64,000 nt of DNA, from the NCBI GenBank assembly GCA_024349765.1, contig AP026073.1, positions 5,890,001-5,954,000 on the forward strand. Direction: 5' to 3'. The stretch is from Streptomyces nigrescens. GTDB taxonomy: Bacteria > Actinomycetota > Actinomycetes > Streptomycetales > Streptomycetaceae. Below the pieces are notes generated by a model that was not told where the DNA came from, ran no database searches, and saw nothing but the letters and a program-made list of their open reading frames with translations. The position numbers were made by a program, and so were the translations under genes. Of this stretch, positions 1 to 64,000 are shown one piece after another (the stretch's first letter is position 1; each line of letters begins with the position of its first letter).

Positions 1-704
1 TTGACGTGGGGACCGTAGTTGGATCGATTCCATACGTGCAGGTCTTTCCCTACAGCTCCCACCGCGAGAACCCCCGGCATGGCAGCCGGATACGCAAGGG
101 TGTCGGTGCCTGAGTTGCCTGTACCGGCTACCAGCAGCACATCGTGCTTTCGGGCGTAGGCGATCGCTTCCTTATCGCCCGGGCTGTCGCTACCACTCGC
201 GAAGGACATGTTTACGACCTTCGCGCCGTGATCAACCGCGTACCTCAGCGCATCTGCGAACTTCAGGTCCTTGCCGAACTCGGCGACGCTGTCAGGGTCT
301 TGCAGGTCCACACCGACAGGAAGGATTTTGGCATCAGGAGCCAATCCTTTCACTCCATCGGAGTCCCCAGGTCCATGCCCATGGCCAGCGATGAGCGAGG
401 CCATCGCCGTCCCGTGCTCACGCTTTCCGTACGGGCGGTCCGCTGTGCCCCCGTCAATGAAGCTCTTCCCAGGAAGTACGTTTCCCTTGAGGTCGGCGTG
501 ATTACCATCGACCGGGTCGTCAATCACAGCGACGGTGACGCCCTTGCCGGTTGAAATCTTCCAAATATCCTCGGCCCCGAATGCTTTCAAGGCCCACTGG
601 TCGTTTCTGATCTGGTCTGCCGAAGCAACCGGCGCGGTGCCGAAGAGCAGTGCCCCCGCCACTACCGCGCCGCCCACCGCACGCAGCGTCCGCGTGAAGC
701 TCAT
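1..704 (-). CDS. Second mycosin-like S8 serine protease, partial (C-terminus beyond window edge)
   Basis: Subtilisin-family (S8) peptidase of the mycosin type, expected to be exported and to act at the cell envelope beside the type VII secretion system. I read 234 codons from the ATG at 704; the 3' end lies off the left edge. Residues 1-29 are a signal peptide ending APVASA. The catalytic Asp is D62 (VAVIDDPVDG), the His is H98 (REHGTAM), and the oxyanion Asn is N197 in GTGNSG. The serine would lie off the window, so activity cannot be judged. The usual DTG around the Asp is DDP here. It follows the Gly-rich substrate gene on the same strand but is separated from it by a strong hairpin, so it may be transcribed apart or attenuated. 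It is a divergent paralogue of the complete mycP at 2694-3983. Start choice is supported by the signal peptide. Confidence 0.85.
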   Translation of the reverse strand, partial: MSFTRTLRAVGGAVVAGALLFGTAPVASADQIRNDQWALKAFGAEDIWKISTGKGVTVAVIDDPVDGNHADLKGNVLPGKSFIDGGTADRPYGKREHGTAMASLIAGHGHGPGDSDGVKGLAPDAKILPVGVDLQDPDSVAEFGKDLKFADALRYAVDHGAKVVNMSFASGSDSPGDKEAIAYARKHDVLLVAGTGNSGTDTLAYPAAMPGVLAVGAVGKDLHVWNRSNYGPHV

Positions 705-728
705 GCCATAACACCCTTCCTCACAGAG

Positions 729-762
729 TTGGGGCCCGCAGCCCGAGAGCTGCGGGCCCCAA
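729..762 (-). terminator. Hairpin between substrate gene and second mycosin
   Basis: A perfect 14-bp inverted repeat (729-742 with 749-762) encloses a 6-nt loop. It lies between the stop of the Gly-rich protein and the start of the partial mycosin, both on minus. There is no clear U-tract, as is usual in Streptomyces. It could terminate or attenuate transcription into the mycosin. Confidence 0.75.
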
Positions 763-793
763 GCGTCTCTACCGATTGCTTGTCCGGCCGGTC

Positions 794-2341
794 CTACTCG
801 ATGACCCGGGGAGCCACATTACGCTCCGTCGTCCAGGTCTCCTCGTCTTCCACGAGGTAGTCGGGACGGCTGGAGTCGTTCCCCTTGCCTTCGCCCTTGC
901 CACCGTGCGCACCGTGTGCGCCGCCCATCATGCCTGCCGGGCGACGACCGGAGCCCGAATTGGTACCCGCGGCGGTTCCTCCTCGGCTGCGGTGCAGTCC
1001 GGAACCGCCTTGGCCTCCAGTACTGCTCTTACCACCGGCCGCACCGCCGACGATGCCGCCCTTCTGCCGGGCCATGGCTCCACCGGTGCTGACGCCCGGC
1101 TTGCCGCCCATGCCCTTGCCTGCGGCACCACCGTGTGCACCGCCCATGCCGGGCATACCGGCACGCCCGGTGCGGGCACCTGCCGCGCCACCAGCGCCCG
1201 CCGTGCCGCCCTTGAGCCCGCCGGCACCGCCCTTGACGCCACCTGCACCACGACCGGTCATACCACCGGTTCCACCAGCCATACCGAGGCCACCCCCACC
1301 GGGGATGTTGACGCCGGCGCCACCGCCGCCGCCACCGGGCATGTGAACGCCGCCACCGGCGCCGCCGTTCAGGCCACCTGCACCGCCGCCACCGGGGATC
1401 TTCACCCCGGTGCCACCGCCGCCACCACCGAGACCATCCAGGCCGGTGTTGACATTGGGGGTGTGCGGCTTCATCGAACCCAAGCCGCCGCTAATGCCAG
1501 GCGTCTTCGGCGTGTTCGGGGTGTTGATGCTGGGAGAGGTCGGCATCTTCGGAGCGCTGCCGCCCTTCATGCCGCGGGTGGGAATCTTGACTCCTCCTCC
1601 ACCACCACCGCCGCCGATCCCGCCACCGCCCGGCATGGGCATGGCGATGGCGCCTACACCACCGCCAGCACCGCCCGAGGGGTCATGTTCGGGGATCTTG
1701 TCGTCGATGGGAGGCGTCGGTGTCTTGAGCGACGACGCGCGCGTCACATACGCCGTGCCCAGGTTCTCCATGGCGACAGCAGCTTCCAGCCGCTTCTTCT
1801 GGTGTCCGGACAGGTTGTCCTTGTTCGCGTCAAGGATGCCCTGAGTGCTCACACCAGTCTTCAGAGCGTCGTTCAGATCGTCGTCGTCGATCTGGTCCGA
1901 CCAGGGCATTTCACCCCAGACGTCATCGCTCCAGTTCCAGCCGTCATCGACCGGCCTGACCTTGTCGATGGCCTTCTGCAGGTCGCTGGCCGTCTGGCCC
2001 ATCACCTGGGCCGCGTGCGTGGCGTAGGGAGCGCCCGTCCTGAAATTGTTGCTGATCTTCTGGGCCTGCTTGGCGAACTTCTCCGCCGTGTCGCCGTGCC
2101 AGGACTCCAGCACCTTCTTCACGGCATCTTCGAACCGCTTCTGGATGCCGCCGCCACCTTCACCAGACCCGACCAGTTGGTCGTGAAGGTCCTGCCAGTT
2201 CTGCGCTACGTCCCGTACTTGCTGAACGTTGGCACCGTCCAGCATGCCCTTCAGGCCATCGAGGTCGTTCAGATTGAACTTGGTTGTGAACGTCTCCCAG
2301 GTGTTTCCACCCGTGGGCGCACCGCCCGCATCTCCACCCAT
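794..2341 (-). CDS. WXG-domain, Gly-rich presumed type VII secretion substrate
   Basis: 515 residues from ATG 2341. Residues 15-190 are predicted helical and contain a WHG turn (W81-G83) of the WXG100 type. Residues about 235-470 are a low-complexity Gly/Ala/Pro/Met region with many GGGG runs and GGAG/GMGG units. The C-terminus has DYLVEDEETW, which contains YLVED and so matches the YxxxD/E export signal known from ESX substrates, and ends in APRVIE. The build is that of a long ESX/EspE- or PPE-like exported protein: helical WXG front, flexible repeat tail, terminal signal. It sits directly downstream of the 102-residue helical protein in the mycP-esx operon direction. Role is inferred as a secreted structural or effector protein; no enzymatic domain is visible. 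Confidence 0.75.
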   Translation of the reverse strand: MGGDAGGAPTGGNTWETFTTKFNLNDLDGLKGMLDGANVQQVRDVAQNWQDLHDQLVGSGEGGGGIQKRFEDAVKKVLESWHGDTAEKFAKQAQKISNNFRTGAPYATHAAQVMGQTASDLQKAIDKVRPVDDGWNWSDDVWGEMPWSDQIDDDDLNDALKTGVSTQGILDANKDNLSGHQKKRLEAAVAMENLGTAYVTRASSLKTPTPPIDDKIPEHDPSGGAGGGVGAIAMPMPGGGGIGGGGGGGGVKIPTRGMKGGSAPKMPTSPSINTPNTPKTPGISGGLGSMKPHTPNVNTGLDGLGGGGGGTGVKIPGGGGAGGLNGGAGGGVHMPGGGGGGAGVNIPGGGGLGMAGGTGGMTGRGAGGVKGGAGGLKGGTAGAGGAAGARTGRAGMPGMGGAHGGAAGKGMGGKPGVSTGGAMARQKGGIVGGAAGGKSSTGGQGGSGLHRSRGGTAAGTNSGSGRRPAGMMGGAHGAHGGKGEGKGNDSSRPDYLVEDEETWTTERNVAPRVIE

Positions 2342-2392
2342 CAGTGGGCCCCCTTCTCTTTCACCTACAGGTCAACCGGTATGCCGCGAGCG

Positions 2393-2701
2393 TCACTTCA
2401 TGCTGTTGTCGTGCTCGGCGTCATCGTAGGCGTCCTTCGTCTGCTTGGACTTCTTGCCGAAATCGTCGATCATCTTCTCGATCAAGCCCACGATGTTCTG
2501 CTCGATGTAGGCCTTCATGTCGTTGTGGGCCTTGTGCATCCGGTCGCGCTCTTCAAAGCCCTTCCCGAGCGCCCCGTCCGGCAAGTAAGTCTGGTTCTTC
2601 GCCTTGTCCTTCGGGCCGCCCATGTCCTTCAGGACCTGGTTCAGCTCCTTCACGACCTGGTCGAGGGCGTCGAGATCAACGCCGTATTCCTTGCTAGCCA
2701 T
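2393..2701 (-). CDS. Small helical protein of the type VII locus
   Basis: 102 residues, highly charged and predicted mostly helical, with no signal peptide and no membrane segment. It has no W-x-G turn, but its size, position and C-terminal AYDDAEHD (YDDAE fits YxxxD/E) suggest an ESX-associated partner or chaperone of the larger substrate encoded 51 bp downstream. Its ATG overlaps the last codons of mycP (shared ATGGCTAG, 2694-2701), which implies translational coupling. Conserved function unknown to me; assignment rests on context and the tail motif. Confidence 0.75.
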   Translation of the reverse strand: MASKEYGVDLDALDQVVKELNQVLKDMGGPKDKAKNQTYLPDGALGKGFEERDRMHKAHNDMKAYIEQNIVGLIEKMIDDFGKKSKQTKDAYDDAEHDNSMK

Positions 2702-3983
2702 GCTTGGCCTCCCCGTGTGTTGTCAGTCCGGTCTTGCGGCGCCAGTCGCGGATGGCGATCGAGGAGCCGACGACCGCGGCGACGGCCAGGAGTCCGCCGC
2801 CGACAATGTAGATGGCGATGCGGGCGCGCCGTTCCCCAGGTGACTCACCGATGGTGATGGCGGCCGGCTGGATGTTGGAGCCGTCAGCCGCGTTGGAAGG
2901 CTTGTCCGGCTGGGGTTCGGCGGTGGGCTTGGTGTCGTCCTTGAGGGCGGCCACCGGGTCGACGACGCCCCAGCCGATGTTGTGGTCCGCCTTGCTGCGC
3001 ACCCGCTCGGCGGTCTGCTCCAGGTGCCAGATCACCTCTTGAGGTGTCCAACGCTGGCCCTCGTCCTTGTGCTTGGCGATCAGGAGCGCCGCGGCGCCCG
3101 CCGCGTACGGTGCCGCGAAGCTGGTGCCCTGGTCGACGCAGTTACCGCCGTTGGGGACGGTGGAGACCATGTCGACGCCGGGTGCGGCGATGTCGACCCA
3201 GCTCCCGGGCTGGGAGAAGGGGGCCCGCTCGTTGTTGCGGTCCGAGGCGGCGACGGACAGGACGTTGTCGAACTCCTGGAAGGCGGCGGGGTACATGTTC
3301 TTCTCCACGCCGCTGGCGCCGTCGTTACCCGCCGAGGCCACGATCAGAACGTTGTTGCTGGCCGCTTTCCGGATTGCCGTCTTGAGGAGTTCCAGCCTGG
3401 CCGGGCTGGCTGCCGTGCCCTGCGAAATGTTGATGATGTCGACCTTTTGCGAAACCGCGTAATTGATCGCGTCGGCCAGGCTGGCAGCATTGCCCGCCTT
3501 CTTGTCGCTGGTCTGCTGCAGGGGAATGACCTTCGCCTCGGGCGCAATTCCGAAGAAGCCGGAGCCGGCCCTCGGGCGCGCGGCGATGATGCCCGCGACC
3601 TTGGTGCCGTGGCCGACCGTGTCCTCGGTCGGCTTTCCTCCGACGAAGGATTTGCCGCCGCTGATGTTGGGCCTGATCTGCGCGTTGCCCGCGTCGATCC
3701 CGGTGTCGATCACCGCGACCCGGACGCCCTTGCCCCTGGTGTCGGCCCACATCTGATTGGTCAGCAGACGCTGCAACGACCAGGGGGTCTCTTTGATGTC
3801 GTCGGCGCCGAACTTGCACTCACCACTGTTGAGCGGAACGTTCGTGTCCGCCATCGCCGGCGTGGCGGTGGCGCAGGACAGGCCGACGAAGCACGCCGCC
3901 GTGACCAGTGCGCCCGCCGCTCGTCGACGGTGCCCGGCTCGGTGACCAATGGCGCGAGATCCCACGGGTTGTCTGCTCTCCAT
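2694..3983 (-). CDS. mycP: Type VII secretion-associated serine protease mycosin
   Basis: 429 residues, a complete membrane-anchored S8 protease. Residues about 20-45 form a signal sequence (ATPAMA cleavage region). The catalytic triad is intact: D93 (VIDTG), H125 (GHGT), S288 (GTSFAAP), with N220 in SAGNDG. A hydrophobic segment at about 393-415 (GGGLLAVAAVVGSSIAI) followed by RDWRRK is the C-terminal membrane anchor. Mycosins are core ESX components on the outer face of the membrane, needed for complex stability and processing of some substrates. It lies downstream of the esx pair and overlaps the next gene by 8 bp. The long GA-rich leader (3984-4090) and the hairpin upstream separate it from esxB. 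Confidence 0.93.
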   Translation of the reverse strand: MESRQPVGSRAIGHRAGHRRRAAGALVTAACFVGLSCATATPAMADTNVPLNSGECKFGADDIKETPWSLQRLLTNQMWADTRGKGVRVAVIDTGIDAGNAQIRPNISGGKSFVGGKPTEDTVGHGTKVAGIIAARPRAGSGFFGIAPEAKVIPLQQTSDKKAGNAASLADAINYAVSQKVDIINISQGTAASPARLELLKTAIRKAASNNVLIVASAGNDGASGVEKNMYPAAFQEFDNVLSVAASDRNNERAPFSQPGSWVDIAAPGVDMVSTVPNGGNCVDQGTSFAAPYAAGAAALLIAKHKDEGQRWTPQEVIWHLEQTAERVRSKADHNIGWGVVDPVAALKDDTKPTAEPQPDKPSNAADGSNIQPAAITIGESPGERRARIAIYIVGGGLLAVAAVVGSSIAIRDWRRKTGLTTHGEAKHG

Positions 3984-4093
3984 GTGTGGCGAAAGGGGCG
4001 GGAACGAATCGAGGGGTGAGAGTGGGGGGAGGTGTGAGAGGGAAGAAGGAAGAGAAGTGGGGGGAGGGGTCGGAGGTGCGGTGGACGGCAGAA

Positions 4094-4124
4094 GGGCGAG
4101 CGCACTGATGCAGCGCGCTCGCCC
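4094..4124 (-). terminator. Hairpin between esxB-like gene and mycP
   Basis: Perfect 10-bp stem (4094-4103 with 4115-4124) and 11-nt loop, 69 bp after the esxB-like stop. A partial terminator here would let the two small Esx proteins be made in excess over mycP and the genes behind it. Confidence 0.7.
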
Positions 4125-4192
4125 TCATTGACCACTGTGCGAGCCGTCGGGGCTGCTCAGCCGATCGCCATCCGTAGCTGTGCCGACCTGGG

Positions 4193-4486
4193 TCAGCCGC
4201 CCCAGATACCGGCGTTCTTGTGCTCGGTGGACTGGTAGTTCTGGGCAGCGGTGTCCAGAGCCTTGGCGATGGCCTCCAGCGTGGAGTGCAGGGAGGCAGC
4301 GCGCTGGTCCCACTCGCGCTGGCGGGCCTGGTAGCCCTCCTGCGCGGCACCTTCCCAGCTGGCGGCGATCTTCTTGACGCCGGCCTCGAGGTCGTCGAGC
4401 TGCTGGCGGATGTTGTTGGCCGTACCGCGCACGTCGGAGCTGGCCTGCTGGATCGTCGCAAAATTAACGAGGATCTGGCCTGACAT
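4193..4486 (-). CDS. esxB: WXG100 family protein (EsxB/CFP-10-like)
   Basis: 97 residues, the standard WXG100 length, forming a helical hairpin around W44-E45-G46. The tail has Y84-Q-S-T-E88, the YxxxD/E signal that in CFP-10-type proteins is recognised by the EccC ATPase. It would pair with the esxA-like product encoded just upstream and leave the cell as a dimer. The start ATG at 4486 is preceded by GGAG. The two esx genes are 118 bp apart, with a GC-rich inverted repeat in between. EsxA and EsxB names are by analogy; both proteins here carry the tail motif. Confidence 0.9.
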   Translation of the reverse strand: MSGQILVNFATIQQASSDVRGTANNIRQQLDDLEAGVKKIAASWEGAAQEGYQARQREWDQRAASLHSTLEAIAKALDTAAQNYQSTEHKNAGIWGG

Positions 4487-4604
4487 GGTGTCTCCTCAGG
4501 AGTTGATGCTGCTGGTCGAGTCACATACCGCAGCGGGCCGGCACGGTGGCCGGCACGGGCTGCGGCGAGTGGGCCGGGCGCCGCGGGTCAGCGGCGCGGC
4601 CCCA

Positions 4605-4928
4605 TCATCCGAACGGGGAAGCCGAGGCGGAGATGTGCGAGATCGACTGCGCCTGCTCCTCTTCGGAGGCGGAGTAGTTCTTCGTGGTCTCGTCGATCGC
4701 TTCCTTGATCTCACCCAGAAGCTGGTTGAGACGGTTGGCGTCCTCGTTCACCTGCGACTGCAGCTGGTTGTACGAGGAAGCCGCAGCACCCTTCCACCCC
4801 GAGGTGATGGTGTCGACGACCGTGTTCAGGCGGGAGATCTCACCCTGGATCGACTGATTGACCGAGGCGATCTTGCCGCTGAACGCGACCATCTCCTCCT
4901 CGGTGGTTGTGTACTGCTGACCAGCCAT
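4605..4928 (-). CDS. esxA: WXG100 family protein (EsxA/ESAT-6-like)
   Basis: 107 residues from ATG 4928, chosen over an upstream in-frame ATG at 5003 because GGGGGA sits 7 nt before it and the WXG fold starts there. W45-K46-G47 marks the helix turn, and Y85-S-A-S-E89 is a YxxxD/E tail signal. Predicted to dimerise with the esxB product and be exported by the ESX machine. In Streptomyces, Esx proteins have been linked to normal sporulation rather than virulence. It is the first gene of the minus-strand run and has its own likely promoter and a striking palindrome upstream. Confidence 0.92.
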   Translation of the reverse strand: MAGQQYTTTEEEMVAFSGKIASVNQSIQGEISRLNTVVDTITSGWKGAAASSYNQLQSQVNEDANRLNQLLGEIKEAIDETTKNYSASEEEQAQSISHISASASPFG

Positions 4929-5021
4929 AGTCAACGTCCCCCATGAGACTCGTACGTCGTGCCGCGCCGGGCCGCCAACGGGGCCCCACGCGGTTGGCAT
5001 CACCTGCTGACGCCTTTGACT

Positions 5022-5051
5022 ACTCTAACCACTCCATATGCCCGTTCCCAA
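5022..5051 (-). promoter_or_regulatory. Candidate housekeeping-type promoter of the esx genes
   Basis: Read on minus: TTGGGA at 5051-5046, an 18-nt spacer, then TAGAGT at 5027-5022, matching TTGacn and TAnnnT. Transcription would start near 5015, giving a leader of about 87 nt to the esxA ATG. Confidence 0.5.
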
Positions 5052-5063
5052 CAGGGGGGAGAC

Positions 5064-5084
5064 TGTTGTGACGGGATCACAACA
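5064..5084. promoter_or_regulatory. 21-bp perfect palindrome upstream of the esx promoter
   Basis: TGTTGTGA, 5-nt centre CGGGA, TCACAACA: both 8-bp arms match perfectly. The centre is about 59 bp upstream of the predicted start, a usual activator position. It resembles a CRP-type site (TGTGA..TCACA) but with a 5-nt rather than 6-nt gap, so I do not name the regulator. Confidence 0.6.
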
Positions 5085-5252
5085 TTGTCAACTCCCCGTC
5101 GTTCAAACGACGTTCAGGGAAACGGACAGATCCGATGCTATCGGTCGAAGGGCCGATACAGCCGGGGAACGACGAAGATCACACCGAGAAGTCCGCAGAC
5201 CGGCCCGTGAATTGCGCGCCGCGAGAACGGCCCGGAATCCGCACCACCGCAA

Positions 5253-5298
5253 AAGGCCGCGCCGAATGCCCGTTTCCGGGGGAATTCGGCGCGGCCTT
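5253..5298 (-). terminator. Terminator of eccB
   Basis: 15-bp perfect stem (5253-5267 with 5284-5298), 16-nt loop, followed on minus by a short T run (5254-5251). It lies 42 bp after the eccB stop and insulates the esx promoter from eccB transcription. Confidence 0.85.
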
Positions 5299-5339
5299 CT
5301 CTCGCCGCGCGGCGAACTACGCAGAAGCGACCGACATCG

Positions 5340-6992
5340 TCACGACGACTGCGGCTTCTTCGCGCTGCGGATGTCGAGCGCCGGCCCGTTGGAGAGCAGG
5401 GTGGACCAGGCCTTCAGGATGAGCGGGGGGTGCGTGCCGCCGTACCCGAGGTGGATCCGCGCCTGGTCGACCTCCTGCTTGTCGCTGCCGGCCTGGGTGG
5501 CGCTGTCGTTGCTCCGCGGGATGAAGTAGCGCAGCCCGGTGTCGGTGACCAGGAACAGGCTTCCGCTCTTGGCCTTGGGGGTGGCGACCTCCGTGTAGAG
5601 CAGGCCGCTGCCGGGGGTGACATACGAGCTGGCGCCCGAGGCGATCTTGGCGGGGTAGTCGTCGCCGACCCAGGTCTGCATGTCCGGGACGCCGTTCGGG
5701 TAGCCGAGCTGCTTCTCCTCGCCGCCCGGGTACTTGGTGGTGGTGCCCTTGTAGACGCTGCAGGAGACACCGTGGTCGGTGGGACCGCCCAGGCCGCTGG
5801 TCTGGGAGCCGTGGGCGAAGTCGTTGGCCGCGCTGACGGTGTCGGTCGGCCACGGCGAGGTGAAGCCGGAGACCTTGCCCAGGAACGTCGAGTAACCGTT
5901 GCCGGTCTCGTCCGGCTTCGGGCGGAACGAGCCGGCGGCGACCTGTACGGCCTTCAGCGCCTCGCCGTTGGAGTTCAGCTGCTGCGCGTTCGCGCCCTCC
6001 ATCAGCAGTTTGGCGACGAAGTTCGAGACCTGCTCGACGCCGTCCTTCTCCACGACGTACTTCTGTCCGTCGCTGTCCTCGAGGATCGAGCCCACGGTCC
6101 TGGCCTCCGCCGGGACCTCCTTGTCGGTGGTCGGGGTCCCCGCCCCCGAGACCGTCGGCATGGAGATGCCGATGGCGCTGGGGACCTTCAGCAGGGTGTC
6201 CATGAACTGCTGGGAGACCTTCTGCGGCTGGGCCTGGGCGCCGAAGATGATGCGGCGCAGGTCGTTGTCGCCCTGCTCCTTACCGCCCTTCGGCTGCCAC
6301 CCGAGGGCCGTGGAGTTGAACTCGAAGGCCATGCCGTTGTGGTCGACCAGCCACTTCTTGCCGGCGGGGTCCTCGACGTAGAGCGCCTGGTGGAAGTCGA
6401 GCCTGCCCTTGCGGGTGTCGTCGACGAGCTGCTTGTCCTTGCCGGCCAGGACGAACACGGCCTGCTGCGGCTTGCTGTCGGCGCCGCTGGTGCCGGGGCG
6501 GTTGCAGACGGCCCAGGTCTTCGGCTTGTCCGCGTCGTCCGCGCTGGGCAGCCGGTCGGGGGCGAACGGGATGCCGATGGCGGGGCCGTGCGGGATCTTG
6601 CCGTCGAGTTCGGATTCCTTGACCTTGACGACCTGGAACTTCGGGTCGAGAAGCAGCCGGGCGGATGCGAGGTTCAGGATGGGGTGCAGGAGTTTCTGGT
6701 TATTGCCATTGGCGTCCTTGGTGTTCAGGACGATATAGCGGGTGGTGGATTCATCCCCGACGATGACGTTCTTGCCGACCTCGTCCCACCCCGACGGCGC
6801 CACCGGCTTGAGAATGCCGCAGGCGCCGAATCCCACGAGCATCAGGACACCCATGATGACGCTGGGCACCACCGCCTTGAGCGGCTTGGGGGCGCTCTCG
6901 ATCGAGCCGTTGGGCAGCGGCTTCAGAAATGCCGCATTCGTGCGCTTTCGAGCAAACGAATACGCATTCAGCTCGTCCCGACGTGATGCCAT
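5340..6992 (-). CDS. eccB: Type VII secretion protein EccB
   Basis: 550 residues from ATG 6992 (GGGGAGAG lies 9 nt upstream; an in-frame start at 7043 has no such support). The cytoplasmic N-terminus begins MASRRDELNAYSFARKR, a typical EccB opening. A single membrane segment spans about 41-61, followed by a large extracytoplasmic region with repeat-like domains. Cysteines such as those in the AVCNRPG and SCSVYKG contexts may form a disulfide. EccB is a core membrane component of the ESX translocon with EccC, EccD and EccE. It is transcribed divergently from eccE and ends at a strong terminator. Length and topology are normal for the family. Confidence 0.93.
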   Translation of the reverse strand: MASRRDELNAYSFARKRTNAAFLKPLPNGSIESAPKPLKAVVPSVIMGVLMLVGFGACGILKPVAPSGWDEVGKNVIVGDESTTRYIVLNTKDANGNNQKLLHPILNLASARLLLDPKFQVVKVKESELDGKIPHGPAIGIPFAPDRLPSADDADKPKTWAVCNRPGTSGADSKPQQAVFVLAGKDKQLVDDTRKGRLDFHQALYVEDPAGKKWLVDHNGMAFEFNSTALGWQPKGGKEQGDNDLRRIIFGAQAQPQKVSQQFMDTLLKVPSAIGISMPTVSGAGTPTTDKEVPAEARTVGSILEDSDGQKYVVEKDGVEQVSNFVAKLLMEGANAQQLNSNGEALKAVQVAAGSFRPKPDETGNGYSTFLGKVSGFTSPWPTDTVSAANDFAHGSQTSGLGGPTDHGVSCSVYKGTTTKYPGGEEKQLGYPNGVPDMQTWVGDDYPAKIASGASSYVTPGSGLLYTEVATPKAKSGSLFLVTDTGLRYFIPRSNDSATQAGSDKQEVDQARIHLGYGGTHPPLILKAWSTLLSNGPALDIRSAKKPQSS

Positions 6993-7081
6993 TGTTGCTT
7001 TCTCTCCCCGCCTGTTGGATCCACATCGAACCGCCCCCGGCACTCACGCCGTAGCGCCCTCTACTATGCCGTGTGTCGATC

Positions 7082-7098
7082 GACCCGTACGGTACGGG
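7082..7098. promoter_or_regulatory. Palindrome in the eccB/eccE divergent promoter region
   Basis: ACCCGTAC-G-GTACGGGT, a perfect 17-bp palindrome in the 187-bp gap between the divergent eccB and eccE starts. A second short palindrome (TCGATCGA) lies just to its left. It could be a shared operator; no protein can be assigned. Confidence 0.45.
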
Positions 7099-7179
7099 TG
7101 CCACCTTCCAACGCACCAGTCTCAACGGCGGTCGATACGCCTAGAGGCCCACATCACCAGTAGAGGAGCAGGCCGGGGG

Positions 7180-8565
7180 ATGTCCAGCGCCACCAGGGCT
7201 CGACGCCGCAATGGGCGGCAACAGCAGCAACAGCCTTCCGGGGCACCGCAATATGCGGGAAATGCTGGCCAAAACGGCACAGCTTCGGGCAACAGAGGAA
7301 ATGGCGGCCGGGGTTCCGCGGCCCGCCCGGCGGGTCCGGTGGCGCCGCGGCTGCGCCAACAGGCCGGCACGATCGGCGGTGTCCGCGTCCAGCAGCTGGC
7401 CATCATCGAACTCGCCGCCGCGCTGGTGCTGGTGGGCTGGTCGATCCACCCGGCCGCACTGACCGCGGCCATCGTCGTCGCGGCCGTGCTGGTCGTCTTC
7501 GCGCTCGGCCGGCGGCGCAAGATCCCGCTGCCGGAGTGGATCACGACCGTGCGCGCGATGAAGCGCCGCGGCAAGAACAGCACCACCGCACTCGCGGCCA
7601 CCCAGGGCGTCGACCCGGCGATCGCCCCCGTGGTGGAGTGCGAACCGGCGCTGCGCACCTACGAGTACACGACCGAGGCCGATCAGCGGGCCATCGGTTT
7701 CGTCGGCGACGGTACGTTCCTGACGGCCATCGTCCAGGTGGACGCGCGCGACGAGCCGCTGCGGCCGCAGCGCGGCAGCCACATGCTGCCCCTGGAGGTG
7801 CTGCACACCGCCCTGGACATCGAGGACATCCACCTGGAGTCCGTCCAGTTCGTGCAGTACACCCAGCCCGCGCCGGCACCCCACCTGCCCGAACAGGCCG
7901 TGGCGTCCCGCTCGTACGCCCCGCTGCAGGCACAGTCGCAGACCCCGGCCGTTCAGCTGACCTGGATCGCCCTCAAGCTCGACCCGGAGCTGTGCTCGGA
8001 GGCCATCGAGGCCCGCGGCGGCGGCCTGGAGGGCGCCAAGCGCTCGCTGCTGCGCGCCGCGGACCAGCTCGTCAGCCGGCTCACCGCGCACGGCGTGCGG
8101 GCCAGGGTGCTCAACGAGCGCGAGGTCACGGCCTCGATCGGCACGGCCGTGTGCGTCAGCCCGCGGGCGGCCAACGGCGCCATGGGCCGGGACGGCCGGG
8201 CGGTCCGGCGCACCCAGGAGACGACCCGGGCGATGCGCTGCGACGACCGCTGGCACTCCACGTACTGGATCGGCCGGTGGCCCCAACTGGGCCAGGGCGG
8301 TGCGCCGTTGGCGGCCGTCACCCAGCTGCTGACCAGCACCAGGGCGATGGCCAGCACCTTCGCGCTGACCGCCACGCACGGCGGCGGCCGCGCCCCGGCC
8401 ATCTCGGGTTACATCCGCCTCTCCACCCGCAGCGAGAACGAACTCTCGGCCGCCCAGGACGAGTTGGAGCGCCGTTCCGGTTCCGCGAAGGTCGGGCTGG
8501 TCCGCCTCGACCGTGAACAGCTGCCCGGCCTGCTGGCCACGCTCCCCCTCGGAGGTACCCGCTGA
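7180..8565 (+). CDS. eccE: Type VII secretion protein EccE
   Basis: 461 residues from ATG 7180. The purine-rich leader AGGAGCAGGCCGGGGG precedes it, and an upstream open frame has no ribosome site. The N-terminus is low-complexity and Gln-rich (QQQQQ at 14-18). Two adjacent membrane helices lie at about 73-88 and 91-109, followed by RRRKIPLPEW and a cytoplasmic domain of about 350 residues. This is the EccE layout: two membrane passes near the N-terminus, soluble remainder, peripheral subunit of the ESX membrane complex. Its stop shares one base with the ATG of the following gene, so the two are co-translated. Divergent from eccB. Confidence 0.85.
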   Translation: MSSATRARRRNGRQQQQQPSGAPQYAGNAGQNGTASGNRGNGGRGSAARPAGPVAPRLRQQAGTIGGVRVQQLAIIELAAALVLVGWSIHPAALTAAIVVAAVLVVFALGRRRKIPLPEWITTVRAMKRRGKNSTTALAATQGVDPAIAPVVECEPALRTYEYTTEADQRAIGFVGDGTFLTAIVQVDARDEPLRPQRGSHMLPLEVLHTALDIEDIHLESVQFVQYTQPAPAPHLPEQAVASRSYAPLQAQSQTPAVQLTWIALKLDPELCSEAIEARGGGLEGAKRSLLRAADQLVSRLTAHGVRARVLNEREVTASIGTAVCVSPRAANGAMGRDGRAVRRTQETTRAMRCDDRWHSTYWIGRWPQLGQGGAPLAAVTQLLTSTRAMASTFALTATHGGGRAPAISGYIRLSTRSENELSAAQDELERRSGSAKVGLVRLDREQLPGLLATLPLGGTR

Positions 8566-9419
8566 TGGCCTCGCCCACGTATCAGCCCCGCGTCAACACC
8601 AGCAGCGACGGCTGGCGCAATCCCCCCTTGTCGGCGGGCATCAGCGGCGGTGACGGCCGTCGGCTGTCGCACCAGCCGCGTCCGGAGGAGGAGCAGAGCG
8701 GGCCGACCGGGCCCAAGCCCCGGCCCGGTTACGGCCTGCGCGGCCCGCGGCGCAGCCCGCACGTGCTGACCGCCGAGTCGCTGGCCGCACTGACCCTGCC
8801 GGTCGGCGACGACGGCGTGATCATCGGCATCGACCCGCAGAACCAGCCCGCCGTGCTCAGCCTGCTGCGCCCGACCCCGCTGGAGGTCGTCCTCGTCGGC
8901 AGCATGTGGATGGCGCAGGTGCTGGCACTGCGTACGGTCGCCACCGGCGCCCGGGTCGCGGTCGAGACCGCCCGGCCGCCCGCCTGGGGTCAGATGGCGC
9001 AGAGCGCGGGCGGTGGCCAGCAGTGCGTGTCCGTTCATGACGTCCGCCAGATCGCGCCCCAGGGCCCGTCGGTTTCCAGCCCCGTGCTGGTCGTACGGGA
9101 CATGGGTGCCCGGCCGCCGCGCAATCAGCTCGCCCCGAGCCCCTGGCAGTCGGTGCTGACCGTGCTGCCGTTCCTCGGGCCGCGGTCGCCGCAGATGCTC
9201 AGCCGTGCGGACCTCGTCGGGCTGCAGCGGCTGTCGCCGGAGGAGGCGGAGGTCGTGACGCGCATCATGCGGCTGCCGGAGCAGGTCGGCGCGGTGCTGC
9301 CGACGCTCAGCGACAACGCCATGCTGTGGTGCCGCCGTGACGGTGGTCACCAGTTCGTCATGACCCAGCCCACGGAGGCGGAGACCAACCTGCTGGGCGG
9401 CCCGCGCCGTATGGACTGA
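8565..9419 (+). CDS. Conserved unknown protein of the type VII locus
   Basis: 284 residues, translationally coupled to eccE (TGATG overlap at 8563-8567). There is no signal peptide. The first 70 residues are charged and Pro-rich, followed by an alpha/beta-looking region. One moderately hydrophobic stretch (VVLVGSMWMAQVLALRTVATG, about 108-128) is probably part of a folded core rather than a true membrane helix. No Walker motif or catalytic signature is visible. A large terminator follows 30 bp later. Its tight coupling to eccE suggests an accessory or cytoplasmic subunit of the secretion machine, but I do not recognise the family. Confidence 0.7.
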   Translation: MASPTYQPRVNTSSDGWRNPPLSAGISGGDGRRLSHQPRPEEEQSGPTGPKPRPGYGLRGPRRSPHVLTAESLAALTLPVGDDGVIIGIDPQNQPAVLSLLRPTPLEVVLVGSMWMAQVLALRTVATGARVAVETARPPAWGQMAQSAGGGQQCVSVHDVRQIAPQGPSVSSPVLVVRDMGARPPRNQLAPSPWQSVLTVLPFLGPRSPQMLSRADLVGLQRLSPEEAEVVTRIMRLPEQVGAVLPTLSDNAMLWCRRDGGHQFVMTQPTEAETNLLGGPRRMD

Positions 9420-9449
9420 TACCTGAACAATCACCACCGGCACGGCCGC

Positions 9450-9486
9450 ACGGGCGCATCCAGGCGAAATCGCCGGGTGCGCCCGT
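9450..9486 (+). terminator. Terminator of the eccE operon
   Basis: The near-continuous hairpin has a 12-bp outer stem (one U-G pair), a one-base bulge, and an inner GGCG/CGCC stem closing an AAAT loop. It fills much of the 301-bp gap before the ParA-like gene. A weak TAnnnT (TAGGCT, 9549-9554) is the only promoter hint for the next gene. Confidence 0.8.
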
Positions 9487-9720
9487 AGGTGTGCCGAAGG
9501 GCTTGAAGACGACATGGCACCGACTGCCGTTATGGGCCGACTCTTGATTAGGCTGTGTGGAGAGCCGCAGGAGCACAGCACGACGGCAGTCGATACGGGG
9601 ACGGAGACAGTTAGTGTTGGCGCAACCCCGGGTGGTGTGTTCCCACTTCCGCTACACCCGAACGATCCGCCTGTATCCGGTCCTGCCGTTCAGGTGCGTT
9701 GCAGTACACCAGGAGGCACA

Positions 9721-12468
9721 GTGAACGAGCAGGAGGCTTTCCGGCCGGACGGAAACGATCCTGACGACGACCAGTCCGAGTTCGACCTGACCGGCGAGTT
9801 CAAGATCGACTTTGCCGCGCCGGCCTGGTACGCGAGCAACGACACCAGCGGCGGCGCGGGTGCCGCGGCTTCTCCTGCGCCTTCGCCCACCACTCCGCCG
9901 GCCGCGACGCCGCCCGGCCCGCCGACCGGTCAGCCGCTGACCGGGCCGGCCCAGGGCGCACCGGTGCCGGGCCTTCCGCAGCAGGGCGCACCGGCCGTGG
10001 ACGCCGCACCGCCCGGTTTCCCGACGCTGCGTCCGCAGGGCGCGGACGGCGCCGCGCCGGAGGCTGCCGCGGAGCCCGCGCCGGCCGCGAACGACGCGTC
10101 CGACGGCGGCAACAAGCGTTCCGGCACGGGTGTCGACCCGTCGGCCTCCCTCTGGGACGACGACGATGACGACAGCGAGCCGGAGCCCGAGGCGGCGCCC
10201 GAGACGGCGAACGCGGCCGCCGCCCCGGCACCGCAGCCGGAGGCCGTGGCCCCCAACTCCCCCACCGAGGGCGCCGCCCCGGCCGCGGAGGCCGCTCCCC
10301 CGGTCCAGCAGGCCCCGCCCGCCCAGCCGGTCCAGCACGTTCCCGATGCCGCCGCTCAGGGCGCGCAGGCGGGCCAGCCGCCGGTGCCGCAGCAGGCGCA
10401 GCAAGCGCAGCCGCAGGGCGCACCCGTACATGGGCAGCAGCAGCCGCCCGCCCAGCAGGGTCAGCAGCCGCAGCAGGGCGTGCCGCAGGGCGCTCCGCAG
10501 CAGCAGGGTGTCCCGCAGCAGGGCGCTCCGTGGGGCGCCGCGACGGACGGTCAGCAGCAGGGCGTCCCGGGCCAGGCAGTTCCCGGACAGGGGGTGCCCG
10601 GGCAGGGTGTCCCCGGTCAGGTCGTTCCCGGACAGGGTGGACTGCCGCCGCTGCCGCCGGAGTTCCAGCCCGCCGACCCACGCATGGCGCAGGCCCAGGC
10701 CGGTCAGCAGCCGCCGGCCCAGCAGGGTCAGCAGCCGCAGCAGGGCGTGCCCCCGCAGGGCCAGCAGCAGATGCCGGCCCAGCAGCAGCCGCAGGCACAG
10801 CAGCAGGCCGGATACCCGCAGCAGGCGCAGCACCCCCAGCAGGCCGGGTACCCCCAGCAGGGCCAGCCCGCGCAGCAGCAGGGCGCCTACGGCTATCCGC
10901 AGCCCGCGTACGGCTACCCGCAGCAGGGCCAGCCGCAGCAGCACCCCAACGCGGCCGCGCAGCAGCCCGCTTACGGCTACCCGCAGACCGCGGCGCAGGG
11001 CTACCCCCAGCAGGGCCAGCAGCAGCCCGGGTACGACCAGCACCAGGCGGCCCAGCAGGCCGCCCAGGCGCAGCAGGCCGCCCAAGCCCAACAGGCCGCC
11101 CAGGCCCAGCAGCAGGCACACCAGGCCCAGCAGCAGGCCCAGCAGGGGCAGCAGACGCCGTATCAGCCGCTGCCCGGCCAGCAGGCGGACCCCAACGCCG
11201 CGGCGAACTACGCGACGTACTCGCAGCCCGGTCAGCAGCAGCCGCAGCGGGCGGCTCCGGGCGCACCGCTCGGTTACAGCGCGGCGGTCGAGCTGACCTC
11301 CGACCGGCTGCTGCGCAACCAGCCCAAGAAGCGCAAGCCGGGCGCCAACGCGCAGCCGTCGAAGTTCAAGTTGGGCGCGAAGAAGGAGCAGGAGGAGCGG
11401 CAGCGCAAGCTGGAGCTGATCCGTACGCCGGTGATGTCCTGCTACCGGATCGCGGTGATCAGCCTCAAGGGCGGCGTCGGCAAGACGACGACCACCACGG
11501 CGCTGGGCTCCACGCTCGCCTCCGAGCGGCAGGACAAGATCCTCGCGATCGACGCCAACCCGGACGCCGGCACGCTCGGCCGACGGGTGCGCCGCGAGAC
11601 CGGTGCGACCATCCGTGACCTGGTGCAGTCGATCCCGCATCTGCACAGCTACATGGACATCCGCCGGTTCACCTCGCAGGCTCCGTCGGGTCTGGAGATC
11701 CTCGCCAACGACGTCGACCCGGCCGTCTCGACGACGTTCAACGACGACGACTACCGGCGAGCGATCGACGTCCTCGGCAAGCAGTACCCGATCATCCTCA
11801 CCGACTCGGGTACCGGTCTGCTCTACAGCGCGATGCGCGGAGTCCTCGACCTCGCCGACCAGTTGATCATCATCTCCACCCCGTCCGTGGACGGTGCGAG
11901 CAGTGCCAGTACGACCCTGGACTGGCTCTCCGCGCACGGCTACGCCGACTTGGTGCAGCGCGGCATCACGGTCATCTCCGGTGTCCGCGAGACCGGCAAG
12001 ATGATCAAGATCGACGACATCGTGTCGCACTTCGAGACCCGCTGCCGCGGCGTCGTGGTCGTCCCCTTCGACGAACACCTCGCCGCCGGTGCCGAGGTCG
12101 ACCTCGACATGATGCGGCCCAAGACCCGCGAGGCGTACTTCAACCTCTCCGCCCTGGTGGCCGAGGACTTCGCGCGGGCCCAGCAGGCGCAGGGGATGTA
12201 CCCGCAGCAGCAGATGGGCGGCGATCCGTACGCCCAGCAACAGCAGCAGTACGCCGCCCAGCAGGGCCAGCCGCAGCAGGGGCAGCCGCAACAGCACCCG
12301 CAGCAGGGCCAGCCGCCGGCCGGCTACCCGCCGCAGCAGGGCGGCTGGACCCAGCAGCCCGCCCAGGCGCCGGCCCACTGGCAGCAGCAACAGCCCGCCC
12401 CGGACGCCCCTCAGCCGGACCAGTCCGGCCTGGCCCCGGGCTGGCAGCAGCAGCCGCCTCCGCAGTAG
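9721..12468 (+). CDS. MinD/ParA-type ATPase with long Gln/Pro-rich regions (EspI-like)
   Basis: 915 residues from GTG 9721, chosen for AGGAGG 6 nt upstream; the frame is open further upstream without a ribosome site. The first about 250 residues are acidic and Pro/Ala-rich. About 250-510 are extreme Gln/Pro/Gly/Tyr low complexity with QQGVPQ-, YGYPQ- and AQQAAQ-type units. A MinD-like P-loop domain covers about 575-830, with deviant Walker [10 protein letters not shown] at 583-591, [12 protein letters not shown] and a DSGTG switch. Another Gln-rich tail closes the protein. Mycobacterial ESX-1 has an analogous Pro/Ala-rich P-loop protein, EspI. Likely a cytoplasmic ATPase regulating or positioning the secretion system; disordered tails may drive clustering. 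A hairpin terminator follows. Confidence 0.85.
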
Positions 12469-12501
12469 CACGGGCGGACGGGCGCGCACGCGCAGAGCGA
12501 T

Positions 12502-12546
12502 ACGGGTCGGGGCCCGGCACCTTGTGGGTGCCGGGCCCCGACCCGT
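12502..12546 (+). terminator. Terminator after the MinD/ParA-type gene
   Basis: 20-bp perfect stem (12502-12521 with 12527-12546) around a 5-nt loop, 34 bp after the stop. One of the strongest hairpins in the window. Confidence 0.88.
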
Positions 12547-12897
12547 GTGCGATGTCGGTGTGCCGGTCCGGCAGGCGATGCCGGTCCGCTCCGTGAACGT
12601 CTTGAGCGTCAGCGTCCTGAAGGTCATCGTGAAGGTCATGTACGTCGCGCGGGCTGCGGCCCCGCAAAGGCCGTCACGCCCGTACCTCACGCCGACCCGA
12701 ACGAGTGAACCATTCCCGGTCGAACTCCGCTTGATTCCGGCCGAGTTGACGTTCACGGCGGCACGACACCCGAGCGCTGCACCCGCCCACGCAACACGGC
12801 AGCCGCCGCCACAACCAACACGGCAGCCGCAGCCGCAGCCACAACCGCAGCCACCGCCAGCCCCGGCACCAGCACCACCGCCACCGCAGCACTACAC

Positions 12898-12926
12898 CCG
12901 CCCACCCCCCGAAGCGGGGTGGGCGG
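12898..12926 (-). terminator. Inverted repeat 3' of ribF
   Basis: 11-bp perfect stem (12898-12908 with 12916-12926), 7-nt loop. It lies 221 bp beyond the ribF stop between convergent genes and may stop read-through on minus. No U-tract. Confidence 0.5.
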
Positions 12927-12962
12927 CGGGGAAAAAACTGGTTCGCGGGGAAAAGCAGCGGG

Positions 12963-13077
12963 GAAGGCTTGCGCCGACGAGAGCGGCTGTCGTCGCCCGG
13001 CAAGGCTTGCGCCGACGAGAGCGGCTGCCGTCGCCCGGGACGGCTGCCGTCGCCCGGCAAGGCTCCCGTCGCCGGGG
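12963..13077. repeat. Tandem 38-bp repeats in the convergent gap 12469-13146
   Basis: Two nearly identical 38-bp copies (12963-13000 and 13001-13038) are followed by two shortened copies (13039-13057 and about 13058-13077). Each full copy contains a small hairpin (CGACGA..TCGTCG). The rest of this 678-bp gap holds the two hairpins listed and, at about 12790-12890, a Pro/Gln-codon-like run of CAGCC/CCGCAG units. No convincing gene is seen in it. Confidence 0.75.
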
Positions 13078-13146
13078 AAACCTCCGCCAGGCCGTCACGT
13101 CTCAGGCGCTCAGGCCCCAACCGGCCGCGGCCGCGCGTCCCGTCAG

Positions 13147-14094
13147 TCAGCCCGCGTCGGCGATGAGGCCGCGGGCCAGTTTCACGTCGACCGCCATCCG
13201 GTCCAGCAGGGCGTCGAGGGTGTCGAACTTCTCCTGGCCGCGGATGTAGGCGAGGAAGTCCACGCCCACGTGCAGCCCGTACAGGTCCAGCCCGACGCGG
13301 TCGATCGCGTATGCCTCGACCGTGCGCACCTTGCCGTCGAACTGCGGGTTGGTGCCGACCGAGACGGCCGCCGGCATCGCCTCGCCCTCGACCTGCAGCA
13401 GCCCCGCGTAGACGCCGTCGGCCGGGATTGCCGTGTGCGGCAGGGTTTCGACGTTGGCCGTCGGGAAACCCAGTTCACGGCCGCGCTGGGCGCCGCGGAC
13501 GACGACGCCCTCGACGCGGTGCGGCCGCCCCAGGACCTCCCGCGCACCGGTCACATCGCCGTCGGCGACCAGCCGTCGGGCGAGCGTGGAGGAGAACGGC
13601 TCGCCGCCGCCCGCCTCCCCGCGCTCGAAGAGGTCGACGACCTCGACGGTGTAGTCGTAGGTGGTGCCGAGTTCGGCGAGGGTCTCGACGTTGCCGGTCG
13701 CCTTGTGGCCGAAGCGGAAGTTGGGCCCCTCGACGACGACCTGTGCGTGCAGCTTGTCGACCAGCACCTTGACCACGAAGTCGGCCGGCGACAGCTTCGA
13801 GAACTCCTTGGTGAACGGCAGCACCAGGACCGCGTCCACACCGAGCTCGGTCATCAGCTCCGCACGCCGGTGGTGCGGCGCCAGCAGCGGCGGGTGGGTC
13901 CCGGGCCGTACGACCTCGCTGGGGTGCGGGTCGAAGGTGACGACCACCGCCGGGATCCCCAGCTCGCGGGCGCGCGCGACGGCCTTGCCGATGATCAGTT
14001 GGTGGCCGCGGTGCACACCGTCGTACGAGCCGATGGTGACGACGCTGCGTCCCCAGCCCTCGGGGATGTCCTCCAAGCCACGCCAGCGCTGCAC
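13147..14094 (-). CDS. ribF: Bifunctional riboflavin kinase / FAD synthetase
   Basis: 315 residues from GTG 14094, with GAGGAG 8 nt upstream. The N-terminal nucleotidyltransferase domain (about 18-170) has TIGSYDGVHRGHQ, the ATP-binding HxGH-type motif, and FDPHPSEVV. The C-terminal flavokinase domain (about 185-305) has GFPTANV, DGVYAGL and SVGTNPQFDG. It converts riboflavin to FMN and FMN to FAD in the cytoplasm. Length is normal. It is the last gene of the rimP-nusA-infB-rbfA-truB block, separated from truB by the protease-like/NTPase gene. Downstream are tandem repeats and a hairpin rather than a gene. Confidence 0.95.
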   Translation of the reverse strand: MQRWRGLEDIPEGWGRSVVTIGSYDGVHRGHQLIIGKAVARARELGIPAVVVTFDPHPSEVVRPGTHPPLLAPHHRRAELMTELGVDAVLVLPFTKEFSKLSPADFVVKVLVDKLHAQVVVEGPNFRFGHKATGNVETLAELGTTYDYTVEVVDLFERGEAGGGEPFSSTLARRLVADGDVTGAREVLGRPHRVEGVVVRGAQRGRELGFPTANVETLPHTAIPADGVYAGLLQVEGEAMPAAVSVGTNPQFDGKVRTVEAYAIDRVGLDLYGLHVGVDFLAYIRGQEKFDTLDALLDRMAVDVKLARGLIADAG

Positions 14095-14412
14095 TCTGCC
14101 CGCTCCTCGCCCGAACTCTTGTCAGTCCACTGCGCCACGTCGGCATGGCGCAGGTCTAAGACTGCCATGCCCCGGGTGGTGCTTCGCGCGAAGGGTCGCC
14201 GGCGACCGCCCGGTGGATCTTCACGGCGGCACCACGCCGACCCCGCACCCGGGCCGGGTACCCGGCCTCCGTCCCACGGACACCTGATCGCGAACCCCAG
14301 ACCGACGGCATCCGAGGTCGGGCTCGGGGCCGGGCTCGTGGCCGGGTCGGGATCGGAACCCTGGCCCCGGCCCGTTTCCCGGTACCCGCCCCGGCCCCAC
14401 CCCTCGGCCCGA
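14095..14412. other. Intergenic region upstream of ribF
   Basis: 318 bp between the ribF start and the end of the preceding minus-strand gene. It holds a GC-rich stretch of CCGGG/GGCCC runs (14300-14410) able to fold, and the ribF ribosome site at its left edge. No coding signal and no clear promoter seen. Confidence 0.5.
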
Positions 14413-17400
14413 TCACCCGCTCCGGCTCCCGGCCGCCGTCGTACGGGCGCGGGCTCCCCTCGTCGCGGCGGCCCCCGCCGGATCCGCCGGCGCCCCTTCC
14501 CGGAGCCGGCGGGCGAAGCCGGGCAGTCGGCGGCCCAGCTCCGCCAGCCGCCGCTCGTAGCGGGCCGCACCGCCCGGTGTACGGGCCAGCAGCACGCCGG
14601 TGCGCCGCACCAGGTCACGGGTGCGCTCCGCGGGCCGCCGTTCGCACCCCTCGGCGGCCGCCCGGAGCAGCGCTTCCAGGACGCTGGTGTCGTCGGCACC
14701 GTGCTCGCCCTGGGCCAGGCCGTACGGGCCCCTCTCCTGTTCCTCCTGCGCCAGCAGGGCCTCCAGCAGGTCGCCGCGCAGCGCTTCCGAGGCTCCGGAA
14801 CCGGCCTCCGCCAGTACATCGGCCAGTGCGCACCGGACCGGCGCCGGGCAGCCGGTGATCAGGTCACCGACCAACGGGCGCAGTGCGGCGCGGGCGGCCG
14901 GTCCGCGCTCCAGGCGATGGGCGACGAACTCCGCGACCGGGCGCGCGGCGCGGTCCGGGCTGCGCCGGGCGTAGTCACGGACGAGCGAGGCGGCACGGGT
15001 GGCGGGCCCGGGCGCGTCGAGCCCGGCGAGCAGCCGCAGCAGCGCGGCGGCGACCGGTGGCCCTTCGCCGCCGGTGAGCCGGGCCCGGAAGGCGGCCAGC
15101 ACCGGTACGGGGTGCTCGGCGAGGGCACCCGCGAACGCCGTGGGCGGCAGCTGCGGGTCTCCCGCCACGAAACGGGCCAGCGCCCGGGCCAGATAGCGGG
15201 GGCGGCTGACCGGGTCGCCCACCAGGAGCGCCAGCGCCGAACCCACACAGGGTTCGGCGAACGGTTCGCCCTCCGCTTCGCCCGTCACTCCGCCCCTCGC
15301 CGCGTGCTTCACTTCGCCCGTCACTCCGCCCCTCGCCGCGTGCTTCACTTCGCCCGTCACTCCGCCCCTCGCCGCGAGCTTCGCAACGTCCGTCGATTCG
15401 GACGACGTCCCGTGCGGTGTGGCCTGAGGCCCGGAGAGCAGGTCGAGGGCCGCCTGGCGGAGCAGGGCGCGGTCGGCCTCCGTACGGGCGTGGGGCGCGG
15501 CGCGCAGGCCGTACGACGCGGCGGCCGCCCGGCGGCGGGGGCAAGGGTCCTGGGCCCATCGGGCGACGGCCCGGCAGACCGTCGACGGCTCGTCCTCGGC
15601 GAGCGCGCCGAGCAGCTCGTCGCCCCTGGGGTGTGCGGCCGCCACCAGCGCCTCGGTGAGCGCATCGGGTGCCCGCCGGCGGTGGGCGTACAGCAGGGCC
15701 TGCGCGGCGGCCGCCACGGTGATCTCGCGCGGCGCCGGTACGGACGAATCCAGCAGGGGTGTCGAGTCGGGAGGCGGCGGCGCGGACCCCCGGGGCGGAG
15801 GTACGGAGCCGAGGGCCGAGCGGCCCGGCAGTCCGGCGCCCAGCAGGCGGTTGTCGTCGAACCACGAGCAGAACAGGGGCTGGATGCGCTGCGGGTCGGC
15901 ACGCAGCAGCCCGGCCGCGGTGTCCAGAAAGCGCGCCGGTGTGCCCACCGCTCCGCCGGCCCCCCGCCCGTCAGCCGGCACCAGCCGGCGCAGCAGGTCC
16001 AGCCGGTCCTTGTCCGCCAGTGCCAGCCGTTCCCAGAACCACGGCCCGAACGCGTCCAGCCCCGTGTGCGCGAAACCGCCCGCCCGCAGCGACCGTTCGG
16101 TGATCCGGTCGGCCAACAGCCGCAGCACGCCGGTGTACGGCCCGGCGTCGGGGACCTCGAGCAGTACGCCGGTCAGCAGCTGCCGGGCCCACCGGGGGCC
16201 GTCCACGGGCCGTGGGGACGCGATCGCCGCCCCCTCCCCGGGCGCATCCGGCTCCGACCCCCGCTCCGCCTCCGGTCCCCCTCCCGGAACGGCCGACTCG
16301 CCCCCTTCATCCGGAACACCCGGAAGGCCACGAACACCCGGAACACCCGGAACGGCCTTGAAATCCGGAACATCCGGCGACGACCCGTCGCAACCATCGC
16401 CATCGCCGGAACCGCCGCAGTCGCTGGAACCGCCGGCGCCACCGTCGCAAGAGAGGAACGCGGGCTGCGGCTGCGGTTCGTCCTCGCGCGGGGCCGGGGG
16501 CAAGCCGCTCCCGGAGGTCGCCCCGAGCGGCCCTCCGTCGGCCGCCGTCGCCATCGGTACCAACTCGGCGAGCCGGAAGGCGAGTTGGACCCGGCCCGCC
16601 TGCCGGGCGAGCCGGCGGAGCGCCTCGACGACCGGGGCGGGGCGGTGGCCCGGTACGGTCAGCAGGTCGAGATCGACGTGGGCGCCCTGCAGCCATTCGC
16701 CGAACTCGTCGTGGGCGAAGCGGTATCCGGGGCCGGCCGGCACCAGCAGGCCCTCCGCGAGCACCGCGGTGGACCAGCCGGCCCGGGCCGGGAAGACCTC
16801 CTCGAAGGACGGACGGTCCAACGCGCCCTCCACGGAGGCGAGGCAGCGGCGGGCGGCCTCGTGCACCTGGCCGGCGACCTGGGTGGCCAGCCGGCGCACG
16901 GCGGCGCCGCGCGGCGCGGGCCGGTAGCCCGCGGCGATGCGAAGGGCGATCCGCAGGGACGTCAGGGCCAGGTAGGCGTCGAAGACCTGGTGGCGGTCCG
17001 GTGCGCCGAGCAGCGCCCCGGCCGGCTCCCCGCCCCACTCTCCGTTTTCGCGTTCCGCCCCGGCAGCGTCCCCTCCCCCGGCCAACTCCTCCCGTACCTC
17101 CGCCAGCAGCCGCAGCGTCAGCGGGTGGCGGGCGTCCGGGGCGGCGGGGGCGCCGGGCGGCAGGCCGTAGCGTTCCCGGGCGCGCTCCGCCGCCGTCTTG
17201 GGGAGGTCGCCGATCGCCACGCAGTCGGGGAGGGCGGGCGCCGCACCGCCCGGTCGCGGCCGGTGCAGCAGCCCGGGCGGAAAGAGCGCTCCGGCCCGTT
17301 CCCAGTAAGCGGGGCGGCAGGCGATGACGAGCTGGACGCGGGCGGTGCGTAGCCAGTGGACCGTCGCGGCGGTCCACTCGGCCAGTCGCTCGTGCCGGGC

Positions 17401-18549
17401 CAGAGCGGGCGGCATCTCCTCCGGACCGTCGAGGAGCACCAGCAGCGGTCGGCCGGCGCCGGCGGCGAGTGCGGCAACGATCTCGGGTGTGGCGTCCGTC
17501 GGGTCGCCCGCCGTACGGCCCGAGGCGACGAGGTCCCGGCCCGCGGAGCGCAGCGCGCGCCCCACCGCGGCGCGTACGCCCTCGTCACCGGCCCGCAGGT
17601 CGGCGCCGCGCAGCCGGACGGTGGGGGCCGGTCGCGCGCCGGCCGCCCGGCGCGCCGCGAGCCGGGCCAGCTCCGTGCTCCGCCCGGTGCCCGGGCCGCC
17701 GACCAGAGCCAGCACGCGCGCCCCGGATGCCCGGTACGTCTCCGCCTCCGTGAAGCGGGTCAACTCCCCCTGGATGTCTGGGCGTTCGACTGGTTCGGGG
17801 ACCGGTCGGGTGGGGGCGGACGGGCTCGCGGAGAGGGCCGTGAGCCGCAGCACCCCGGCGGGGTTCAGTTCGCTGCCGTACGCGGGGACGGTCGCGGCGT
17901 TGCGTGCCAGCAGGGCGGCCAGTGGGCCCCTGGGCTCGGCCTCGGCGACCGCGCGCAGCGGGACGGCGAAGCCGCCGGCCCGCCGGCCGGCGTGCAGCGC
18001 GCTGCCGAGGACGCCGAGCACCACACCGGTCCGGCCGTCCAGCACCGGCCCGCCGATCGCGGGTCCGCCCAGCCGGAGTGCCTCCCGGCCGCCCGCGCAC
18101 AGGGCCAACTCCAGGGTGTGGTCGAGGGGGTGGACGCGGTCGCCGGTGGTGTACGTGACGCCGGAGGCGGGGCCGACGACCGTGCCGTCCAGCCAGCCGC
18201 CCGTCCAGAGCCGGGCCGGGGCGCCCGTGTCCGGCCGGGCCGTGCCGATCGGCAGCGGGCGGAGCCGGTCCGGGCGGAAGCCGGTGGTCTTGATGAGCGC
18301 GAGCCCGCTTCCGGGGAGGGGCGTGATGTCGCTCGGCTCCACCGGGCGGGTCCAGGCGGTGGCCGCCCCGCCGGTGGCCGTGACGGACCGCATGGGCTGG
18401 AGCACCAGTCCGGCCGCGCCGTCCACCGCCTCATGACTGGTGACCACCGTGCCCTCGTGATCCGCGAGGAATCCCGTGCCACGGGTGTGACCCGCCAGAT
18501 CGCGGATCCGCACCAATGCGGTGTCCGCATCGGCATCCAGCAACGCCAT
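14413..18549 (-). CDS. Trypsin-like pseudoprotease fused to a P-loop (STAND/NACHT-like) NTPase
   Basis: 1378 residues from ATG 18549 (GGAAGGAT upstream; the frame runs on to 18768 without support). Residues 1-205 have the fold signature of bacterial trypsin-like peptidases: GTGFLAD, the His region VTSHEAV (H39) and a terminal GGFAVPL. The other two catalytic residues are gone. The DLALL position reads SGLALIK (Gly82), and GNSGGP reads PAIGGP (Ile165). Residues about 280-400 are a P-loop NTPase with Walker A GGPGTGRS (284-291) and Walker B LLVLLDGPEE. A long helical region rich in Arg/Ala/Leu follows to the end, as in STAND sensors, broken by a Gly/Pro-rich linker (about 660-760). No membrane segment. 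It lies between truB and ribF on the same strand, behind the truB terminator. Role unknown; signalling or regulatory sensing is inferred. Confidence 0.75.
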   Translation of the reverse strand: MALLDADADTALVRIRDLAGHTRGTGFLADHEGTVVTSHEAVDGAAGLVLQPMRSVTATGGAATAWTRPVEPSDITPLPGSGLALIKTTGFRPDRLRPLPIGTARPDTGAPARLWTGGWLDGTVVGPASGVTYTTGDRVHPLDHTLELALCAGGREALRLGGPAIGGPVLDGRTGVVLGVLGSALHAGRRAGGFAVPLRAVAEAEPRGPLAALLARNAATVPAYGSELNPAGVLRLTALSASPSAPTRPVPEPVERPDIQGELTRFTEAETYRASGARVLALVGGPGTGRSTELARLAARRAAGARPAPTVRLRGADLRAGDEGVRAAVGRALRSAGRDLVASGRTAGDPTDATPEIVAALAAGAGRPLLVLLDGPEEMPPALARHERLAEWTAATVHWLRTARVQLVIACRPAYWERAGALFPPGLLHRPRPGGAAPALPDCVAIGDLPKTAAERARERYGLPPGAPAAPDARHPLTLRLLAEVREELAGGGDAAGAERENGEWGGEPAGALLGAPDRHQVFDAYLALTSLRIALRIAAGYRPAPRGAAVRRLATQVAGQVHEAARRCLASVEGALDRPSFEEVFPARAGWSTAVLAEGLLVPAGPGYRFAHDEFGEWLQGAHVDLDLLTVPGHRPAPVVEALRRLARQAGRVQLAFRLAELVPMATAADGGPLGATSGSGLPPAPREDEPQPQPAFLSCDGGAGGSSDCGGSGDGDGCDGSSPDVPDFKAVPGVPGVRGLPGVPDEGGESAVPGGGPEAERGSEPDAPGEGAAIASPRPVDGPRWARQLLTGVLLEVPDAGPYTGVLRLLADRITERSLRAGGFAHTGLDAFGPWFWERLALADKDRLDLLRRLVPADGRGAGGAVGTPARFLDTAAGLLRADPQRIQPLFCSWFDDNRLLGAGLPGRSALGSVPPPRGSAPPPPDSTPLLDSSVPAPREITVAAAAQALLYAHRRRAPDALTEALVAAAHPRGDELLGALAEDEPSTVCRAVARWAQDPCPRRRAAAASYGLRAAPHARTEADRALLRQAALDLLSGPQATPHGTSSESTDVAKLAARGGVTGEVKHAARGGVTGEVKHAARGGVTGEAEGEPFAEPCVGSALALLVGDPVSRPRYLARALARFVAGDPQLPPTAFAGALAEHPVPVLAAFRARLTGGEGPPVAAALLRLLAGLDAPGPATRAASLVRDYARRSPDRAARPVAEFVAHRLERGPAARAALRPLVGDLITGCPAPVRCALADVLAEAGSGASEALRGDLLEALLAQEEQERGPYGLAQGEHGADDTSVLEALLRAAAEGCERRPAERTRDLVRRTGVLLARTPGGAARYERRLAELGRRLPGFARRLREGAPADPAGAAATRGARARTTAAGSRSG
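15276..15383 (-). repeat. Three in-frame 36-bp tandem repeats inside the NTPase-fusion gene
   Basis: Units at 15276-15311, 15312-15347 and 15348-15383 encode three copies of a 12-residue unit, AARGGVTGEVKH-like. The first two are identical and the third differs in a few bases, so this is a recent expansion in a surface linker. Copy number is probably variable between strains. Confidence 0.9.
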
Positions 18550-18644
18550 TGCCGATCCTTCCCGCCGGTACCGTCCCCCGACGGTAAGCAGGCCGTGATC
18601 GTCCTGGCAGGGTGTGCGGCGAACGCGCCCCTGTCCACGCCTTG

Positions 18645-18677
18645 ATTCACTCCGAGCGCCTCGCCGAATGAGTGAAT
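18645..18677. promoter_or_regulatory. Inverted repeat ATTCACTC-N17-GAGTGAAT upstream of the NTPase-fusion gene
   Basis: Perfect 8-bp arms lie 96-128 bp upstream of the ATG at 18549. Each arm fits the BldD half-site pattern TNACNC/GNGTNA, although the known BldD site has the halves nearly adjacent. A TAnnnT (TACCGT on minus, near 18580) lies between it and the start. The same arms recur at 62151-62186. Confidence 0.4.
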
Positions 18678-18709
18678 GCCCGAGGTGCGCTGGATAGAGA
18701 TCAGGCGGA

Positions 18710-18775
18710 GGGGGATGGTGGAGCGCGGACCGGCACCCGTGCCTGCCGGGCGGCCCGCGTTCCACCACCTCCCCC
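18710..18775 (-). terminator. Terminator of truB
   Basis: Long imperfect hairpin: arms of about 22 nt with one small bulge (GGGGG..TGGTGGA against TCCACCACC..CCCCC), 32 bp after the truB stop. Confidence 0.75.
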
Positions 18776-18806
18776 GGAAGCCGGGTTTCCGGTCCGTCCC
18801 CAGGAG

Positions 18807-19736
18807 TCAGATGGCGAAGACCGCCAGGCTCTTGGCCTTCCCGCCCTGGTTCTCCACCAGCGCCAGGAACCGCCCGTCGGGCCCGAAGGCCGCGACCGGA
18901 CCGTCGGCCTCGAAGCGCGGCATCGCGATCCGTGCGCCGTTGAGCAGCAGTCGGGCCTGTGCCTCGGTGACGTCCCAGCGGGTGAAGGCCGCGTCCGCCG
19001 CCTCACCGACCGGCATGATCGGCAGCCCGTCGCCCTCGGGGGCGTCCACCGCCGCCTGCAGCTGCTCCAGGGTGTGCGCCCGGTCCAGCTTGTACGGCCC
19101 GACGCGGGTGCGGCGCAGCGCGGTCAGATGGCCGCCGACGCCGAGCCCGGCGCCCAGGTCGCGGGCCAGGGCGCGGATGTACGTACCGGAGGAGCACTCG
19201 ACGGAGACCAGCAGGTCGGTCACCGGCGTGCCGTCCTCCGCCTCGGTCTCGTGCGCGGAGTGCACCACGAACGAGGAGACGGTGACCGGGCGGGCCGGGA
19301 TCTGGACGTCCTCGCCCTCGCGCACCCGGGAGTACGACCGCTTGCCGTTGATCTTGATGGCGCTGACCTTGGACGGCACCTGCATGATCGCGCCGGACAG
19401 CTGCGCGACCCCGGCGTCGATGTCCTCGCGGGCCAGGCCGTGCGCCGCCTTGGACGCGGTGATCTCGCCCTCGGCGTCATCGGTGATCGTGGTCTGGCCC
19501 AGCCGGACGGTGCCGACGTACTCCTTCTCCGTCAGCGCCAGGTGGCCGAGGAGCTTGGTGGCCCGTTCCAGGCCCAGGACGAGCACGCCGGTGGCCATCG
19601 GGTCGAGGGTGCCGGCATGGCCGACCCGGCGGGTGCGGGCCATACCGCGCATCTTCGCCACCACGTCGTGCGAAGTGAAGCCGGCCGGCTTGTCGACGAT
19701 GACCAGGCCGCCCGGCTTGTTGCTCTCACGCTTCAT
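18807..19736 (-). CDS. truB: tRNA pseudouridine(55) synthase
   Basis: 309 residues. It converts U55 of the T-loop of tRNAs to pseudouridine. GLVIVDKPAGFTSHDVV opens the catalytic domain, and the nucleophilic Asp lies in GHAGTLDPMATGVL near residue 45. ECSSGTYIRALARDLG is the conserved motif III region. A PUA-like C-terminal domain runs from about 230. Only 2 bp separate rbfA from truB, so they are co-transcribed. Family length and motifs are standard. Confidence 0.96.
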   Translation of the reverse strand: MKRESNKPGGLVIVDKPAGFTSHDVVAKMRGMARTRRVGHAGTLDPMATGVLVLGLERATKLLGHLALTEKEYVGTVRLGQTTITDDAEGEITASKAAHGLAREDIDAGVAQLSGAIMQVPSKVSAIKINGKRSYSRVREGEDVQIPARPVTVSSFVVHSAHETEAEDGTPVTDLLVSVECSSGTYIRALARDLGAGLGVGGHLTALRRTRVGPYKLDRAHTLEQLQAAVDAPEGDGLPIMPVGEAADAAFTRWDVTEAQARLLLNGARIAMPRFEADGPVAAFGPDGRFLALVENQGGKAKSLAVFAI

Positions 19737-19738
19737 TC

Positions 19739-20188
19739 TTACGCGGTGCCCTCGTCATCCTCGTCGTCGCCGGGCTTGCGGTACGGATCGGCCTCGCCGG
19801 CGTACTGGGCGCCCGAGGAGGCCTCACGGACCTTGGCGTCCGAGGCCCGTGCCTTGTCGAGCAGGTCCTCGATGGTCTTGGCGTTCTCCGGCAGGGCGTC
19901 CGCGACGAACGCCAGGGTCGGCGTGAACTTCGTGCCGGCCGCGGCGCCGACCGCGGAGCGCAGCATGCCCTTGGCGCTCTCCAGCCCGGCGGCGGCGCTG
20001 GCCCGGTCCTCGTCGTCGCCGTAGACCGTGTAGAAGACCGTAGCCTCCCGCAGGTCGCCGGTGACCCGGGTGTCCGTGATGGTCACGTGCGAGCCGAGCC
20101 GCGGGTCCTTGATGCCGCGCTGCAGCTTCTGGGCGACCACCTCCCGGATGAGGTCCGCCAGCTTCTTCGCCCGCGCATTGTCGGCCAC
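19739..20188 (-). CDS. rbfA: 30S ribosome-binding factor A
   Basis: 149 residues. It binds immature 30S subunits and assists 16S rRNA maturation, notably in the cold. The KH-like core has the conserved opening RAKKLADLIREVVAQKLQRG, followed by DPRLG and VTITDTRVTGDL. The C-terminal about 30 residues are acidic (GDDEDDEG), common in actinomycetes. It sits between the DUF503 gene and truB in the standard order. Confidence 0.95.
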   Translation of the reverse strand: MADNARAKKLADLIREVVAQKLQRGIKDPRLGSHVTITDTRVTGDLREATVFYTVYGDDEDRASAAAGLESAKGMLRSAVGAAAGTKFTPTLAFVADALPENAKTIEDLLDKARASDAKVREASSGAQYAGEADPYRKPGDDEDDEGTA

Positions 20189-20254
20189 TGGTCCGTCTCC
20201 TTCTTGTCTTCCACAATTGTGCTTCCACCGGCGGCGACCTGCCCCGTCATCAGG

Positions 20255-20548
20255 TCAGTCGTCGTCGCCGTGCAGCCGTCGGCGTACCGACAGCAGCTCC
20301 ACTTCGGGCCGTGCGGCGACCAGGCGCTCGCAGCGGTCCATGACATCGGTGAGATGCCCGACGTCCCCGGACACCACCGCCAGGCCGATGGTGGCCCTGC
20401 GGTACAGATCCTGGTCCCCGACCTCCGCCACGCTCACCGCGTATTTGCGGTGGAGTTCGGAGACGATCGGGCGGACGACGGAGCGCTTCTCCTTCAGCGA
20501 CCGTACGTCGCCGAGAAGCAGGTCGAAGGACAACGTCCCTACGTACAT
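20255..20548 (-). CDS. DUF503 (YlxP-like) protein
   Basis: 97 residues from ATG 20548 (MYVGTLSFDLLL); a longer frame to 20587 has no better ribosome site. The family sits between infB and rbfA in many Gram-positives and is a small alpha/beta protein with the hallmark SLKEKRSVVRPIVSEL. Its role is unsettled, with ribosome- or RNA-related work inferred from this constant context. A terminator separates it from infB, so it may have its own promoter. Confidence 0.88.
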   Translation of the reverse strand: MYVGTLSFDLLLGDVRSLKEKRSVVRPIVSELHRKYAVSVAEVGDQDLYRRATIGLAVVSGDVGHLTDVMDRCERLVAARPEVELLSVRRRLHGDDD

Positions 20549-20642
20549 GCAAGCCGGGTCAAGCCACCCGTGGGGCCTTGGGGGCACCTCCCGGCATGGG
20601 CCGGGGGCGTACGTGTCAGTTCGAACCGTACACGCAACGGCC

Positions 20643-20680
20643 GGGGCCGATCGACGGAGTTTCTTCCGCCGACCGGCCCC
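20643..20680 (-). terminator. Terminator of infB
   Basis: 15-nt arms (20643-20657 and 20666-20680). As minus-strand RNA the two non-Watson-Crick positions are G-U pairs, while as plus RNA they would be A-C mismatches. That fits function on minus, 18 bp after the infB stop. Confidence 0.75.
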
Positions 20681-20697
20681 GAAAGGTCAGTGCGTGA

Positions 20698-23600
20698 TCA
20701 GCCGCGCGGCTTCTCTCGCATCTCGTACGTCGCGATGACGTCGTCGACCTTGATGTCGTTGAAGTTGCCGAGGTTGATACCGCCCTCGAACCCTTCGCGG
20801 ATCTCGGTGACGTCGTCCTTGAAGCGACGCAGACCGTCGATGTTGAGGTTCTCCGCGACCACCTTGCCGTCGCGGATGAGGCGCGCCTTGGTGTTGCGCT
20901 TGACCTCGCCGGAGCGGATGAGAACACCCGCGATGTTGCCCAGCTTGGACGACTTGAAGACCTCGCGGATCTCCGCCGTACCGAGCTCGACCTCCTCGTA
21001 CTCCGGCTTGAGCATGCCCTTGAGGGCCGCCTCGATCTCCTCGATCGCCTGGTAGATGACCGAGTAGTACCGGACGTCGACGCCCTCGCGCTCGGCCATC
21101 TGCGTCGCACGGCCTTCGGCGCGCACGTTGAAGCCGATGACGATCGCGTCGGAGCCGGACGCCAGGTTGATGTCGGTCTCCGTGACCGCACCGACGCCGC
21201 GGTGCAGCACCCGGATGTCGACCTCTTCGCCGACGTCGAGCTGGAGCAGCGAGGACTCCAGGGCCTCGACGGAACCAGAAGCGTCACCCTTGATGATGAG
21301 GTTGAGCTGCTGGACCTCGCCGGCCTTGAGCACCTTGTCCAGGTCCTCCAGGGAGACCCGGCGGGTGCGCTTGGCGAAGGCCGCGTTGCGCTCGCGCGCC
21401 GCGCGCTTCTCGGCGATCTGGCGGGCCGTGCGGTCCTCGTCGACGACCAGGAAGTTGTCGCCGGCACCCGGGACGTTGGTGAGACCCAGGACCAGGACGG
21501 GGGTCGACGGACCCGCTTCCTCGACGTTGTTGCCCTTGTCGTCGAACATCGCACGGACTCGGCCGTACGCGTCACCGGCGACCATCGTGTCACCGACGCG
21601 GAGGGTACCGCGCTGGACGAGGACGGTGGCCACGGCGCCGCGGCCGCGGTCGAGGTGGGCCTCGATCGCAATACCCTGCGCGTCCTGCTCGGCGTTGGCC
21701 CGCAGGTCGAGCGCGGCGTCCGCGGTGAGGACCACGGCCTCCAGCAGGGAGTCGATGTGCAGACCCTGCTTGGCGGAGATGTCGACGAACATGGTGTCGC
21801 CGCCGTACTCCTCGGCCACCAGGCCATACTCGGTCAGCTGACCGCGCACCTTGGTCGGGTCGGCGCCCTCGACGTCGATCTTGTTGACCGCGACCACGAT
21901 CGGCACGTCGGCCGCCTTGGCGTGGTTCAGGGCCTCGATCGTCTGCGGCATGACACCGTCGTTGGCCGCCACCACGAGGATCGCGATGTCGGTCGACTTG
22001 GCACCACGGGCACGCATGGCGGTGAACGCCTCGTGACCGGGGGTGTCGATGAAGGTGATGCGCCGCTCTTCTTCGTTGACCTCGGTCGCGACCTGGTAGG
22101 CACCGATGTGCTGGGTGATGCCGCCGGCCTCGCCCGCGATGACGTTCGTCTTGCGGATCGCGTCGAGCAGTCGGGTCTTACCGTGGTCGACGTGACCCAT
22201 GACGGTCACCACCGGCGGACGGGAGACGAGCATCTCCTCGCCGCCCTCGTTCTCGCCGAACTCGATGTCGAAGGACTCGAGCAGCTCGCGGTCCTCCTCC
22301 TCCGGGCTGACGATCTCGACGACGTAGTTCATCTCGTCGGCGAGCAGCTGGAGCGTCTCGTCGGAGACCGACTGGGTCGCGGTGACCATCTCGCCGAGGT
22401 TCAGCATGACCTGGACCAGCGACGCCGGGTTGGCGTTGATCTTCTCCGCGAAGTCCGTCAGCGAGGCACCGCGCGACAGCCGAACCGTCGCGCCGTTGCC
22501 GCGCGGCAGCATGATGCCGCCGACCGACGGGGCCTGCATGGCCTCGTACTCCTGACGGCGCTGCCGCTTCGACTTGCGGCCGCGACGCGCCGGACCGCCG
22601 GGACGGCCGAACGCACCCTGCGTGCCACCACGGCCACCGGGGCCGCCGGGACGACCGCCGAAGCCGGGACGACCGCCGAAGCCGCCGCCGCCACCGCCGG
22701 GGCCACCGCCACCGGGACGACCGGCGAAGCCACCGCCGGCACCGGGACGACCGCCGCCGCCACCGGGACGGCCGGCGAAGCCGCCGCCACCGCCCGGACG
22801 ACCGCCGCCGCCGGGACGACCGGCACCGCCGGGACCGCGGCCGCCGCCACCGGGGCCGGGACGCGGGCCGGCAGCCGGACGCTGCGGCATCATGCCCGGG
22901 TTCGGGCGGTTACCGCCGCCGGGACGCGGGCCCGCGCCGGGCGCGGCACCCTGCGGACGGGGCATGCCACCGGGGGTCGGACGCGCGCCGCCCTGGCCCT
23001 GGGGACGGGGACCACCCTGGCCGCCGCCCTGCGGACGCGGGCCGCCGGGACCACCCTGGCCGCCGGGACGCGGCGCGCCACCGGGACGGGGGGCCTGCGG
23101 ACGGGCCATGCCCGTGGAGCCACCGGAGGTGAAGGGGTTGTTACCCGGACGCGGGCCGGACGGACGACCGCCGGGACGCGCGGCCGGACGCTCGGCGCCG
23201 GGGCGCGGGGCGTTGCCACGGCCCTGACCACCCTGACCGGGACCGGGCGCCGGACGGGCCGGGCGCGGGCCGGGGGTGGCACCGGGACGGGGGGCCGACG
23301 GGGCGGCCGGGGGCGCCTGGAACTCGGGCTGCGCGGGCGCGGCCGGAGCGGGCTTGGGTGCTGCCGGGCGCGCCGGGGTGGGGCGCGGGCCGGGAGCGGG
23401 GGTGGTGCTCTTGGGGGCCGCGGGGGCCGGCGCCTCGGAGGCGGCCGGCGCCGGGGCCGCGGGGCCCGGCTTGGGGGCACCCGGCTTCGGGGCAGCAGGA
23501 CGAGCCGCCTGCGCCGGAGAGGGCGCCGACGGCTTCGCGGGGGCCGACTTGCGCGGCGCCGCGGGCTTCCCGGCGGCGCGGCCGTTGCCACTGCCTGCCT

Positions 23601-23751
23601 GGAAAGCGTCGGTCAGCTTGCGAACAACCGGCGCCTCGATCGTCGAGGACGCCGAACGGACGAATTCACCAAGTTCTTGGAGCTTGGCCATGACGACCTT
23701 GCTCTCCACGCCGAACTCCTTGGCGAGTTCGTATACCCGGACCTTAGCCAC
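20698..23751 (-). CDS. infB: Translation initiation factor IF-2
   Basis: 1017 residues. It is the GTPase that places fMet-tRNA on the 30S subunit and promotes subunit joining. The N-terminal helical IF2-N motif ([10 protein letters not shown], residues 5-14) is followed by an actinomycete-type linker of Pro/Ala- then Gly/Arg-rich low complexity (about 60-390). The G domain begins near 515 with [16 protein letters not shown] and NKID. Domains II-IV follow to the C-terminus. The long linker makes it larger than the E. coli protein. The gene follows ylxR after 176 bp and ends in a terminator. Confidence 0.97.
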
Positions 23752-23927
23752 TTCGCTCCTTCTAGGTCCGGGGTGTCCACCGGACCGTCGCTACTTCATG
23801 GGCGTACTCATCGCGTACTCATCGAGTGCTCATCGCAATCTCGACCTACTTCCGACTCGCGAGGTACCTGACCGCACGGTTTTCCGTGCGCTGTGCGTCT
23901 TGCTGTGCGTTATTGCAATGGGCGGCT

Positions 23928-24206
23928 TCAACCGGCGCGCCGTTCGAGGAACCGACGCACGTCCGTCGTGTCGAACGGCCCCCGGCCCCGAAAGGCCCGG
24001 GGAAACGCCCGGCGGCGGACCGCCAGGTCGAGGCAGACCAGTGTCGGGTGCACGTATGCACCCCGGCCGGGCAGCGTACCGCGAGGATCAGGGGCACACT
24101 CGCCCTCGATCTCCACGATGCGCAGCAAATCGCCCTTGGCCACCCGCTCCCGGCATCCCAGACATGTGCGCTCAGGGCATGCGCGGGCATGCGTCCGGCC
24201 AGACAC
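23928..24206 (-). CDS. ylxR: YlxR (DUF448) nucleic-acid-binding protein
   Basis: 92 residues with the family signature RTCLGCRERVAKGDLLRIV and GRGAYVHPTLVCLDLAVRR. A small RNA/DNA-binding fold encoded between nusA and infB in most Gram-positives. It is implicated in RNA metabolism and transcription regulation. The CxxC here is complete. Confidence 0.93.
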   Translation of the reverse strand: MSGRTHARACPERTCLGCRERVAKGDLLRIVEIEGECAPDPRGTLPGRGAYVHPTLVCLDLAVRRRAFPRAFRGRGPFDTTDVRRFLERRAG

Positions 24207-24328
24207 TGCTTAAGTCTACCTCCCCGCGCCGACCGCACCCCGATGGGGTAAAGGCCGAACGGCTGCTCAGAATTCCCGTCGAGGTGCCGCGGCGCCACCG
24301 ATTTTCCCGTGGGCCGCGGCTCCGGCGG

Positions 24329-25333
24329 CTACGACGTGTGATCCCCGGCCTGCGATGCGTGCTCGGTGTCCGGTCGGATGTCGATCCGCCATCCGGTGAG
24401 CCGGGCCGCGAGACGGGCGTTCTGCCCTTCCTTGCCGATGGCCAGTGACAGCTGGTAATCGGGGACGGTGACCCGGGCGGAGCGCGCCGCCAGGTCCACG
24501 ACCTCGACCTTGCTGACCCGGGCCGGCGACAGCGCGTTGGCGACCAGGTCGGCGGGGTCGTCCGACCAGTCCACGATGTCGATCTTCTCGCCGTTGAGCT
24601 CGGCCATCACGGCCCGCACCCGCCCGCCCATGGGGCCGATGCACGCACCCTTGGCGTTCAGCCCCGACCGCGTCGAGCGCACGGCGATCTTCGTACGGTG
24701 CCCGGCCTCGCGGGCGATGGCGGCGATCTCCACCGACCCGTCCGCGATCTCCGGCACCTCCATGGCGAAGAGCTTCTTCACCAGGTTGGGGTGGGTGCGC
24801 GACAGCGTCACCGACGGGCCGCGCACGCCCTTGACCACCCGGACGACGTACGACCGCAGCCGGGTGCCGTGGGTGTACTCCTCACCGGGGACCTGCTCCT
24901 GCACCGGCAGGATGGCCTCCAGCTTGCCGATGTCGACCAGGACGTTCTTGGGGTCCTTGCCCTGCTGGACCACGCCGGTGACGACGTCGCCCTCCCGCCC
25001 GGCGTACTCACCGAACGTGATCTCCTCCTCGGCGTCCCGCAGCCGCTGCAGGATGACCTGCTTGGCGGTGGTCGCCGCGATCCGCCCGAAGCCGGACGGG
25101 GTGTCGTCGAACTCGCGCGGCTCGGCCCCCTCCTCCAGGTCCTCGGGGTCCTCCTTCGCCCACACCGTCACATGCCCGGTGTTGCGGTCCAGCTCCACCC
25201 GCGCCCGCCGGCGGCTGCCCTCGGTGCGGTGGTAAGCGATGAGGAGGGCCGACTCGATCGCCTCGACCAGCAGGTCGAACGAGATCTCCTTCTCCCGCAC
25301 CAGCCCACGCAGGGCACTCATGTCGATGTCCAC
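24329..25333 (-). CDS. nusA: Transcription termination/antitermination factor NusA
   Basis: 334 residues. The N-terminal RNA-polymerase-binding domain opens [18 protein letters not shown]. An S1 domain lies at about 110-180 ([13 protein letters not shown]). Two KH domains follow, with [25 protein letters not shown] and a final [19 protein letters not shown]. The short form without C-terminal acidic repeats is normal in actinomycetes. It modulates pausing, Rho-dependent termination and rRNA antitermination. Starts 2 bp after rimP. Confidence 0.97.
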
Positions 25334-25335
25334 GG

Positions 25336-25887
25336 CTACGCCTCCTCCTTGTTCTCGTCGATCTTCTCTTCGTGCTGCGCGTCGCGCTTCTCCGCCTTCT
25401 CCGGCTTACGGCTGAATTCCAGCTCGACGCGCGCCTTGGCGATCTCGTCGAACAAGACCCGGCGGGCCGTCGGCTTGCGCCCCTTCACGCCCGGGACCTC
25501 CAGATCGAGGCCGTCCTCGTCGACGCCGGTGATCCGGGCGACCAGTTCCCCGGACCCTGCCGCGTCGGTGAGTTGGGCCTTGATGAGGCGGCCGAGGGCG
25601 CGGCGGTAGTGGCGCAGCTCGGTCAGCGGGCGGTCGGCGCCCGGGGACGTCACCTCGAGGGTGTAGGGCGCGCCGCCCATCACATCGGTGTCGTCCAGGA
25701 CCTGGGACGCCTCGCGGCTCAGCTCGGCGCACTCGTCCAGCTGGACGCCCTCGTCGGAATCGACCACGATCCGCAGCACCCGGCGCTTCCCGGCCGGTGT
25801 CACCTCGATCTCTTCCAGATCCAGGTCTCGCGCGGCGACGAGCGGTTCAAGCAGTCCGCGCAGCCTCTCGCTCTGGGTGGTGCTCAT
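25336..25887 (-). CDS. rimP: Ribosome maturation factor RimP
   Basis: 183 residues. Needed for 30S subunit maturation. It has the two-domain form: an N-terminal alpha/beta domain with [20 protein letters not shown] and [14 protein letters not shown], then an SH3-like barrel. The C-terminal about 20 residues are Lys/Glu-rich. First gene of the nusA block. The 151 bp to its right form a divergent promoter region with the lipoprotein gene. Confidence 0.95.
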
Positions 25888-26038
25888 CCGGGTGACTCCT
25901 CGGCCGCGTGTGCTGTTGTGTGTGGATCGCGTGTCGGGTCAAAGCCTATCGGTTCCGGCGGGGTACTGACGATTCGGTGGGTGGTCACGGATACTCTCGC
26001 CTGCGGTGATCACAACGGAAGACCCCGGGAAGTGCAAC

Positions 26039-26551
26039 GTGCCGAAAGTGGCGCTCACACGCAGAAGGACCCTGCTGGCCGGCGCCGCCCTGGGGGGCGC
26101 GGCGCTGCTCGCCGGCTGCTCCGAGGACGTCTCCCCCGACCGGGACGAGCACTCCTCCGCCGCCGACCGGCTGCGCACGGCCGCGGCCCACGACAGTACG
26201 GCGCTGCTGGCGCGCTACGACGCGACGCTCGCCGCGCACCCGGCGCTGGAGCCGCGGCTGCGCCCGCTGCACGCCGAAGTGGCCCGGCACGTCCAGGCGT
26301 TCACGACCGGGGACGCCTCCCCCTCCCCCGCCGGCTCCGCCCGCCGGGGCCGTCCGCGCCAGGGCGCCGCGCCTCCGGTGCCCGGGGACGAGACGGCCGC
26401 GCGGAGCGCCCTGGCCGCCGCGGAACGCAAGCTCGCCGACAACCGGACCACCGCGCTGCTGACCGCGCCGCCCGAACTGGCCCGGCTGCTCGCCTCGGTG
26501 GCCGCGTCCGGCGCGGCGCACGCCTATCTGCTGACGGAGCCGCCCCGATGA
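26039..26551 (+). CDS. Tat-type lipoprotein of unknown function
   Basis: 170 residues if GTG 26039 is used; an ATG at 26006 in the same frame is also possible. The N-terminus reads LTRRRTLLAGAALGG..LLAGC: twin arginines, hydrophobic core and a lipobox with the modified Cys, so it is probably Tat-exported and anchored to the outer face of the membrane. The mature part is largely helical with a Pro/Ser/Arg-rich break in the middle. Its stop overlaps the ATG of the ferritin-like gene (ATGA), so the two proteins probably work together. No enzymatic motif seen. Confidence 0.8.
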   Translation: MPKVALTRRRTLLAGAALGGAALLAGCSEDVSPDRDEHSSAADRLRTAAAHDSTALLARYDATLAAHPALEPRLRPLHAEVARHVQAFTTGDASPSPAGSARRGRPRQGAAPPVPGDETAARSALAAAERKLADNRTTALLTAPPELARLLASVAASGAAHAYLLTEPPR

Positions 26552-27054
26552 CCTCCCGGAAGAAGAGCGACGAGCAGAGCGACGAGAGCCGTGCGGAGCT
26601 GACCGCCGTGCAGGCCGCGCTGGCCGCCGAGCACGCCGCGGTCTACGGCTACGGCGTGGTCGGCGGCCGCATCTCCCGCGACCGGCGCACCGAGGCCCAG
26701 GCCGCCTACGATGCCCACCGCGCCCGCCGGGACGCGCTGCGCCGCGAGGTGCTGGCGCTGGGCGGCACGCCCGAGGCCGCGGCGGCCGCGTACGAACTGC
26801 CGTTCCCGGTGCCCGACCCGGCCGCCGCGGTGCGGCTGGCGGCGGAGCTGGAGGACCGGCTGGCCGCCGTCTACGCGGACCTCGTACGGGCCGGCGGCCG
26901 GGCGCGGCGGCGGGAGGCGGCCGCCGCGCTGCGCGAGGCAGCGGTGCGGGCGGTGCGCTGGCGCGGCGGCGGCGTAGCCTTCCCTGGGCTCACGGAGCGG
27001 GCCTCGGCCGCCGCTCCGTCCGGCTCCGCGAGCGCCCCCGCGGGCGCGCTCTGA
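26548..27054 (+). CDS. Ferritin-like domain protein (DUF4439-type)
   Basis: 168 residues from ATG 26548, coupled to the lipoprotein by an ATGA overlap. A four-helix-bundle pattern is visible. Helix 1 carries AEHAAVYGYGVVGG, helix 2 AYDAHRARRDALRREVLALGG, then a Pro-rich turn (YELPFPVPDP), then two further helices. Acidic and His residues sit where ferritin-like proteins place metal ligands, but a full ligand set is not obvious, so metal binding is uncertain. Cytoplasmic, as no signal peptide is present. The protein ends in a low-complexity Ala/Ser/Pro tail. Confidence 0.8.
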   Translation: MTSRKKSDEQSDESRAELTAVQAALAAEHAAVYGYGVVGGRISRDRRTEAQAAYDAHRARRDALRREVLALGGTPEAAAAAYELPFPVPDPAAAVRLAAELEDRLAAVYADLVRAGGRARRREAAAALREAAVRAVRWRGGGVAFPGLTERASAAAPSGSASAPAGAL

Positions 27055-27107
27055 ACGACCGGCGGTCACCGCCCCAGGAAAGGCCCCAGGAAAGGGACAG
27101 CGCAGGC

Positions 27108-28019
27108 ATGGCAACGGCACCCATCGAACCGCCGCAGCGTTTGGTGAGTTCGGTGAGCGGCGACCCGGAAAGCCCGGTACGGAGGTGGCTCGACGCGCTG
27201 CCGACGCTGGTTCAGCAGCGGCTGGACGACTGGGAGCTGACGCTGGAACGGGTACACGCCCCCGGTGGCCGCAGCAGTCTGCTGGCGCTCGTGCGGCAGG
27301 CTGACGGTACGCCGGCGGCGCTGAAGTTGCCGGCTCCGGGGCGCCGCGTCGGGCACGAGGCGGCGGCGCTCGCGACCTGGGACGGCTGGGGTGCGGTACG
27401 GCTGCTGCGGGCCGATGCGGCGAGCGGTGCGCTGTTGCTGGAGCGGTTGCGGAGCGGGGTGTCGCTGCGCTCGCTGCCGGAGGCCAAGGCCCTGCTGGAG
27501 GCCGCCGGCACGGTCCGCCGCCTGTGGGTGGAGCCGCCGGCCGAGCACCCGTTCGAGACCCTGGCCGGGCGTGCCGAGGAGGATGCGGAGGCGCTGGGCA
27601 CGGCGGGTGGGCTGACCCGGGCGGCCGGTCCGCTGGTGGCGGAGGCCCAGGAGCTGCGCCGTGGTCTGCCGGCCGCTTCGGAGGAGCGGTTCCTGCTGCA
27701 CGGTGCGTTCCGCCAGGGCAAGGTGCTGGCCGGTGAGCGGGCGCCGTGGCTGGCGATCGGCCCGTCGCCGGTGGTCGGCGAGCGGGCGTACGACCTGGCG
27801 GCGCTGGTGCTGGACCGCTTCGAGGACCTGGTGGCCGGGTCGGGGGCGGCCGCCGCGGTCCGCCGCCGGGTGGCCAAGCTGGCCGACTCCCTGGAAGTGG
27901 ACCGGGACCGGCTGCGCGACTGGACGCTGTACCGGGCGGTGGACGCCGGGGTGCGGGAGGCGGCCGTGGGCGACCGCCAGCGCGGCGAGCTGCTGCTGGA
28001 GTTCGCGGCCTGGCTGTAG
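27108..28019 (+). CDS. Aminoglycoside-phosphotransferase-fold pseudokinase
   Basis: 303 residues. The fold is that of streptomycin-kinase/APH-type enzymes: AALKLP with the nucleotide-binding Lys (K73), GHEAAAL, GAVRLLRAD, ALLLERL, then the catalytic region. The family catalytic loop HGDxxxxN reads HGAFRQGK here (Ala200, Lys205), and the metal-binding IDPKP reads IGPSP (Gly218). The catalytic Asp, the loop Asn and the metal Asp are therefore all replaced while the rest of the fold is kept, so phosphotransfer is unlikely. It follows the ferritin-like gene by 53 bp. The frame is intact and GC-biased, arguing against recent decay. Function unknown; a binding or regulatory role is inferred. Confidence 0.8.
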   Translation: MATAPIEPPQRLVSSVSGDPESPVRRWLDALPTLVQQRLDDWELTLERVHAPGGRSSLLALVRQADGTPAALKLPAPGRRVGHEAAALATWDGWGAVRLLRADAASGALLLERLRSGVSLRSLPEAKALLEAAGTVRRLWVEPPAEHPFETLAGRAEEDAEALGTAGGLTRAAGPLVAEAQELRRGLPAASEERFLLHGAFRQGKVLAGERAPWLAIGPSPVVGERAYDLAALVLDRFEDLVAGSGAAAAVRRRVAKLADSLEVDRDRLRDWTLYRAVDAGVREAAVGDRQRGELLLEFAAWL

Positions 28020-28033
28020 GCCCCTCATACGTG

Positions 28034-28075
28034 CGCTGCGGCGCCGCCGGTCGAAGGACCGGTGGCGCCGCAGCG
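28034..28075. terminator. Bidirectional terminator between pseudokinase gene and proS
   Basis: 19-bp stem (28034-28052 with 28057-28075, one non-Watson-Crick position) closing a GAAG tetraloop. It lies 15 bp after the plus-strand stop and 27 bp after the proS stop. Confidence 0.88.
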
Positions 28076-28101
28076 GCTTCGTATCAGGCGTACCCGGTGG
28101 A

Positions 28102-29811
28102 TCAGGCGCTGAGTCGGGCGACGGCCTCCTCGACCGTCAGCTCCTCGCGCTCACCGGTGCGGCGGTCCTTGACCTCGACCACGCCCTCACCGGCGCGCCG
28201 GCCGGCGACCACGATGGTCGGCACGCCCAGCAGTTCGGCGTCGGTGAACTTCACGCCCGGCGAGACCCCGGCCCGGTCGTCGACCAGGACGCGCAGGCCG
28301 GCGTCGCCGAGCCGGTCGCCGATCGCCAGCGCGAGCTCGGTCTGCTGGGCCTTGCCCGCCGCGACGACGTGCACATCGGCCGGGGCGACCTCGCGGGGCC
28401 AGCACAGGCCCTTCTCGTCGTGGGTCTGCTCGGCCAGCGCGGCCACCGCACGGGAGACGCCGATGCCGTACGAGCCCATGGTGACCCGGGTGGGCTTGCC
28501 GTTCTGGCCGAGCACGTCGAGCTCGAAGGCGTCCGCGTACTTGCGGCCGAGCTGGAAGATGTGGCCGATCTCGATGGCGCGGTCGATCTTCAGGCCGGTG
28601 CCGCACTTCGGGCAGGGGTCGCCGGGCTCGACGACGACCACGTCGAGGTAGTCGTCGACCTCGAAGTCCCGGCCCACGACGACGTTGCGGGCGTGCTTGC
28701 CCTCCTTGTTGGCACCGGTGACCCAGGCCGTGCCGGGGGCGACGCGGGGGTCGGCGATGTAGCGGAACGCCTTGCCGGCCAGGCCCTGCGGGCCGACGTA
28801 GCCGCGGACCAGCTCCGGGCGGTCGGTGAAGTCCTCGGCGGTGACCAGCTCGACGGTGGCCGGCGCGAGGTGCTCGCCCAGCTTGCCGAGGTCGACCTCG
28901 CGGTCGCCGGGCACGCCCACCGCGACGATCTCGCCGTCGACCTTGACCAGGAGGTTCTTCAGGGTCGCGGAGGCCGGTACGCCGAGGAACTCGGCGAGCG
29001 ACTCGATGGTCGGGGTGTCGGGGGTGTCCAGCTCCTCGACGGGGGCGTGGGCGGAACCGTCGGCCGGCTCGACCTTGACCGTGACGGCCTCGGTGTTGGC
29101 GGCGTAGTCGCAGGCCGGGCAGTCGACGAAGGTGTCCTCACCGGCCGCGGCGGGGGCCAGGAACTCCTCGGAGGCGGAGCCGCCCATCGCGCCGGAGACG
29201 GCGGAGACGATGCGGTAGTCCAGGCCCAGACGCTCGAAGATCTTCTGGTACGCCTCGCGGTGCAGCGCGTAGGACTGCGCCAGGCCCTCGTCGGTGGTGT
29301 CGAAGCTGTACGAGTCCTTCATGTGGAACTCGCGGCCGCGCAGCACGCCGGAGCGGGGGCGGGCCTCGTCGCGGTACTTGATCTGGATCTGGTAGAGGAT
29401 CACCGGCAGGTCCTTGTAGGACGTGCACTGGTCCTTGACCGTGAGGGTGAAGATCTCCTCGTGGGTGGGGCCGAGGAGGTAGTCGGCGCCCTTGCGGTCC
29501 TTGAGGCGGAAGAGCAGGTCGCCGTACTCCTCCCAGCGGCCGCTGGTCTCGTAGGGCTCCTTGGGCAGCAGGGCCGGCAGCAGGACCTCCTGGCCGCCGA
29601 TCGCGTCCATCTCCTCGCGGACCACGCGGGAGACGTTCTCCAGGACCTTCATGCCCAGCGGCAGCCACGTCCAGATGCCGGCGGAGGAGCGGCGGACGTA
29701 CCCGGCGCGGACGAGCAGCTTGTGGCTGGCGGTCTCGGCGTCGGCCGGGTCGTCGCGCAGTGTCTTGATCATCAAGCGGGACATGCGCTGGACCTGTGCG
29801 GCGTTGGCCAT
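28102..29811 (-). CDS. proS: Prolyl-tRNA synthetase
   Basis: 569 residues, the bacterial-type enzyme. Class II motifs: [15 protein letters not shown] and motif 2 in [11 protein letters not shown] YbaK-like editing insertion sits at about 225-385, which deacylates Ala-tRNA(Pro). The catalytic core resumes with [14 protein letters not shown], and the C-terminal anticodon-binding domain has VLVDDR. It charges tRNA(Pro) in the cytoplasm. CPKCGTG (near 400) forms part of a metal-like knuckle. The start at 29811 ([14 protein letters not shown]) is normal. Confidence 0.96.
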
Positions 29812-29903
29812 GGGAGTTTCTCCTGCGTAAGAAAGGTGACTCCCTGGAGGTTAGCGGGCCGGGTGTGTCCGGCGAAAATGCGATACCGCTGCGCTTGGCC
29901 TTT

Positions 29904-30019
29904 GCCCCACGTTTTTGGCTGGCCCGCCGTGGGGGTTGCTCGTTGTTGCGCGCTATGCGGCGCCTCCCACGTACCTGGCTTTCCCGCCGCGGGGCTTCTC
30001 GCCGTTGCGCCTGCGGCGG
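29904..30019. repeat. Degenerate 60-bp direct repeat upstream of proS
   Basis: Two copies of a CCCACG..TGGCT..CCCGCCG..GGGG..GTTGCGC..TGCGGCG pattern (from 29904 and from 29964) lie head to tail at a 60-bp period. Each can form a CCCACG/CGTGGG-type hairpin. With the palindrome at 30042-30112 they fill the 357-bp gap between proS and the acetyltransferase. No gene is seen in this gap. Confidence 0.65.
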
Positions 30020-30041
30020 GCTGGGTTGTGGTGGGTGCGGT

Positions 30042-30112
30042 GACGGGCCTGCGGGGCCGGGGTGTGGGACTGCTTCGCTTTACGTCCCGCACCCCGGCCC
30101 CTCCGGCCCGTC
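30042..30112 (-). terminator. Large palindrome between acetyltransferase gene and proS
   Basis: 29-nt arms (30042-30070 with 30084-30112), 26 of 29 complementary, with a 13-nt loop. It lies 56 bp after the acetyltransferase stop. It may be both a terminator and a member of a dispersed Streptomyces palindrome family. Confidence 0.7.
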
Positions 30113-30168
30113 CCCTCCCGTGGTTGGGAGGAGAACCGTGAGTGGGGGCTTGCCCTGTGGGTCCCGGA

Positions 30169-30705
30169 TCAGGGGCGCTTCAAGGGCAAGGGGGCGCCCA
30201 TGACGGCGTAGGGGGTGGGGGCGCTGGGGAAGAGGACGCGGCGGGCCAGGTCGTGGTAGCCGAGGGAGCGGTAGAGCTTGCGGGCGGGGCTCTCGACGTC
30301 GATGGCGGAGAGGATGGAGCGGGGTTCGCCGGCGCCGTCGGTGATCCGGGTGATCAGTGCCCGGCCGAGGCCGCGGTGCTGGTAGGCGGGGTGGACGTGC
30401 AGCTCGGTGATGGTGAAGGAGTCGTCGAGCCAGTGGTCGAGGCCCTCGCTGCGCAGATACGGCTCGACGACCGTGGACCACCAGTGGGCGCGGTCGTTGG
30501 GCATGCCGTAGATGAAGCCGACGAGCCGGCCGGCGGGGGTGGTGGCGCCCAGGGCCCGGGCGCCGGGGCAGCCGAGGTGGCGCAGGACGATGTGCCGGCG
30601 GACGGCGATCTCCTCCTCGCTGAGGCCGAAGGCGAGCGCCTGCACCGCGAGCGCGTCGTCCACGCGGGCGGCGAGATCGAGGGGGCCGACCGCGACGTCA
30701 TCCAT
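30169..30705 (-). CDS. GNAT family N-acetyltransferase
   Basis: 178 residues from ATG 30705; a TTG at 30720 would add five. The acetyl-CoA-binding motif A is ELHVHPAYQHRGLGRALI (Q/RxxGxG/A), followed by SAIDVESPARKLYRSLGY, the usual beta6-beta7 end. Predicted to transfer an acetyl group to a small molecule or protein amine; substrate unknown. It lies 25 bp downstream of another GNAT gene on the same strand, probably one transcript. The FIYGMPNDRAHWW segment and early helices are variable substrate-side parts. Confidence 0.88.
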   Translation of the reverse strand: MDDVAVGPLDLAARVDDALAVQALAFGLSEEEIAVRRHIVLRHLGCPGARALGATTPAGRLVGFIYGMPNDRAHWWSTVVEPYLRSEGLDHWLDDSFTITELHVHPAYQHRGLGRALITRITDGAGEPRSILSAIDVESPARKLYRSLGYHDLARRVLFPSAPTPYAVMGAPLPLKRP

Positions 30706-30729
30706 GGTCGGAGCGTACAAGGCCGGGGG

Positions 30730-31575
30730 TCAGAACAGTACGCTCATGAACGCGCCGACTTCCTCGAAGCCCACCCGGCGGTAGGCGGCCCGGGCGGCCG
30801 TGTTGAAGTCGTTGACGTAGAGGCTGACGACGGGGGCGACGTCGCTGAGGGCGTAGCGGAGCACGGCGGCCATACCGGTCTCGGACAGGCCCTTGCCGCG
30901 GTGCGCGGGGTCGACCCAGACGCCCTGGATCTGGCAGGCGCGGGTAGTGGCAGCGCCGATCTCCGCCTTGAAGATGACCTTGCCGTCCTCGACGCGGGCG
31001 AAGGAGCGGCCGGATCCGACGAGTTCGGCGACCCGGGCCTGGTAGAGCAGACCGCCGTCGCCGGCCATCGGGGAGATGCCGACCTCTTCGGTGAACATGG
31101 CGACACAGGCCGGCATGATCAGGTCCATCTCGTTCTTGCGGATCCGCCGGACGTACGGGTCGGGGGCGATCTCGGCGGACTGCGAGGTGGTGACCATCAG
31201 CGGCTGGTGGGCGCGGAGCTCGCGGGCCGGGCCCCAGTGCGGCTCCAGCAGCGACCAGAGTTCGGCGGTCGGGCCGGCCGGGCCGACGATGGAGGAGCAG
31301 CGCCGGCCCTGGCGGCGGGCGCGCTCGGCGAAGCCGCGGACCGCCTCGGAGGTGGCGCAGACGGGGACGAGGTTGGCGCCGGCGTAGCAGAGCGATTCCA
31401 GCCGGCCGTCGATGTACCAGCCCCACATCTCTCCGCCCAGCCGCCAGGGGTCGAGTCCGGCGACCTGGACGCGGGCGGCGACGAAGGCGTTGGCGACCGG
31501 GTCGCGGTCGAGGACCGCGAGCGCATCGTCGAGGTCCCCTGGTTCGAGGACCTTGATGGTGGTGGTCGTCAGCAC
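30730..31575 (-). CDS. GNAT acetyltransferase with N-terminal DUF4081-type domain
   Basis: 281 residues. The N-terminal half (about 1-130) is the actinobacterial DUF4081-type domain. The C-terminal half is a GNAT domain with QGVWVDPAHRGKGLSETGM (the Q/RxxGxG/A site) and LYVNDFNTAARAAYRRVGF. The gene next to ispG is of this type in many Streptomyces. Substrate unknown. It starts 172 bp after ispG; that gap holds only GC-rich inverted repeats. Confidence 0.88.
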   Translation of the reverse strand: MLTTTTIKVLEPGDLDDALAVLDRDPVANAFVAARVQVAGLDPWRLGGEMWGWYIDGRLESLCYAGANLVPVCATSEAVRGFAERARRQGRRCSSIVGPAGPTAELWSLLEPHWGPARELRAHQPLMVTTSQSAEIAPDPYVRRIRKNEMDLIMPACVAMFTEEVGISPMAGDGGLLYQARVAELVGSGRSFARVEDGKVIFKAEIGAATTRACQIQGVWVDPAHRGKGLSETGMAAVLRYALSDVAPVVSLYVNDFNTAARAAYRRVGFEEVGAFMSVLF

Positions 31576-31747
31576 GTCTCGGTTTGCCTCACCGTTACGG
31601 GCCTGGGAGGCCAGGCGGGAGCAGGTCTTGGCACTTTACCTCGCGCCCGCGCGGGGCACCCTGTGCGCTGCCCGCGGGGCCGGTCCGGGCAGCCGTGAGC
31701 CCCGCGGCCCGGGGTGGGCGGCGGGGCTCGGGGCGCTGTGGGGCGGG

Positions 31748-32905
<1,158 letters not shown>

Positions 32906-33020
32906 CTGGCGAGCAACCCCAAGGTGTGGATCAAGGCCCCGCGTCGGCGGGCTCCGGCCTCCGAGATTACGGCACCGGCATCGCCCGGGGCACATCGAGG
33001 CCGTGCGCCCCCACTAAAGG

Positions 33021-33037
33021 GGGCGGCCGGGCCGCCC
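33021..33037 (-). terminator. Short hairpin after rseP
   Basis: 7-bp perfect stem GGGCGGC/GCCGCCC with a 3-nt loop, 40 bp after the rseP stop, within the 171-bp gap before ispG. Confidence 0.55.
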
Positions 33038-33076
33038 ATACGGTCGCTGCGGGCCCGGCCGTCACGGATGTCCGGT

Positions 33077-34378
33077 TCAGGTGAGCTTCACCGGGTTCAC
33101 CACGTCCGCCACGAGCACCAGCAGCGTGAAGCAGATGAAGATCCCGGCGACGACGTAGGCGACCGGCATGAGCTTGGCCACGTCGAAGGGCCCGGGGTCC
33201 GGCCGGCGGACGATCTTGGCGAAGGCCCGGCGGATGGACTCCCACACGGCGCCGGCGATGTGCCCGCCGTCGAGCGGGAGCAGCGGCAGCATGTTGAACA
33301 GGAACAGCGAGAGGTTGAACCCGGCGACCAGGAAGAGCATGGTCGCGACCCGCTGCTCCGGCGGGATGTGCAGCGAGAAGACCTCGCCGCCGACCCTCGC
33401 GGCCCCGACCACGCCCATCGGGGAGTCCTGCTTGCGCTCGCCGCCGTTGAAGGCCGCGTTCCACAGGTCCGGGACCTTGCCGGGCAGGTTGACCAGGGAG
33501 GAGACGCCCTGCTCGACCATGTTGCCCATGCGGTCGACGGACTGGCCGAAGGACTGCTGGACCACGCCGCTGGCCGGGGTGAAGCCGAGGAATCCGGCGG
33601 TGACGAACTGGCCGGGGACGTAGCCGCCGTGCCCGTCGGTCTTGGCGACCTTGTTCTTGATCAGGTCGGCGTGCAGGGTCTTGCGGACGCCGTGCCGCTC
33701 GACGACCAGCGTCGCGGGTCCGGTGGTGTCCCGGATCTGCTGCTGGAGGGCGCCCCAGTCGGGGACGTCGTGGCCGTTGAACGTGACGATCTTGTCACCG
33801 GCGCGCAGGCCGGCGGCCTTGGCCGGGGAGTCCTTGGCGCCGGACGGGCACTTGTCGGTCTTGGCGGCGGCCGAGATCACGCAGTCGGAGACGGAGCCGA
33901 CCTGGGTGGTCTGGGTGTTGATGCCGAAGCCCATCAGGACGCTCATGAAGATCACGACCGCGAGGATCAGGTTCATGAACGGCCCGGCGAACATCACGAT
34001 GATGCGCTTCCAGGGCTTGCGGGTGTAGAAGAGCCGCTTCTCGTCGCCGGGCTGCAGCTCCTCGAAGGCCGCCGAGCGGGCGTCCTCGATCATGCCGCGG
34101 AACGGCGAGGTGGAGCGGGCCTGCAGCTTCCCGTCGTCCCCGGGCGGGAACATCCCGATCATGCGGATGTAGCCGCCGAGCGGGATGGCCTTGATGCCGT
34201 ACTCGGTGTCGCCCTTCCTGCGGGAGAAGATCGTCGGCCCGAAGCCCACCATGTACTGCGGCACGCGGATGCCGAACATCTTGGCCGTGGAGAGATGGCC
34301 GAGTTCGTGCCAGGCGATGGAGAACAGCAGGCCGACGACGAAGACGACTATGCCGAGGATGGTCATCCAGGTCGTCAT
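33077..34378 (-). CDS. rseP: Site-2 intramembrane metalloprotease RseP-like
   Basis: 433 residues from ATG 34378, which overlaps the dxr stop (ATGA). The zinc site HELGH is at 24-28 in the first membrane helix. A PDZ domain lies in the middle ([19 protein letters not shown]). The second catalytic motif [13 protein letters not shown] sits in a C-terminal helix. Four membrane segments are predicted. It cleaves membrane-spanning anti-sigma factors and signal-peptide remnants. A longer PDZ-side loop with Cys ([15 protein letters not shown]) looks lineage-specific. Confidence 0.94.
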
Positions 34379-35658
34379 GCGCGAGCCTCCGAAGGTGTCC
34401 GTGCCGCACGGGCGGCCAGTTCGCGGGCGCGGGCGCGCGCCCAGGTCTCCGCCTCCAGGACGTCCGCGACGGTCAGGGAAGTTCCCCCGGCGGGCGTTCC
34501 GTGCTCGGCGACCACATCGGCGACGGTATCCACAATCCCTGTGAACGGCAGCCCGCCCTTGAGGAAAGCGTCCACGCATTCCTCGTTCGCGGCGTTGAAG
34601 ACGGCCGGTGCGGTGCCGCCCAGGGAGCCGACGTGGCAGGCGAGCGGTACGGACGGGAAGGCCTCGGCGTCCAGCGGGAAGAACTCCCAGGTCTGCGCCG
34701 TGGTCCAGTCGATGCCGGGGGCGGCGTCCGGGACCCGGTCGGGCCAGCCCAGGCCCAGCGCGATCGGCATCCGCATGTCGGGCGGGCTGGCCTGGGCGAG
34801 GGTGGAGCCGTCGGTGAACTCCACCATCGAGTGGATGAAGGACTGCGGATGGACGACGACCTCGATCGCGTCGAAGGGGACGTCGAAGAGCAGGTGCGCC
34901 TCGATGACCTCCAGGCCCTTGTTGACCAGGGTCGCGGAGTTGATCGTGACCACCGGGCCCATGGACCAGGTGGGGTGGGCCAGCGCCTGCTCGGGGGTGA
35001 CCCCGGCCAGCTCGGCCCTCGTACGGCCGCGGAACGGGCCGCCGGAGGCGGTGACCACGAGCTTGCGGACCTCGGCGCGGTCGCCGCCGGTCAGCGCCTG
35101 GAAGAGCGCGGAGTGCTCGGAGTCGACGGGGATGATCTGGCCCGGCCGGGCGACGGCCTTGACCAGCGGGCCGCCGACGATCAGCGACTCCTTGTTGGCG
35201 AGCGCCAGCACCCGGCCCGCCTTGAGGGCGGCCAGGGTCGGGGCGAGGCCGATGGAGCCGGTGATGCCGTTGAGGACGGTGTGGCAGGGGGAGGCGGCGA
35301 GTTCGGTGGCGGCGTCGGGGCCGGCCAGGACCTCGGGGAGCTTCTCGCCCGGGCCGTAGCGGTCGGCGAGCGCGGCGCGCAGCGCGGGGGCCGCGTCCTG
35401 GCGGGCCACCGCGACGGTGTCCACCCGCAGCCGGTGCGCCTGCTCGGCGAGCAGCTCGGTCCGGCCGCCGGCCGCGGAGAGCGCGGTCACCCGGAAGCGG
35501 TCGGGGTTGCGCAGCACGATGTCGATCGCCTGGGTGCCGATCGAGCCGGTCGAGCCGAGGATCACCAGGGAGCGGGGCTCGACCGGGCCGTCGGGGTCGC
35601 CGGCGGCCGGCTCGAAGCGCAGGTGCGGATGGGCGAGGGAGTCCGTCATGGGGTCCAT
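34375..35658 (-). CDS. dxr: 1-deoxy-D-xylulose-5-phosphate reductoisomerase
   Basis: 427 residues from ATG 35658 (a second ATG lies at 35649). It catalyses the NADPH-dependent conversion of DXP to MEP. The Rossmann motif is [18 protein letters not shown] near residue 30. Metal and substrate region: [12 protein letters not shown] and [31 protein letters not shown] and [12 protein letters not shown] follow as in all Dxr proteins. Translationally coupled to rseP. Confidence 0.97.
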
Positions 35659-35702
35659 TGTGGCCGGTCGCGGGGGTGCCGTGGGCACGGAGGGCACACG
35701 GC

Positions 35703-35738
35703 GGGCCCGGTCCGGCCGATCATCGGCGGACCGGGCCC
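35703..35738 (-). terminator. Terminator of the acyl-CoA dehydrogenase gene
   Basis: 12-bp outer stem (35703-35714 with 35727-35738) with a GCCGAT/ATCGG inner stem, 10 bp after the stop and just before dxr. Confidence 0.85.
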
Positions 35739-35747
35739 GGGGGTGCG

Positions 35748-37667
35748 TCAGCCGATGGGGCGGTGGACGTTGTCCTTGGCGCTCGGGCCGGGGGTGGCGT
35801 CGGCGATCCACGGGCCGTCGCCGCTGGGGTCGACGATGCCGTCCTCCAGCCAGCCGTAGTTGCCGTCGAGGACCCCGGAGACGACCTTGCGGTCGAGCTC
35901 GTCGGTGTTGGTCCACAGCCGGCCGAAGAGCTCCTCGATCCGGATCCGCGCCTGCCGGCAGAACGCGTCGGCCAGCTGCTGCGCCTCGCGGCCGTGGTCA
36001 GCGGTCTCGCGCAGGTGCTCGGCGCGGACGCAGGCGGCGCTCATCGCGAAGAGTTCGGCGCCGATGTCGACGATCCGGCCGAGGAAGCCCTGCTTGGTCT
36101 CCATCCGGCCCTGCCAGCGGGACATCGCGTAGAACGTGGACCGGGCGAGCTTGCGCGAGGTCCGCTCGACGTACCGCAGGTGCCCGGCGAGGATGCCGAA
36201 CTCCTGGTACGTACGCGGGAGTTGGCCGGGACCGGCGACGAGCTTGGGCAGCCAGCGGGCGTAGAACCCGCCGGCCTTGGCGGCCGCCCGGCCCTTGTCG
36301 GCGAGGGACTTGTCGGGGTCGATGAGGTCGCCGGCGACGGAGAGGTGGGCGTCCACCGCCTCCCGGGCGATCAGCAGGTGCATGATCTCGGTGGAGCCCT
36401 CGAAGATCCGGTTGATCCGCATGTCGCGCAGCATCTGCTCGGCGGGGACCGCGCGTTCGCCGCGGGCGGCGAGCGAGGGGGCGGTCTCGAAGCCGCGGCC
36501 GCCGCGGATCTGGACGAGTTCGTCGGCCATCAGCCAGCCCATCTCGGAGCCGTAGAGCTTGGCGAGGGCGGCCTCGATGCGGATGTCGTTGCGGTTCTCG
36601 TCGGCCATCTGGGAGGAGAGGTCGACGACCGCTTCCAGGGCGAAGGTGGTCGCGGCGATGAAGGAGATCTTGGCGCCGACGGCCTCGTGCTTGGCGATCG
36701 GCCGGCCCCACTGCTCGCGGGCCGCGGACCACTCCCGGGCGACCTTCAGGCACCACTTGCCGGAGCCGACGCACATCGCGGGCAGCGAGAGCCGTCCGGT
36801 GTTGAGCGTGGTCAGGGCGATCTTCAGGCCGGCGCCCTCGGGGCCGATGCGGTTCGCCGCGGGCACCCGGACCCGGTGGAAGCGGGTGACGCCGTTCTCC
36901 AGGCCGCGCAGGCCCATGAAGGCGTTGCGGTTCTCGACGGTGATGCCGGGCGAGTCGGCCTCGACGACGAAGGCGGTGATGCCGCCCTTGTGGCCCTCGG
37001 AGGCGGGCACCCGGGCCATCACGACCAGCAGGTCGGCGACCACGCCGTTGGTGGTCCACAGCTTCACGCCGTCGAGGACGTATTCGTCGCCCTCCGGGAC
37101 GGCCGTGGTCGCCAGCCGGGCCGGGTCCGAGCCGACGTCCGGTTCGGTCAGCAGGAACGCCGAGATGTCCGTACGGGCCAGCCGCGGCAGGAAGGTCTCC
37201 TTCTGCTGCGGGGTGCCGAACAGCTTCAGCGGCTGCGGTACGCCGATCGACTGGTGGGCGGAGAGCAGCGCGCCGATGGCGGGGCTGGCCGTGCCGACCA
37301 GGGACAGCGCCCGGTTGTAGTAGACCTGGGTGAGCCCGAGGCCGCCGTATTTGGGGTCGATCTTCATCCCGAGCGCGCCGAGCTCCTTGAGCCCGCGCAC
37401 CGTCTCGTCCGGAATCCTGCCCTCGCGCTCGATCCGCGCGCCGTCGATCTCCGTCTCGCAGAAGTCCCGCAGGGTGGCGAGGAACTTCTCACCGCGGCGC
37501 ACGTCGTCCACGGCGGGCGTGGGGTGCGGATGGATGAGGTCGAGCCGGAAGCGCCCCAGGAACAGTTCCTTGGCGAAGCTCGGCTTGCGCCAGTCCTGCT
37601 CGCGGGCCGCCTCGGCGACCTGGCGTGCTTCGCGCTCGGAAACGTTGCGGATGGATGGAGCGGTCAT
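35748..37667 (-). CDS. Long acyl-CoA dehydrogenase family protein
   Basis: 639 residues, longer than the about 380 of a classic acyl-CoA dehydrogenase because of a C-terminal helical extension (from about 460). The core has [19 protein letters not shown] (FAD/substrate loop), [33 protein letters not shown]-type contacts, and [19 protein letters not shown] near the [22 protein letters not shown] is the usual C-terminal motif. Likely FAD-dependent oxidation of an acyl-CoA; chain length unknown. It stands alone between two terminators. Confidence 0.9.
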
Positions 37668-38027
37668 CAGGAGCTCACCTCGCCGCGGGGTCGGGAGTTC
37701 AGCGCCGGCGGCCGGTCGGCCGCTGGACAGCGCTACTTGTGAGAGTTACCCGATCCGCGCGGCTTGCACCACTGGAGGTACCGGCCGCAGCACGCCGCAA
37801 CGGCGCCTCCCGGCCATGGGGGGCCTGCGCGGCGGCGCGCCCGCGGTCCGGCCCGCCGTCATCGGCCCTTCGGGGGGTGTGCGCATACCGCGCTGGTTGT
37901 ACGTACCCGCGGGTCTCCCCCCTGGGGCCACGGCCGCGACTCCACCTGGGACAGGAGGCGCCGGGGCGGTCCGCGCCGTACGGTCAAGATCCGGCACGAC
38001 GGGGGGAAACGGTGCCGGAGAACGGGG

Positions 38028-38071
38028 GACGCGGCGCGCTCCGGAAACAGGGTGCCGGAGCGCGCCGCGTC
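38028..38071. terminator. Strong hairpin in the gap after the aldehyde dehydrogenase gene
   Basis: 17-bp perfect stem (38028-38044 with 38055-38071) and 10-nt loop; a second-line terminator on minus. Confidence 0.8.
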
Positions 38072-38188
38072 GAGGGGCCGGCGCCGGGGGGTGCGCCGGC
38101 CGGGGTCGGGACGGTGATTCGGCCCGAGGGAAGGCCGTCGCTGTCCACCGGTCCCGACCTGGTCGGGGGCGTCGGGGTGACGCCGGGT

Positions 38189-38208
38189 GGTGCCCCCGGA
38201 GGGGCACC
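38189..38208 (-). terminator. Hairpin directly after the aldehyde dehydrogenase stop
   Basis: 8-bp perfect stem with a CGGA/TCCG tetraloop, 4 bp after the stop codon. Confidence 0.75.
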
Positions 38209-38212
38209 GGTC

Positions 38213-39673
38213 CTACAGGGCCAGGCCGGTGAGGACCAGCACCCGCTCGTAGGTGTAGTCGTCCATGGCGAACCGGACGCCCTCGCGTCCCACACCGGAC
38301 TGCTTGACGCCGCCGTACGGCATCTGGTCGGCGCGGTAGGACGGCACATCGCCGATGACCACGCCGCCGACCTCCAGCACCCGGTGGGCGCGGAAGGCGG
38401 TCTTGGCGTCATGGGTGAACACGCCCGCCTGCAGGCCGAACTTGGAGTCGTTGACCGCCGCGAAGGCCGCGTCGACGCCGTCGACCTTGGTGAGGGTGAG
38501 CACCGGGCCGAAGACCTCCTCGCAGGCGAGGGTGGCGCCCGCGGGCACGCCCTCCAGCACGGTCGGCGCGTAGGAGGCGCCGTCGCGCTTGCCGCCGGCG
38601 AGCAGCTTCGCGCCGCCCTGCACGGCCTCGTCCACCCAGGCCTCGACGCGCTTGGCGGCGTCCTCGTTCACCAGCGGGCCGACCTCGGTCGCGTCGTCCG
38701 ACGGGTCGCCGGTGACCTGCGCCTCGACGGCCGCCACGATCTTGGGCACCAGCCGGTCGTACACCGAGGCGTCCGCGATCACCCGCTGCACGGAGATGCA
38801 GGACTGGCCGCCCTGGTAGTTGGAGAAGATCGCGATCCGCTGCGCCGCCCAGTCCAGGTCCTCCTCGGAGGACCAGTCGGGCAGCACGACGGCCGCGCCG
38901 TTGCCGCCGAGCTCCAGGGTGCAGTGCTTGCGCGGCACCGAGTCGAGGATCGCGTAGCCGACCTTCTCGGAGCCGGTGAAGGAGACGACCGGCAGCCGCT
39001 CGTCCTGGACCAGCGCCTCCATGCGCTCGTTGGGCACCGGGAGGATCGACCAGGAACCGGCCGGCAGGTCGGTCTCGGCGAGCAGCTCACCGAGGATCAG
39101 ACCGGACAGCGGGGTGGCCGGGGCCGGCTTGAGGATGATCGGGGCGCCGGCGGCGATGGCCGGGGCGATCTTGTGGGCGCAGAGGTTGAGCGGGAAGTTG
39201 AACGGCGCGATGCCGAGGACCGTGCCGCGCGGGAAGCGGCGGGTCAGCGCGAGCCGGCCGGCGCCGCCCGCGTCGGTGTCCAGCCGCTGCGCCTCGCCGC
39301 CGTTGAAGCGACGGGCCTCCTCGGCCGCGAAGCGGAACACGGAGATCGCCCGGCCGACCTCGCCGCGCGCCCACTTGATGGGCTTGCCGTTCTCCGCGGA
39401 GATCAGCTGCGCGATCTCCTCCGTGCGCTCGACGAGCCGGCGCTGCACGTGGTCCAGCGCGGCCGCCCGGACGTGCGCGGGGGTCGCCGCGAACTCCTCC
39501 TGGACCGCGACGGAGGCCGCGACGGCCTCCTCGACCTGGTCCTCGGTGGGCACGCTCACCGTGCCGACGAGACGTCCGTCCCAGGGGGAGGTGACATCGA
39601 AGGTGGCCTCGCCGGTGGCCTCGCGGCCGGCGAGCCAGAAGGCGGTGGGGGCTGCATCAGTGGGGATCGGCAC
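38213..39673 (-). CDS. Aldehyde dehydrogenase, candidate succinate-semialdehyde dehydrogenase
   Basis: 486 residues from GTG 39673; the frame continues upstream without support. NAD(P)-dependent aldehyde dehydrogenase: catalytic Glu in TLELGGNGA, catalytic Cys in GGQSCISVQ, and NADP loop PFNFPLN. The end MPYGGVKQSGVGREGVRFAM resembles lactaldehyde/glyceraldehyde-type subfamilies as much as GabD, so the substrate is uncertain. Context favours succinate semialdehyde: gabT lies 4.6 kb away and the PucR-type regulator is immediately upstream. No GabD elsewhere in the window. Confidence 0.85.
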   Translation of the reverse strand: MPIPTDAAPTAFWLAGREATGEATFDVTSPWDGRLVGTVSVPTEDQVEEAVAASVAVQEEFAATPAHVRAAALDHVQRRLVERTEEIAQLISAENGKPIKWARGEVGRAISVFRFAAEEARRFNGGEAQRLDTDAGGAGRLALTRRFPRGTVLGIAPFNFPLNLCAHKIAPAIAAGAPIILKPAPATPLSGLILGELLAETDLPAGSWSILPVPNERMEALVQDERLPVVSFTGSEKVGYAILDSVPRKHCTLELGGNGAAVVLPDWSSEEDLDWAAQRIAIFSNYQGGQSCISVQRVIADASVYDRLVPKIVAAVEAQVTGDPSDDATEVGPLVNEDAAKRVEAWVDEAVQGGAKLLAGGKRDGASYAPTVLEGVPAGATLACEEVFGPVLTLTKVDGVDAAFAAVNDSKFGLQAGVFTHDAKTAFRAHRVLEVGGVVIGDVPSYRADQMPYGGVKQSGVGREGVRFAMDDYTYERVLVLTGLAL

Positions 39674-39781
39674 AGTGGAACCCGGCCCTTCAGACGTGGT
39701 GGGTGGTGCGCATGGCTCAGCGAGCGGCTCTGCGGTTTGACTGCTGCCCCCACGGTAGGGGCGCGCCGCCACGATGGCGTT

Positions 39782-39796
39782 TGTCCGAAGCGGCGT
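39782..39796. promoter_or_regulatory. Operator-like site upstream of the aldehyde dehydrogenase gene
   Basis: TGTCCG-AAG-CGGCGT shares TGTCCG-N3-CGG with the perfect palindrome upstream of gabT (44177-44191). It lies about 110 bp before the GTG start. Candidate target of the adjacent PucR-type protein. Confidence 0.35.
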
Positions 39797-39895
39797 AATC
39801 AGGGGGCGGGGCTCTCCGTGGTGGAGGGGGCGCGAGGGCCGCGGGGCGGCAGTGGGGCGGGCGTCGGGGGCCGCGGGGCGTCGGGGGCGCTCCGC

Positions 39896-41647
39896 TCACT
39901 CCCCGCCCTGCGAGGACGACGAGGACTGCGAGGACGACGACGGTGACGACGACGTGGCCTTGAGCGCCAGCCACAGCTCCATCCGCACGTCCGCGTCGTC
40001 CAGCGACCGCCCCAGGATCTCCTCCACCCGCCGCATCCGGTAGCGCAGCGTGTGCCGGTGGACGCCCAGGTCGGCGGCGGCCGCGTCCCACTGGCCGTGC
40101 CGGGCGAGCCAGGCCCGCAGCGAGGCCACCAGATCACCGCGGCCGGTCGCGTCGTGCTCCCGCAGCGCCCGCAGCAGCCCGTCCGCGAACGCCCGGACGG
40201 CGTCGTCGGCGAGCAGCGGGAGGACGGACCCGGCGGCCACGTCCTCGTGCTCGACCAGCACCCGGCCGCGCCGCCGGGCCACCGACAGCGCCTGCTCGGC
40301 CTGCCGGTAGGCGTTCGCGGCGGCCGCCGGCCCGGTCGGCGCGGACAGCCCGACGGCCAGTCCCTCGCCGCCCGCGCCCGGTTCGGTACGCCCCGCCCGG
40401 CCCCGTGTGCGGGCCTGCGCACCGGCCCGGGCCTCGGCCTGCGCCGCGTACGACGCACAGGCGTCCGCCGCCGCGCCGCCGTCCGCGACCAGCACGATCA
40501 GCCGGCCGCCGTCCGGCACCGCGAGCACCGCCTCACCGGTCCGCGCGGCCGCCGAATCCATGGCATCGGCCAGCGCGTCCAGCGCCCCGCCCGTACCGGT
40601 GGCCCGAGTGCTTGCCGTACCTCGCGACGTACCGGCCGTGCCGCGCGACGTACCGGCGGTCGGGGAGCCGGCCGACCCGCCGCCCTCCTCCCCCGCCACC
40701 GCCACCGCTTCCGCGACCACCATCCGGAACGGCGCGTCCAGCAGCCCGCCGTAGAGCCGCCCGGCCACCGCCCGCGCATGATCCGGCTCGCCGGCCAGCA
40801 GCATCTTCAGCACCGCGGCACCCAGTCGCTGCTCGGCGTCCTGCAGCGCCCGGGACCGCTCGGTGGTCAGCGTCAGCAGCGCGACCGCGGAGTGCACCGC
40901 GTACCGTTCGGCCGTCCCGAGCGGCGCGCCGGTGCCCACCGCGAGCACCCCGCGCGCCCGCCGGCCGGTGCCCAGCGACTGCAGCTCGACGCGGTCGTCG
41001 CCCTCGGCGTCGCTCACCACCGAGCTCGCCGGGGCGGGCCGCTCCCGGAGCCGCGCCACGTCCTCCGCGAGCCGCGCCGCCCGCCGCGCCGCCCAGTCGG
41101 GGGCGGCCGCCACGACGGCCCCCGACGCGTCGTACAGCGCCGCCCAGCCGTCCAGGTGCGCGGCGAGCCGGGCCAGCAGATCGGCCGGGCCCTCGGCGCT
41201 GAGCGCCGCCCGGGTCAGCTCCCGCTGCGCCTCGAAGCCCGCGGTCACGGCGCGGTACTGATCGGCGGCCACCGCCGCCGACACGGCCTTGCTGATCGCG
41301 ATGAACGGCGTCCGGCGCGGCACGCCCAGCAGCGGCAGCCCCTGCTCCCGCGCCGCCGCCACCAGCGGCTCCGGCACGTCCTCGTAGTTCACCCCGACCG
41401 CGAAGCCCAGCCCGACCACCCCGGCCTCCGCCACCCGCCGCACGTACCTGCGGGTGGCCTCCGGATCCTCCGCGTCCAGCTTCAGCGCCGTGATCAGCAG
41501 CAGCTCGCCGCCCTCCATGTACGGCACCGGATCGATCAGCTCACTGGCATGCGCCCAGCGCACCGGCACGTCCAGCCGCTCCTCGCCCGCGAGCACGGTC
41601 AGCTTGAGCGCGGTGTGGTTGACCAGAGAAGCGAGCGTGTGCGGCAT
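39896..41647 (-). CDS. PucR family transcriptional regulator
   Basis: 583 residues from ATG 41647 (GAAGG just upstream; the frame opens earlier). An N-terminal PucR ligand-sensing domain (about 1-130) is followed by a middle GGDEF-like CdaR region. The C-terminal HTH_30 domain has DLGVHRHTLRYRMRRVEEILG, the usual PucR/CdaR DNA-binding helix. An insert around 320-345 (TSRGTAGTSRGTAST) is low-complexity and repeat-built. PucR proteins typically activate purine or amine catabolic genes in response to a metabolite. Position between the aldehyde dehydrogenase gene and gabT makes those its likely targets. The C-terminus is Ser/Gln-rich. Confidence 0.9.
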   Translation of the reverse strand: MPHTLASLVNHTALKLTVLAGEERLDVPVRWAHASELIDPVPYMEGGELLLITALKLDAEDPEATRRYVRRVAEAGVVGLGFAVGVNYEDVPEPLVAAAREQGLPLLGVPRRTPFIAISKAVSAAVAADQYRAVTAGFEAQRELTRAALSAEGPADLLARLAAHLDGWAALYDASGAVVAAAPDWAARRAARLAEDVARLRERPAPASSVVSDAEGDDRVELQSLGTGRRARGVLAVGTGAPLGTAERYAVHSAVALLTLTTERSRALQDAEQRLGAAVLKMLLAGEPDHARAVAGRLYGGLLDAPFRMVVAEAVAVAGEEGGGSAGSPTAGTSRGTAGTSRGTASTRATGTGGALDALADAMDSAAARTGEAVLAVPDGGRLIVLVADGGAAADACASYAAQAEARAGAQARTRGRAGRTEPGAGGEGLAVGLSAPTGPAAAANAYRQAEQALSVARRRGRVLVEHEDVAAGSVLPLLADDAVRAFADGLLRALREHDATGRGDLVASLRAWLARHGQWDAAAADLGVHRHTLRYRMRRVEEILGRSLDDADVRMELWLALKATSSSPSSSSQSSSSSQGGE

Positions 41648-41838
41648 AAGACCTTCGATGGCTTCGGTGACGTCGGCGAACCTGAGCGGACAACCGATCG
41701 TCGACCACCCGACAACCGGCCCACGACCCATTCTTTACGCCGCCCCGTACGAACGGCCACCCCCGATTCTGCCTCAACGGAGGAATCGGGGGGGGCCGGG
41801 GTGCGGGGGCATGGGGCGTGGGGCGTGGGGCGTCGGGG

Positions 41839-44022
41839 TCAGGGGCGGAGGTCTACGAGGACGGGTGGGGCCGACTCCCCGGTCACGCTCGTCACCGACA
41901 GCACCGCGTGGCCCGCGGGGACGGAGTTGGCGAGGTCGGAGGCGGACCAGCGTTCCCGTTCCACGGTCCGTACGGTGACGGCCTTGGCGGTGGCGGCCTT
42001 GCCGGTGACCAGGTGACGGAAGATGTGGAACGCCTTCCCCGCGGCGCTCTCCGCGATGATCTGGCGGTCCGTCACATCGCGGGTCTCCACCCACTCCTTG
42101 CCCCAGACCTCGGCGAACCGCGCCCCGTCCCAGGTCGTGACGCCCGCGAACGCCATCCGACAGCCGACCGTGCCGAGCAGCGTGCCGCGCAGCGCGTCCG
42201 GGACGTCGTCGAAGGAGCGCAGGGTGAGCACCACCCCCGCGTTCGCCGAGCGCAGCCGCTGGAGGCCGCGGAGCGCCTCGGCGGTGATGGTGTGCCCGGC
42301 CTCGTCCAGCACCAGGCAGGCGAACAGCGAGCGGTCGCTGCGGGCCACCGCGCACTCGGTGAACTGCGCCAGCACCAGCCGGGCGAGGATCCGCGAGGCC
42401 TCCGCATGGCCGCGCTCGGGCAGTTCGATGCGGACCCGCAGCGGATGGTCGAGGGCGTGCAGCGAGACCTGGCGGGTGCGCCCCGTCGGGTCGAAGAACG
42501 CGGAGAAGGCAGGCCGGTCCAGGAGGGCGAGGCGGTCGGCGAGGAGGACGGCGGCGTCGCCGGGGCGCTCGGCCTGGCGGGCCCGGGCGTCCAGTTCACG
42601 CAGCAGGGTGGGGGCCTCGGCCTCCTCCAGAGCGGTACGCAGGGCGGTGATCGCCTCGGGCGCCGCGTCCAGGAGCGCGCGCAGCTCGGGAACCGTCGGG
42701 AAGCGGTCATGGGCGGCCCGGAACGGGCCGAGGAGCTGGGCCAGCGCGGTCGCGGCCCGCCGGCTGTCCCCGCCGGGCAACTGGTCGGCAAGGTCCCCGA
42801 CCAGCGCCTCGGCGAGAATGCCCGCCGCCTCGTCGGGGTCCGTGGTGCCGCCGTAGAGGTCGAGGTCGCAGTCCGGGTCCGGGCGGCCGACCCTGACCAC
42901 CACGTCGAACGCCTCGTCGGGCCCCAGGTCGGAACCTGCCGGTCCGACGGCGATCACGGCGCACTGCCCGGCCAGCGCCTGCAGGCACATCGACTCCACG
43001 ACCGGCTTCACGACCCGGGTGGTCTTCCCGCTCCCGGCGGGCCCGACGGCCAGCAGGGACGTGCCCAGCACACCGGGCTCAAGGGCACAGCCGACACCGC
43101 GGTGCTGATACGGGTTGCGAGGGTGGTCGGCGGCGGTGCCGATGCGGACCTGGTGGGCGAGCAGGTCGTGCGCGGCGGTCCGGCGGGGCAGGTCACGCCG
43201 GCCCGAGGGGTGCGCACAGGCGGCCGCACCGTGCCGCAGCACGGTGTCGGTGAACGTCGCCAGGGAGTTCTTTCCGGACCGGACCGACCGCCAGGCCCGT
43301 TCGATCCTGGCCACGTCCACGTCGTTCATCCGCCCGGCACGCGCCTCGGCAGCCAGCTTCTCGGCCGCGTCCGGCGCACCGTGCGCCCGCAGCTCGGGCC
43401 ACTCCGCGGGGTCGGAGGCGGGTTGGGGCCTGGGGGCGGCGGCGGGGGTGCGGAGGCGACGGAAGACGGGCCCGAACAAGCGGCGGGCGAGCTCGGGCCA
43501 GCGGCCGAGGCGGCCGAAGATGACGACCAGGAGGGCCAACACGAGTCCGTCGTAGATGTATGCGGCCCAGACGTAGTTCATCTGGTCTCCGCCGGCCTCA
43601 CGCCAGGAATCCGGCGTGAAGAACAGCAACGGCAAGAGCCAGTAGTCGCCGAGATACCCATTCCACAACAACGACCACAACAGCCACCCGCACAAAAACG
43701 AGATCACCGCCCCGCTGACCAGCTGGCGCCCCGGGACCCGGTCCGGCTCCTCCGCGGGGCGGGGGCGGTGCCCGTACGTCCACACGCCGGGTGCCGCCGC
43801 CGGGCGTGGCATGCGGAGCCAGCTCAGGACCGGTGGCTCGGGCGCGCCCGGGCCGGCGGTCGGCGGGAGGGTGGGCGCGGCCGGTACCGCCGGCGGGGCG
43901 GAGGGCGGTGGTGGTGCGGTGGGCGGGGCCGCGGGACGCGGCACGGTGGGTTCGGTGCGGTGCGCTCTGCCCGACGGCTGGGGAGCGGTGTGACGTGCGT
44001 CGTGCGTGCCCTCGGTGTCCAT
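41839..44022 (-). CDS. Membrane-anchored VirD4/TraG-like P-loop ATPase
   Basis: 727 residues from ATG 44022 (GGGG before it). The N-terminal about 100 residues are Pro-rich and disordered. Two to three membrane segments lie at about 125-215 (LLWSLLWNGYL, then YIYDGLVLALLVVIFG). The ATPase domain has Walker A GPAGSGKTT near 325 and Walker B FACLVLDEAGHT near 565, plus a helical insertion with ELDARARQAERPGDAA. The layout matches type IV secretion/conjugation coupling proteins, but no relaxase, VirB or Tra gene is nearby. The gene is divergent from gabT and follows no mobile element. Role unknown; DNA or protein pumping at the membrane is inferred. Confidence 0.8.
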   Translation of the reverse strand: MDTEGTHDARHTAPQPSGRAHRTEPTVPRPAAPPTAPPPPSAPPAVPAAPTLPPTAGPGAPEPPVLSWLRMPRPAAAPGVWTYGHRPRPAEEPDRVPGRQLVSGAVISFLCGWLLWSLLWNGYLGDYWLLPLLFFTPDSWREAGGDQMNYVWAAYIYDGLVLALLVVIFGRLGRWPELARRLFGPVFRRLRTPAAAPRPQPASDPAEWPELRAHGAPDAAEKLAAEARAGRMNDVDVARIERAWRSVRSGKNSLATFTDTVLRHGAAACAHPSGRRDLPRRTAAHDLLAHQVRIGTAADHPRNPYQHRGVGCALEPGVLGTSLLAVGPAGSGKTTRVVKPVVESMCLQALAGQCAVIAVGPAGSDLGPDEAFDVVVRVGRPDPDCDLDLYGGTTDPDEAAGILAEALVGDLADQLPGGDSRRAATALAQLLGPFRAAHDRFPTVPELRALLDAAPEAITALRTALEEAEAPTLLRELDARARQAERPGDAAVLLADRLALLDRPAFSAFFDPTGRTRQVSLHALDHPLRVRIELPERGHAEASRILARLVLAQFTECAVARSDRSLFACLVLDEAGHTITAEALRGLQRLRSANAGVVLTLRSFDDVPDALRGTLLGTVGCRMAFAGVTTWDGARFAEVWGKEWVETRDVTDRQIIAESAAGKAFHIFRHLVTGKAATAKAVTVRTVERERWSASDLANSVPAGHAVLSVTSVTGESAPPVLVDLRP

Positions 44023-44176
44023 CCGGTGCCCCTTGTCCCCCTTGAGCCGTGGCCTGGTGTGCCGGTGCGGCGGTGCCGGTGGCCGGCGGTGCCGCGTTGT
44101 CATTGTCATGCCCGCGCTGGTGGGCGCCGCTGCCGGGCGCGCCGGCGCTCAATCTACTGGCCGGGAGCCGTCGCTA

Positions 44177-44191
44177 TGTCCGGTGCGGACA
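44177..44191. promoter_or_regulatory. Palindrome TGTCCG-GTG-CGGACA upstream of gabT
   Basis: Perfect 6-bp arms in the 284-bp divergent gap, 116 bp before the gabT ATG. A TAnnnT (TAGCCT) lies between it and the gene. Related sequences occur upstream of the aldehyde dehydrogenase (39782) and as a half-site upstream of the PucR gene (CGGACAAC, 41687-41694). Confidence 0.5.
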
Positions 44192-44306
44192 ACGCAACAC
44201 GCGCACTTCTCCCGAACGGAACATGCCAGACCCGCTCCCCCGCCCCTAGCCTGCGAGAACAAGACTCAAGACGTCTGTCCGTTCCCGTTCCATCCAGGAG
44301 ACTGCC

Positions 44307-45656
44307 ATGAGCGAACTGTCCGGAGGCCCCGCCCTTCCCCAGGAGCGTCGCGTCGTCACCGCGATCCCCGGCCCGAAGTCGCAGGAGCTGTGGGCCCGTA
44401 AGCAGGCCACGGTCGCCAGTGGTGTCGGCGCCGTGCTGCCCGTCTTCGTGAAGCGTGCGGGCGGCGGCGTGCTGGAGGACGTGGACGGCAACTCCCTGAT
44501 CGACTTCGGCTCGGGCATCGCGGTGACCTCGGTCGGCAACAGCGCGGAGGCGGTCGTCCGCCGGGCCACCGCGCAGCTCGCCGACTTCACCCACACCTGT
44601 GTGATGGTGACGCCGTACGAGCCGTACATCGAGGTCTGTGAGCAGCTCGCCGAGCTGACGCCGGGCGACCACGCGAAGAAGTCGGCGCTGTTCAACTCCG
44701 GTGCGGAGGCGGTCGAGAACGCCGTCAAGATCGCGCGTGCTTACACCAAGCGGCAGGCCGTGGTCGTCTTCGACCACGGGTACCACGGCCGGACGAACCT
44801 GACGATGGCGCTCACCGCCAAGAACATGCCGTACAAGCACGGCTTCGGCCCGTTCGCGCCCGAGGTCTACCGCGTACCGCTGGCCTACCCCTTCCGCTGG
44901 CTGACCGGCCCGGAGAACTGTGCGCAGGAGGCCGCGGAGCAGGCCATCTCGCAGATCACCAAGCAGATCGGCGCCGAGAACGTCGCGGCGATCATCATCG
45001 AGCCGGTGCTCGGCGAGGGCGGCTTCATCGAGCCGGCCAAGGGCTTCTTGCCCGCCATCGCGAACTTCGCGAAGGAGAACGGCATCGTCTTCGTCGCGGA
45101 CGAGATCCAGTCCGGCTTCTGCCGCACGGGCCAGTGGTTCGCGTGTGAGGACGAGGGCATCGTGCCCGACCTCATCACCACCGCGAAGGGCATCGCCGGC
45201 GGTCTGCCGCTGGCGGCCGTGACCGGTCGCGCGGAGATCATGGACGCCGCGCACGCGGGCGGCCTGGGCGGCACCTACGGCGGTAACCCGGTGGCCTGCG
45301 CCGCGGCGCTCGGCTCGATCGAGACCATGCGCGAGCAGGACCTCAACGGCAAGGCCAAGCGCATCGAGGAGGTCATGAAGGCCCGCCTCGTCGCGATGCA
45401 GGAGAAGTACGACATCATCGGCGAGGTCCGCGGCCGCGGCGCCATGATCGCGATCGAGCTGGTCAAGTCCGGTTCGAAGGAGCCCAACCCGGAGGCGACC
45501 GGCGCGCTCGCCAAGGCCTGCCACCAGGAGGGCCTGCTCGTCCTGACGACCGGCACGTACGGCAACGTGCTGCGCTTCCTGCCGCCGCTGGTCATCGGCG
45601 AGGACCTGCTCAACGAGGGTCTGGACATCCTCGAGGCGGCGTTCGCGAAGATCTGA
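44307..45656 (+). CDS. gabT: 4-aminobutyrate--2-oxoglutarate transaminase
   Basis: 449 residues, PLP-dependent class III aminotransferase, converting GABA to succinate semialdehyde. Start ATG 44307 with CCAGGAG upstream. PLP motifs: NSGAEAVENAVKIAR (phosphate region), VFDHGYHGRT, FVADEIQSGF (the Asp contacting the PLP ring) and Schiff-base K294 in TTAKGIAGG. GTYGGNPVACAAAL is the GABA-aminotransferase-type ending. The gene is single, with its own promoter region and a terminator, near the aldehyde dehydrogenase and PucR genes. Confidence 0.94.
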   Translation: MSELSGGPALPQERRVVTAIPGPKSQELWARKQATVASGVGAVLPVFVKRAGGGVLEDVDGNSLIDFGSGIAVTSVGNSAEAVVRRATAQLADFTHTCVMVTPYEPYIEVCEQLAELTPGDHAKKSALFNSGAEAVENAVKIARAYTKRQAVVVFDHGYHGRTNLTMALTAKNMPYKHGFGPFAPEVYRVPLAYPFRWLTGPENCAQEAAEQAISQITKQIGAENVAAIIIEPVLGEGGFIEPAKGFLPAIANFAKENGIVFVADEIQSGFCRTGQWFACEDEGIVPDLITTAKGIAGGLPLAAVTGRAEIMDAAHAGGLGGTYGGNPVACAAALGSIETMREQDLNGKAKRIEEVMKARLVAMQEKYDIIGEVRGRGAMIAIELVKSGSKEPNPEATGALAKACHQEGLLVLTTGTYGNVLRFLPPLVIGEDLLNEGLDILEAAFAKI

Positions 45657-45686
45657 TCCGCCCGGGAGCCGATCCCGCCAGGAGTG

Positions 45687-45715
45687 AGCGGCCCGCAGCC
45701 TGTCTGCGGGCCGCT
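45687..45715 (+). terminator. Terminator of gabT
   Basis: 12-bp perfect stem, 5-nt loop, 30 bp after the stop. Confidence 0.85.
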
Positions 45716-45881
45716 TCCCGTTTCCGCAGGTGGCCGCGGTCGGTCAGCACCCCGGCCTGATCACCGCGTTCCGGGCGGACGCGGGTAGCTGGAGGTGCCG
45801 AGTGAAGAAGATGTGCGGGGCCGATGGCGGGCGGGTGATGCGGCTGTCCGGTCCGCTCCCCGTGCCGTACGGTTTCTGCAG

Positions 45882-46877
45882 ATGAGAGAAACACCCCGCC
45901 CGCAGGGGACTGCGGGCGACGCCCGGTCGGCGCTTCCCCGGCTCCGGCCAGGCCGTGCCCTCGCGCACAAAGCCGGTCCCCCTCGCGAGAGGGGCTCCGG
46001 GAATCCTCACCGATCGGATGTCCGCCCGCCCCATACCCCCCGGGGCGCGCGGGACACCGGTCAGCGCGGCCGCCTCGGAACCACCCCCCCTGTTCCGAGG
46101 CGGCCGAACCTTTTTCCGGGCCCGTTCACCACTTGGTCCGTGCTGCTCCTCTGCGCGCTGCTGTTCGCCGTGCTCACCTGGCAGGTGGCGGCGCACGGTC
46201 CGCTGCGCACGTACGACGAGCGGCTCGGGCGGGGCGTCGCCGGTGCCCGCCACATCCCCTCCTCGGTCGCCGAGTTCTTCGCCGATCTCGGCAACACGGT
46301 CGTGGCGGTGCCGGTGTTGCTGGGGATGGTGGGGCTGGTGATGGTCCTTGGGTGGGGCGGATGGCGGTCACGACGGGGGAACGGGGCGACCGGCGGCCCG
46401 GCCGGGCGGTGGTGGCTGCCGCCGCTGGCCGCCGGGCTCGCGCTCGCCGCGGTCCCCGTGCTCGTCGTCCCGCTCAAGCTGTGGCTCGCCCGGCCGGGTC
46501 CGCCGCGGATGGCCGGCGGTGGGCAGGACGGCTTCTATCCGTCGGGCCACGCCGCCACGGCGGCGGTCGCCTACGGGGTGGCCGCGCTGCTGCTGATCCG
46601 TGGGCGGGGTCCCGGTGCGGGCCGGGCCGGCCGTGGGGCCCGGGGAGTGCTCCCGGTGGCGGTGGCCACTACGGCCGTGCTGCTCAACCTCGGCGTCGGT
46701 GTGGGGCTGGTGCGCCGTGGCTACCACTGGCCGCTGGACGTCCTCGGCAGCTGGTGTCTGGCGGGGGTGGTGCTCGCGCTCTGGTGGGCCGTCTGCGACC
46801 GCTGGGCGCCGGAGGTCAGCGCCTCCTCCGCGCCCGTCACGGCCCCCACGTCCCCCTCGCCACCTCCGCTCCCGTAA
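45882..46877 (+). CDS. PAP2-type membrane phosphatase
   Basis: 331 residues if ATG 45882 is the start; the first about 80 residues are Arg/Pro-rich and a later start is possible. Membrane segments begin at about residue 83 (WSVLLLCALLFAVLTW). The three PAP2 motifs are present: KLWLARP (a K-x4-RP variant), FYPSGHAAT, and VRRGYHWPLDVLGS with the catalytic His and Asp. Likely dephosphorylates lipid phosphates or undecaprenyl diphosphate at the outer membrane face. It converges on the FAD oxidase gene across a hairpin. Confidence 0.8.
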   Translation: MRETPRPQGTAGDARSALPRLRPGRALAHKAGPPRERGSGNPHRSDVRPPHTPRGARDTGQRGRLGTTPPVPRRPNLFPGPFTTWSVLLLCALLFAVLTWQVAAHGPLRTYDERLGRGVAGARHIPSSVAEFFADLGNTVVAVPVLLGMVGLVMVLGWGGWRSRRGNGATGGPAGRWWLPPLAAGLALAAVPVLVVPLKLWLARPGPPRMAGGGQDGFYPSGHAATAAVAYGVAALLLIRGRGPGAGRAGRGARGVLPVAVATTAVLLNLGVGVGLVRRGYHWPLDVLGSWCLAGVVLALWWAVCDRWAPEVSASSAPVTAPTSPSPPPLP

Positions 46878-46965
46878 CCCCGCCCGCCCCTCCGAGGGCA
46901 CGCAAAGGTACGGAACACCCGAAGGAACACGCGACGGTACGGCCACACCGGGAGGCGGACACGGA

Positions 46966-46994
46966 GGAGCGGGCGGAAGCCCTCCGCCCGCTCC
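46966..46994. terminator. Terminator between convergent PAP2 and oxidase genes
   Basis: 12-bp perfect stem (46966-46977 with 46983-46994), 5-nt loop. Confidence 0.85.
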
Positions 46995-47026
46995 AGTGAC
47001 GCCCCCGTCCGCCTCGGGTGACGGAC

Positions 47027-48448
47027 TCAGCTGTCGAAGCCCAGCCCCACCTTGTCCATCGCCTTCAGCCACAGGTTGCGGCGTCCGCCGTGGGTGTCGG
47101 CGCGGGTCATCGACCACTGGGTGATGCCGATGCCGGCCCAGCGCAGCGGCTCGGGCGGGAAGGGCAGCGGCTTGCTGCGGACCATCTCCAGCTCCGTGCG
47201 CTCGGTGCGTTCGCCGGCGAGCAGGTCCAGCATCACGTCGGCGCCGAAGCGGGTGGCGCCCACGCCGAGACCGGTGTAGCCGGCGGCGTAGGCGACCCGG
47301 CCGGCGTGCGCGGTGCCGAAGAACGCCGAGAAGCGGGCGCAGGTGTCGATCGCACCGCCCCAGGTGTGGGTGAAGCGCAGGCCCTCCAACTGCGGGAAGC
47401 AGCGGAAGAAGTGCCGGGCGAGCTTCTCGTACGTCTCCGGGTGGTGGTCGTACTCGGCGCGGACGCCGCCGCGGTAGCGGTAGACGATGTCGTAGCCGCC
47501 CCACAGGATGCGGTGGTCGGCGGTGATGCGGAAGTAGTGGAAGTGGTTGTTGGAGTCGGAGAGGCCCTGGCGGTTCTTCCAGCCGATGGCGGCCAGTTGC
47601 TCGTCGGTCAGCGGCTCGGTCATCAGGGCGTGGTCGTAGACCGGGACGATGTACGGGCGCACCCGCTTCACCAGCGACGGGAAGGCGTTGGTGCCGAGCG
47701 CGACATGGCGGGCGAAGACCCGGCCGTACGGGGTGCGGACGGCCATGCCCATGCCCTCGGAGGCGAGCGCGGTGGCGCGGGTGCGCTCGTAGATGCGCAC
47801 GCCGAGGCCCAGGCACGCCTGCTTCAGGCCCCAGGCGAGCTTGGCCGGGTTGACCATGGCGACGCCGTCGCGGTCCCACAGACCGGCCCGGAAGGTCGGT
47901 GAGTCGACCTCGGCGCGGAGCTCGTCCTCGTCGAGGAAGGTGTGCCGGTCCAGGCCGAGCTTCGCGGCGTCCTCGGCGGCCTCCTTGAGCTCGGCGATCT
48001 GGTACGGCTCGGTGGCGATGTCGATCTCGCCGGTGCGCTCGAAGTCGCAGTCGATGCCGTAGCGGGCCACCGCCTCCCCGATGGCGTCGAGGTTGCGGAT
48101 GCCGAGTTCTTCGAGCTTGGCGAGTTCGCCGGGCCAGCGGGCCAGTCCGTTGCCCAGGCCGTGGGTGAGGGAGGCGGCGCAGAAGCCGCCGTTGCGCCCG
48201 GAGGCGGCCCAGCCGATCTCGGCGCCTTCGACGAGCACGACGTCGCGCTGCGGGTCGCGCTCCTTGGCGAGCAGCGCGGTCCACAGTCCGGAGTAGCCGC
48301 CGCCGACGACCAGCAGGTCGCAGTTCTCGTCGCCGACGAGGGCGGGCTGCGCGGCGGGGCGGGCGGGGTCGTCGAGCCAGAAGGGTGTGGGGGCGGCGTC
48401 CGCGAGCGCGTGGACGGGGGACGGGGCGTTCATGGCAGCTCGTGCCAT
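47027..48448 (-). CDS. FAD-dependent amine oxidase (DAO/PuuB type)
   Basis: 473 residues. N-terminal FAD-binding LLVVGGGYSGLWTALLA (from about residue 45) and the acidic end of beta2, VVLVEGAEIGWAASGRNGGF, which carries the SGRNGG motif typical of DAO-fold oxidases for gamma-glutamylputrescine, sarcosine or other amines. The C-terminus contains GYTGLGVGATRFGADVMLDLLAG. It is the last gene of the potDABC run, 14 bp after potC, so it probably oxidises the imported polyamine or its glutamyl derivative to an aldehyde. GGAGC precedes the ATG. Substrate is inferred from context. Confidence 0.9.
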   Translation of the reverse strand: MARAAMNAPSPVHALADAAPTPFWLDDPARPAAQPALVGDENCDLLVVGGGYSGLWTALLAKERDPQRDVVLVEGAEIGWAASGRNGGFCAASLTHGLGNGLARWPGELAKLEELGIRNLDAIGEAVARYGIDCDFERTGEIDIATEPYQIAELKEAAEDAAKLGLDRHTFLDEDELRAEVDSPTFRAGLWDRDGVAMVNPAKLAWGLKQACLGLGVRIYERTRATALASEGMGMAVRTPYGRVFARHVALGTNAFPSLVKRVRPYIVPVYDHALMTEPLTDEQLAAIGWKNRQGLSDSNNHFHYFRITADHRILWGGYDIVYRYRGGVRAEYDHHPETYEKLARHFFRCFPQLEGLRFTHTWGGAIDTCARFSAFFGTAHAGRVAYAAGYTGLGVGATRFGADVMLDLLAGERTERTELEMVRSKPLPFPPEPLRWAGIGITQWSMTRADTHGGRRNLWLKAMDKVGLGFDS

Positions 48449-48462
48449 GGTTCTCAGCTCCT

Positions 48463-49323
48463 CTAGCTCCTCTTACGGCGTTTGCCGGCCAGTTGGCCGA
48501 CCACCACGCACAGCACGGCGACCAGGAACATCGCCGTACCGATGACATTGATCTGAACGGGTGTGCCCCGCTGTGCCGATCCCCAGACGAACATGGGGAA
48601 GGTCACGGTGGAGCCGGCGTTGAAGTTGGTGATGATGAAGTCGTCGAAGGAGAGCGCGAAGGAGAGCAGTGCGCCGGCCGCGATGCCGGGCGCGGCGATC
48701 GGCAGCGTCACCCGCAGGAACGTCTGCGTGGGCGAGGCGTAGAGGTCCTGGGCGGCCTGTTCGAGCCGCGGGTCCATGCTCATCACGCGGGCCTTGACGG
48801 CGGTGACGACGAAGCTCAGGCAGAACATGATGTGCGCGATGAGGATCGTCCAGAAGCCGAACTGGATGCCCATGTTGAGGAAGAGGGTGGCCAGCGAGGC
48901 GGCCATGACGACCTCGGGCATGGCCATCGGCAGGAAGATCAGGGTGTTGACGCCGGCCCGGGCGCGGAAGCGGTAGCGGGCCAGCGCGAACGCGATCATG
49001 GTGCCGAGGACGGTCGCGCCGACCGTGGCCCATACGGCGATCTGCAGGCTCAGTCCCAGTGAGCCGCACAGGTCGGCGACCCCGCACGGATCGGTCCAGG
49101 CGTCCGTGGAGAACCGCTGCCACTGGTAGTTGAAGCGGCCGTTGGGCTTGTTGAACGAGAAGACCATCACGACGAGGTTGGGCAGGATGAGGTAGCCCAG
49201 GGTGCCCAGCCCCGCGAGGGTGACGATGTTGCGGCGCAGCCAGCGCAGGCCCCTGTTGGGCGTGCGGCCGTTCGTGGGCGCCGTGGTTGCCGTGGTCCCG
49301 GCCGTGGTGCTCGATGCCGCCAT
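48463..49323 (-). CDS. potC: Polyamine ABC transporter permease, PotC-like
   Basis: 286 residues with about six membrane segments. The ABC coupling (EAA) loop is LEQAAQDLYASPTQTFLRVT with LPIAAPGIAAG following. Pairs with the PotB-like subunit, whose stop overlaps its ATG by one base. The N-terminal about 30 residues (TAGTTATTAPTNG-like) are a low-complexity Thr-rich extension not needed for transport. Confidence 0.92.
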   Translation of the reverse strand: MAASSTTAGTTATTAPTNGRTPNRGLRWLRRNIVTLAGLGTLGYLILPNLVVMVFSFNKPNGRFNYQWQRFSTDAWTDPCGVADLCGSLGLSLQIAVWATVGATVLGTMIAFALARYRFRARAGVNTLIFLPMAMPEVVMAASLATLFLNMGIQFGFWTILIAHIMFCLSFVVTAVKARVMSMDPRLEQAAQDLYASPTQTFLRVTLPIAAPGIAAGALLSFALSFDDFIITNFNAGSTVTFPMFVWGSAQRGTPVQINVIGTAMFLVAVLCVVVGQLAGKRRKRS

Positions 49324-50258
49324 CAGACCAGATCCTCCGTCCCGGACTTGCGGATGTAGATCGTGACCATCGCGAGGATGGCCGCCATGAGGATGAAGGA
49401 GAGCGCGGCGGCGGTCGGGTAGTCCAGGACCCGCAGGAACTGCGACTGGATGACGTTGCCGATCATCTTCTGGTCGGTGGAGCCCAGCAGTTCGGCGTTG
49501 ATGTAGTCACCGGCGGCCGGGATGAAGGTGAGCAGGGTGCCCGCGACGACGCCGGGCATCGACAGCGGGAAGGTCACCCGGCGGAAGGTGGTGGCCGGGC
49601 GGGCGTAGAGGTCGCCGGCCGCCTCGTGCAGCCGCGGGTCGATGCGCTCCAGCGAGGTGTAGAGCGGCAGGACCATGAACGGCAGGAAGTTGTACGTCAG
49701 TCCGCAGACCACCGCGAGCGGGGTGGCCAGCACCCGGTGTCCCTCGGTGATGCCCAGCGCGCTGGTGACGTCGAGGAGGTGCAGCGAGTTCAGGGCGGCG
49801 ACGACCGGTCCGCCGTCGGCCAGGATCGTCTTCCAGGCCAGCGTGCGGATCAGGAAGCTGGTGAAGAACGGGGCGATGACCAGGATCATCACGACGTTGC
49901 GCCAGCGGCCCGCCTTGAAGGCGATGAGGTACGCCAGCGGGTAACCCAGGAGCAGGCAGAGCGCGGTGGCGATGGCGGCGTAGCCGACCGAGCGGACGAA
50001 CTGCGGCCAGTATTCGCCGAGCGCGTCCCAGTAGGTGGCGAAGTGCCAGGTGACCTTGAAGCCCTCTTCGAGGGAGCCGGTCTGGATGGAGGTCGACGCC
50101 TGGTAGACGAGCGGGGCGGCGAAGAAGACGATCAGCCACAGGATGCCGGGCAGCAGCAGCCAGTAGGGGACCAGCCGTTTGCGGGCCGGGGTCTTGCGCA
50201 CCTCCAGGGGTGCGGTGGTCTGCTCCTCCGCTGGTGCGGGGGTTTCGGTGGTGGTCAC
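49323..50258 (-). CDS. potB: Polyamine ABC transporter permease, PotB-like
   Basis: 311 residues, six membrane segments, EAA loop LHEAAGDLYARPATTFRRVT followed by FPLSMPGVVAG. Overlaps the end of potA by 4 bp (ATGA) and the start of potC by one base, so the three are made in step. A charged Pro-rich N-terminus precedes the first helix (WLLLPGILWLIVFF). Confidence 0.92.
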   Translation of the reverse strand: MTTTETPAPAEEQTTAPLEVRKTPARKRLVPYWLLLPGILWLIVFFAAPLVYQASTSIQTGSLEEGFKVTWHFATYWDALGEYWPQFVRSVGYAAIATALCLLLGYPLAYLIAFKAGRWRNVVMILVIAPFFTSFLIRTLAWKTILADGGPVVAALNSLHLLDVTSALGITEGHRVLATPLAVVCGLTYNFLPFMVLPLYTSLERIDPRLHEAAGDLYARPATTFRRVTFPLSMPGVVAGTLLTFIPAAGDYINAELLGSTDQKMIGNVIQSQFLRVLDYPTAAALSFILMAAILAMVTIYIRKSGTEDLV

Positions 50259-51418
50259 GCGGCCTCCTCGTCGAGGTCCGCGCCGGCCTGGATGTCCTGG
50301 GTGGCGTCCAGCCCGAAGGTGTGCGCCGGGCTCCAGTGCAGCACGATCTCCGCGCCGGGGACGAGCCGGCCGTCGCGCTCGATGTTCTGCTCGTAGACGG
50401 CGAGTTCGCCCAGGCCCGGTACGTCGACGACGTACTGGGTGGAGACGCCGATGAAGCTGGCGTCCTTGATGCGGCCGGGCAGCCGGTTGTGGCCCTCGGT
50501 GATGGACCCGGCGTCGTCGGCGTGCCGCAGGGCGACCTTCTCGGGCCGGACGCCGGCCAGCACCTTCTCGCCCGTACGGGCCGAGGCGCTACATCGGGCG
50601 GCGGGCAGCCGGAGCTTGGCGTCCGCGGCCTTGAGCAGCAGCTCGTCGCCGCCGGCCTCGACGACCTCGGCCTCGATGAGGTTGGAGGTGCCCAGGAAGT
50701 TGGCGACGAAGGTGGTGGCGGGGTTCTCGTAGAGGTCGGCGGGGGCGCCGAGCTGCTCGACCCGGCCGCCGTTCATCACGGCCACGGTGTCGGCCATCGT
50801 CATGGCCTCCTCCTGGTCGTGGGTGACGTGCACGAAGGTGATCCCGACCTCGGTCTGGATGCGCTTGAGCTCCAGCTGCATCTGGCGGCGCAGCTTGAGG
50901 TCGAGGGCGCCCAGCGGCTCGTCGAGGAGCAGCACCTGGGGGTGGTTGATCAGCGCGCGGGCGACCGCGACGCGCTGCTGCTGGCCGCCGGAGAGCTGCT
51001 GCGGCTTGCGGCGGGCCATCGGGCCGAGCTGGACCAGGTCGAGCATCTCCTCGACCTGCTTCTTGACGGACTTGATGCCGCGGCGGCGCAGTCCGAAGGC
51101 GACGTTCTCGTAGATGTCGAGGTGCGGGAAGAGCGCGTAGTTCTGGAAGACGGTGTTGACCTGGCGCTTGTAGGGCGGCAGGACGGTGACGTCCTGGCCC
51201 GCGAGTTCGACGGTCCCGGTGGTGGGCTCCTCCAGGCCGGCGATCATCCGCAGGGTGGTGGTCTTGCCGCAGCCGGAGGCGCCCAGCAGCGCGAAGAAGG
51301 AGCCCGCGGGGACGGTCAGGTCGAGCGGATGGACGGCGGTGAAGGAGCCGTAGGTCTTGCTTATCCCTTGGAGGCGGACGTCGCCGCCGCTGCTCTGGGG
51401 GGTCGCGGTCTTGGTCAT
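50255..51418 (-). CDS. potA: Polyamine ABC transporter ATP-binding protein, PotA-like
   Basis: 387 residues from ATG 51418; the frame runs further upstream inside potD and is not used. Walker A GASGCGKTT, Q-loop, signature LSGGQQQRV, Walker B LLLDEPLGALD and switch HVTHDQEEA are all intact. A C-terminal TOBE domain (about 290-387) is present, as in PotA and other import ATPases of this class. It energises uptake through the PotB/PotC channel. Confidence 0.95.
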   Translation of the reverse strand: MTKTATPQSSGGDVRLQGISKTYGSFTAVHPLDLTVPAGSFFALLGASGCGKTTTLRMIAGLEEPTTGTVELAGQDVTVLPPYKRQVNTVFQNYALFPHLDIYENVAFGLRRRGIKSVKKQVEEMLDLVQLGPMARRKPQQLSGGQQQRVAVARALINHPQVLLLDEPLGALDLKLRRQMQLELKRIQTEVGITFVHVTHDQEEAMTMADTVAVMNGGRVEQLGAPADLYENPATTFVANFLGTSNLIEAEVVEAGGDELLLKAADAKLRLPAARCSASARTGEKVLAGVRPEKVALRHADDAGSITEGHNRLPGRIKDASFIGVSTQYVVDVPGLGELAVYEQNIERDGRLVPGAEIVLHWSPAHTFGLDATQDIQAGADLDEEAA

Positions 51419-51480
51419 GTCGGTCGTCCCGTGGGTCGGTGGGCGAAACGGCTCGGGGGCGGGCCCGGTGCGTGGTGGGG

Positions 51481-52728
51481 TCAGGCGCCGGTGAGGTCGG
51501 AGAACTTCTGGCTGAACACCTTGTTCTCCTTGGCGGTCAGCGCGCGGAAGGAGTGCGACCTGGCGGCCATCTCCTTGTCCGGCAGGATCAGCGGGTTGTC
51601 CGCCGCCTTCTTGTCGATCTTGGCGAGTTCCTCGCGGACGCCGTCGACCGGGCAGACGTAGTTGATGTACGCCGCGAGCTGCGCCGCCACCTTCGGCTCG
51701 TAGAAGTAGTCGATGAGCCGTTCGGCGTTTTCCTTGTGGCGGGCCTTGTTCGGCACCATCAGGTTGTCGGTGGACGTCATGTAGCCGCTCTTGGGGACGA
51801 CGTACTCGATGTCCGGGTTGTCGTTCTGCAGCTGGACGATGTCGCCGGCCCAGGCCACGCACGCGGCGAGGTCGCCCTTGTCCAGGTCCGTGGTGTAGTC
51901 GTTGCCGGTGAAGCGGCGGATCTGCTTGGAGTCGACGCCCTTCTGGAGCCGGGCGATCGCCGCGTCGAAGTCGTCCGCGGTGACCTCCTCGGGCTTCTTG
52001 CCCATGTCCAGGAGGGTCAGCCCTATCGAGTCACGCATCTCGGAGAGGAAGCCGACCCGGCCCTTGAGCTGCGGGTCCTCCAGCAGCTGGCTGACCGAGT
52101 CGACCTTCCGGCCGCCGGTGGCCTTCTTGTTGTACGCGATGATCGCGGGGATGCCCTGCCACACGTAGGAGTGCGCCCGGCCGGGGTCCCAGGCGGGGTT
52201 GCGGAACTGCGCCGAGAGGTTGGCGTAGGCGTGCGGCAGGTTGGCCGGGTCCAGCTCCTGGATCCAGCCGAGGGAGATCATCCGCGCGCACATCCAGTCG
52301 GTGAGCACGATCAGGTCGCGGCCGGTGTCCTGGCCGGCCGCCAGCTGTGCCTGGACCTTGCCGAAGAACTCGTCGTTGTCGTTGATGTCCTCGGTGTATT
52401 TGACGGCGATGCCGGTGCGCCGGGTGAAACGGTCCAGCGTCGGATGGTGCTTGCCGTCGTCGCTGACGTCCATGTACTCGGTCCAGTTGGAGAAGTTGAG
52501 CCGCTTCTCCTTCCGGGAGTGGTCCTGGGACGCCACGGCGTCGGTACGGCCGGCGGGCGGGATGCCGCAGGCCGCCAGGGCGCCCAGGCCGCCGGTGACG
52601 GCCGCCATGGCACCGCCCGCGCGCAGCAGCGAGCGGCGGGTCATGGCGAGCCGGCCGTTGGTCGCGCTCCGGCGCATGGCGGCGAGTTCGACCGCGGACA
52701 GGGGTTCGGGCTGCTGGTGGTGCTCCAT
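51481..52728 (-). CDS. potD: Polyamine-binding lipoprotein, PotD-like (first copy)
   Basis: 415 residues. The N-terminus has a long cytoplasmic lead, then TRRSLLRAGG (Tat-like twin Arg) and lipobox LAAC with Cys at 54. The mature part is a periplasmic-binding-protein fold with NFSNWTEYM, VKYTEDINDNDEF and LDKGDLAACVAWAGD; the acidic residues in DINDNDEF are typical for amine binding. It delivers putrescine or spermidine to PotABC. Distal end of the run at 51.5 kb; its closest paralogue is at 57264-58445. Confidence 0.92.
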   Translation of the reverse strand: MEHHQQPEPLSAVELAAMRRSATNGRLAMTRRSLLRAGGAMAAVTGGLGALAACGIPPAGRTDAVASQDHSRKEKRLNFSNWTEYMDVSDDGKHHPTLDRFTRRTGIAVKYTEDINDNDEFFGKVQAQLAAGQDTGRDLIVLTDWMCARMISLGWIQELDPANLPHAYANLSAQFRNPAWDPGRAHSYVWQGIPAIIAYNKKATGGRKVDSVSQLLEDPQLKGRVGFLSEMRDSIGLTLLDMGKKPEEVTADDFDAAIARLQKGVDSKQIRRFTGNDYTTDLDKGDLAACVAWAGDIVQLQNDNPDIEYVVPKSGYMTSTDNLMVPNKARHKENAERLIDYFYEPKVAAQLAAYINYVCPVDGVREELAKIDKKAADNPLILPDKEMAARSHSFRALTAKENKVFSQKFSDLTGA

Positions 52729-52876
52729 GCGCGGTGCCCTTTCAGGGGGGTGAGCCCGGCGCTCGGCCGGCGGTGACGGTGCCGTGCGGCCGGCTGGCCG
52801 CGGGGTGAGCCCGTAGGGGCGGGGAACGGGCGGGGCGAGGTGGGGGCTCGCTCCGGGGAGTCGACCGGGGACCGGT

Positions 52877-52899
52877 CCGGGGGCCGCCGCGGCCCCCGG
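52877..52899 (-). terminator. Terminator of the first aminobutyraldehyde dehydrogenase gene
   Basis: Nearly perfect palindrome with 11-nt arms and a one-base centre, 9 bp after the stop and 149 bp before potD. Confidence 0.75.
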
Positions 52900-52907
52900 T
52901 GGTCCCT

Positions 52908-54425
52908 TCAGGTGCGGTCCCCGAAGATCGTGCGGTGCCAGTCCTTCCTGGCGACCGCGGTGTTGTCGTACATCACGTGCTTGACCTGGGTGTACTCCTC
53001 GAAGGAGTAGGCCGACATGTCCTTGCCGAAGCCGGAGGCCTTGGCGCCGCCGTGCGGCATCTCGCTGATGATCGGGATGTGGTCGTTGACCCAGACGCAG
53101 CCCGCCTTGATCTCGCGGGTGGCGCGGCCGGTGCGGTAGACGTCCCGGCTCCAGGCGGAGGCGGCCAGCCCGTAGGGGGTGTCGTTGGCCAGCGCGATGC
53201 CCTCGTCGTCGCTGTCGAAGGGCAGCACGACCAGCACCGGGCCGAAGATCTCGGACTGCACGACCTCGCTGTCCTGGGCGGCGCCGGCGATCAGCGTGGG
53301 CAGGTAGTACGCGCCCTTGGCCAGCTCGCCCTGGGGGGCCTCGCCGCCGGTGACGACGGTGGCGTAGTCGCGCGCCCGGTCGACGAAGGCGGCCACCCGG
53401 TCGCGCTGGGTGTGCGAGATCAGCGGGCCCAGGTCGGTGGACGGGTCGAAGGGGTCGCCGAGCCGTACGGTCGCCATCAGGTCGGCGACGCCGCTGACGA
53501 AGGCGTCGTAGAGCGGGCGCTGGACGTAGGCGCGGGTGGCGGCGGTGCAGTCCTGGCCGGTGTTGATCAGCGCGCCGGCGACCGCTCCGTGGACGGCCGC
53601 CTCCAGGTCCGCGTCGTCGAACACGACGAACGGGGCCTTGCCGCCGAGTTCGAGGTGGAGGCGCTTGACCGTGCCGGTGGCGATCTCGGCGACGCGCTTG
53701 CCGACGGCGGTCGAGCCGGTGAAGGAGGTCATCGCGACGGTGCGGTGGCCCACCAGGTGCTCACCGGCGTCCCGGCCGGCCCCGGAGACGATGTTGAGCA
53801 CGCCGTCGGGCAGCCCCGCGCGCTGGGCGGCCTGGGCGAAGAGCAGCGAGGTCAGCGGGGTGATCTCGGCGGGCTTCAGGACGATGGTGTTGCCCGCGGC
53901 GATGGCCGGCAGCACCTTCCAGGCGGCCATCTGGAGCGGATAGTTCCAGGGCGCGATGGAGCCGACGACGCCGATGGGCTCGCGGCGGATCACGGAGGTG
54001 TGGTCGGCGCTGTATTCGCCGGCCGCCTTGCCCTCCAGATGGCGGGCCGCGCCGGCGAAGAATGCGGCATTGTCGATCGAACCCGGCACATCGAACTCAT
54101 TGCTGAGCTTGATCGGCTTTCCGCAGTTCAGCGATTCGGCGAAGGCGAGATCGGCGGCGTCCTCGGCGAGTGCGGCGGCGAAGCGGTGGAGGGTGTCGGA
54201 GCGCTCACCGGGCGTGGCCCCGGCCCACTCCGGGAAGGCCCGTCCGGCCGCCTCGACGGCCGCGTCGACATCGGCCGTACCTGCGAGTTCGTAGCGGTAC
54301 ACCGTCTCGCCGGTCGCCGGGTCCACGACGTCCTGGCTCCGGCCGGAGGTGCCGCTCCGGAGGCTGCCCGCAATGAATTGCGCGCCCTGGGCGAATCGCT
54401 CGGTGACGTCGAATCGGTGATCCAT
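52908..54425 (-). CDS. Gamma-aminobutyraldehyde dehydrogenase (first copy)
   Basis: 505 residues from ATG 54425, with GGAGGAG 9 nt upstream; the frame extends far upstream without support. NAD-dependent aldehyde dehydrogenase: catalytic Glu in HLELGGKAP (near 257), catalytic Cys in NTGQDCTAATR (near 293), and NAD motif IAPWNYPLQMA. The sequence type (GVVGSIAPWNYPL, NTGQDC) matches PatD/PuuC-like enzymes that oxidise 4-aminobutanal to GABA. It is upstream of the potD/ABC/oxidase set on the same strand, the expected next step after amine oxidation. Confidence 0.9.
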   Translation of the reverse strand: MDHRFDVTERFAQGAQFIAGSLRSGTSGRSQDVVDPATGETVYRYELAGTADVDAAVEAAGRAFPEWAGATPGERSDTLHRFAAALAEDAADLAFAESLNCGKPIKLSNEFDVPGSIDNAAFFAGAARHLEGKAAGEYSADHTSVIRREPIGVVGSIAPWNYPLQMAAWKVLPAIAAGNTIVLKPAEITPLTSLLFAQAAQRAGLPDGVLNIVSGAGRDAGEHLVGHRTVAMTSFTGSTAVGKRVAEIATGTVKRLHLELGGKAPFVVFDDADLEAAVHGAVAGALINTGQDCTAATRAYVQRPLYDAFVSGVADLMATVRLGDPFDPSTDLGPLISHTQRDRVAAFVDRARDYATVVTGGEAPQGELAKGAYYLPTLIAGAAQDSEVVQSEIFGPVLVVLPFDSDDEGIALANDTPYGLAASAWSRDVYRTGRATREIKAGCVWVNDHIPIISEMPHGGAKASGFGKDMSAYSFEEYTQVKHVMYDNTAVARKDWHRTIFGDRT

Positions 54426-54508
54426 GGTGCTCTCCTCCGCCGGGCGCCGGGGCCGCTCCGCGGCACTGCCTGGCGTAGCTATTTCCGGAATCGATGGCCG
54501 ATCTTGAC

Positions 54509-54543
54509 AGAGTAGAACAGCCTCAACAAGGGATTCCGTTGTT
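54509..54543 (-). promoter_or_regulatory. Candidate promoter and operator of the first dehydrogenase gene
   Basis: On minus, TACTCT (54514-54509) is a TAnnnT element with an 18-nt spacer to CGGAAT. The -35 position is overlapped by CAACAA-N9-TTGTTG (54524-54544). It contains AACAACGGAATC, which recurs exactly at 60155-60166 upstream of the second dehydrogenase gene. Confidence 0.45.
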
Positions 54544-54598
54544 GCCTTTTGGTTACGCGACGAATTCTGCGATTTCCGTGGTGTACACCCCGACACGT

Positions 54599-54616
54599 TG
54601 TCAGTGCCCGCTGACA
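54599..54616 (+). promoter_or_regulatory. Inverted repeat just upstream of the NADAR gene
   Basis: TGTCAG-N6-CTGACA, perfect 6-bp arms, ending 10 bp before the ATG. A bound protein here would block the gene. Confidence 0.4.
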
Positions 54617-54626
54617 GAATCCCGGC

Positions 54627-55268
54627 ATGATGCACGACAGCACGGGGAGCGACCCGGGGCGGGCCCCGGAGATCGCTGGGGGGATCATGGCCGGGCGCGC
54701 CACGGACGGGCCGCGCTCGGTCGAGGAACTGCGCCGGGAGACCTCCGCCGGCAAGCGTCCGAATTACGTCTTTTTCTGGGGCCACCGCCCGCGCCGCGAC
54801 GGCGGCCTGAGCCCGAGCTGCTTCAGCCAGTGGTGGCCGGCCCCCTTCACGGTCGACGGGACCACCTACGCCACCTCCGAGCACTGGATGATGGCCGGCA
54901 AGGCCCGGCTCTTCGGCGACGCCGAGGCGGAGCGGCAGGCCATCGCGGCCGGCCACCCCAAGCAGGCCAAGGACGCCGGCCGGAAGGTCCGGGGCTTCGA
55001 CGAGGAGACCTGGCGGCGCCACCGCTTCGCCCTGGTCGTCGAGGGCAGCCTGCACAAATTCGGCCAGGACGCCGCCCTGCGGGACTTCCTGCTGGGCACG
55101 AACTCCCGGGTCCTGGTCGAGGCCAGCCCGCTGGACCGCATATGGGGCATCGGCCTGGCCGCCGACGACGAGCGCGCCGCGGCCCCGGAGCGCTGGCGCG
55201 GGCTCAATCTGCTGGGCTTCGCCCTGATGGAGGCCCGCCAGCGACTGCGGGAGGACGCGGCGGCGTAG
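54627..55268 (+). CDS. NADAR family protein
   Basis: 213 residues; ATG 54627 is followed by a second ATG at 54630. The NADAR (YbiA-like) fold has FFWGHRP, CFSQWWPAPFTVDG, TSEHWMMAGKARLFGD, FALVVEGSLHKFGQD, LLGTNSRVLVEASP and DRIWGIGL, in family order. Such proteins are N-glycosidases acting on ADP-ribose-type bonds or riboflavin intermediates, and some reverse ADP-ribosylation of guanine. There is a Pro/Gly-rich N-terminal extension of about 45 residues. It stands alone between the two polyamine modules. Specific substrate unknown; no DarT-like partner seen. Confidence 0.88.
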   Translation: MMHDSTGSDPGRAPEIAGGIMAGRATDGPRSVEELRRETSAGKRPNYVFFWGHRPRRDGGLSPSCFSQWWPAPFTVDGTTYATSEHWMMAGKARLFGDAEAERQAIAAGHPKQAKDAGRKVRGFDEETWRRHRFALVVEGSLHKFGQDAALRDFLLGTNSRVLVEASPLDRIWGIGLAADDERAAAPERWRGLNLLGFALMEARQRLREDAAA

Positions 55269-55301
55269 CCGGGAGCGTCCGCTCACAAGGGCCGCCCCCT
55301 G

Positions 55302-55332
55302 CCCCGTCATCGCCCCGCATAGCATGACGGGG
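55302..55332 (+). terminator. Terminator of the NADAR gene
   Basis: 9-bp perfect stem CCCCGTCAT/ATGACGGGG with a 13-nt loop. Its position also argues against translation of the next gene beginning at 55324. Confidence 0.75.
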
Positions 55333-55380
55333 CCGACCGGGCCGTTCCGCTCAACCGCCCATCCTGACCAGGAGGATCCG

Positions 55381-56403
55381 TTGTCCGATCTCGATGCCTT
55401 CATCGCGGGCCTGCCCAAGGCGGAGCTGCACGTCCACCACGTCGGCTCGGCCTCGCCGCGGATCGTCTCCGAGCTGGCCGCCCGGCACCCGGACTCCGCG
55501 GTCCCCACCGACCCCGAAGCGCTGGCCGACTACTTCACCTTCCGCGACTTCGCGCACTTCATCGAGGTCTACCTCTCCGTCGTGGACCTGATCCGCGACG
55601 CCGAGGACGTCCGGCTGCTGACGTACGAGGTCGCCCGGGACATGGCGCGCCAGCAGATCCGCTACGCCGAGCTGACCATCACGCCGTTCAGCTCCACCCG
55701 CCGCGGCATCCCCGATGCCGCGTTCGTCGAGGCCATCGAGGACGCCCGGAAGGCCGCGGAGTCCGAGCTGGGCGTGGTGCTGCGCTGGTGCTTCGACATC
55801 CCCGGTGAGGCCGGTCTGGAGGCCGCCGAGGAGACCGCCCGGATCGCCTGCGACCTGCAGCCCGAGGGGCTGGTGTCGTTCGGGCTCGGCGGGCCCGAAA
55901 TCGGCGTCCCGCGCCCCCAGTTCAAGCCGTACTTCGACCGCGCGATCGCCGCCGGGCTGCGCTCCGTACCGCACGCCGGCGAGACCACCGGCCCCGGCAC
56001 GATCTGGGACGCGCTCCGCGACCTCCGCGCCGAGCGCATCGGGCACGGCACCAGCGCGCCCCAGGACCCCGCGCTGCTCGCCCATCTCGCCGAGCGCCGC
56101 ATCCCGTTGGAGGTCTGCCCCACCTCCAACATCGCCACCCGCGCGGTCCGCACCCTGGACGAGCACCCGATCAAGGAGATGGTCGACGCGGGCGTCCTGG
56201 TCACCATCAACAGCGACGACCCCCCGATGTTCGGCACCGACCTCAACACCGAATACGCCGTCGCCGCCCGCCTGTTGGGCCTGGACACCGCCGGGCTGGC
56301 CGCCCTGGCCAAGAACGCCGTCGAGGCCTCCTTCATGGACGCCCCGGCCAAGGCCCGGCTGGCCGCCGAGATCGACACGTACGCCACCTCCTGGCGCGGC
56401 TGA
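55381..56403 (+). CDS. Adenosine-deaminase family enzyme, probable 6-amino-6-deoxyfutalosine deaminase
   Basis: 340 residues from TTG 55381, chosen for AGGAGG 9 nt upstream and because an upstream ATG overlaps a terminator. Amidohydrolase-type deaminase: metal His pair in ELHVHHVGSASP (H17, H19), ITPFSS, the catalytic-region HAGETTGPGTIWDAL, and INSDDPPMFGT with the metal Asp. HHVGSA replaces the usual HLDGSL of adenosine deaminase. As I recall, a Streptomyces coelicolor protein of this family and neighbourhood was shown to deaminate aminodeoxyfutalosine in menaquinone synthesis. I assign that by context and family, not by proof. Flanked by terminators on both sides. Confidence 0.82.
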   Translation: MSDLDAFIAGLPKAELHVHHVGSASPRIVSELAARHPDSAVPTDPEALADYFTFRDFAHFIEVYLSVVDLIRDAEDVRLLTYEVARDMARQQIRYAELTITPFSSTRRGIPDAAFVEAIEDARKAAESELGVVLRWCFDIPGEAGLEAAEETARIACDLQPEGLVSFGLGGPEIGVPRPQFKPYFDRAIAAGLRSVPHAGETTGPGTIWDALRDLRAERIGHGTSAPQDPALLAHLAERRIPLEVCPTSNIATRAVRTLDEHPIKEMVDAGVLVTINSDDPPMFGTDLNTEYAVAARLLGLDTAGLAALAKNAVEASFMDAPAKARLAAEIDTYATSWRG

Positions 56404-56445
56404 ACGGCGCCACCGCCCGCCGACGGCACCACGGTTGCCCGCTGA

Positions 56446-56477
56446 CCGGCGGCGTTCCCCGACGGGAAGGCCGCCGG
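56446..56477 (+). terminator. Terminator of the deaminase gene
   Basis: Outer CCGGCGGC/GCCGCCGG stem (56446-56453 with 56470-56477) and inner TTCCC/GGGAA stem with a CGAC loop, 43 bp after the stop. Confidence 0.8.
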
Positions 56478-56573
56478 CATCGCCGACACAACGACCGGAT
56501 CCGTCCGCGTCATATCCGGCCAAACGCCTTATCCTGCCCTCCTGACGAGGTGTCACACAGTGCAGGAGGTCGC

Positions 56574-57218
56574 GTGCCCGGCTCACGAGGCGATGCGGAG
56601 GACCCCCACGGCGGGACGGGCGACTCGGGAACGGGCACGCGTACGGCCACGCCCGACGAGCGCTCCTGGCTGAAGCGGCACGGCCCCGAGACGCTGATCG
56701 GTTCGGTGATCGTGGCCGCGGTGACCACCGTGCTGACCGTGACGATCCCGCTGCTCGCGGGCGGCGACCCGGACGACGACCGCGGCGGCGGGGCCGGCCC
56801 CGTCCTCACCCCGTCCGCCGTCACGGCCGCGACCGAGCCCCCGACCTGCACGATGATCGACTGCGACGGCCTCGACCCCAAGGACACCCACTGCGACCGG
56901 GGCGCGGTCACCCTGGCCCGGGAGATGGCCGGCAGCATGCAGGTCTCGGTCCGCTACAGCCCCGGCTGCCGAACGGTCTGGGGCAAGCTGACCGGCGCCG
57001 AGGAGGGCGACACGATCGAGATCGCCACCTCCCCGGCCAAGAAGGAACGCAAAGCGGTCCGCACCGGGCACACCCAGTACACGGCCATGCTCCCGGCCGG
57101 CCAGACCTTCTCCGCCCAGGCGATCGGCACCAGCCTCAAGGGCCAGCCCGCCCACGACCTCCCGCCGGGCCACCAGGTCCCCGTCGGAGCCGGCCAGAAC
57201 GACATCCCACCGCTCTAG
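56574..57218 (+). CDS. DUF2690 membrane-anchored protein
   Basis: 214 residues from GTG 56574, chosen for AGGAGG 5 nt upstream over a GTG at 56550. A charged N-terminus is followed by one membrane helix at about 41-62 (LIGSVIVAAVTTVLTVTIPLL). The extracytoplasmic part has CTMIDCDGLDPKDTHCDRGA and a later GCRTVWGKL; the CDG.DP..T.CD pattern with paired Cys is the DUF2690 signature, probably disulfide-bonded. Function unknown; in Streptomyces such domains are often attached to HTH or membrane parts. Convergent with the potD2 gene, 45 bp apart. Confidence 0.8.
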   Translation: MPGSRGDAEDPHGGTGDSGTGTRTATPDERSWLKRHGPETLIGSVIVAAVTTVLTVTIPLLAGGDPDDDRGGGAGPVLTPSAVTAATEPPTCTMIDCDGLDPKDTHCDRGAVTLAREMAGSMQVSVRYSPGCRTVWGKLTGAEEGDTIEIATSPAKKERKAVRTGHTQYTAMLPAGQTFSAQAIGTSLKGQPAHDLPPGHQVPVGAGQNDIPPL

Positions 57219-57245
57219 ACGTGCCCTGCCGCCCCGCGCCCCTCC

Positions 57246-57281
57246 TTACAGCCCCACGATTCCCTACAGCCCCACGATCCC
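57246..57281 (-). repeat. 18-bp tandem duplication spanning the potD2 stop codon
   Basis: Copies at 57246-57263 and 57264-57281 differ at two positions. On minus each reads GIVGL followed by a stop, so the last codons and the stop are duplicated in frame. Read-through of the first stop would add GIVGL and stop again. Confidence 0.85.
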
Positions 57282-58445
57282 GTTCCACTCCTTCGCGAAC
57301 TCGGTCCGCTCCTTGGACGTGATGTCCCGGGCGATGGCCAGCCGCTTGCGCATCGCGTCGTCGGGGAAGATCAGCGGGTCCTCGGCGAGCGCGGCCCGCT
57401 CCTTGTCCTTGGAGGAGGCCAGGACGTCGCGCGCGGCCGGTACCGGGCAGACGTAATTGACCCAATCGGCCAGGTCCGCGGCGACCTCCGGCTCGTAGTA
57501 GTAGTCGATCAGGCGCTCCGCGTTGCGCTTGTGATCGGCGAGGTTGGGGATCATCAGGCTCTCCGCCCACAGCTCGGCGCCCTCCTGGGGCACCACGAAC
57601 TCGATGTCCGGGTTGTCCGCCTGGAGCTGGATCACATCGCCCGAGTAGGCCTGGGCGGCGAGCACGTCCCCCGAGTCGAGGTCCTTGATGTAGTCGTTGC
57701 CGGTGAAGCGCCGGATGTGGCCCTTGCGGACCAGGCCGCGGATCTGGTCGGTCATCCGGTAGAAGTCGTCCGCGGTCCAGCGGGTGATGTCGGCGCCGTT
57801 CCCCTGCATGAGCAGGGCGAACGCCTCGTCGAGCCCGGAGAGCAGGGTGACCCGGCCGCGCAGGTCGGGCTTCCAGAGGTCCGAGGTGTGCTTGATCTCC
57901 CGGCCGAGCTTCTTGCGGTTGTAGGCGATGCCGGTGATCCCGGACTGCCAGGGCACCGAGTGCAGCCGGCCGCGGTCGAAGTGCGGGGTGCGCAGCAGCG
58001 GGTCGAGGTACTTGGCGACGTGCGGCTGGGCGGCGCGGTCCATCTTCTGCACCCACCCGAGCCGGACGAACCGCGCGCACATCCAGTCACTGATGACGAT
58101 CAGGTCACGGCCGGTGCTCTGGTGGTTCATCAACGCCGGGCTGATCTTGCCGAAGAACTCGTCGTTGTCGTTGATCTCCTCGGTGTACGTGACGGAGATC
58201 CCGGTGCGCCGCTGGAACGCGTCGAGGGTGGGGCGCCGCTCCTTGTCGTGGTCGTCGACGTCGATGTAGAGCGGCCAGTTGGCGAAGACGATCTTCCGGT
58301 CCCGCCCGGAACGGTCCGGACCGCCGCGGTCCGCGGCCTCGACGTACGCGGGCGGCACCCCGCATCCGGTCAGAGCGGCCAGCGCCCCCATCACACCCGT
58401 TCCGCCCATGCCCCGGAGCAGCGTCCGCCGCGAAAGATCAGCCAT
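57264..58445 (-). CDS. Polyamine-binding lipoprotein, PotD-like (second copy)
   Basis: 393 residues from ATG 58445. The Tat-like leader SRRTLLRGMGG is followed by lipobox LTGC with Cys at 28. It is a binding-protein fold homologous to the PotD at 51.5 kb, sharing NFANWPLYI-like, YTEEINDNDEFFGKI and DSGDVLAAQAYSGD regions, and so also an amine binder. No permease or ATPase gene accompanies it, so it may feed PotABC of the first module or another carrier. It lies 146 bp after the second aldehyde dehydrogenase on the same strand, behind a hairpin. Confidence 0.9.
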   Translation of the reverse strand: MADLSRRTLLRGMGGTGVMGALAALTGCGVPPAYVEAADRGGPDRSGRDRKIVFANWPLYIDVDDHDKERRPTLDAFQRRTGISVTYTEEINDNDEFFGKISPALMNHQSTGRDLIVISDWMCARFVRLGWVQKMDRAAQPHVAKYLDPLLRTPHFDRGRLHSVPWQSGITGIAYNRKKLGREIKHTSDLWKPDLRGRVTLLSGLDEAFALLMQGNGADITRWTADDFYRMTDQIRGLVRKGHIRRFTGNDYIKDLDSGDVLAAQAYSGDVIQLQADNPDIEFVVPQEGAELWAESLMIPNLADHKRNAERLIDYYYEPEVAADLADWVNYVCPVPAARDVLASSKDKERAALAEDPLIFPDDAMRKRLAIARDITSKERTEFAKEWNGIVGL

Positions 58446-58567
58446 GGCGAGCACTCTCACGTGCCGCGGGCGGAGGCGGCAAGCGACAGAGCGTCAGTTG
58501 CCGGGCCTCCGCCCGCGACGGTGTGTCGAGCGTTCCGTGCCGCTCGACGGTGGGGATCCCCCGGGTC

Positions 58568-58584
58568 GGCCGGTCGAACCGGCC
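58568..58584 (-). terminator. Hairpin between second dehydrogenase gene and potD2
   Basis: 7-bp perfect GGCCGGT/ACCGGCC stem with a 3-nt loop, right after the stop. Probably attenuates rather than isolates potD2, since no other promoter is obvious in the 146-bp gap. Confidence 0.55.
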
Positions 58585-58591
58585 GGTCCGC

Positions 58592-60046
58592 TCAGTCGTT
58601 GAGCGAGGTCATCACGTGCTTGATCCGGGTGTAGTCGTCGAAGCCGTAGGCCGAGAGGTCCTTGCCGTAACCGGACTTCTTGAATCCGCCGTGCGGCATC
58701 TCGGCAACGAGCGGGATGTGGGTGTTGATCCACACACAGCCGAAGTCGAGGCTCTTGGACAGCCGCATGGCGCGGGCGTGGTCCTTGGTCCACACCGAGG
58801 ACGCCAGCGCGTACTCGACGCCGTTGGCCCACTCCACCGCCTGCTTCTCGTCGGAGAAGGACTGGACGGTGATGACCGGGCCGAACACCTCGTGCTGGAC
58901 GATCTCGTCGTCCTGCTTGAGGCCGGAGACGACGGTCGGGGCGAAGAAGTAGCCCTTCTCGCCGACCTGCTCGCCGCCCGCCTCGATCTTGGCGTGCGCG
59001 GGCAGGCGCTCGATGAAGCCCTTGACCTGCTTGAGCTGGTTGGCGTTGTTCAGCGGGCCGTAGAGCACGTCCTCGTCGTCGACCGCACCGGTCTTGGTCT
59101 CCGCGGCCTTCTTCGCGAGCGCGGCGACGAACTCGTCGTGGATGGACTCCTGGACGAGCACGCGGGTGGCGGCCGTACAGTCCTGGCCGGCGTTGAAGTA
59201 GCCGGCGACCGCGATGTCCTCGACGGCCTTGGCGATGTCGGTGTCCTCGAAGACGACGACCGGGGCCTTGCCGCCCAGCTCCAGGTGGACCCGCTTGAGG
59301 TCCTTGGCGGCGGACTCGGCGACCTGCATACCGGCGCGCACCGAGCCGGTGATCGAGGCCATCGCCGGGACCTCGTGCTCGACCATCAGGCGGCCGGTCT
59401 CGCGGTCACCGCAGATGACGTTGAACACGCCGCGCGGGTGGCCCAGCTCGTCCAGCACGCTGCCGATGATGTCGGCGATCAGCACCGTCGAGGCGGGGGT
59501 GGTGTCGGACGGCTTGATGACGACGGTGTTGCCCGCGGCCAGGGCCGGGGCGAACTTCCAGACGGCCATCATCATCGGGTAGTTCCACGGCGCGACCTGG
59601 GCGCAGACGCCCACCGGCTCGCGGCGGATGATGGACGTGAAGCCGGCCATGTACTCGCCGGCCGAGCGGCCCTCCAGCATCCGGGCGGCACCCGCGAAGA
59701 AGCGGATCTGGTCCACCATCGGCGGGATTTCCTCGGAGCGGACGAGCGCGATCGGCTTGCCGCAGTTCTCGGACTCGGCGGCGATCAGCTCCTCGGCGCG
59801 CTCCTCGAAGCGGTCCGCGATCTTGAGCAGGACCTTCTGCCGCTCGGCGGGGATCAGGTCACGCCATACGGGAAAAGCAGCCTCGGCCGCGGCCATCGCC
59901 GCGTCCACGTCGGCGGCACCCGAGAGAGGGGCGGTGGCGTACGCCTCACCCGTCGCGGGATTGACCACCTCCGTGGTCCGCCCGTCGGCGGCGTCCCGGA
60001 ACTCCCCGTCGATGTAGTTGCGCAGACGACGCAGTGCGGTGGTCAC
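58592..60046 (-). CDS. Gamma-aminobutyraldehyde dehydrogenase (second copy)
   Basis: 484 residues, NAD-dependent aldehyde dehydrogenase of the PatD/PuuC type. Catalytic Glu in HLELGGKAPVVV, catalytic Cys in NAGQDCTAATR (near 290), and NAD loop APWNYPMMMAVWKFAP. Homologous to the 505-residue enzyme at 52.9 kb but clearly diverged, so the two probably differ in substrate or induction. Divergent from the Lrp/AsnC gene across 200 bp. With the class III aminotransferase beyond that, it forms a transaminase plus dehydrogenase route from diamine to GABA. Confidence 0.92.
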   Translation of the reverse strand: MTTALRRLRNYIDGEFRDAADGRTTEVVNPATGEAYATAPLSGAADVDAAMAAAEAAFPVWRDLIPAERQKVLLKIADRFEERAEELIAAESENCGKPIALVRSEEIPPMVDQIRFFAGAARMLEGRSAGEYMAGFTSIIRREPVGVCAQVAPWNYPMMMAVWKFAPALAAGNTVVIKPSDTTPASTVLIADIIGSVLDELGHPRGVFNVICGDRETGRLMVEHEVPAMASITGSVRAGMQVAESAAKDLKRVHLELGGKAPVVVFEDTDIAKAVEDIAVAGYFNAGQDCTAATRVLVQESIHDEFVAALAKKAAETKTGAVDDEDVLYGPLNNANQLKQVKGFIERLPAHAKIEAGGEQVGEKGYFFAPTVVSGLKQDDEIVQHEVFGPVITVQSFSDEKQAVEWANGVEYALASSVWTKDHARAMRLSKSLDFGCVWINTHIPLVAEMPHGGFKKSGYGKDLSAYGFDDYTRIKHVMTSLND

Positions 60047-60109
60047 TGTGCGCCCCCTTCAGTCAGATGTGTCCGGTGGGTGGGAACCACTGTCCGGTGG
60101 TTTGGCACC

Positions 60110-60137
60110 ACCCTAGCCGCGTAACCCACGTTTTCAA
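60110..60137 (-). promoter_or_regulatory. Promoter of the second dehydrogenase gene
   Basis: On minus: TTGAAA (60137-60132), a 16-nt spacer, TAGGGT (60115-60110), close to the housekeeping consensus, giving a leader of about 57 nt. Confidence 0.55.
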
Positions 60138-60154
60138 CACACCCGCCACTCGGG

Positions 60155-60166
60155 AACAACGGAATC
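60155..60166. promoter_or_regulatory. Shared 12-mer AACAACGGAATC in the lrp/dehydrogenase divergent region
   Basis: Exact match to 54532-54543 (opposite strand), upstream of the other aminobutyraldehyde dehydrogenase gene. It lies 18 bp upstream of the -35 element and between two divergent genes, one encoding an Lrp/AsnC regulator. Candidate regulator site. Confidence 0.4.
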
Positions 60167-60246
60167 AGTGAAATTCTGCTCGCGACACGACTAATTTCAT
60201 CGATTTGGGGTTGCAAGACTGTCGAGGCTCGTGCACAGTGAGGGAC

Positions 60247-60720
60247 GTGGCCACTCGTGACAGAAACGGCACTCCGTCGATCGACTCCGTCTCCCTGGCG
60301 ATCATCGAGCAGCTCCAGGAGGACGGGCGCCGTCCGTACGCCGCGATCGGCAAGGCCGTGGGCCTGTCCGAGGCGGCCGTGCGCCAGCGCGTACAGAAAC
60401 TGCTCGACCAAGGCGTGATGCAGATCGTCGCGGTCACCGACCCCCTCACGGTCGGTTTCCGTCGGCAGGCAATGGTCGGCATCAACGTCGAGGGCGACCT
60501 CGACCCCGTGGCCGACGCCCTGACGACCATGGAGGAGGTCGAGTACGTCGTCATGACGGCAGGCTCCTTCGATCTCATCATCGAGATCGTCTGCGAGGAC
60601 GACGACCACCTTCTGGAAATGATCAACAAGCGGATCCGCACGCTTCCCGGCGTTCGATCCACCGAGAGCTTCGTGTACCTCAAGCTCCGGAAGCAGACCT
60701 ACACCTGGGGAACGAGATAG
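60247..60720 (+). CDS. Lrp/AsnC family transcriptional regulator
   Basis: 157 residues from GTG 60247; GTG 60238 is an alternative and neither has an ideal ribosome site. The N-terminal HTH is recognisable (DSVSLAIIEQLQEDGRRPYAAIGKAVGLSEAAVRQRVQKL). The C-terminal RAM domain (about 65-150) binds an amino acid or amine effector: VEYVVMTAGSFDLIIEIVCED. Only 2 bp separate it from the aminotransferase ATG, and it is divergent from the second dehydrogenase gene, so it is the likely local controller of the second polyamine module. Confidence 0.9.
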   Translation: MATRDRNGTPSIDSVSLAIIEQLQEDGRRPYAAIGKAVGLSEAAVRQRVQKLLDQGVMQIVAVTDPLTVGFRRQAMVGINVEGDLDPVADALTTMEEVEYVVMTAGSFDLIIEIVCEDDDHLLEMINKRIRTLPGVRSTESFVYLKLRKQTYTWGTR

Positions 60721-60722
60721 CA

Positions 60723-62084
60723 ATGAGCGCCGACCTCTCCAAGACGGCGTACGACCACCTGTGGATGCACTTCACCCGCATGTCGTCGTACGAGAACTCT
60801 CCCGTGCCCACGATCGTGCGCGGTGAGGGCACCAACATCTACGACGACAAGGGCAAGCGCTACATCGACGGCCTCGCCGGCCTCTTTGTGGTCAACGCCG
60901 GACACGGCCGGGTCGAGCTCGCCGAGACCGCATACAAGCAGGCGCAGGAACTGGCCTTCTTCCCCGTGTGGTCCTACGCCCACCCCAAGGCCGTCGAGCT
61001 GGCCGAGCGCCTGGCCCAGCACGCCCCGGGCGACCTGAACAAGGTCTTCTTCACCACCGGTGGCGGCGAGGCCGTCGAGACCGCCTGGAAGCTGGCCAAG
61101 CAGTACTTCAAGCTCACCGGCAAGCCCACCAAGCACAAGGTCATCTCGCGTGCGGTCGCCTACCACGGCACCCCGCAGGGCGCCCTGTCGATCACCGGCC
61201 TGCCGGGCCTGAAGGCCCCCTTCGAGCCGCTGGTCCCCGGCGCGCACAAGGTGCCGAACACCAACATCTACCGCGCCCCGATCTTCGGTGACGACCCGGA
61301 GGCCTTCGGCCGCTGGTGCGCCGACCAGATCGAGCAGCAGATCCTCTTCGAGGGCCCCGAGACCGTCGCGGCCGTCTTCCTGGAGCCGGTGCAGAACGCC
61401 GGTGGCTGCTTCCCGCCGCCGCCCGGCTACTTCCAGCGGGTCCGCGAGATCTGTGACCAGTACGACGTGCTGCTCGTCTCCGACGAGGTCATCTGCGCCT
61501 TCGGCCGCCTCGGCACGATGTTCGCCTGCGACAAGTTCGGCTACGTCCCGGACATGATCACCTGCGCCAAGGGCATGACCTCGGGCTACTCCCCGATCGG
61601 CGCCTGCATCATCTCCGACCGCCTGGCCGAGCCGTTCTACAAGGGCGACAACACCTTCCTGCACGGCTACACCTTCGGTGGCCACCCGGTCTCCGCGGCC
61701 GTCGGTATCGCCAACCTCGACATCTTCGAGCGTGAGGGTCTCAACAAGCACGTCCTCGACAACGAGGGCAACTTCCTGAGCACCCTGCAGAAGCTGCACG
61801 ACCTGCCGATCGTCGGCGACGTCCGCGGCAACGGCTTCTTCTACGGCATCGAGCTCGTCAAGGACAAGGCCACCAAGGAGTCGTTCAACGACGAGGAGAC
61901 CGAGCGCGTCCTGTACGGCTTCCTCTCCAAGGCCCTGTACGACAACGGTCTCTACTGCCGCGCCGACGACCGTGGCGACCCGGTCATCCAGCTGGCCCCG
62001 CCGCTGATCGCCGACCAGTCGGTCTTCGACGAGATCGAGCAGATCCTGCGCGCGGTCCTCACCGAGGCCTGGACCAAGCTCTGA
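60723..62084 (+). CDS. Class III aminotransferase, probable diamine/polyamine transaminase
   Basis: 453 residues, PLP-dependent. Phosphate-region TTGGGEAVETAWKLAKQYF, AYHGTPQGALS, PLP-ring Asp in LVSDEVICAFGRLG, Schiff-base K283 in TCAKGMTSGYSPIG, and TFGGHPVSAAVG. This subgroup (SpuC-like) transfers the amino group of putrescine or similar to pyruvate, yielding 4-aminobutanal, the substrate of the dehydrogenase genes here. Co-transcribed with the Lrp gene. Exact amine donor is inferred from context. Confidence 0.88.
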   Translation: MSADLSKTAYDHLWMHFTRMSSYENSPVPTIVRGEGTNIYDDKGKRYIDGLAGLFVVNAGHGRVELAETAYKQAQELAFFPVWSYAHPKAVELAERLAQHAPGDLNKVFFTTGGGEAVETAWKLAKQYFKLTGKPTKHKVISRAVAYHGTPQGALSITGLPGLKAPFEPLVPGAHKVPNTNIYRAPIFGDDPEAFGRWCADQIEQQILFEGPETVAAVFLEPVQNAGGCFPPPPGYFQRVREICDQYDVLLVSDEVICAFGRLGTMFACDKFGYVPDMITCAKGMTSGYSPIGACIISDRLAEPFYKGDNTFLHGYTFGGHPVSAAVGIANLDIFEREGLNKHVLDNEGNFLSTLQKLHDLPIVGDVRGNGFFYGIELVKDKATKESFNDEETERVLYGFLSKALYDNGLYCRADDRGDPVIQLAPPLIADQSVFDEIEQILRAVLTEAWTKL

Positions 62085-62150
62085 TCATCGCGTCACCTCC
62101 CGTTTCACTGATGCGGAGCTCACAGATACACAACTGAACACCCAGCGGCT

Positions 62151-62186
62151 CAGATTCACTCACTTCAAGCCATACGAGTGAATCTG
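62151..62186. promoter_or_regulatory. Inverted repeat CAGATTCACTC-N14-GAGTGAATCTG
   Basis: 11-bp perfect DNA arms in the 230-bp gap between the aminotransferase and ABC genes; as RNA the stem extends to 14 pairs. It may terminate the aminotransferase transcript or act as an operator for the ABC genes. Arms share ATTCACTC/GAGTGAAT with 18645-18677. Confidence 0.5.
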
Positions 62187-62314
62187 GGCCGTTGTGCTGC
62201 CAAGCGGCGAATACCGGGGGTCAGCAATCCTTACCGTGCTAGTGACCGTTACCCTCCATGGTCGTTCACCCGCTCGGGGGAACGAATCAACGCGAACGAG
62301 CAAGAGGTGCGCAG

Positions 62315-63055
62315 ATGGTGGCCCCGCCTGACAACGACGTTCTCTGGGCCCGCGGCCTGCACCACACGTACGGTGGGACCACCGCCCTCGCCGGAGTCTC
62401 CCTCGGCGTCCGCGAAGGCGAGATCCTCGCCGTCAACGGCCCACGCGGCAGCGGGAAGACCACCCTCCTGAAGTGCCTCTCCGGTCAACTCGTCCCGACC
62501 GAGGGCGAGGTCTGGTTCAACAGCGCCCCCGTGCACACCCTCTCCTCCCCCAGCCGCGAACGGCTGCGTCTCGACCGGTTCGGCTGGATCGACACCGAAC
62601 CCCACCTCGTTCCCGAACTCACCGCCTGGGAGAACGCCGCCCTCCCCCTGCTGCTGCGCGGCACCGGCGCCCGCTCCGCGAAGCACACCGCGATCGAATG
62701 GCTCGACCGCCTCGACGTCGGCATGTGCGCCCGCCGCCGCCCCGCCCAGCTCGACCAGTCCCAGCGCCAGCGCGTCGCCATCGCCCGCGCCCTCGCCACC
62801 ACCCCGCAGGTGCTGTTCGCCGACGAGCCGACCGCCCCCCTGCACCACGCCGACGGCACCCAGGTCCTGCGCACCCTGACCACCGCGGCCCGCTCGCACC
62901 AGATCACCGTGGTCCTGACCACTCACGACCCGGACATCGGCACGCTCGCCGACCGGTCCGTCGCACTTCTCGACGGCCGACAGTCGACCGCCACCCCGGC
63001 CGGCGCCGGCTCCTCCGACGAGGAAAGCAGGGCAGCGTGCTCGCTCTCCGTCTAG
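62315..63055 (+). CDS. ABC transporter ATP-binding protein with altered signature motif
   Basis: 246 residues from ATG 62315 (AGAGG 7 nt upstream; a longer frame from 62258 is less likely). Walker A GPRGSGKTT (about 42-50), Walker B VLFADEPTA and switch-His THDPD are present, in the MacB/LolD-like order ending VALLDGRQ. The signature expected as LSGGQ reads LDQSQ, and the D-loop SALD region reads APLHHAD. ATP binding is likely but the hydrolysis cycle may be asymmetric. It overlaps the downstream permease gene by 19 bp. Probable exporter or MacB-type complex; substrate unknown. Confidence 0.88.
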   Translation: MVAPPDNDVLWARGLHHTYGGTTALAGVSLGVREGEILAVNGPRGSGKTTLLKCLSGQLVPTEGEVWFNSAPVHTLSSPSRERLRLDRFGWIDTEPHLVPELTAWENAALPLLLRGTGARSAKHTAIEWLDRLDVGMCARRRPAQLDQSQRQRVAIARALATTPQVLFADEPTAPLHHADGTQVLRTLTTAARSHQITVVLTTHDPDIGTLADRSVALLDGRQSTATPAGAGSSDEESRAACSLSV

Positions 63056-64000
63056 CCCGCGGCTCTCACCCCCTCGTCCTGCTGCGCCGCCTCCTCGTGA
63101 CCACCGCCGCGGCCGGCACCGGCTTCCTCATCCTGTCCACCATCGGCCACGCTGCCGGCCACCCGGCCGCGGCCGAGGAATCCCTCGTACGGCTGCTGTG
63201 GTGCGCCGCCCCGCTCGCCGCCACCGCCCAGCTCGCGGTCTCCACGGCCCGCACCGATCCGGCCGCCCGTCTCCAGCGCGGCATGACCGCCGCCGGCCTG
63301 GGCCCCCTCCGACTCACCCTCCTCGCCACCGCTTCCACCGCACTGACCTGCTTCCTCGGCGCCCTCCTCTCGCTGCTCGTCTTCCTGCGCCTCCGCGGCG
63401 ACCTCGGCGGCGCGGACACCGCTCGCTCTCTCGGCATCGACGCCGACCTGCTGGGCGCCGGCCACCCCCTGCCGCTCGCGGGAGCCCTCCTCCTGCTGGC
63501 CCTCGTACCGCTCACCGCGTCCGCCGCGACCGCCGTCTCCCTGCGCCCCCGCGACGACGCCGGGTCACAGGACGCCGAGCTCCGCCCCCGGACCGCCCCG
63601 CCGTCCGGCCTCCCCTGGGGCATCGCACTGGCCGCCGCCGGCCTGGCGATCGAGGCCTACACCAGCCCCGCCTCCAAGGCCCACGGCGGACTGCTCCCCC
63701 TGCCCGGCCGGCTGATCGGCAGCCCCCCGGGCGTACTGGGCGGCTGGGCCCTGTCGGCCCTGGGCCTCGTCCTGGCCGGCCCCGGCCTGGTGCATTTGTG
63801 CGGCCGCCTCCTGTGCGCCGGCCGGCCCGGCGCCCTGCGCCTCCTCTCCGGGCGCGTTCTCCAGGAGGAGTCCCACCGCCTCGGCCGCCCGCTCGGTGTG
63901 ATGTGCGCGGTTGCATCCGCTGCCTACGTCGCCGTCAAGGTCTACGACTCCGTTCCCTCCCGTTCGTTCGGTCCCCTCACCGGCGTCGGCGCAACGGTCG
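63037..64000 (+). CDS. ABC transporter permease, partial (cut by window end)
   Basis: Reads 321 codons from GTG 63037 with no stop before the edge. A cytoplasmic lead (LALRLARGSHPLVLLRR) precedes the first membrane helix. Further hydrophobic segments occur near 100-125 and 150-170, with a later one near 220-260. The layout is that of FtsX/MacB-like permeases. It overlaps the ATPase gene, so the two form one transporter. The part that would carry the remaining helices lies outside the window. Confidence 0.8.
   Translation, partial: MLALRLARGSHPLVLLRRLLVTTAAAGTGFLILSTIGHAAGHPAAAEESLVRLLWCAAPLAATAQLAVSTARTDPAARLQRGMTAAGLGPLRLTLLATASTALTCFLGALLSLLVFLRLRGDLGGADTARSLGIDADLLGAGHPLPLAGALLLLALVPLTASAATAVSLRPRDDAGSQDAELRPRTAPPSGLPWGIALAAAGLAIEAYTSPASKAHGGLLPLPGRLIGSPPGVLGGWALSALGLVLAGPGLVHLCGRLLCAGRPGALRLLSGRVLQEESHRLGRPLGVMCAVASAAYVAVKVYDSVPSRSFGPLTGVGATV

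Follow-up and report, generated by a model that had tools for sequence, protein, structure and literature searches.

Among bacterial NLR-like proteins, effector function is often predicted from the enzyme at the front of the protein (PMC12169576, as far as its accessible text goes), and the anti-phage bNACHT proteins covered in that source, such as bNACHT25, follow a layout of effector, NACHT domain and C-terminal region. Trypsin folds likewise occupy the N-terminus of defence-associated proteins, and where trypsin-like proteases are joined to Avs1a, HamA and LmuA, they cleave and activate a nuclease encoded next door, according to the available portion of PMC12799240. Inactive trypsin domains in effector position are described for the vWA-MoxR ternary systems of multicellular bacteria, where they are fused to the vWA component; such domains in conflict systems have been proposed to bind peptides or to act in a dominant-negative manner, and the iSTAND variant of the vWA-MoxR systems is described as absent from actinobacteria (PMC7159879, in the sections available). 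Outside defence, MamO is a pseudoprotease of the trypsin/HtrA fold whose nucleophile is changed; it binds metal and, without a triad of its own, is required for a partner protease to be active (PMC4794232, in its available part).

The locus considered here lies in a window of 64,000 nucleotides (the whole stretch of Streptomyces nigrescens DNA that was analysed) and encodes a protein that shares features with each of these systems and differs from each. It has the layout of the bNACHT proteins described in the accessible text of PMC12169576, with the NACHT motifs in order, but combines it with a dead effector enzyme, an arginine in Walker A, a fixed and vertically inherited locus and no adjoining defence gene. 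Unlike the fusions in the available portion of PMC12799240, it has neither an intact triad nor a nuclease gene among its immediate neighbours. MamO, for its part, keeps the triad His (H116) and Asp (D149), belongs to the magnetosome and has a TauE domain; for MamO, the available part of PMC4794232 describes no STAND domain. In the same genome, a trypsin-STAND-WD40 protein (L205:1186-5343) likewise has a trypsin fold at its N-terminus and a STAND NTPase after it, but its His, Asp and Ser are in place (row L188), its Walker A has the lysine (GPSGSGKT, row L178), and its NTPase is of the nSTAND1 type and accompanied by WD40 repeats. The preliminary description, made from the sequence, had set the protein apart from Avs-type fusions in which an active protease serves as effector; the contrast is true of those fusions (PMC12799240), but inactive trypsins in effector position had already been described in other conflict systems (PMC7159879), both as far as the accessible texts go. 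Trypsins that are inactive in effector position, fusions of trypsin with STAND domains and pseudoproteases of trypsin fold are all published, and what is new here is a variant that combines them. With a probability of roughly 0.95, we read the protein as an accessory, vertically inherited NACHT/STAND protein, restricted to Streptomyces as sampled, with a pseudoprotease throughout the family and an arginine in the P-loop.

Locus and domain architecture

The open reading frame and its larger parts are as follows, all on the minus strand of the window.

14413..18549, minus strand: pseudoprotease-NACHT gene, 1378 aa, ATG at 18549 (from translation and relatives)
17935..18522, minus strand: trypsin-fold domain, residues 10-205 (limits from alignment; Trypsin_2, HhoA and hhalign matches)
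16630..17787, minus strand: NACHT-type STAND NTPase with a helical and winged-helix-like part, residues 255-640 (hhalign)
16210..16566, minus strand: low-complexity linker, residues 662-780 (gaps in most relatives; tandem repeats)
14455..16182, minus strand: C-terminal region, residues 790-1365 (nothing significant in Pfam or PDB; weakest constraint among the three regions)

The limits 14413-18549 proposed earlier, with no strand named, proved exact for a minus-strand frame that is open throughout, the plus strand over the same interval being interrupted by a stop, and the frame is taken as coding because relatives keep it. The gene occurs once in the source genome. Reading of the adjoining genes (truB, rbfA, infB and ribF) confirmed the truB/ribF neighbourhood, and the statement that no defence gene is nearby holds for these four immediate neighbours. 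MoxR or vWA genes, the mark of the iSTAND and vWA-MoxR systems, are likewise absent from among them, the SCO5717-family gene being the sole further gene considered. No sigma-70-type promoter or terminator was matched within 13900-19000, nor any Rfam family within 12400-20800. SCO5710, presumably the S. coelicolor orthologue given its position between SCO5709 (truB) and SCO5711 (riboflavin kinase), is mentioned nowhere in the literature searched, and searches on the family as a whole returned nothing in titles and the starts of abstracts; most subscription papers fell outside the scope of both.

The trypsin-like nature of the N-terminal domain is borne out by several lines of homology that together extend across the domain and place it in the trypsin (S1/Trypsin_2) fold. 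Trypsin_2 matches residues 24-180 of the window protein with an E-value of 1.6e-4, which is below Pfam's cut-off, and, with E up to 1 allowed, 49/50 members of the family, the best of them at 5e-11; the HhoA profile matches the domain at E 3.4e-6. Conversely, an HMM trained only on the genome's 23 remaining Trypsin_2 domains recovers the family domain in all 80 sequences, at a median E of 2.4e-6 and 0.016 at worst, and hhalign pairs the family domain with those same 23, the window protein excluded, at a probability of 96.4 and E 1.1e-9. A dehydratase identity suggested by single-sequence PDB matches (E 5e-4) disappeared in the profile search and was judged compositional.

The GGPGTGRS and LLVLLDGPEE motifs previously assigned to a STAND-type P-loop NTPase are present and fall inside the NACHT/STAND region delimited by hhalign, in which the family NTPase aligns with 28 Streptomyces NACHT-hit proteins over 285 columns (probability 97.8, E 1.2e-12; 6/34 NACHT-hit loci, being weak matches, were left out of the profile), while three unrelated control pairs scored 0.3 or less. 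This homology spans the P-loop, Walker B, the sensor-1 region and the GxP-like and winged-helix-end motifs, and supports membership of the NACHT class; the Pfam NACHT model itself, with E up to 1 allowed, matches only 22/50 members of the family. The C-terminal ~730 residues, earlier proposed to form a helical sensor, have no significant Pfam or PDB match, the best weak ones being HEAT (E 0.14, in 1/24) and the PP2A scaffold subunit (E 0.37), neither of them significant.

Altered catalytic positions in both folds

The positions at issue, again on the minus strand, are listed below.

18430..18435, minus strand: His39-Glu40, with Glu40 at the catalytic His position (ungapped alignments, column counts)
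18304..18306, minus strand: Gly82, catalytic Asp position (G 39, D 38, N 2, A 1 of 80)
18055..18060, minus strand: Ala164-Ile165, catalytic Ser position (165 by HMMER/hhalign, 164 by multiple alignment)
17674..17700, minus strand: Walker A GGPGTGRST, Arg290 replacing Lys (motif counts in relatives)
17407..17445, minus strand: Walker B LLVLLDGPEEMPP (DGPEEM in 80/80)
16693..16725, minus strand: YRFAHDEFGEW, aligned with FvHrtFqdyL in NACHT proteins

Column counts refer to an alignment of 80 sequences, that is, the query and 79 of 80 loci, the frame-broken L003 being left out. A wider set of 130 adds 37 sequences from loci chosen by the DGPEEMPP motif (43 ORFs minus 6 duplicates) and the 13 of 14 motif-less loci that retain the protease region, any duplicates among the 14 having been kept.

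The earlier identification of His39 as a retained catalytic histidine was mistaken. In GTGFLADHEGTVVTSHEAVDGA, three alignments place Glu40, without a gap, opposite the catalytic His of active trypsins (TNNHVV, TCAHVV); residue 40 is Glu in 72 and Gln in 8 of the 80 aligned sequences, and not one of the 130 has His at that position, whereas His39 itself is kept in 128/130 (exceptions L151 and L152). Gly82 at the Asp position and Ile165 at the Ser position are as first described, HMMER and hhalign agreeing on 165; the multiple alignment instead sets the catalytic Ser opposite Ala164 and treats residue 165 as an insertion. Residue 165 is variable (A 40, V 17, S 10, T 9, I 3, C 1), residue 164 is Ala in 80/80, and the catalytic Ser is therefore absent from the window protein in either register. 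The oxyanion-hole Gly depends on the same choice, with Gly at residue 163 in 20/80 by HMMER/hhalign and at residue 162 in 66/80 by multiple alignment.

Orthologues with an intact Asp and Ser, which the preliminary description held would speak against a pseudoprotease, do exist in part, Asp being present in 38/80, Ser in 10/80 (165 register) and both in 2/80 (L024 and L027), but the complete His-Asp-Ser triad of an active serine protease occurs in 0/80, the His position lacking His in every case. The genome's other Trypsin_2 domains, 23 in number, have H, D and S in place without exception. The front domain is a pseudoprotease, as had been claimed, with a catalytic loss that extends further than claimed, to the His position as well. 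Mapped on the tree, positions 39, 164 and 168 show no change and position 40 a single one, against 14 changes at position 82, 15 at 163 and 9 at 165, so that the loss of the triad is not free decay.

Equally consistent is the change in the P-loop, where Walker A carries Arg in 79/80, 37/37 and 14/14 sequences (130/131 altogether), against Lys in 26 of the 27 NACHT-hit controls with a recognised motif (28 examined), so the lysine typical of a NACHT-type STAND NTPase is missing. The arginine does not prove that nucleotide binding has been lost. Arg290 had been overlooked in the preliminary description. For Walker B, the 37 motif-picked sequences say nothing independent, having been selected by DGPEEMPP; in the 14 motif-less loci its surroundings vary, with D, P and EE kept in all.

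Together with the low omega of the protease domain and the precedents of MamO and of the inactive trypsins proposed to bind peptides or act in a dominant-negative manner, these positions suggest a mechanism in which the trypsin fold would serve as a protein- or peptide-binding module, not as a cutter. Conserved His39, Glu/Gln40, Ala164, Pro168 and Asp171 by the former active site would form the docking site for a partner, which may be an active protease of the cell or a substrate of that protease; the NACHT core would bind nucleotide and hydrolyse it slowly or not at all, acting as a scaffold for assembly or conformation; and the signal would be received by the variable C-terminal region. The earlier idea of a front domain for peptide recognition or for holding a partner protease is a fair guess. 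The role of residues 39 and 40 may be no more than structural. As a single statement, the identity of the protein together with this binding-module and scaffold mechanism falls somewhat short of even odds. Still more tentative, and on balance doubtful, is the picture of a doubly altered NLR-like protein that has given up both its protease and its P-loop lysine genus-wide, with both folds otherwise under purifying selection, and that would act as a static receptor-scaffold or decoy with the cleft of the former active site, including the nearly invariant His39-Glu/Gln40 pair, as putative ligand site.

Distribution and competing explanations

The gene is present in 92 of 104 sampled Streptomyces genomes and absent from 12, and was found in no other genus sampled, where only weak partial matches occur (8 genomes, E 7.2e-6 and worse). 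Of 80 loci, 77 could be assessed, and in every one the gene is flanked by truB and ribF, while the contigs of the remaining 3 end within the region; in 13/14 checkable gene-less genomes the truB-ribF spacing is 117-459 bp with nothing in between. Inheritance is vertical, with at least 9 gain/loss changes, about 8 of them losses if there was one gain; a remnant persists in G123, and frame changes are seen in the nearest relative, S. endophytica (L003), and once in L012. Being found only in Streptomyces among the genera sampled, present in 92/104 and repeatedly lost, the gene is accessory and lineage-specific, not housekeeping, and its function, whatever its kind, is dispensable. A mobile-element reading was rejected on the vertical inheritance, the clean junctions of gene-less genomes and the lack of any match in the plasmid and phage collections.

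Selection bears directly on whether the gene is a decaying relic without function, which we consider quite improbable. The repeated losses, the G123 remnant and the two frame-changed loci would fit such decay, but median omega is 0.17 in the protease (lowest of the three regions), 0.24 in the NTPase and 0.30 in the C-terminal region, which indicates purifying selection (15 pairs, with L020 used twice; the L012 row is non-homologous past its frame change, inflating its C-terminal omega to 0.81), and 24/196 protease and 59/386 NTPase positions are invariant in the 80 sequences. A role in translation or flavin metabolism, put forward earlier from the truB/ribF position, agrees with the synteny, but restriction to one genus, absence from 12/104 genomes, the clean truB-ribF junction of gene-less genomes, the persistence of a conserved element just upstream of ribF where the gene is absent, and evolution faster than that of TruB or RibF make it highly improbable. 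That the protein retains proteolytic activity through an unusual set of catalytic residues, for instance His39 in a shifted register with another nucleophile, is scarcely credible: His39 is indeed nearly universal, and residue 165 is Ser or Thr in 19/80, but the three ungapped alignments set His39 one residue ahead of the catalytic position, 61/80 sequences have Ala, Val, Ile or Cys at residue 165, and residue 164 is Ala throughout.

Two further explanations were considered. The dead protease might be the bait of an anti-phage NLR-like receptor, drawing in proteins with which phages or competitors attack active trypsin-type effectors, their binding setting off signalling. The NACHT-type STAND architecture, the intact trypsin-STAND-WD40 protein available for mimicry, a mean distance 2.6 times that of TruB+RibF and the inactive decoy effectors proposed in the available sections of PMC7159879 all accord with this, but we hold it to be unlikely in view of the fixed, vertically inherited chromosomal locus, the plasmid and phage collections without a match, the immediate neighbours free of defence genes, and the defence-system searches, in which no Avs or bNACHT model matched and PADLOC at E up to 0.01 gave mads_8 alone (2/50 members, best E 0.0008). 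Distinctly unlikely is a role alongside the cell's own active trypsin-family or trypsin-STAND proteins, either as their dominant-negative regulator or as a pseudo-subunit; the genome offers 23 intact Trypsin_2 domains as candidates, and MamO is needed for MamE-dependent proteolysis (PMC4794232, in its available part), but no protease gene lies among the immediate neighbours.

For the reading as an accessory NACHT/STAND pseudoprotease, the family offers a clean case, with a dead front enzyme and a replaced P-loop lysine, in which to ask about a receptor role without either activity. The gene is single-copy and shows no sign of mobility, and natural gene-less strains serve for comparison.

A further conserved feature lies in front of the gene.

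18646..18676, minus strand: imperfect palindrome of 31 bp, conserved, upstream of the start codon by about 97 bp

Inspection by eye showed no codon pattern in the invariance of the palindrome, which was therefore rejected as coding sequence, and use as a shared operator was set aside, no regulon being apparent: the exact 16-mer occurs at a single place per genome in 6/13 genomes, and in these six at the gene locus only. The palindrome pattern itself accompanies the gene in 68/81 loci and is found in the remnant locus and in 2/13 loci without the gene.

Protease domain and NTPase core

The gene is present as one copy in the 9.3-Mb genome (two contigs). By NCBIfam names, it is flanked on its own strand by ribF and, on the opposite side, by truB, rbfA and infB; an SCO5717-family gene lies past ribF on the plus strand.

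14413-18549, minus strand: pseudoprotease-NACHT open reading frame, 1378 aa, ATG start

In-frame 36-bp and 27-bp tandem repeats lie within the gene (15276-15415 and 16311-16377), in stretches that are gapped in most relatives, and a 1477-aa open frame runs antisense to it (12919-17352, plus strand), a common pattern in high-GC DNA.

When the 24 Trypsin_2 hits of the genome, window protein included, are aligned, all 23 other domains have His, Asp and Ser in place at each column, the catalytic His being the third residue after Thr (22 domains) or Ser (1). The window protein reads T-S-H-E-A-V at this stretch, and because the alignment is ungapped with matching flanks (GTGF before, V-D-G after), Glu40 falls on the catalytic His position and His39 one residue before it, a register repeated by HMMER (family profile against HhoA, PDB 5t69) and by hhalign (with only the 23 active domains as target). 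Across 80 sequences (window protein and 79 relatives), position 40 holds Glu in 72 and Gln in 8, position 82 Gly in 39, Asp in 38, Asn in 2 and Ala in 1, and position 165 Ala in 40, Val in 17, Ser in 10, Thr in 9, Ile in 3 and Cys in 1. None of the 80 carries a complete His-Asp-Ser triad; Asp and Ser occur together in two relatives (L024 and L027). His is likewise absent from position 40 in all 130 sequences read there, comprising the 80, 37 further distinct loci and the 13 that have a protease region among 14 more, while His39 is lost in two of the 130 (L151, L152). The catalytic Ser register differs by method, lying opposite residue 165 by HMMER and hhalign but at Ala164, with 165 inserted, in the multiple alignment; the oxyanion Gly would be residue 163 in the former register (Gly in 20/80) as against residue 162 in the latter (66/80). 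On a quick tree, positions 82, 163 and 165 change 14, 15 and 9 times, whereas position 40 changes once and 39, 164 and 168 never, which argues that catalysis has been lost while part of the cleft is still constrained. Altogether, the alignments mark the protease domain as a pseudoprotease across the whole family.

Taken singly, the proteins give weak Pfam NACHT matches: at E up to 1 the domain is hit in 22 of 50 members, with 1.9e-4 as the best value. When the family profile is compared with one made from 28 of the 34 NACHT-hit loci, the probability is 97.8 (E 1.2e-12, 285 columns), the match spanning Walker A, Walker B and the sensor-1 region and also pairing HPLxLRLL with NPLMCAL and FAHEEL with FvHrtF; three unrelated control pairs gave probabilities of 0.1-0.3. 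The family Walker A is GxPGxGR[ST]T, its Arg being present in 79 of the 80 aligned sequences, 37/37 further loci and 14/14 more. Among 28 NACHT-hit controls, 27 have a recognisable Walker A, with Lys in 26 and Arg in one. The latter, L229, lies at another locus in genome G015 and reads GDAASGRT, so the Lys-to-Arg change is not unique to the pseudoprotease-NACHT family. The core is NACHT-type, with a P-loop Lys-to-Arg change. In a review of animal NLRs, ATP binding by NLRC4, NLRP1 and NLRP3 is described as lost or lowered when Walker A is mutated, while a Walker A mutant of murine NLRP1b was more active (PMC7583971); the domain is accordingly termed altered rather than proven dead.

Distribution, inheritance and loss

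Scanning one genome per species yielded 367 stretches encoding a relative. From these the best 80 loci were retained, of which 79 are titled Streptomyces or [Kitasatospora] papulosa and one Actinobacteria bacterium; truB, the gene and ribF follow in this order on a single strand in 77, the remaining three contigs ending within the region. Of 119 genomes of the order, 93 matched a family profile of 50 members (window protein and 49 relatives), and all 93 belong to the window's genus. The G044 match, which has E 1.7e-4, covers residues 15-93 only and does not lie at truB-ribF, was rejected as an ordinary trypsin hit; without it, the gene is found in 92 of the 104 genomes sampled from the genus. 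A search of 296 genomes of the class gave, beyond the genus, weak partial matches in eight (best E 7.2e-6), and plasmid and phage records gave no match at E 1e-5.

The locus was inspected in 15 genomes of the genus that gave no genuine match, and 14 of these were readable; in the other, G017, the contig stops before truB, and the gene was counted as absent in the tree. In 13 of the 14, truB and ribF stand 117-459 bp apart with no gene between; in G123 the interval measures 1398 bp and contains an open frame of 404 residues. This remnant (L160:6571-7969) retains a gene-like start and part of the C-terminal region, the protease and NTPase parts being gone.

On a quick TruB+RibF tree, in which seven genomes of sister families form the outgroup and 31 of the 100 inner branches are open, gene presence requires at least nine changes. 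The gene-less lineages G105, G044, G132/G059 and G064 diverge close to the base, a pattern consistent with a single gain and about eight losses. Gene distances correlate with TruB+RibF distances (r 0.71, 0/1000 permutations as high, 76 rows), as expected under vertical inheritance, and these comparisons establish the gene as vertically inherited and accessory. The nearest relative on this tree, S. endophytica, has the gene split over several frames (L003:6001-10121), while its truB and ribF are open and 99% identical; the broken frames may reflect decay or assembly error.

Upstream elements

18646-18676, minus strand: 31-bp imperfect palindrome, TTCAC(C/T)C...GGCGCTCGGAGTGAA, upstream of the gene
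14149-14171 (hand-counted), minus strand: conserved GGCATGGCAGTCTTAGACCTGCG, just upstream of ribF

The palindrome pattern is present at 68 of 81 gene-bearing loci, at the remnant locus and at two of 13 gene-less loci (L161, L165); matches in L173, L174 and outgroup L238, where the sequence is unrelated, were set aside. Six of 13 genomes searched have a single exact copy of the palindrome's 16-mer, each time just upstream of the gene, and allowing one mismatch adds nine matches in the 13 genomes, one of them (G001) at the gene. The palindrome probably serves as a control site for the gene itself. The GGCATGGCAGTCTTAGACCTGCG element, retained in most loci displayed whether the gene is present or absent, is possibly the ribF promoter; sister-family loci L239 and L242 have a related TGGCAC..CTTG ahead of ribF.

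Constraint, proposed mechanism and rival explanations

Simple Nei-Gojobori counts over 15 close pairs (13 for the C-terminus) give median omega values of 0.17 for the protease, 0.24 for the NTPase and 0.30 for the C-terminus, and mean pairwise identities are 0.65, 0.66 and 0.61, respectively, versus 0.84 for TruB and 0.87 for RibF. The gene is held by selection where present, yet is fast-evolving and dispensable. A housekeeping role and a relic are two of the rival explanations. Hidden catalysis by the protease domain would be a further one; a structural slip by one residue might conceivably rescue His39.

In the proposed mechanism, the trypsin fold would bind a partner, the NACHT core would serve as a slow or static nucleotide-held scaffold, and the C-terminal part would act as a sensor. 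Its other rivals are decoy immunity and dominant-negative control over active trypsin-family proteins. Related arrangements are known from published accounts: inactive trypsin domains in effector position in vWA-MoxR systems (PMC7159879), fusions of active trypsin-like proteases to Avs1a and other proteins (PMC12799240), and MamO, a trypsin-fold pseudoprotease (PMC4794232). The combination of a pseudoprotease with a NACHT-type core was not found in the titles and abstract openings searched. A natural comparison protein is encoded in the same genome, a trypsin-nSTAND1-WD40 fusion (L205:1186-5343, minus strand) that differs in having a complete triad and a Lys in Walker A. At L194, an open frame of 1221 residues encodes a second fusion of trypsin with a P-loop-like motif (GAGGAGKT), again with H, D and S present.
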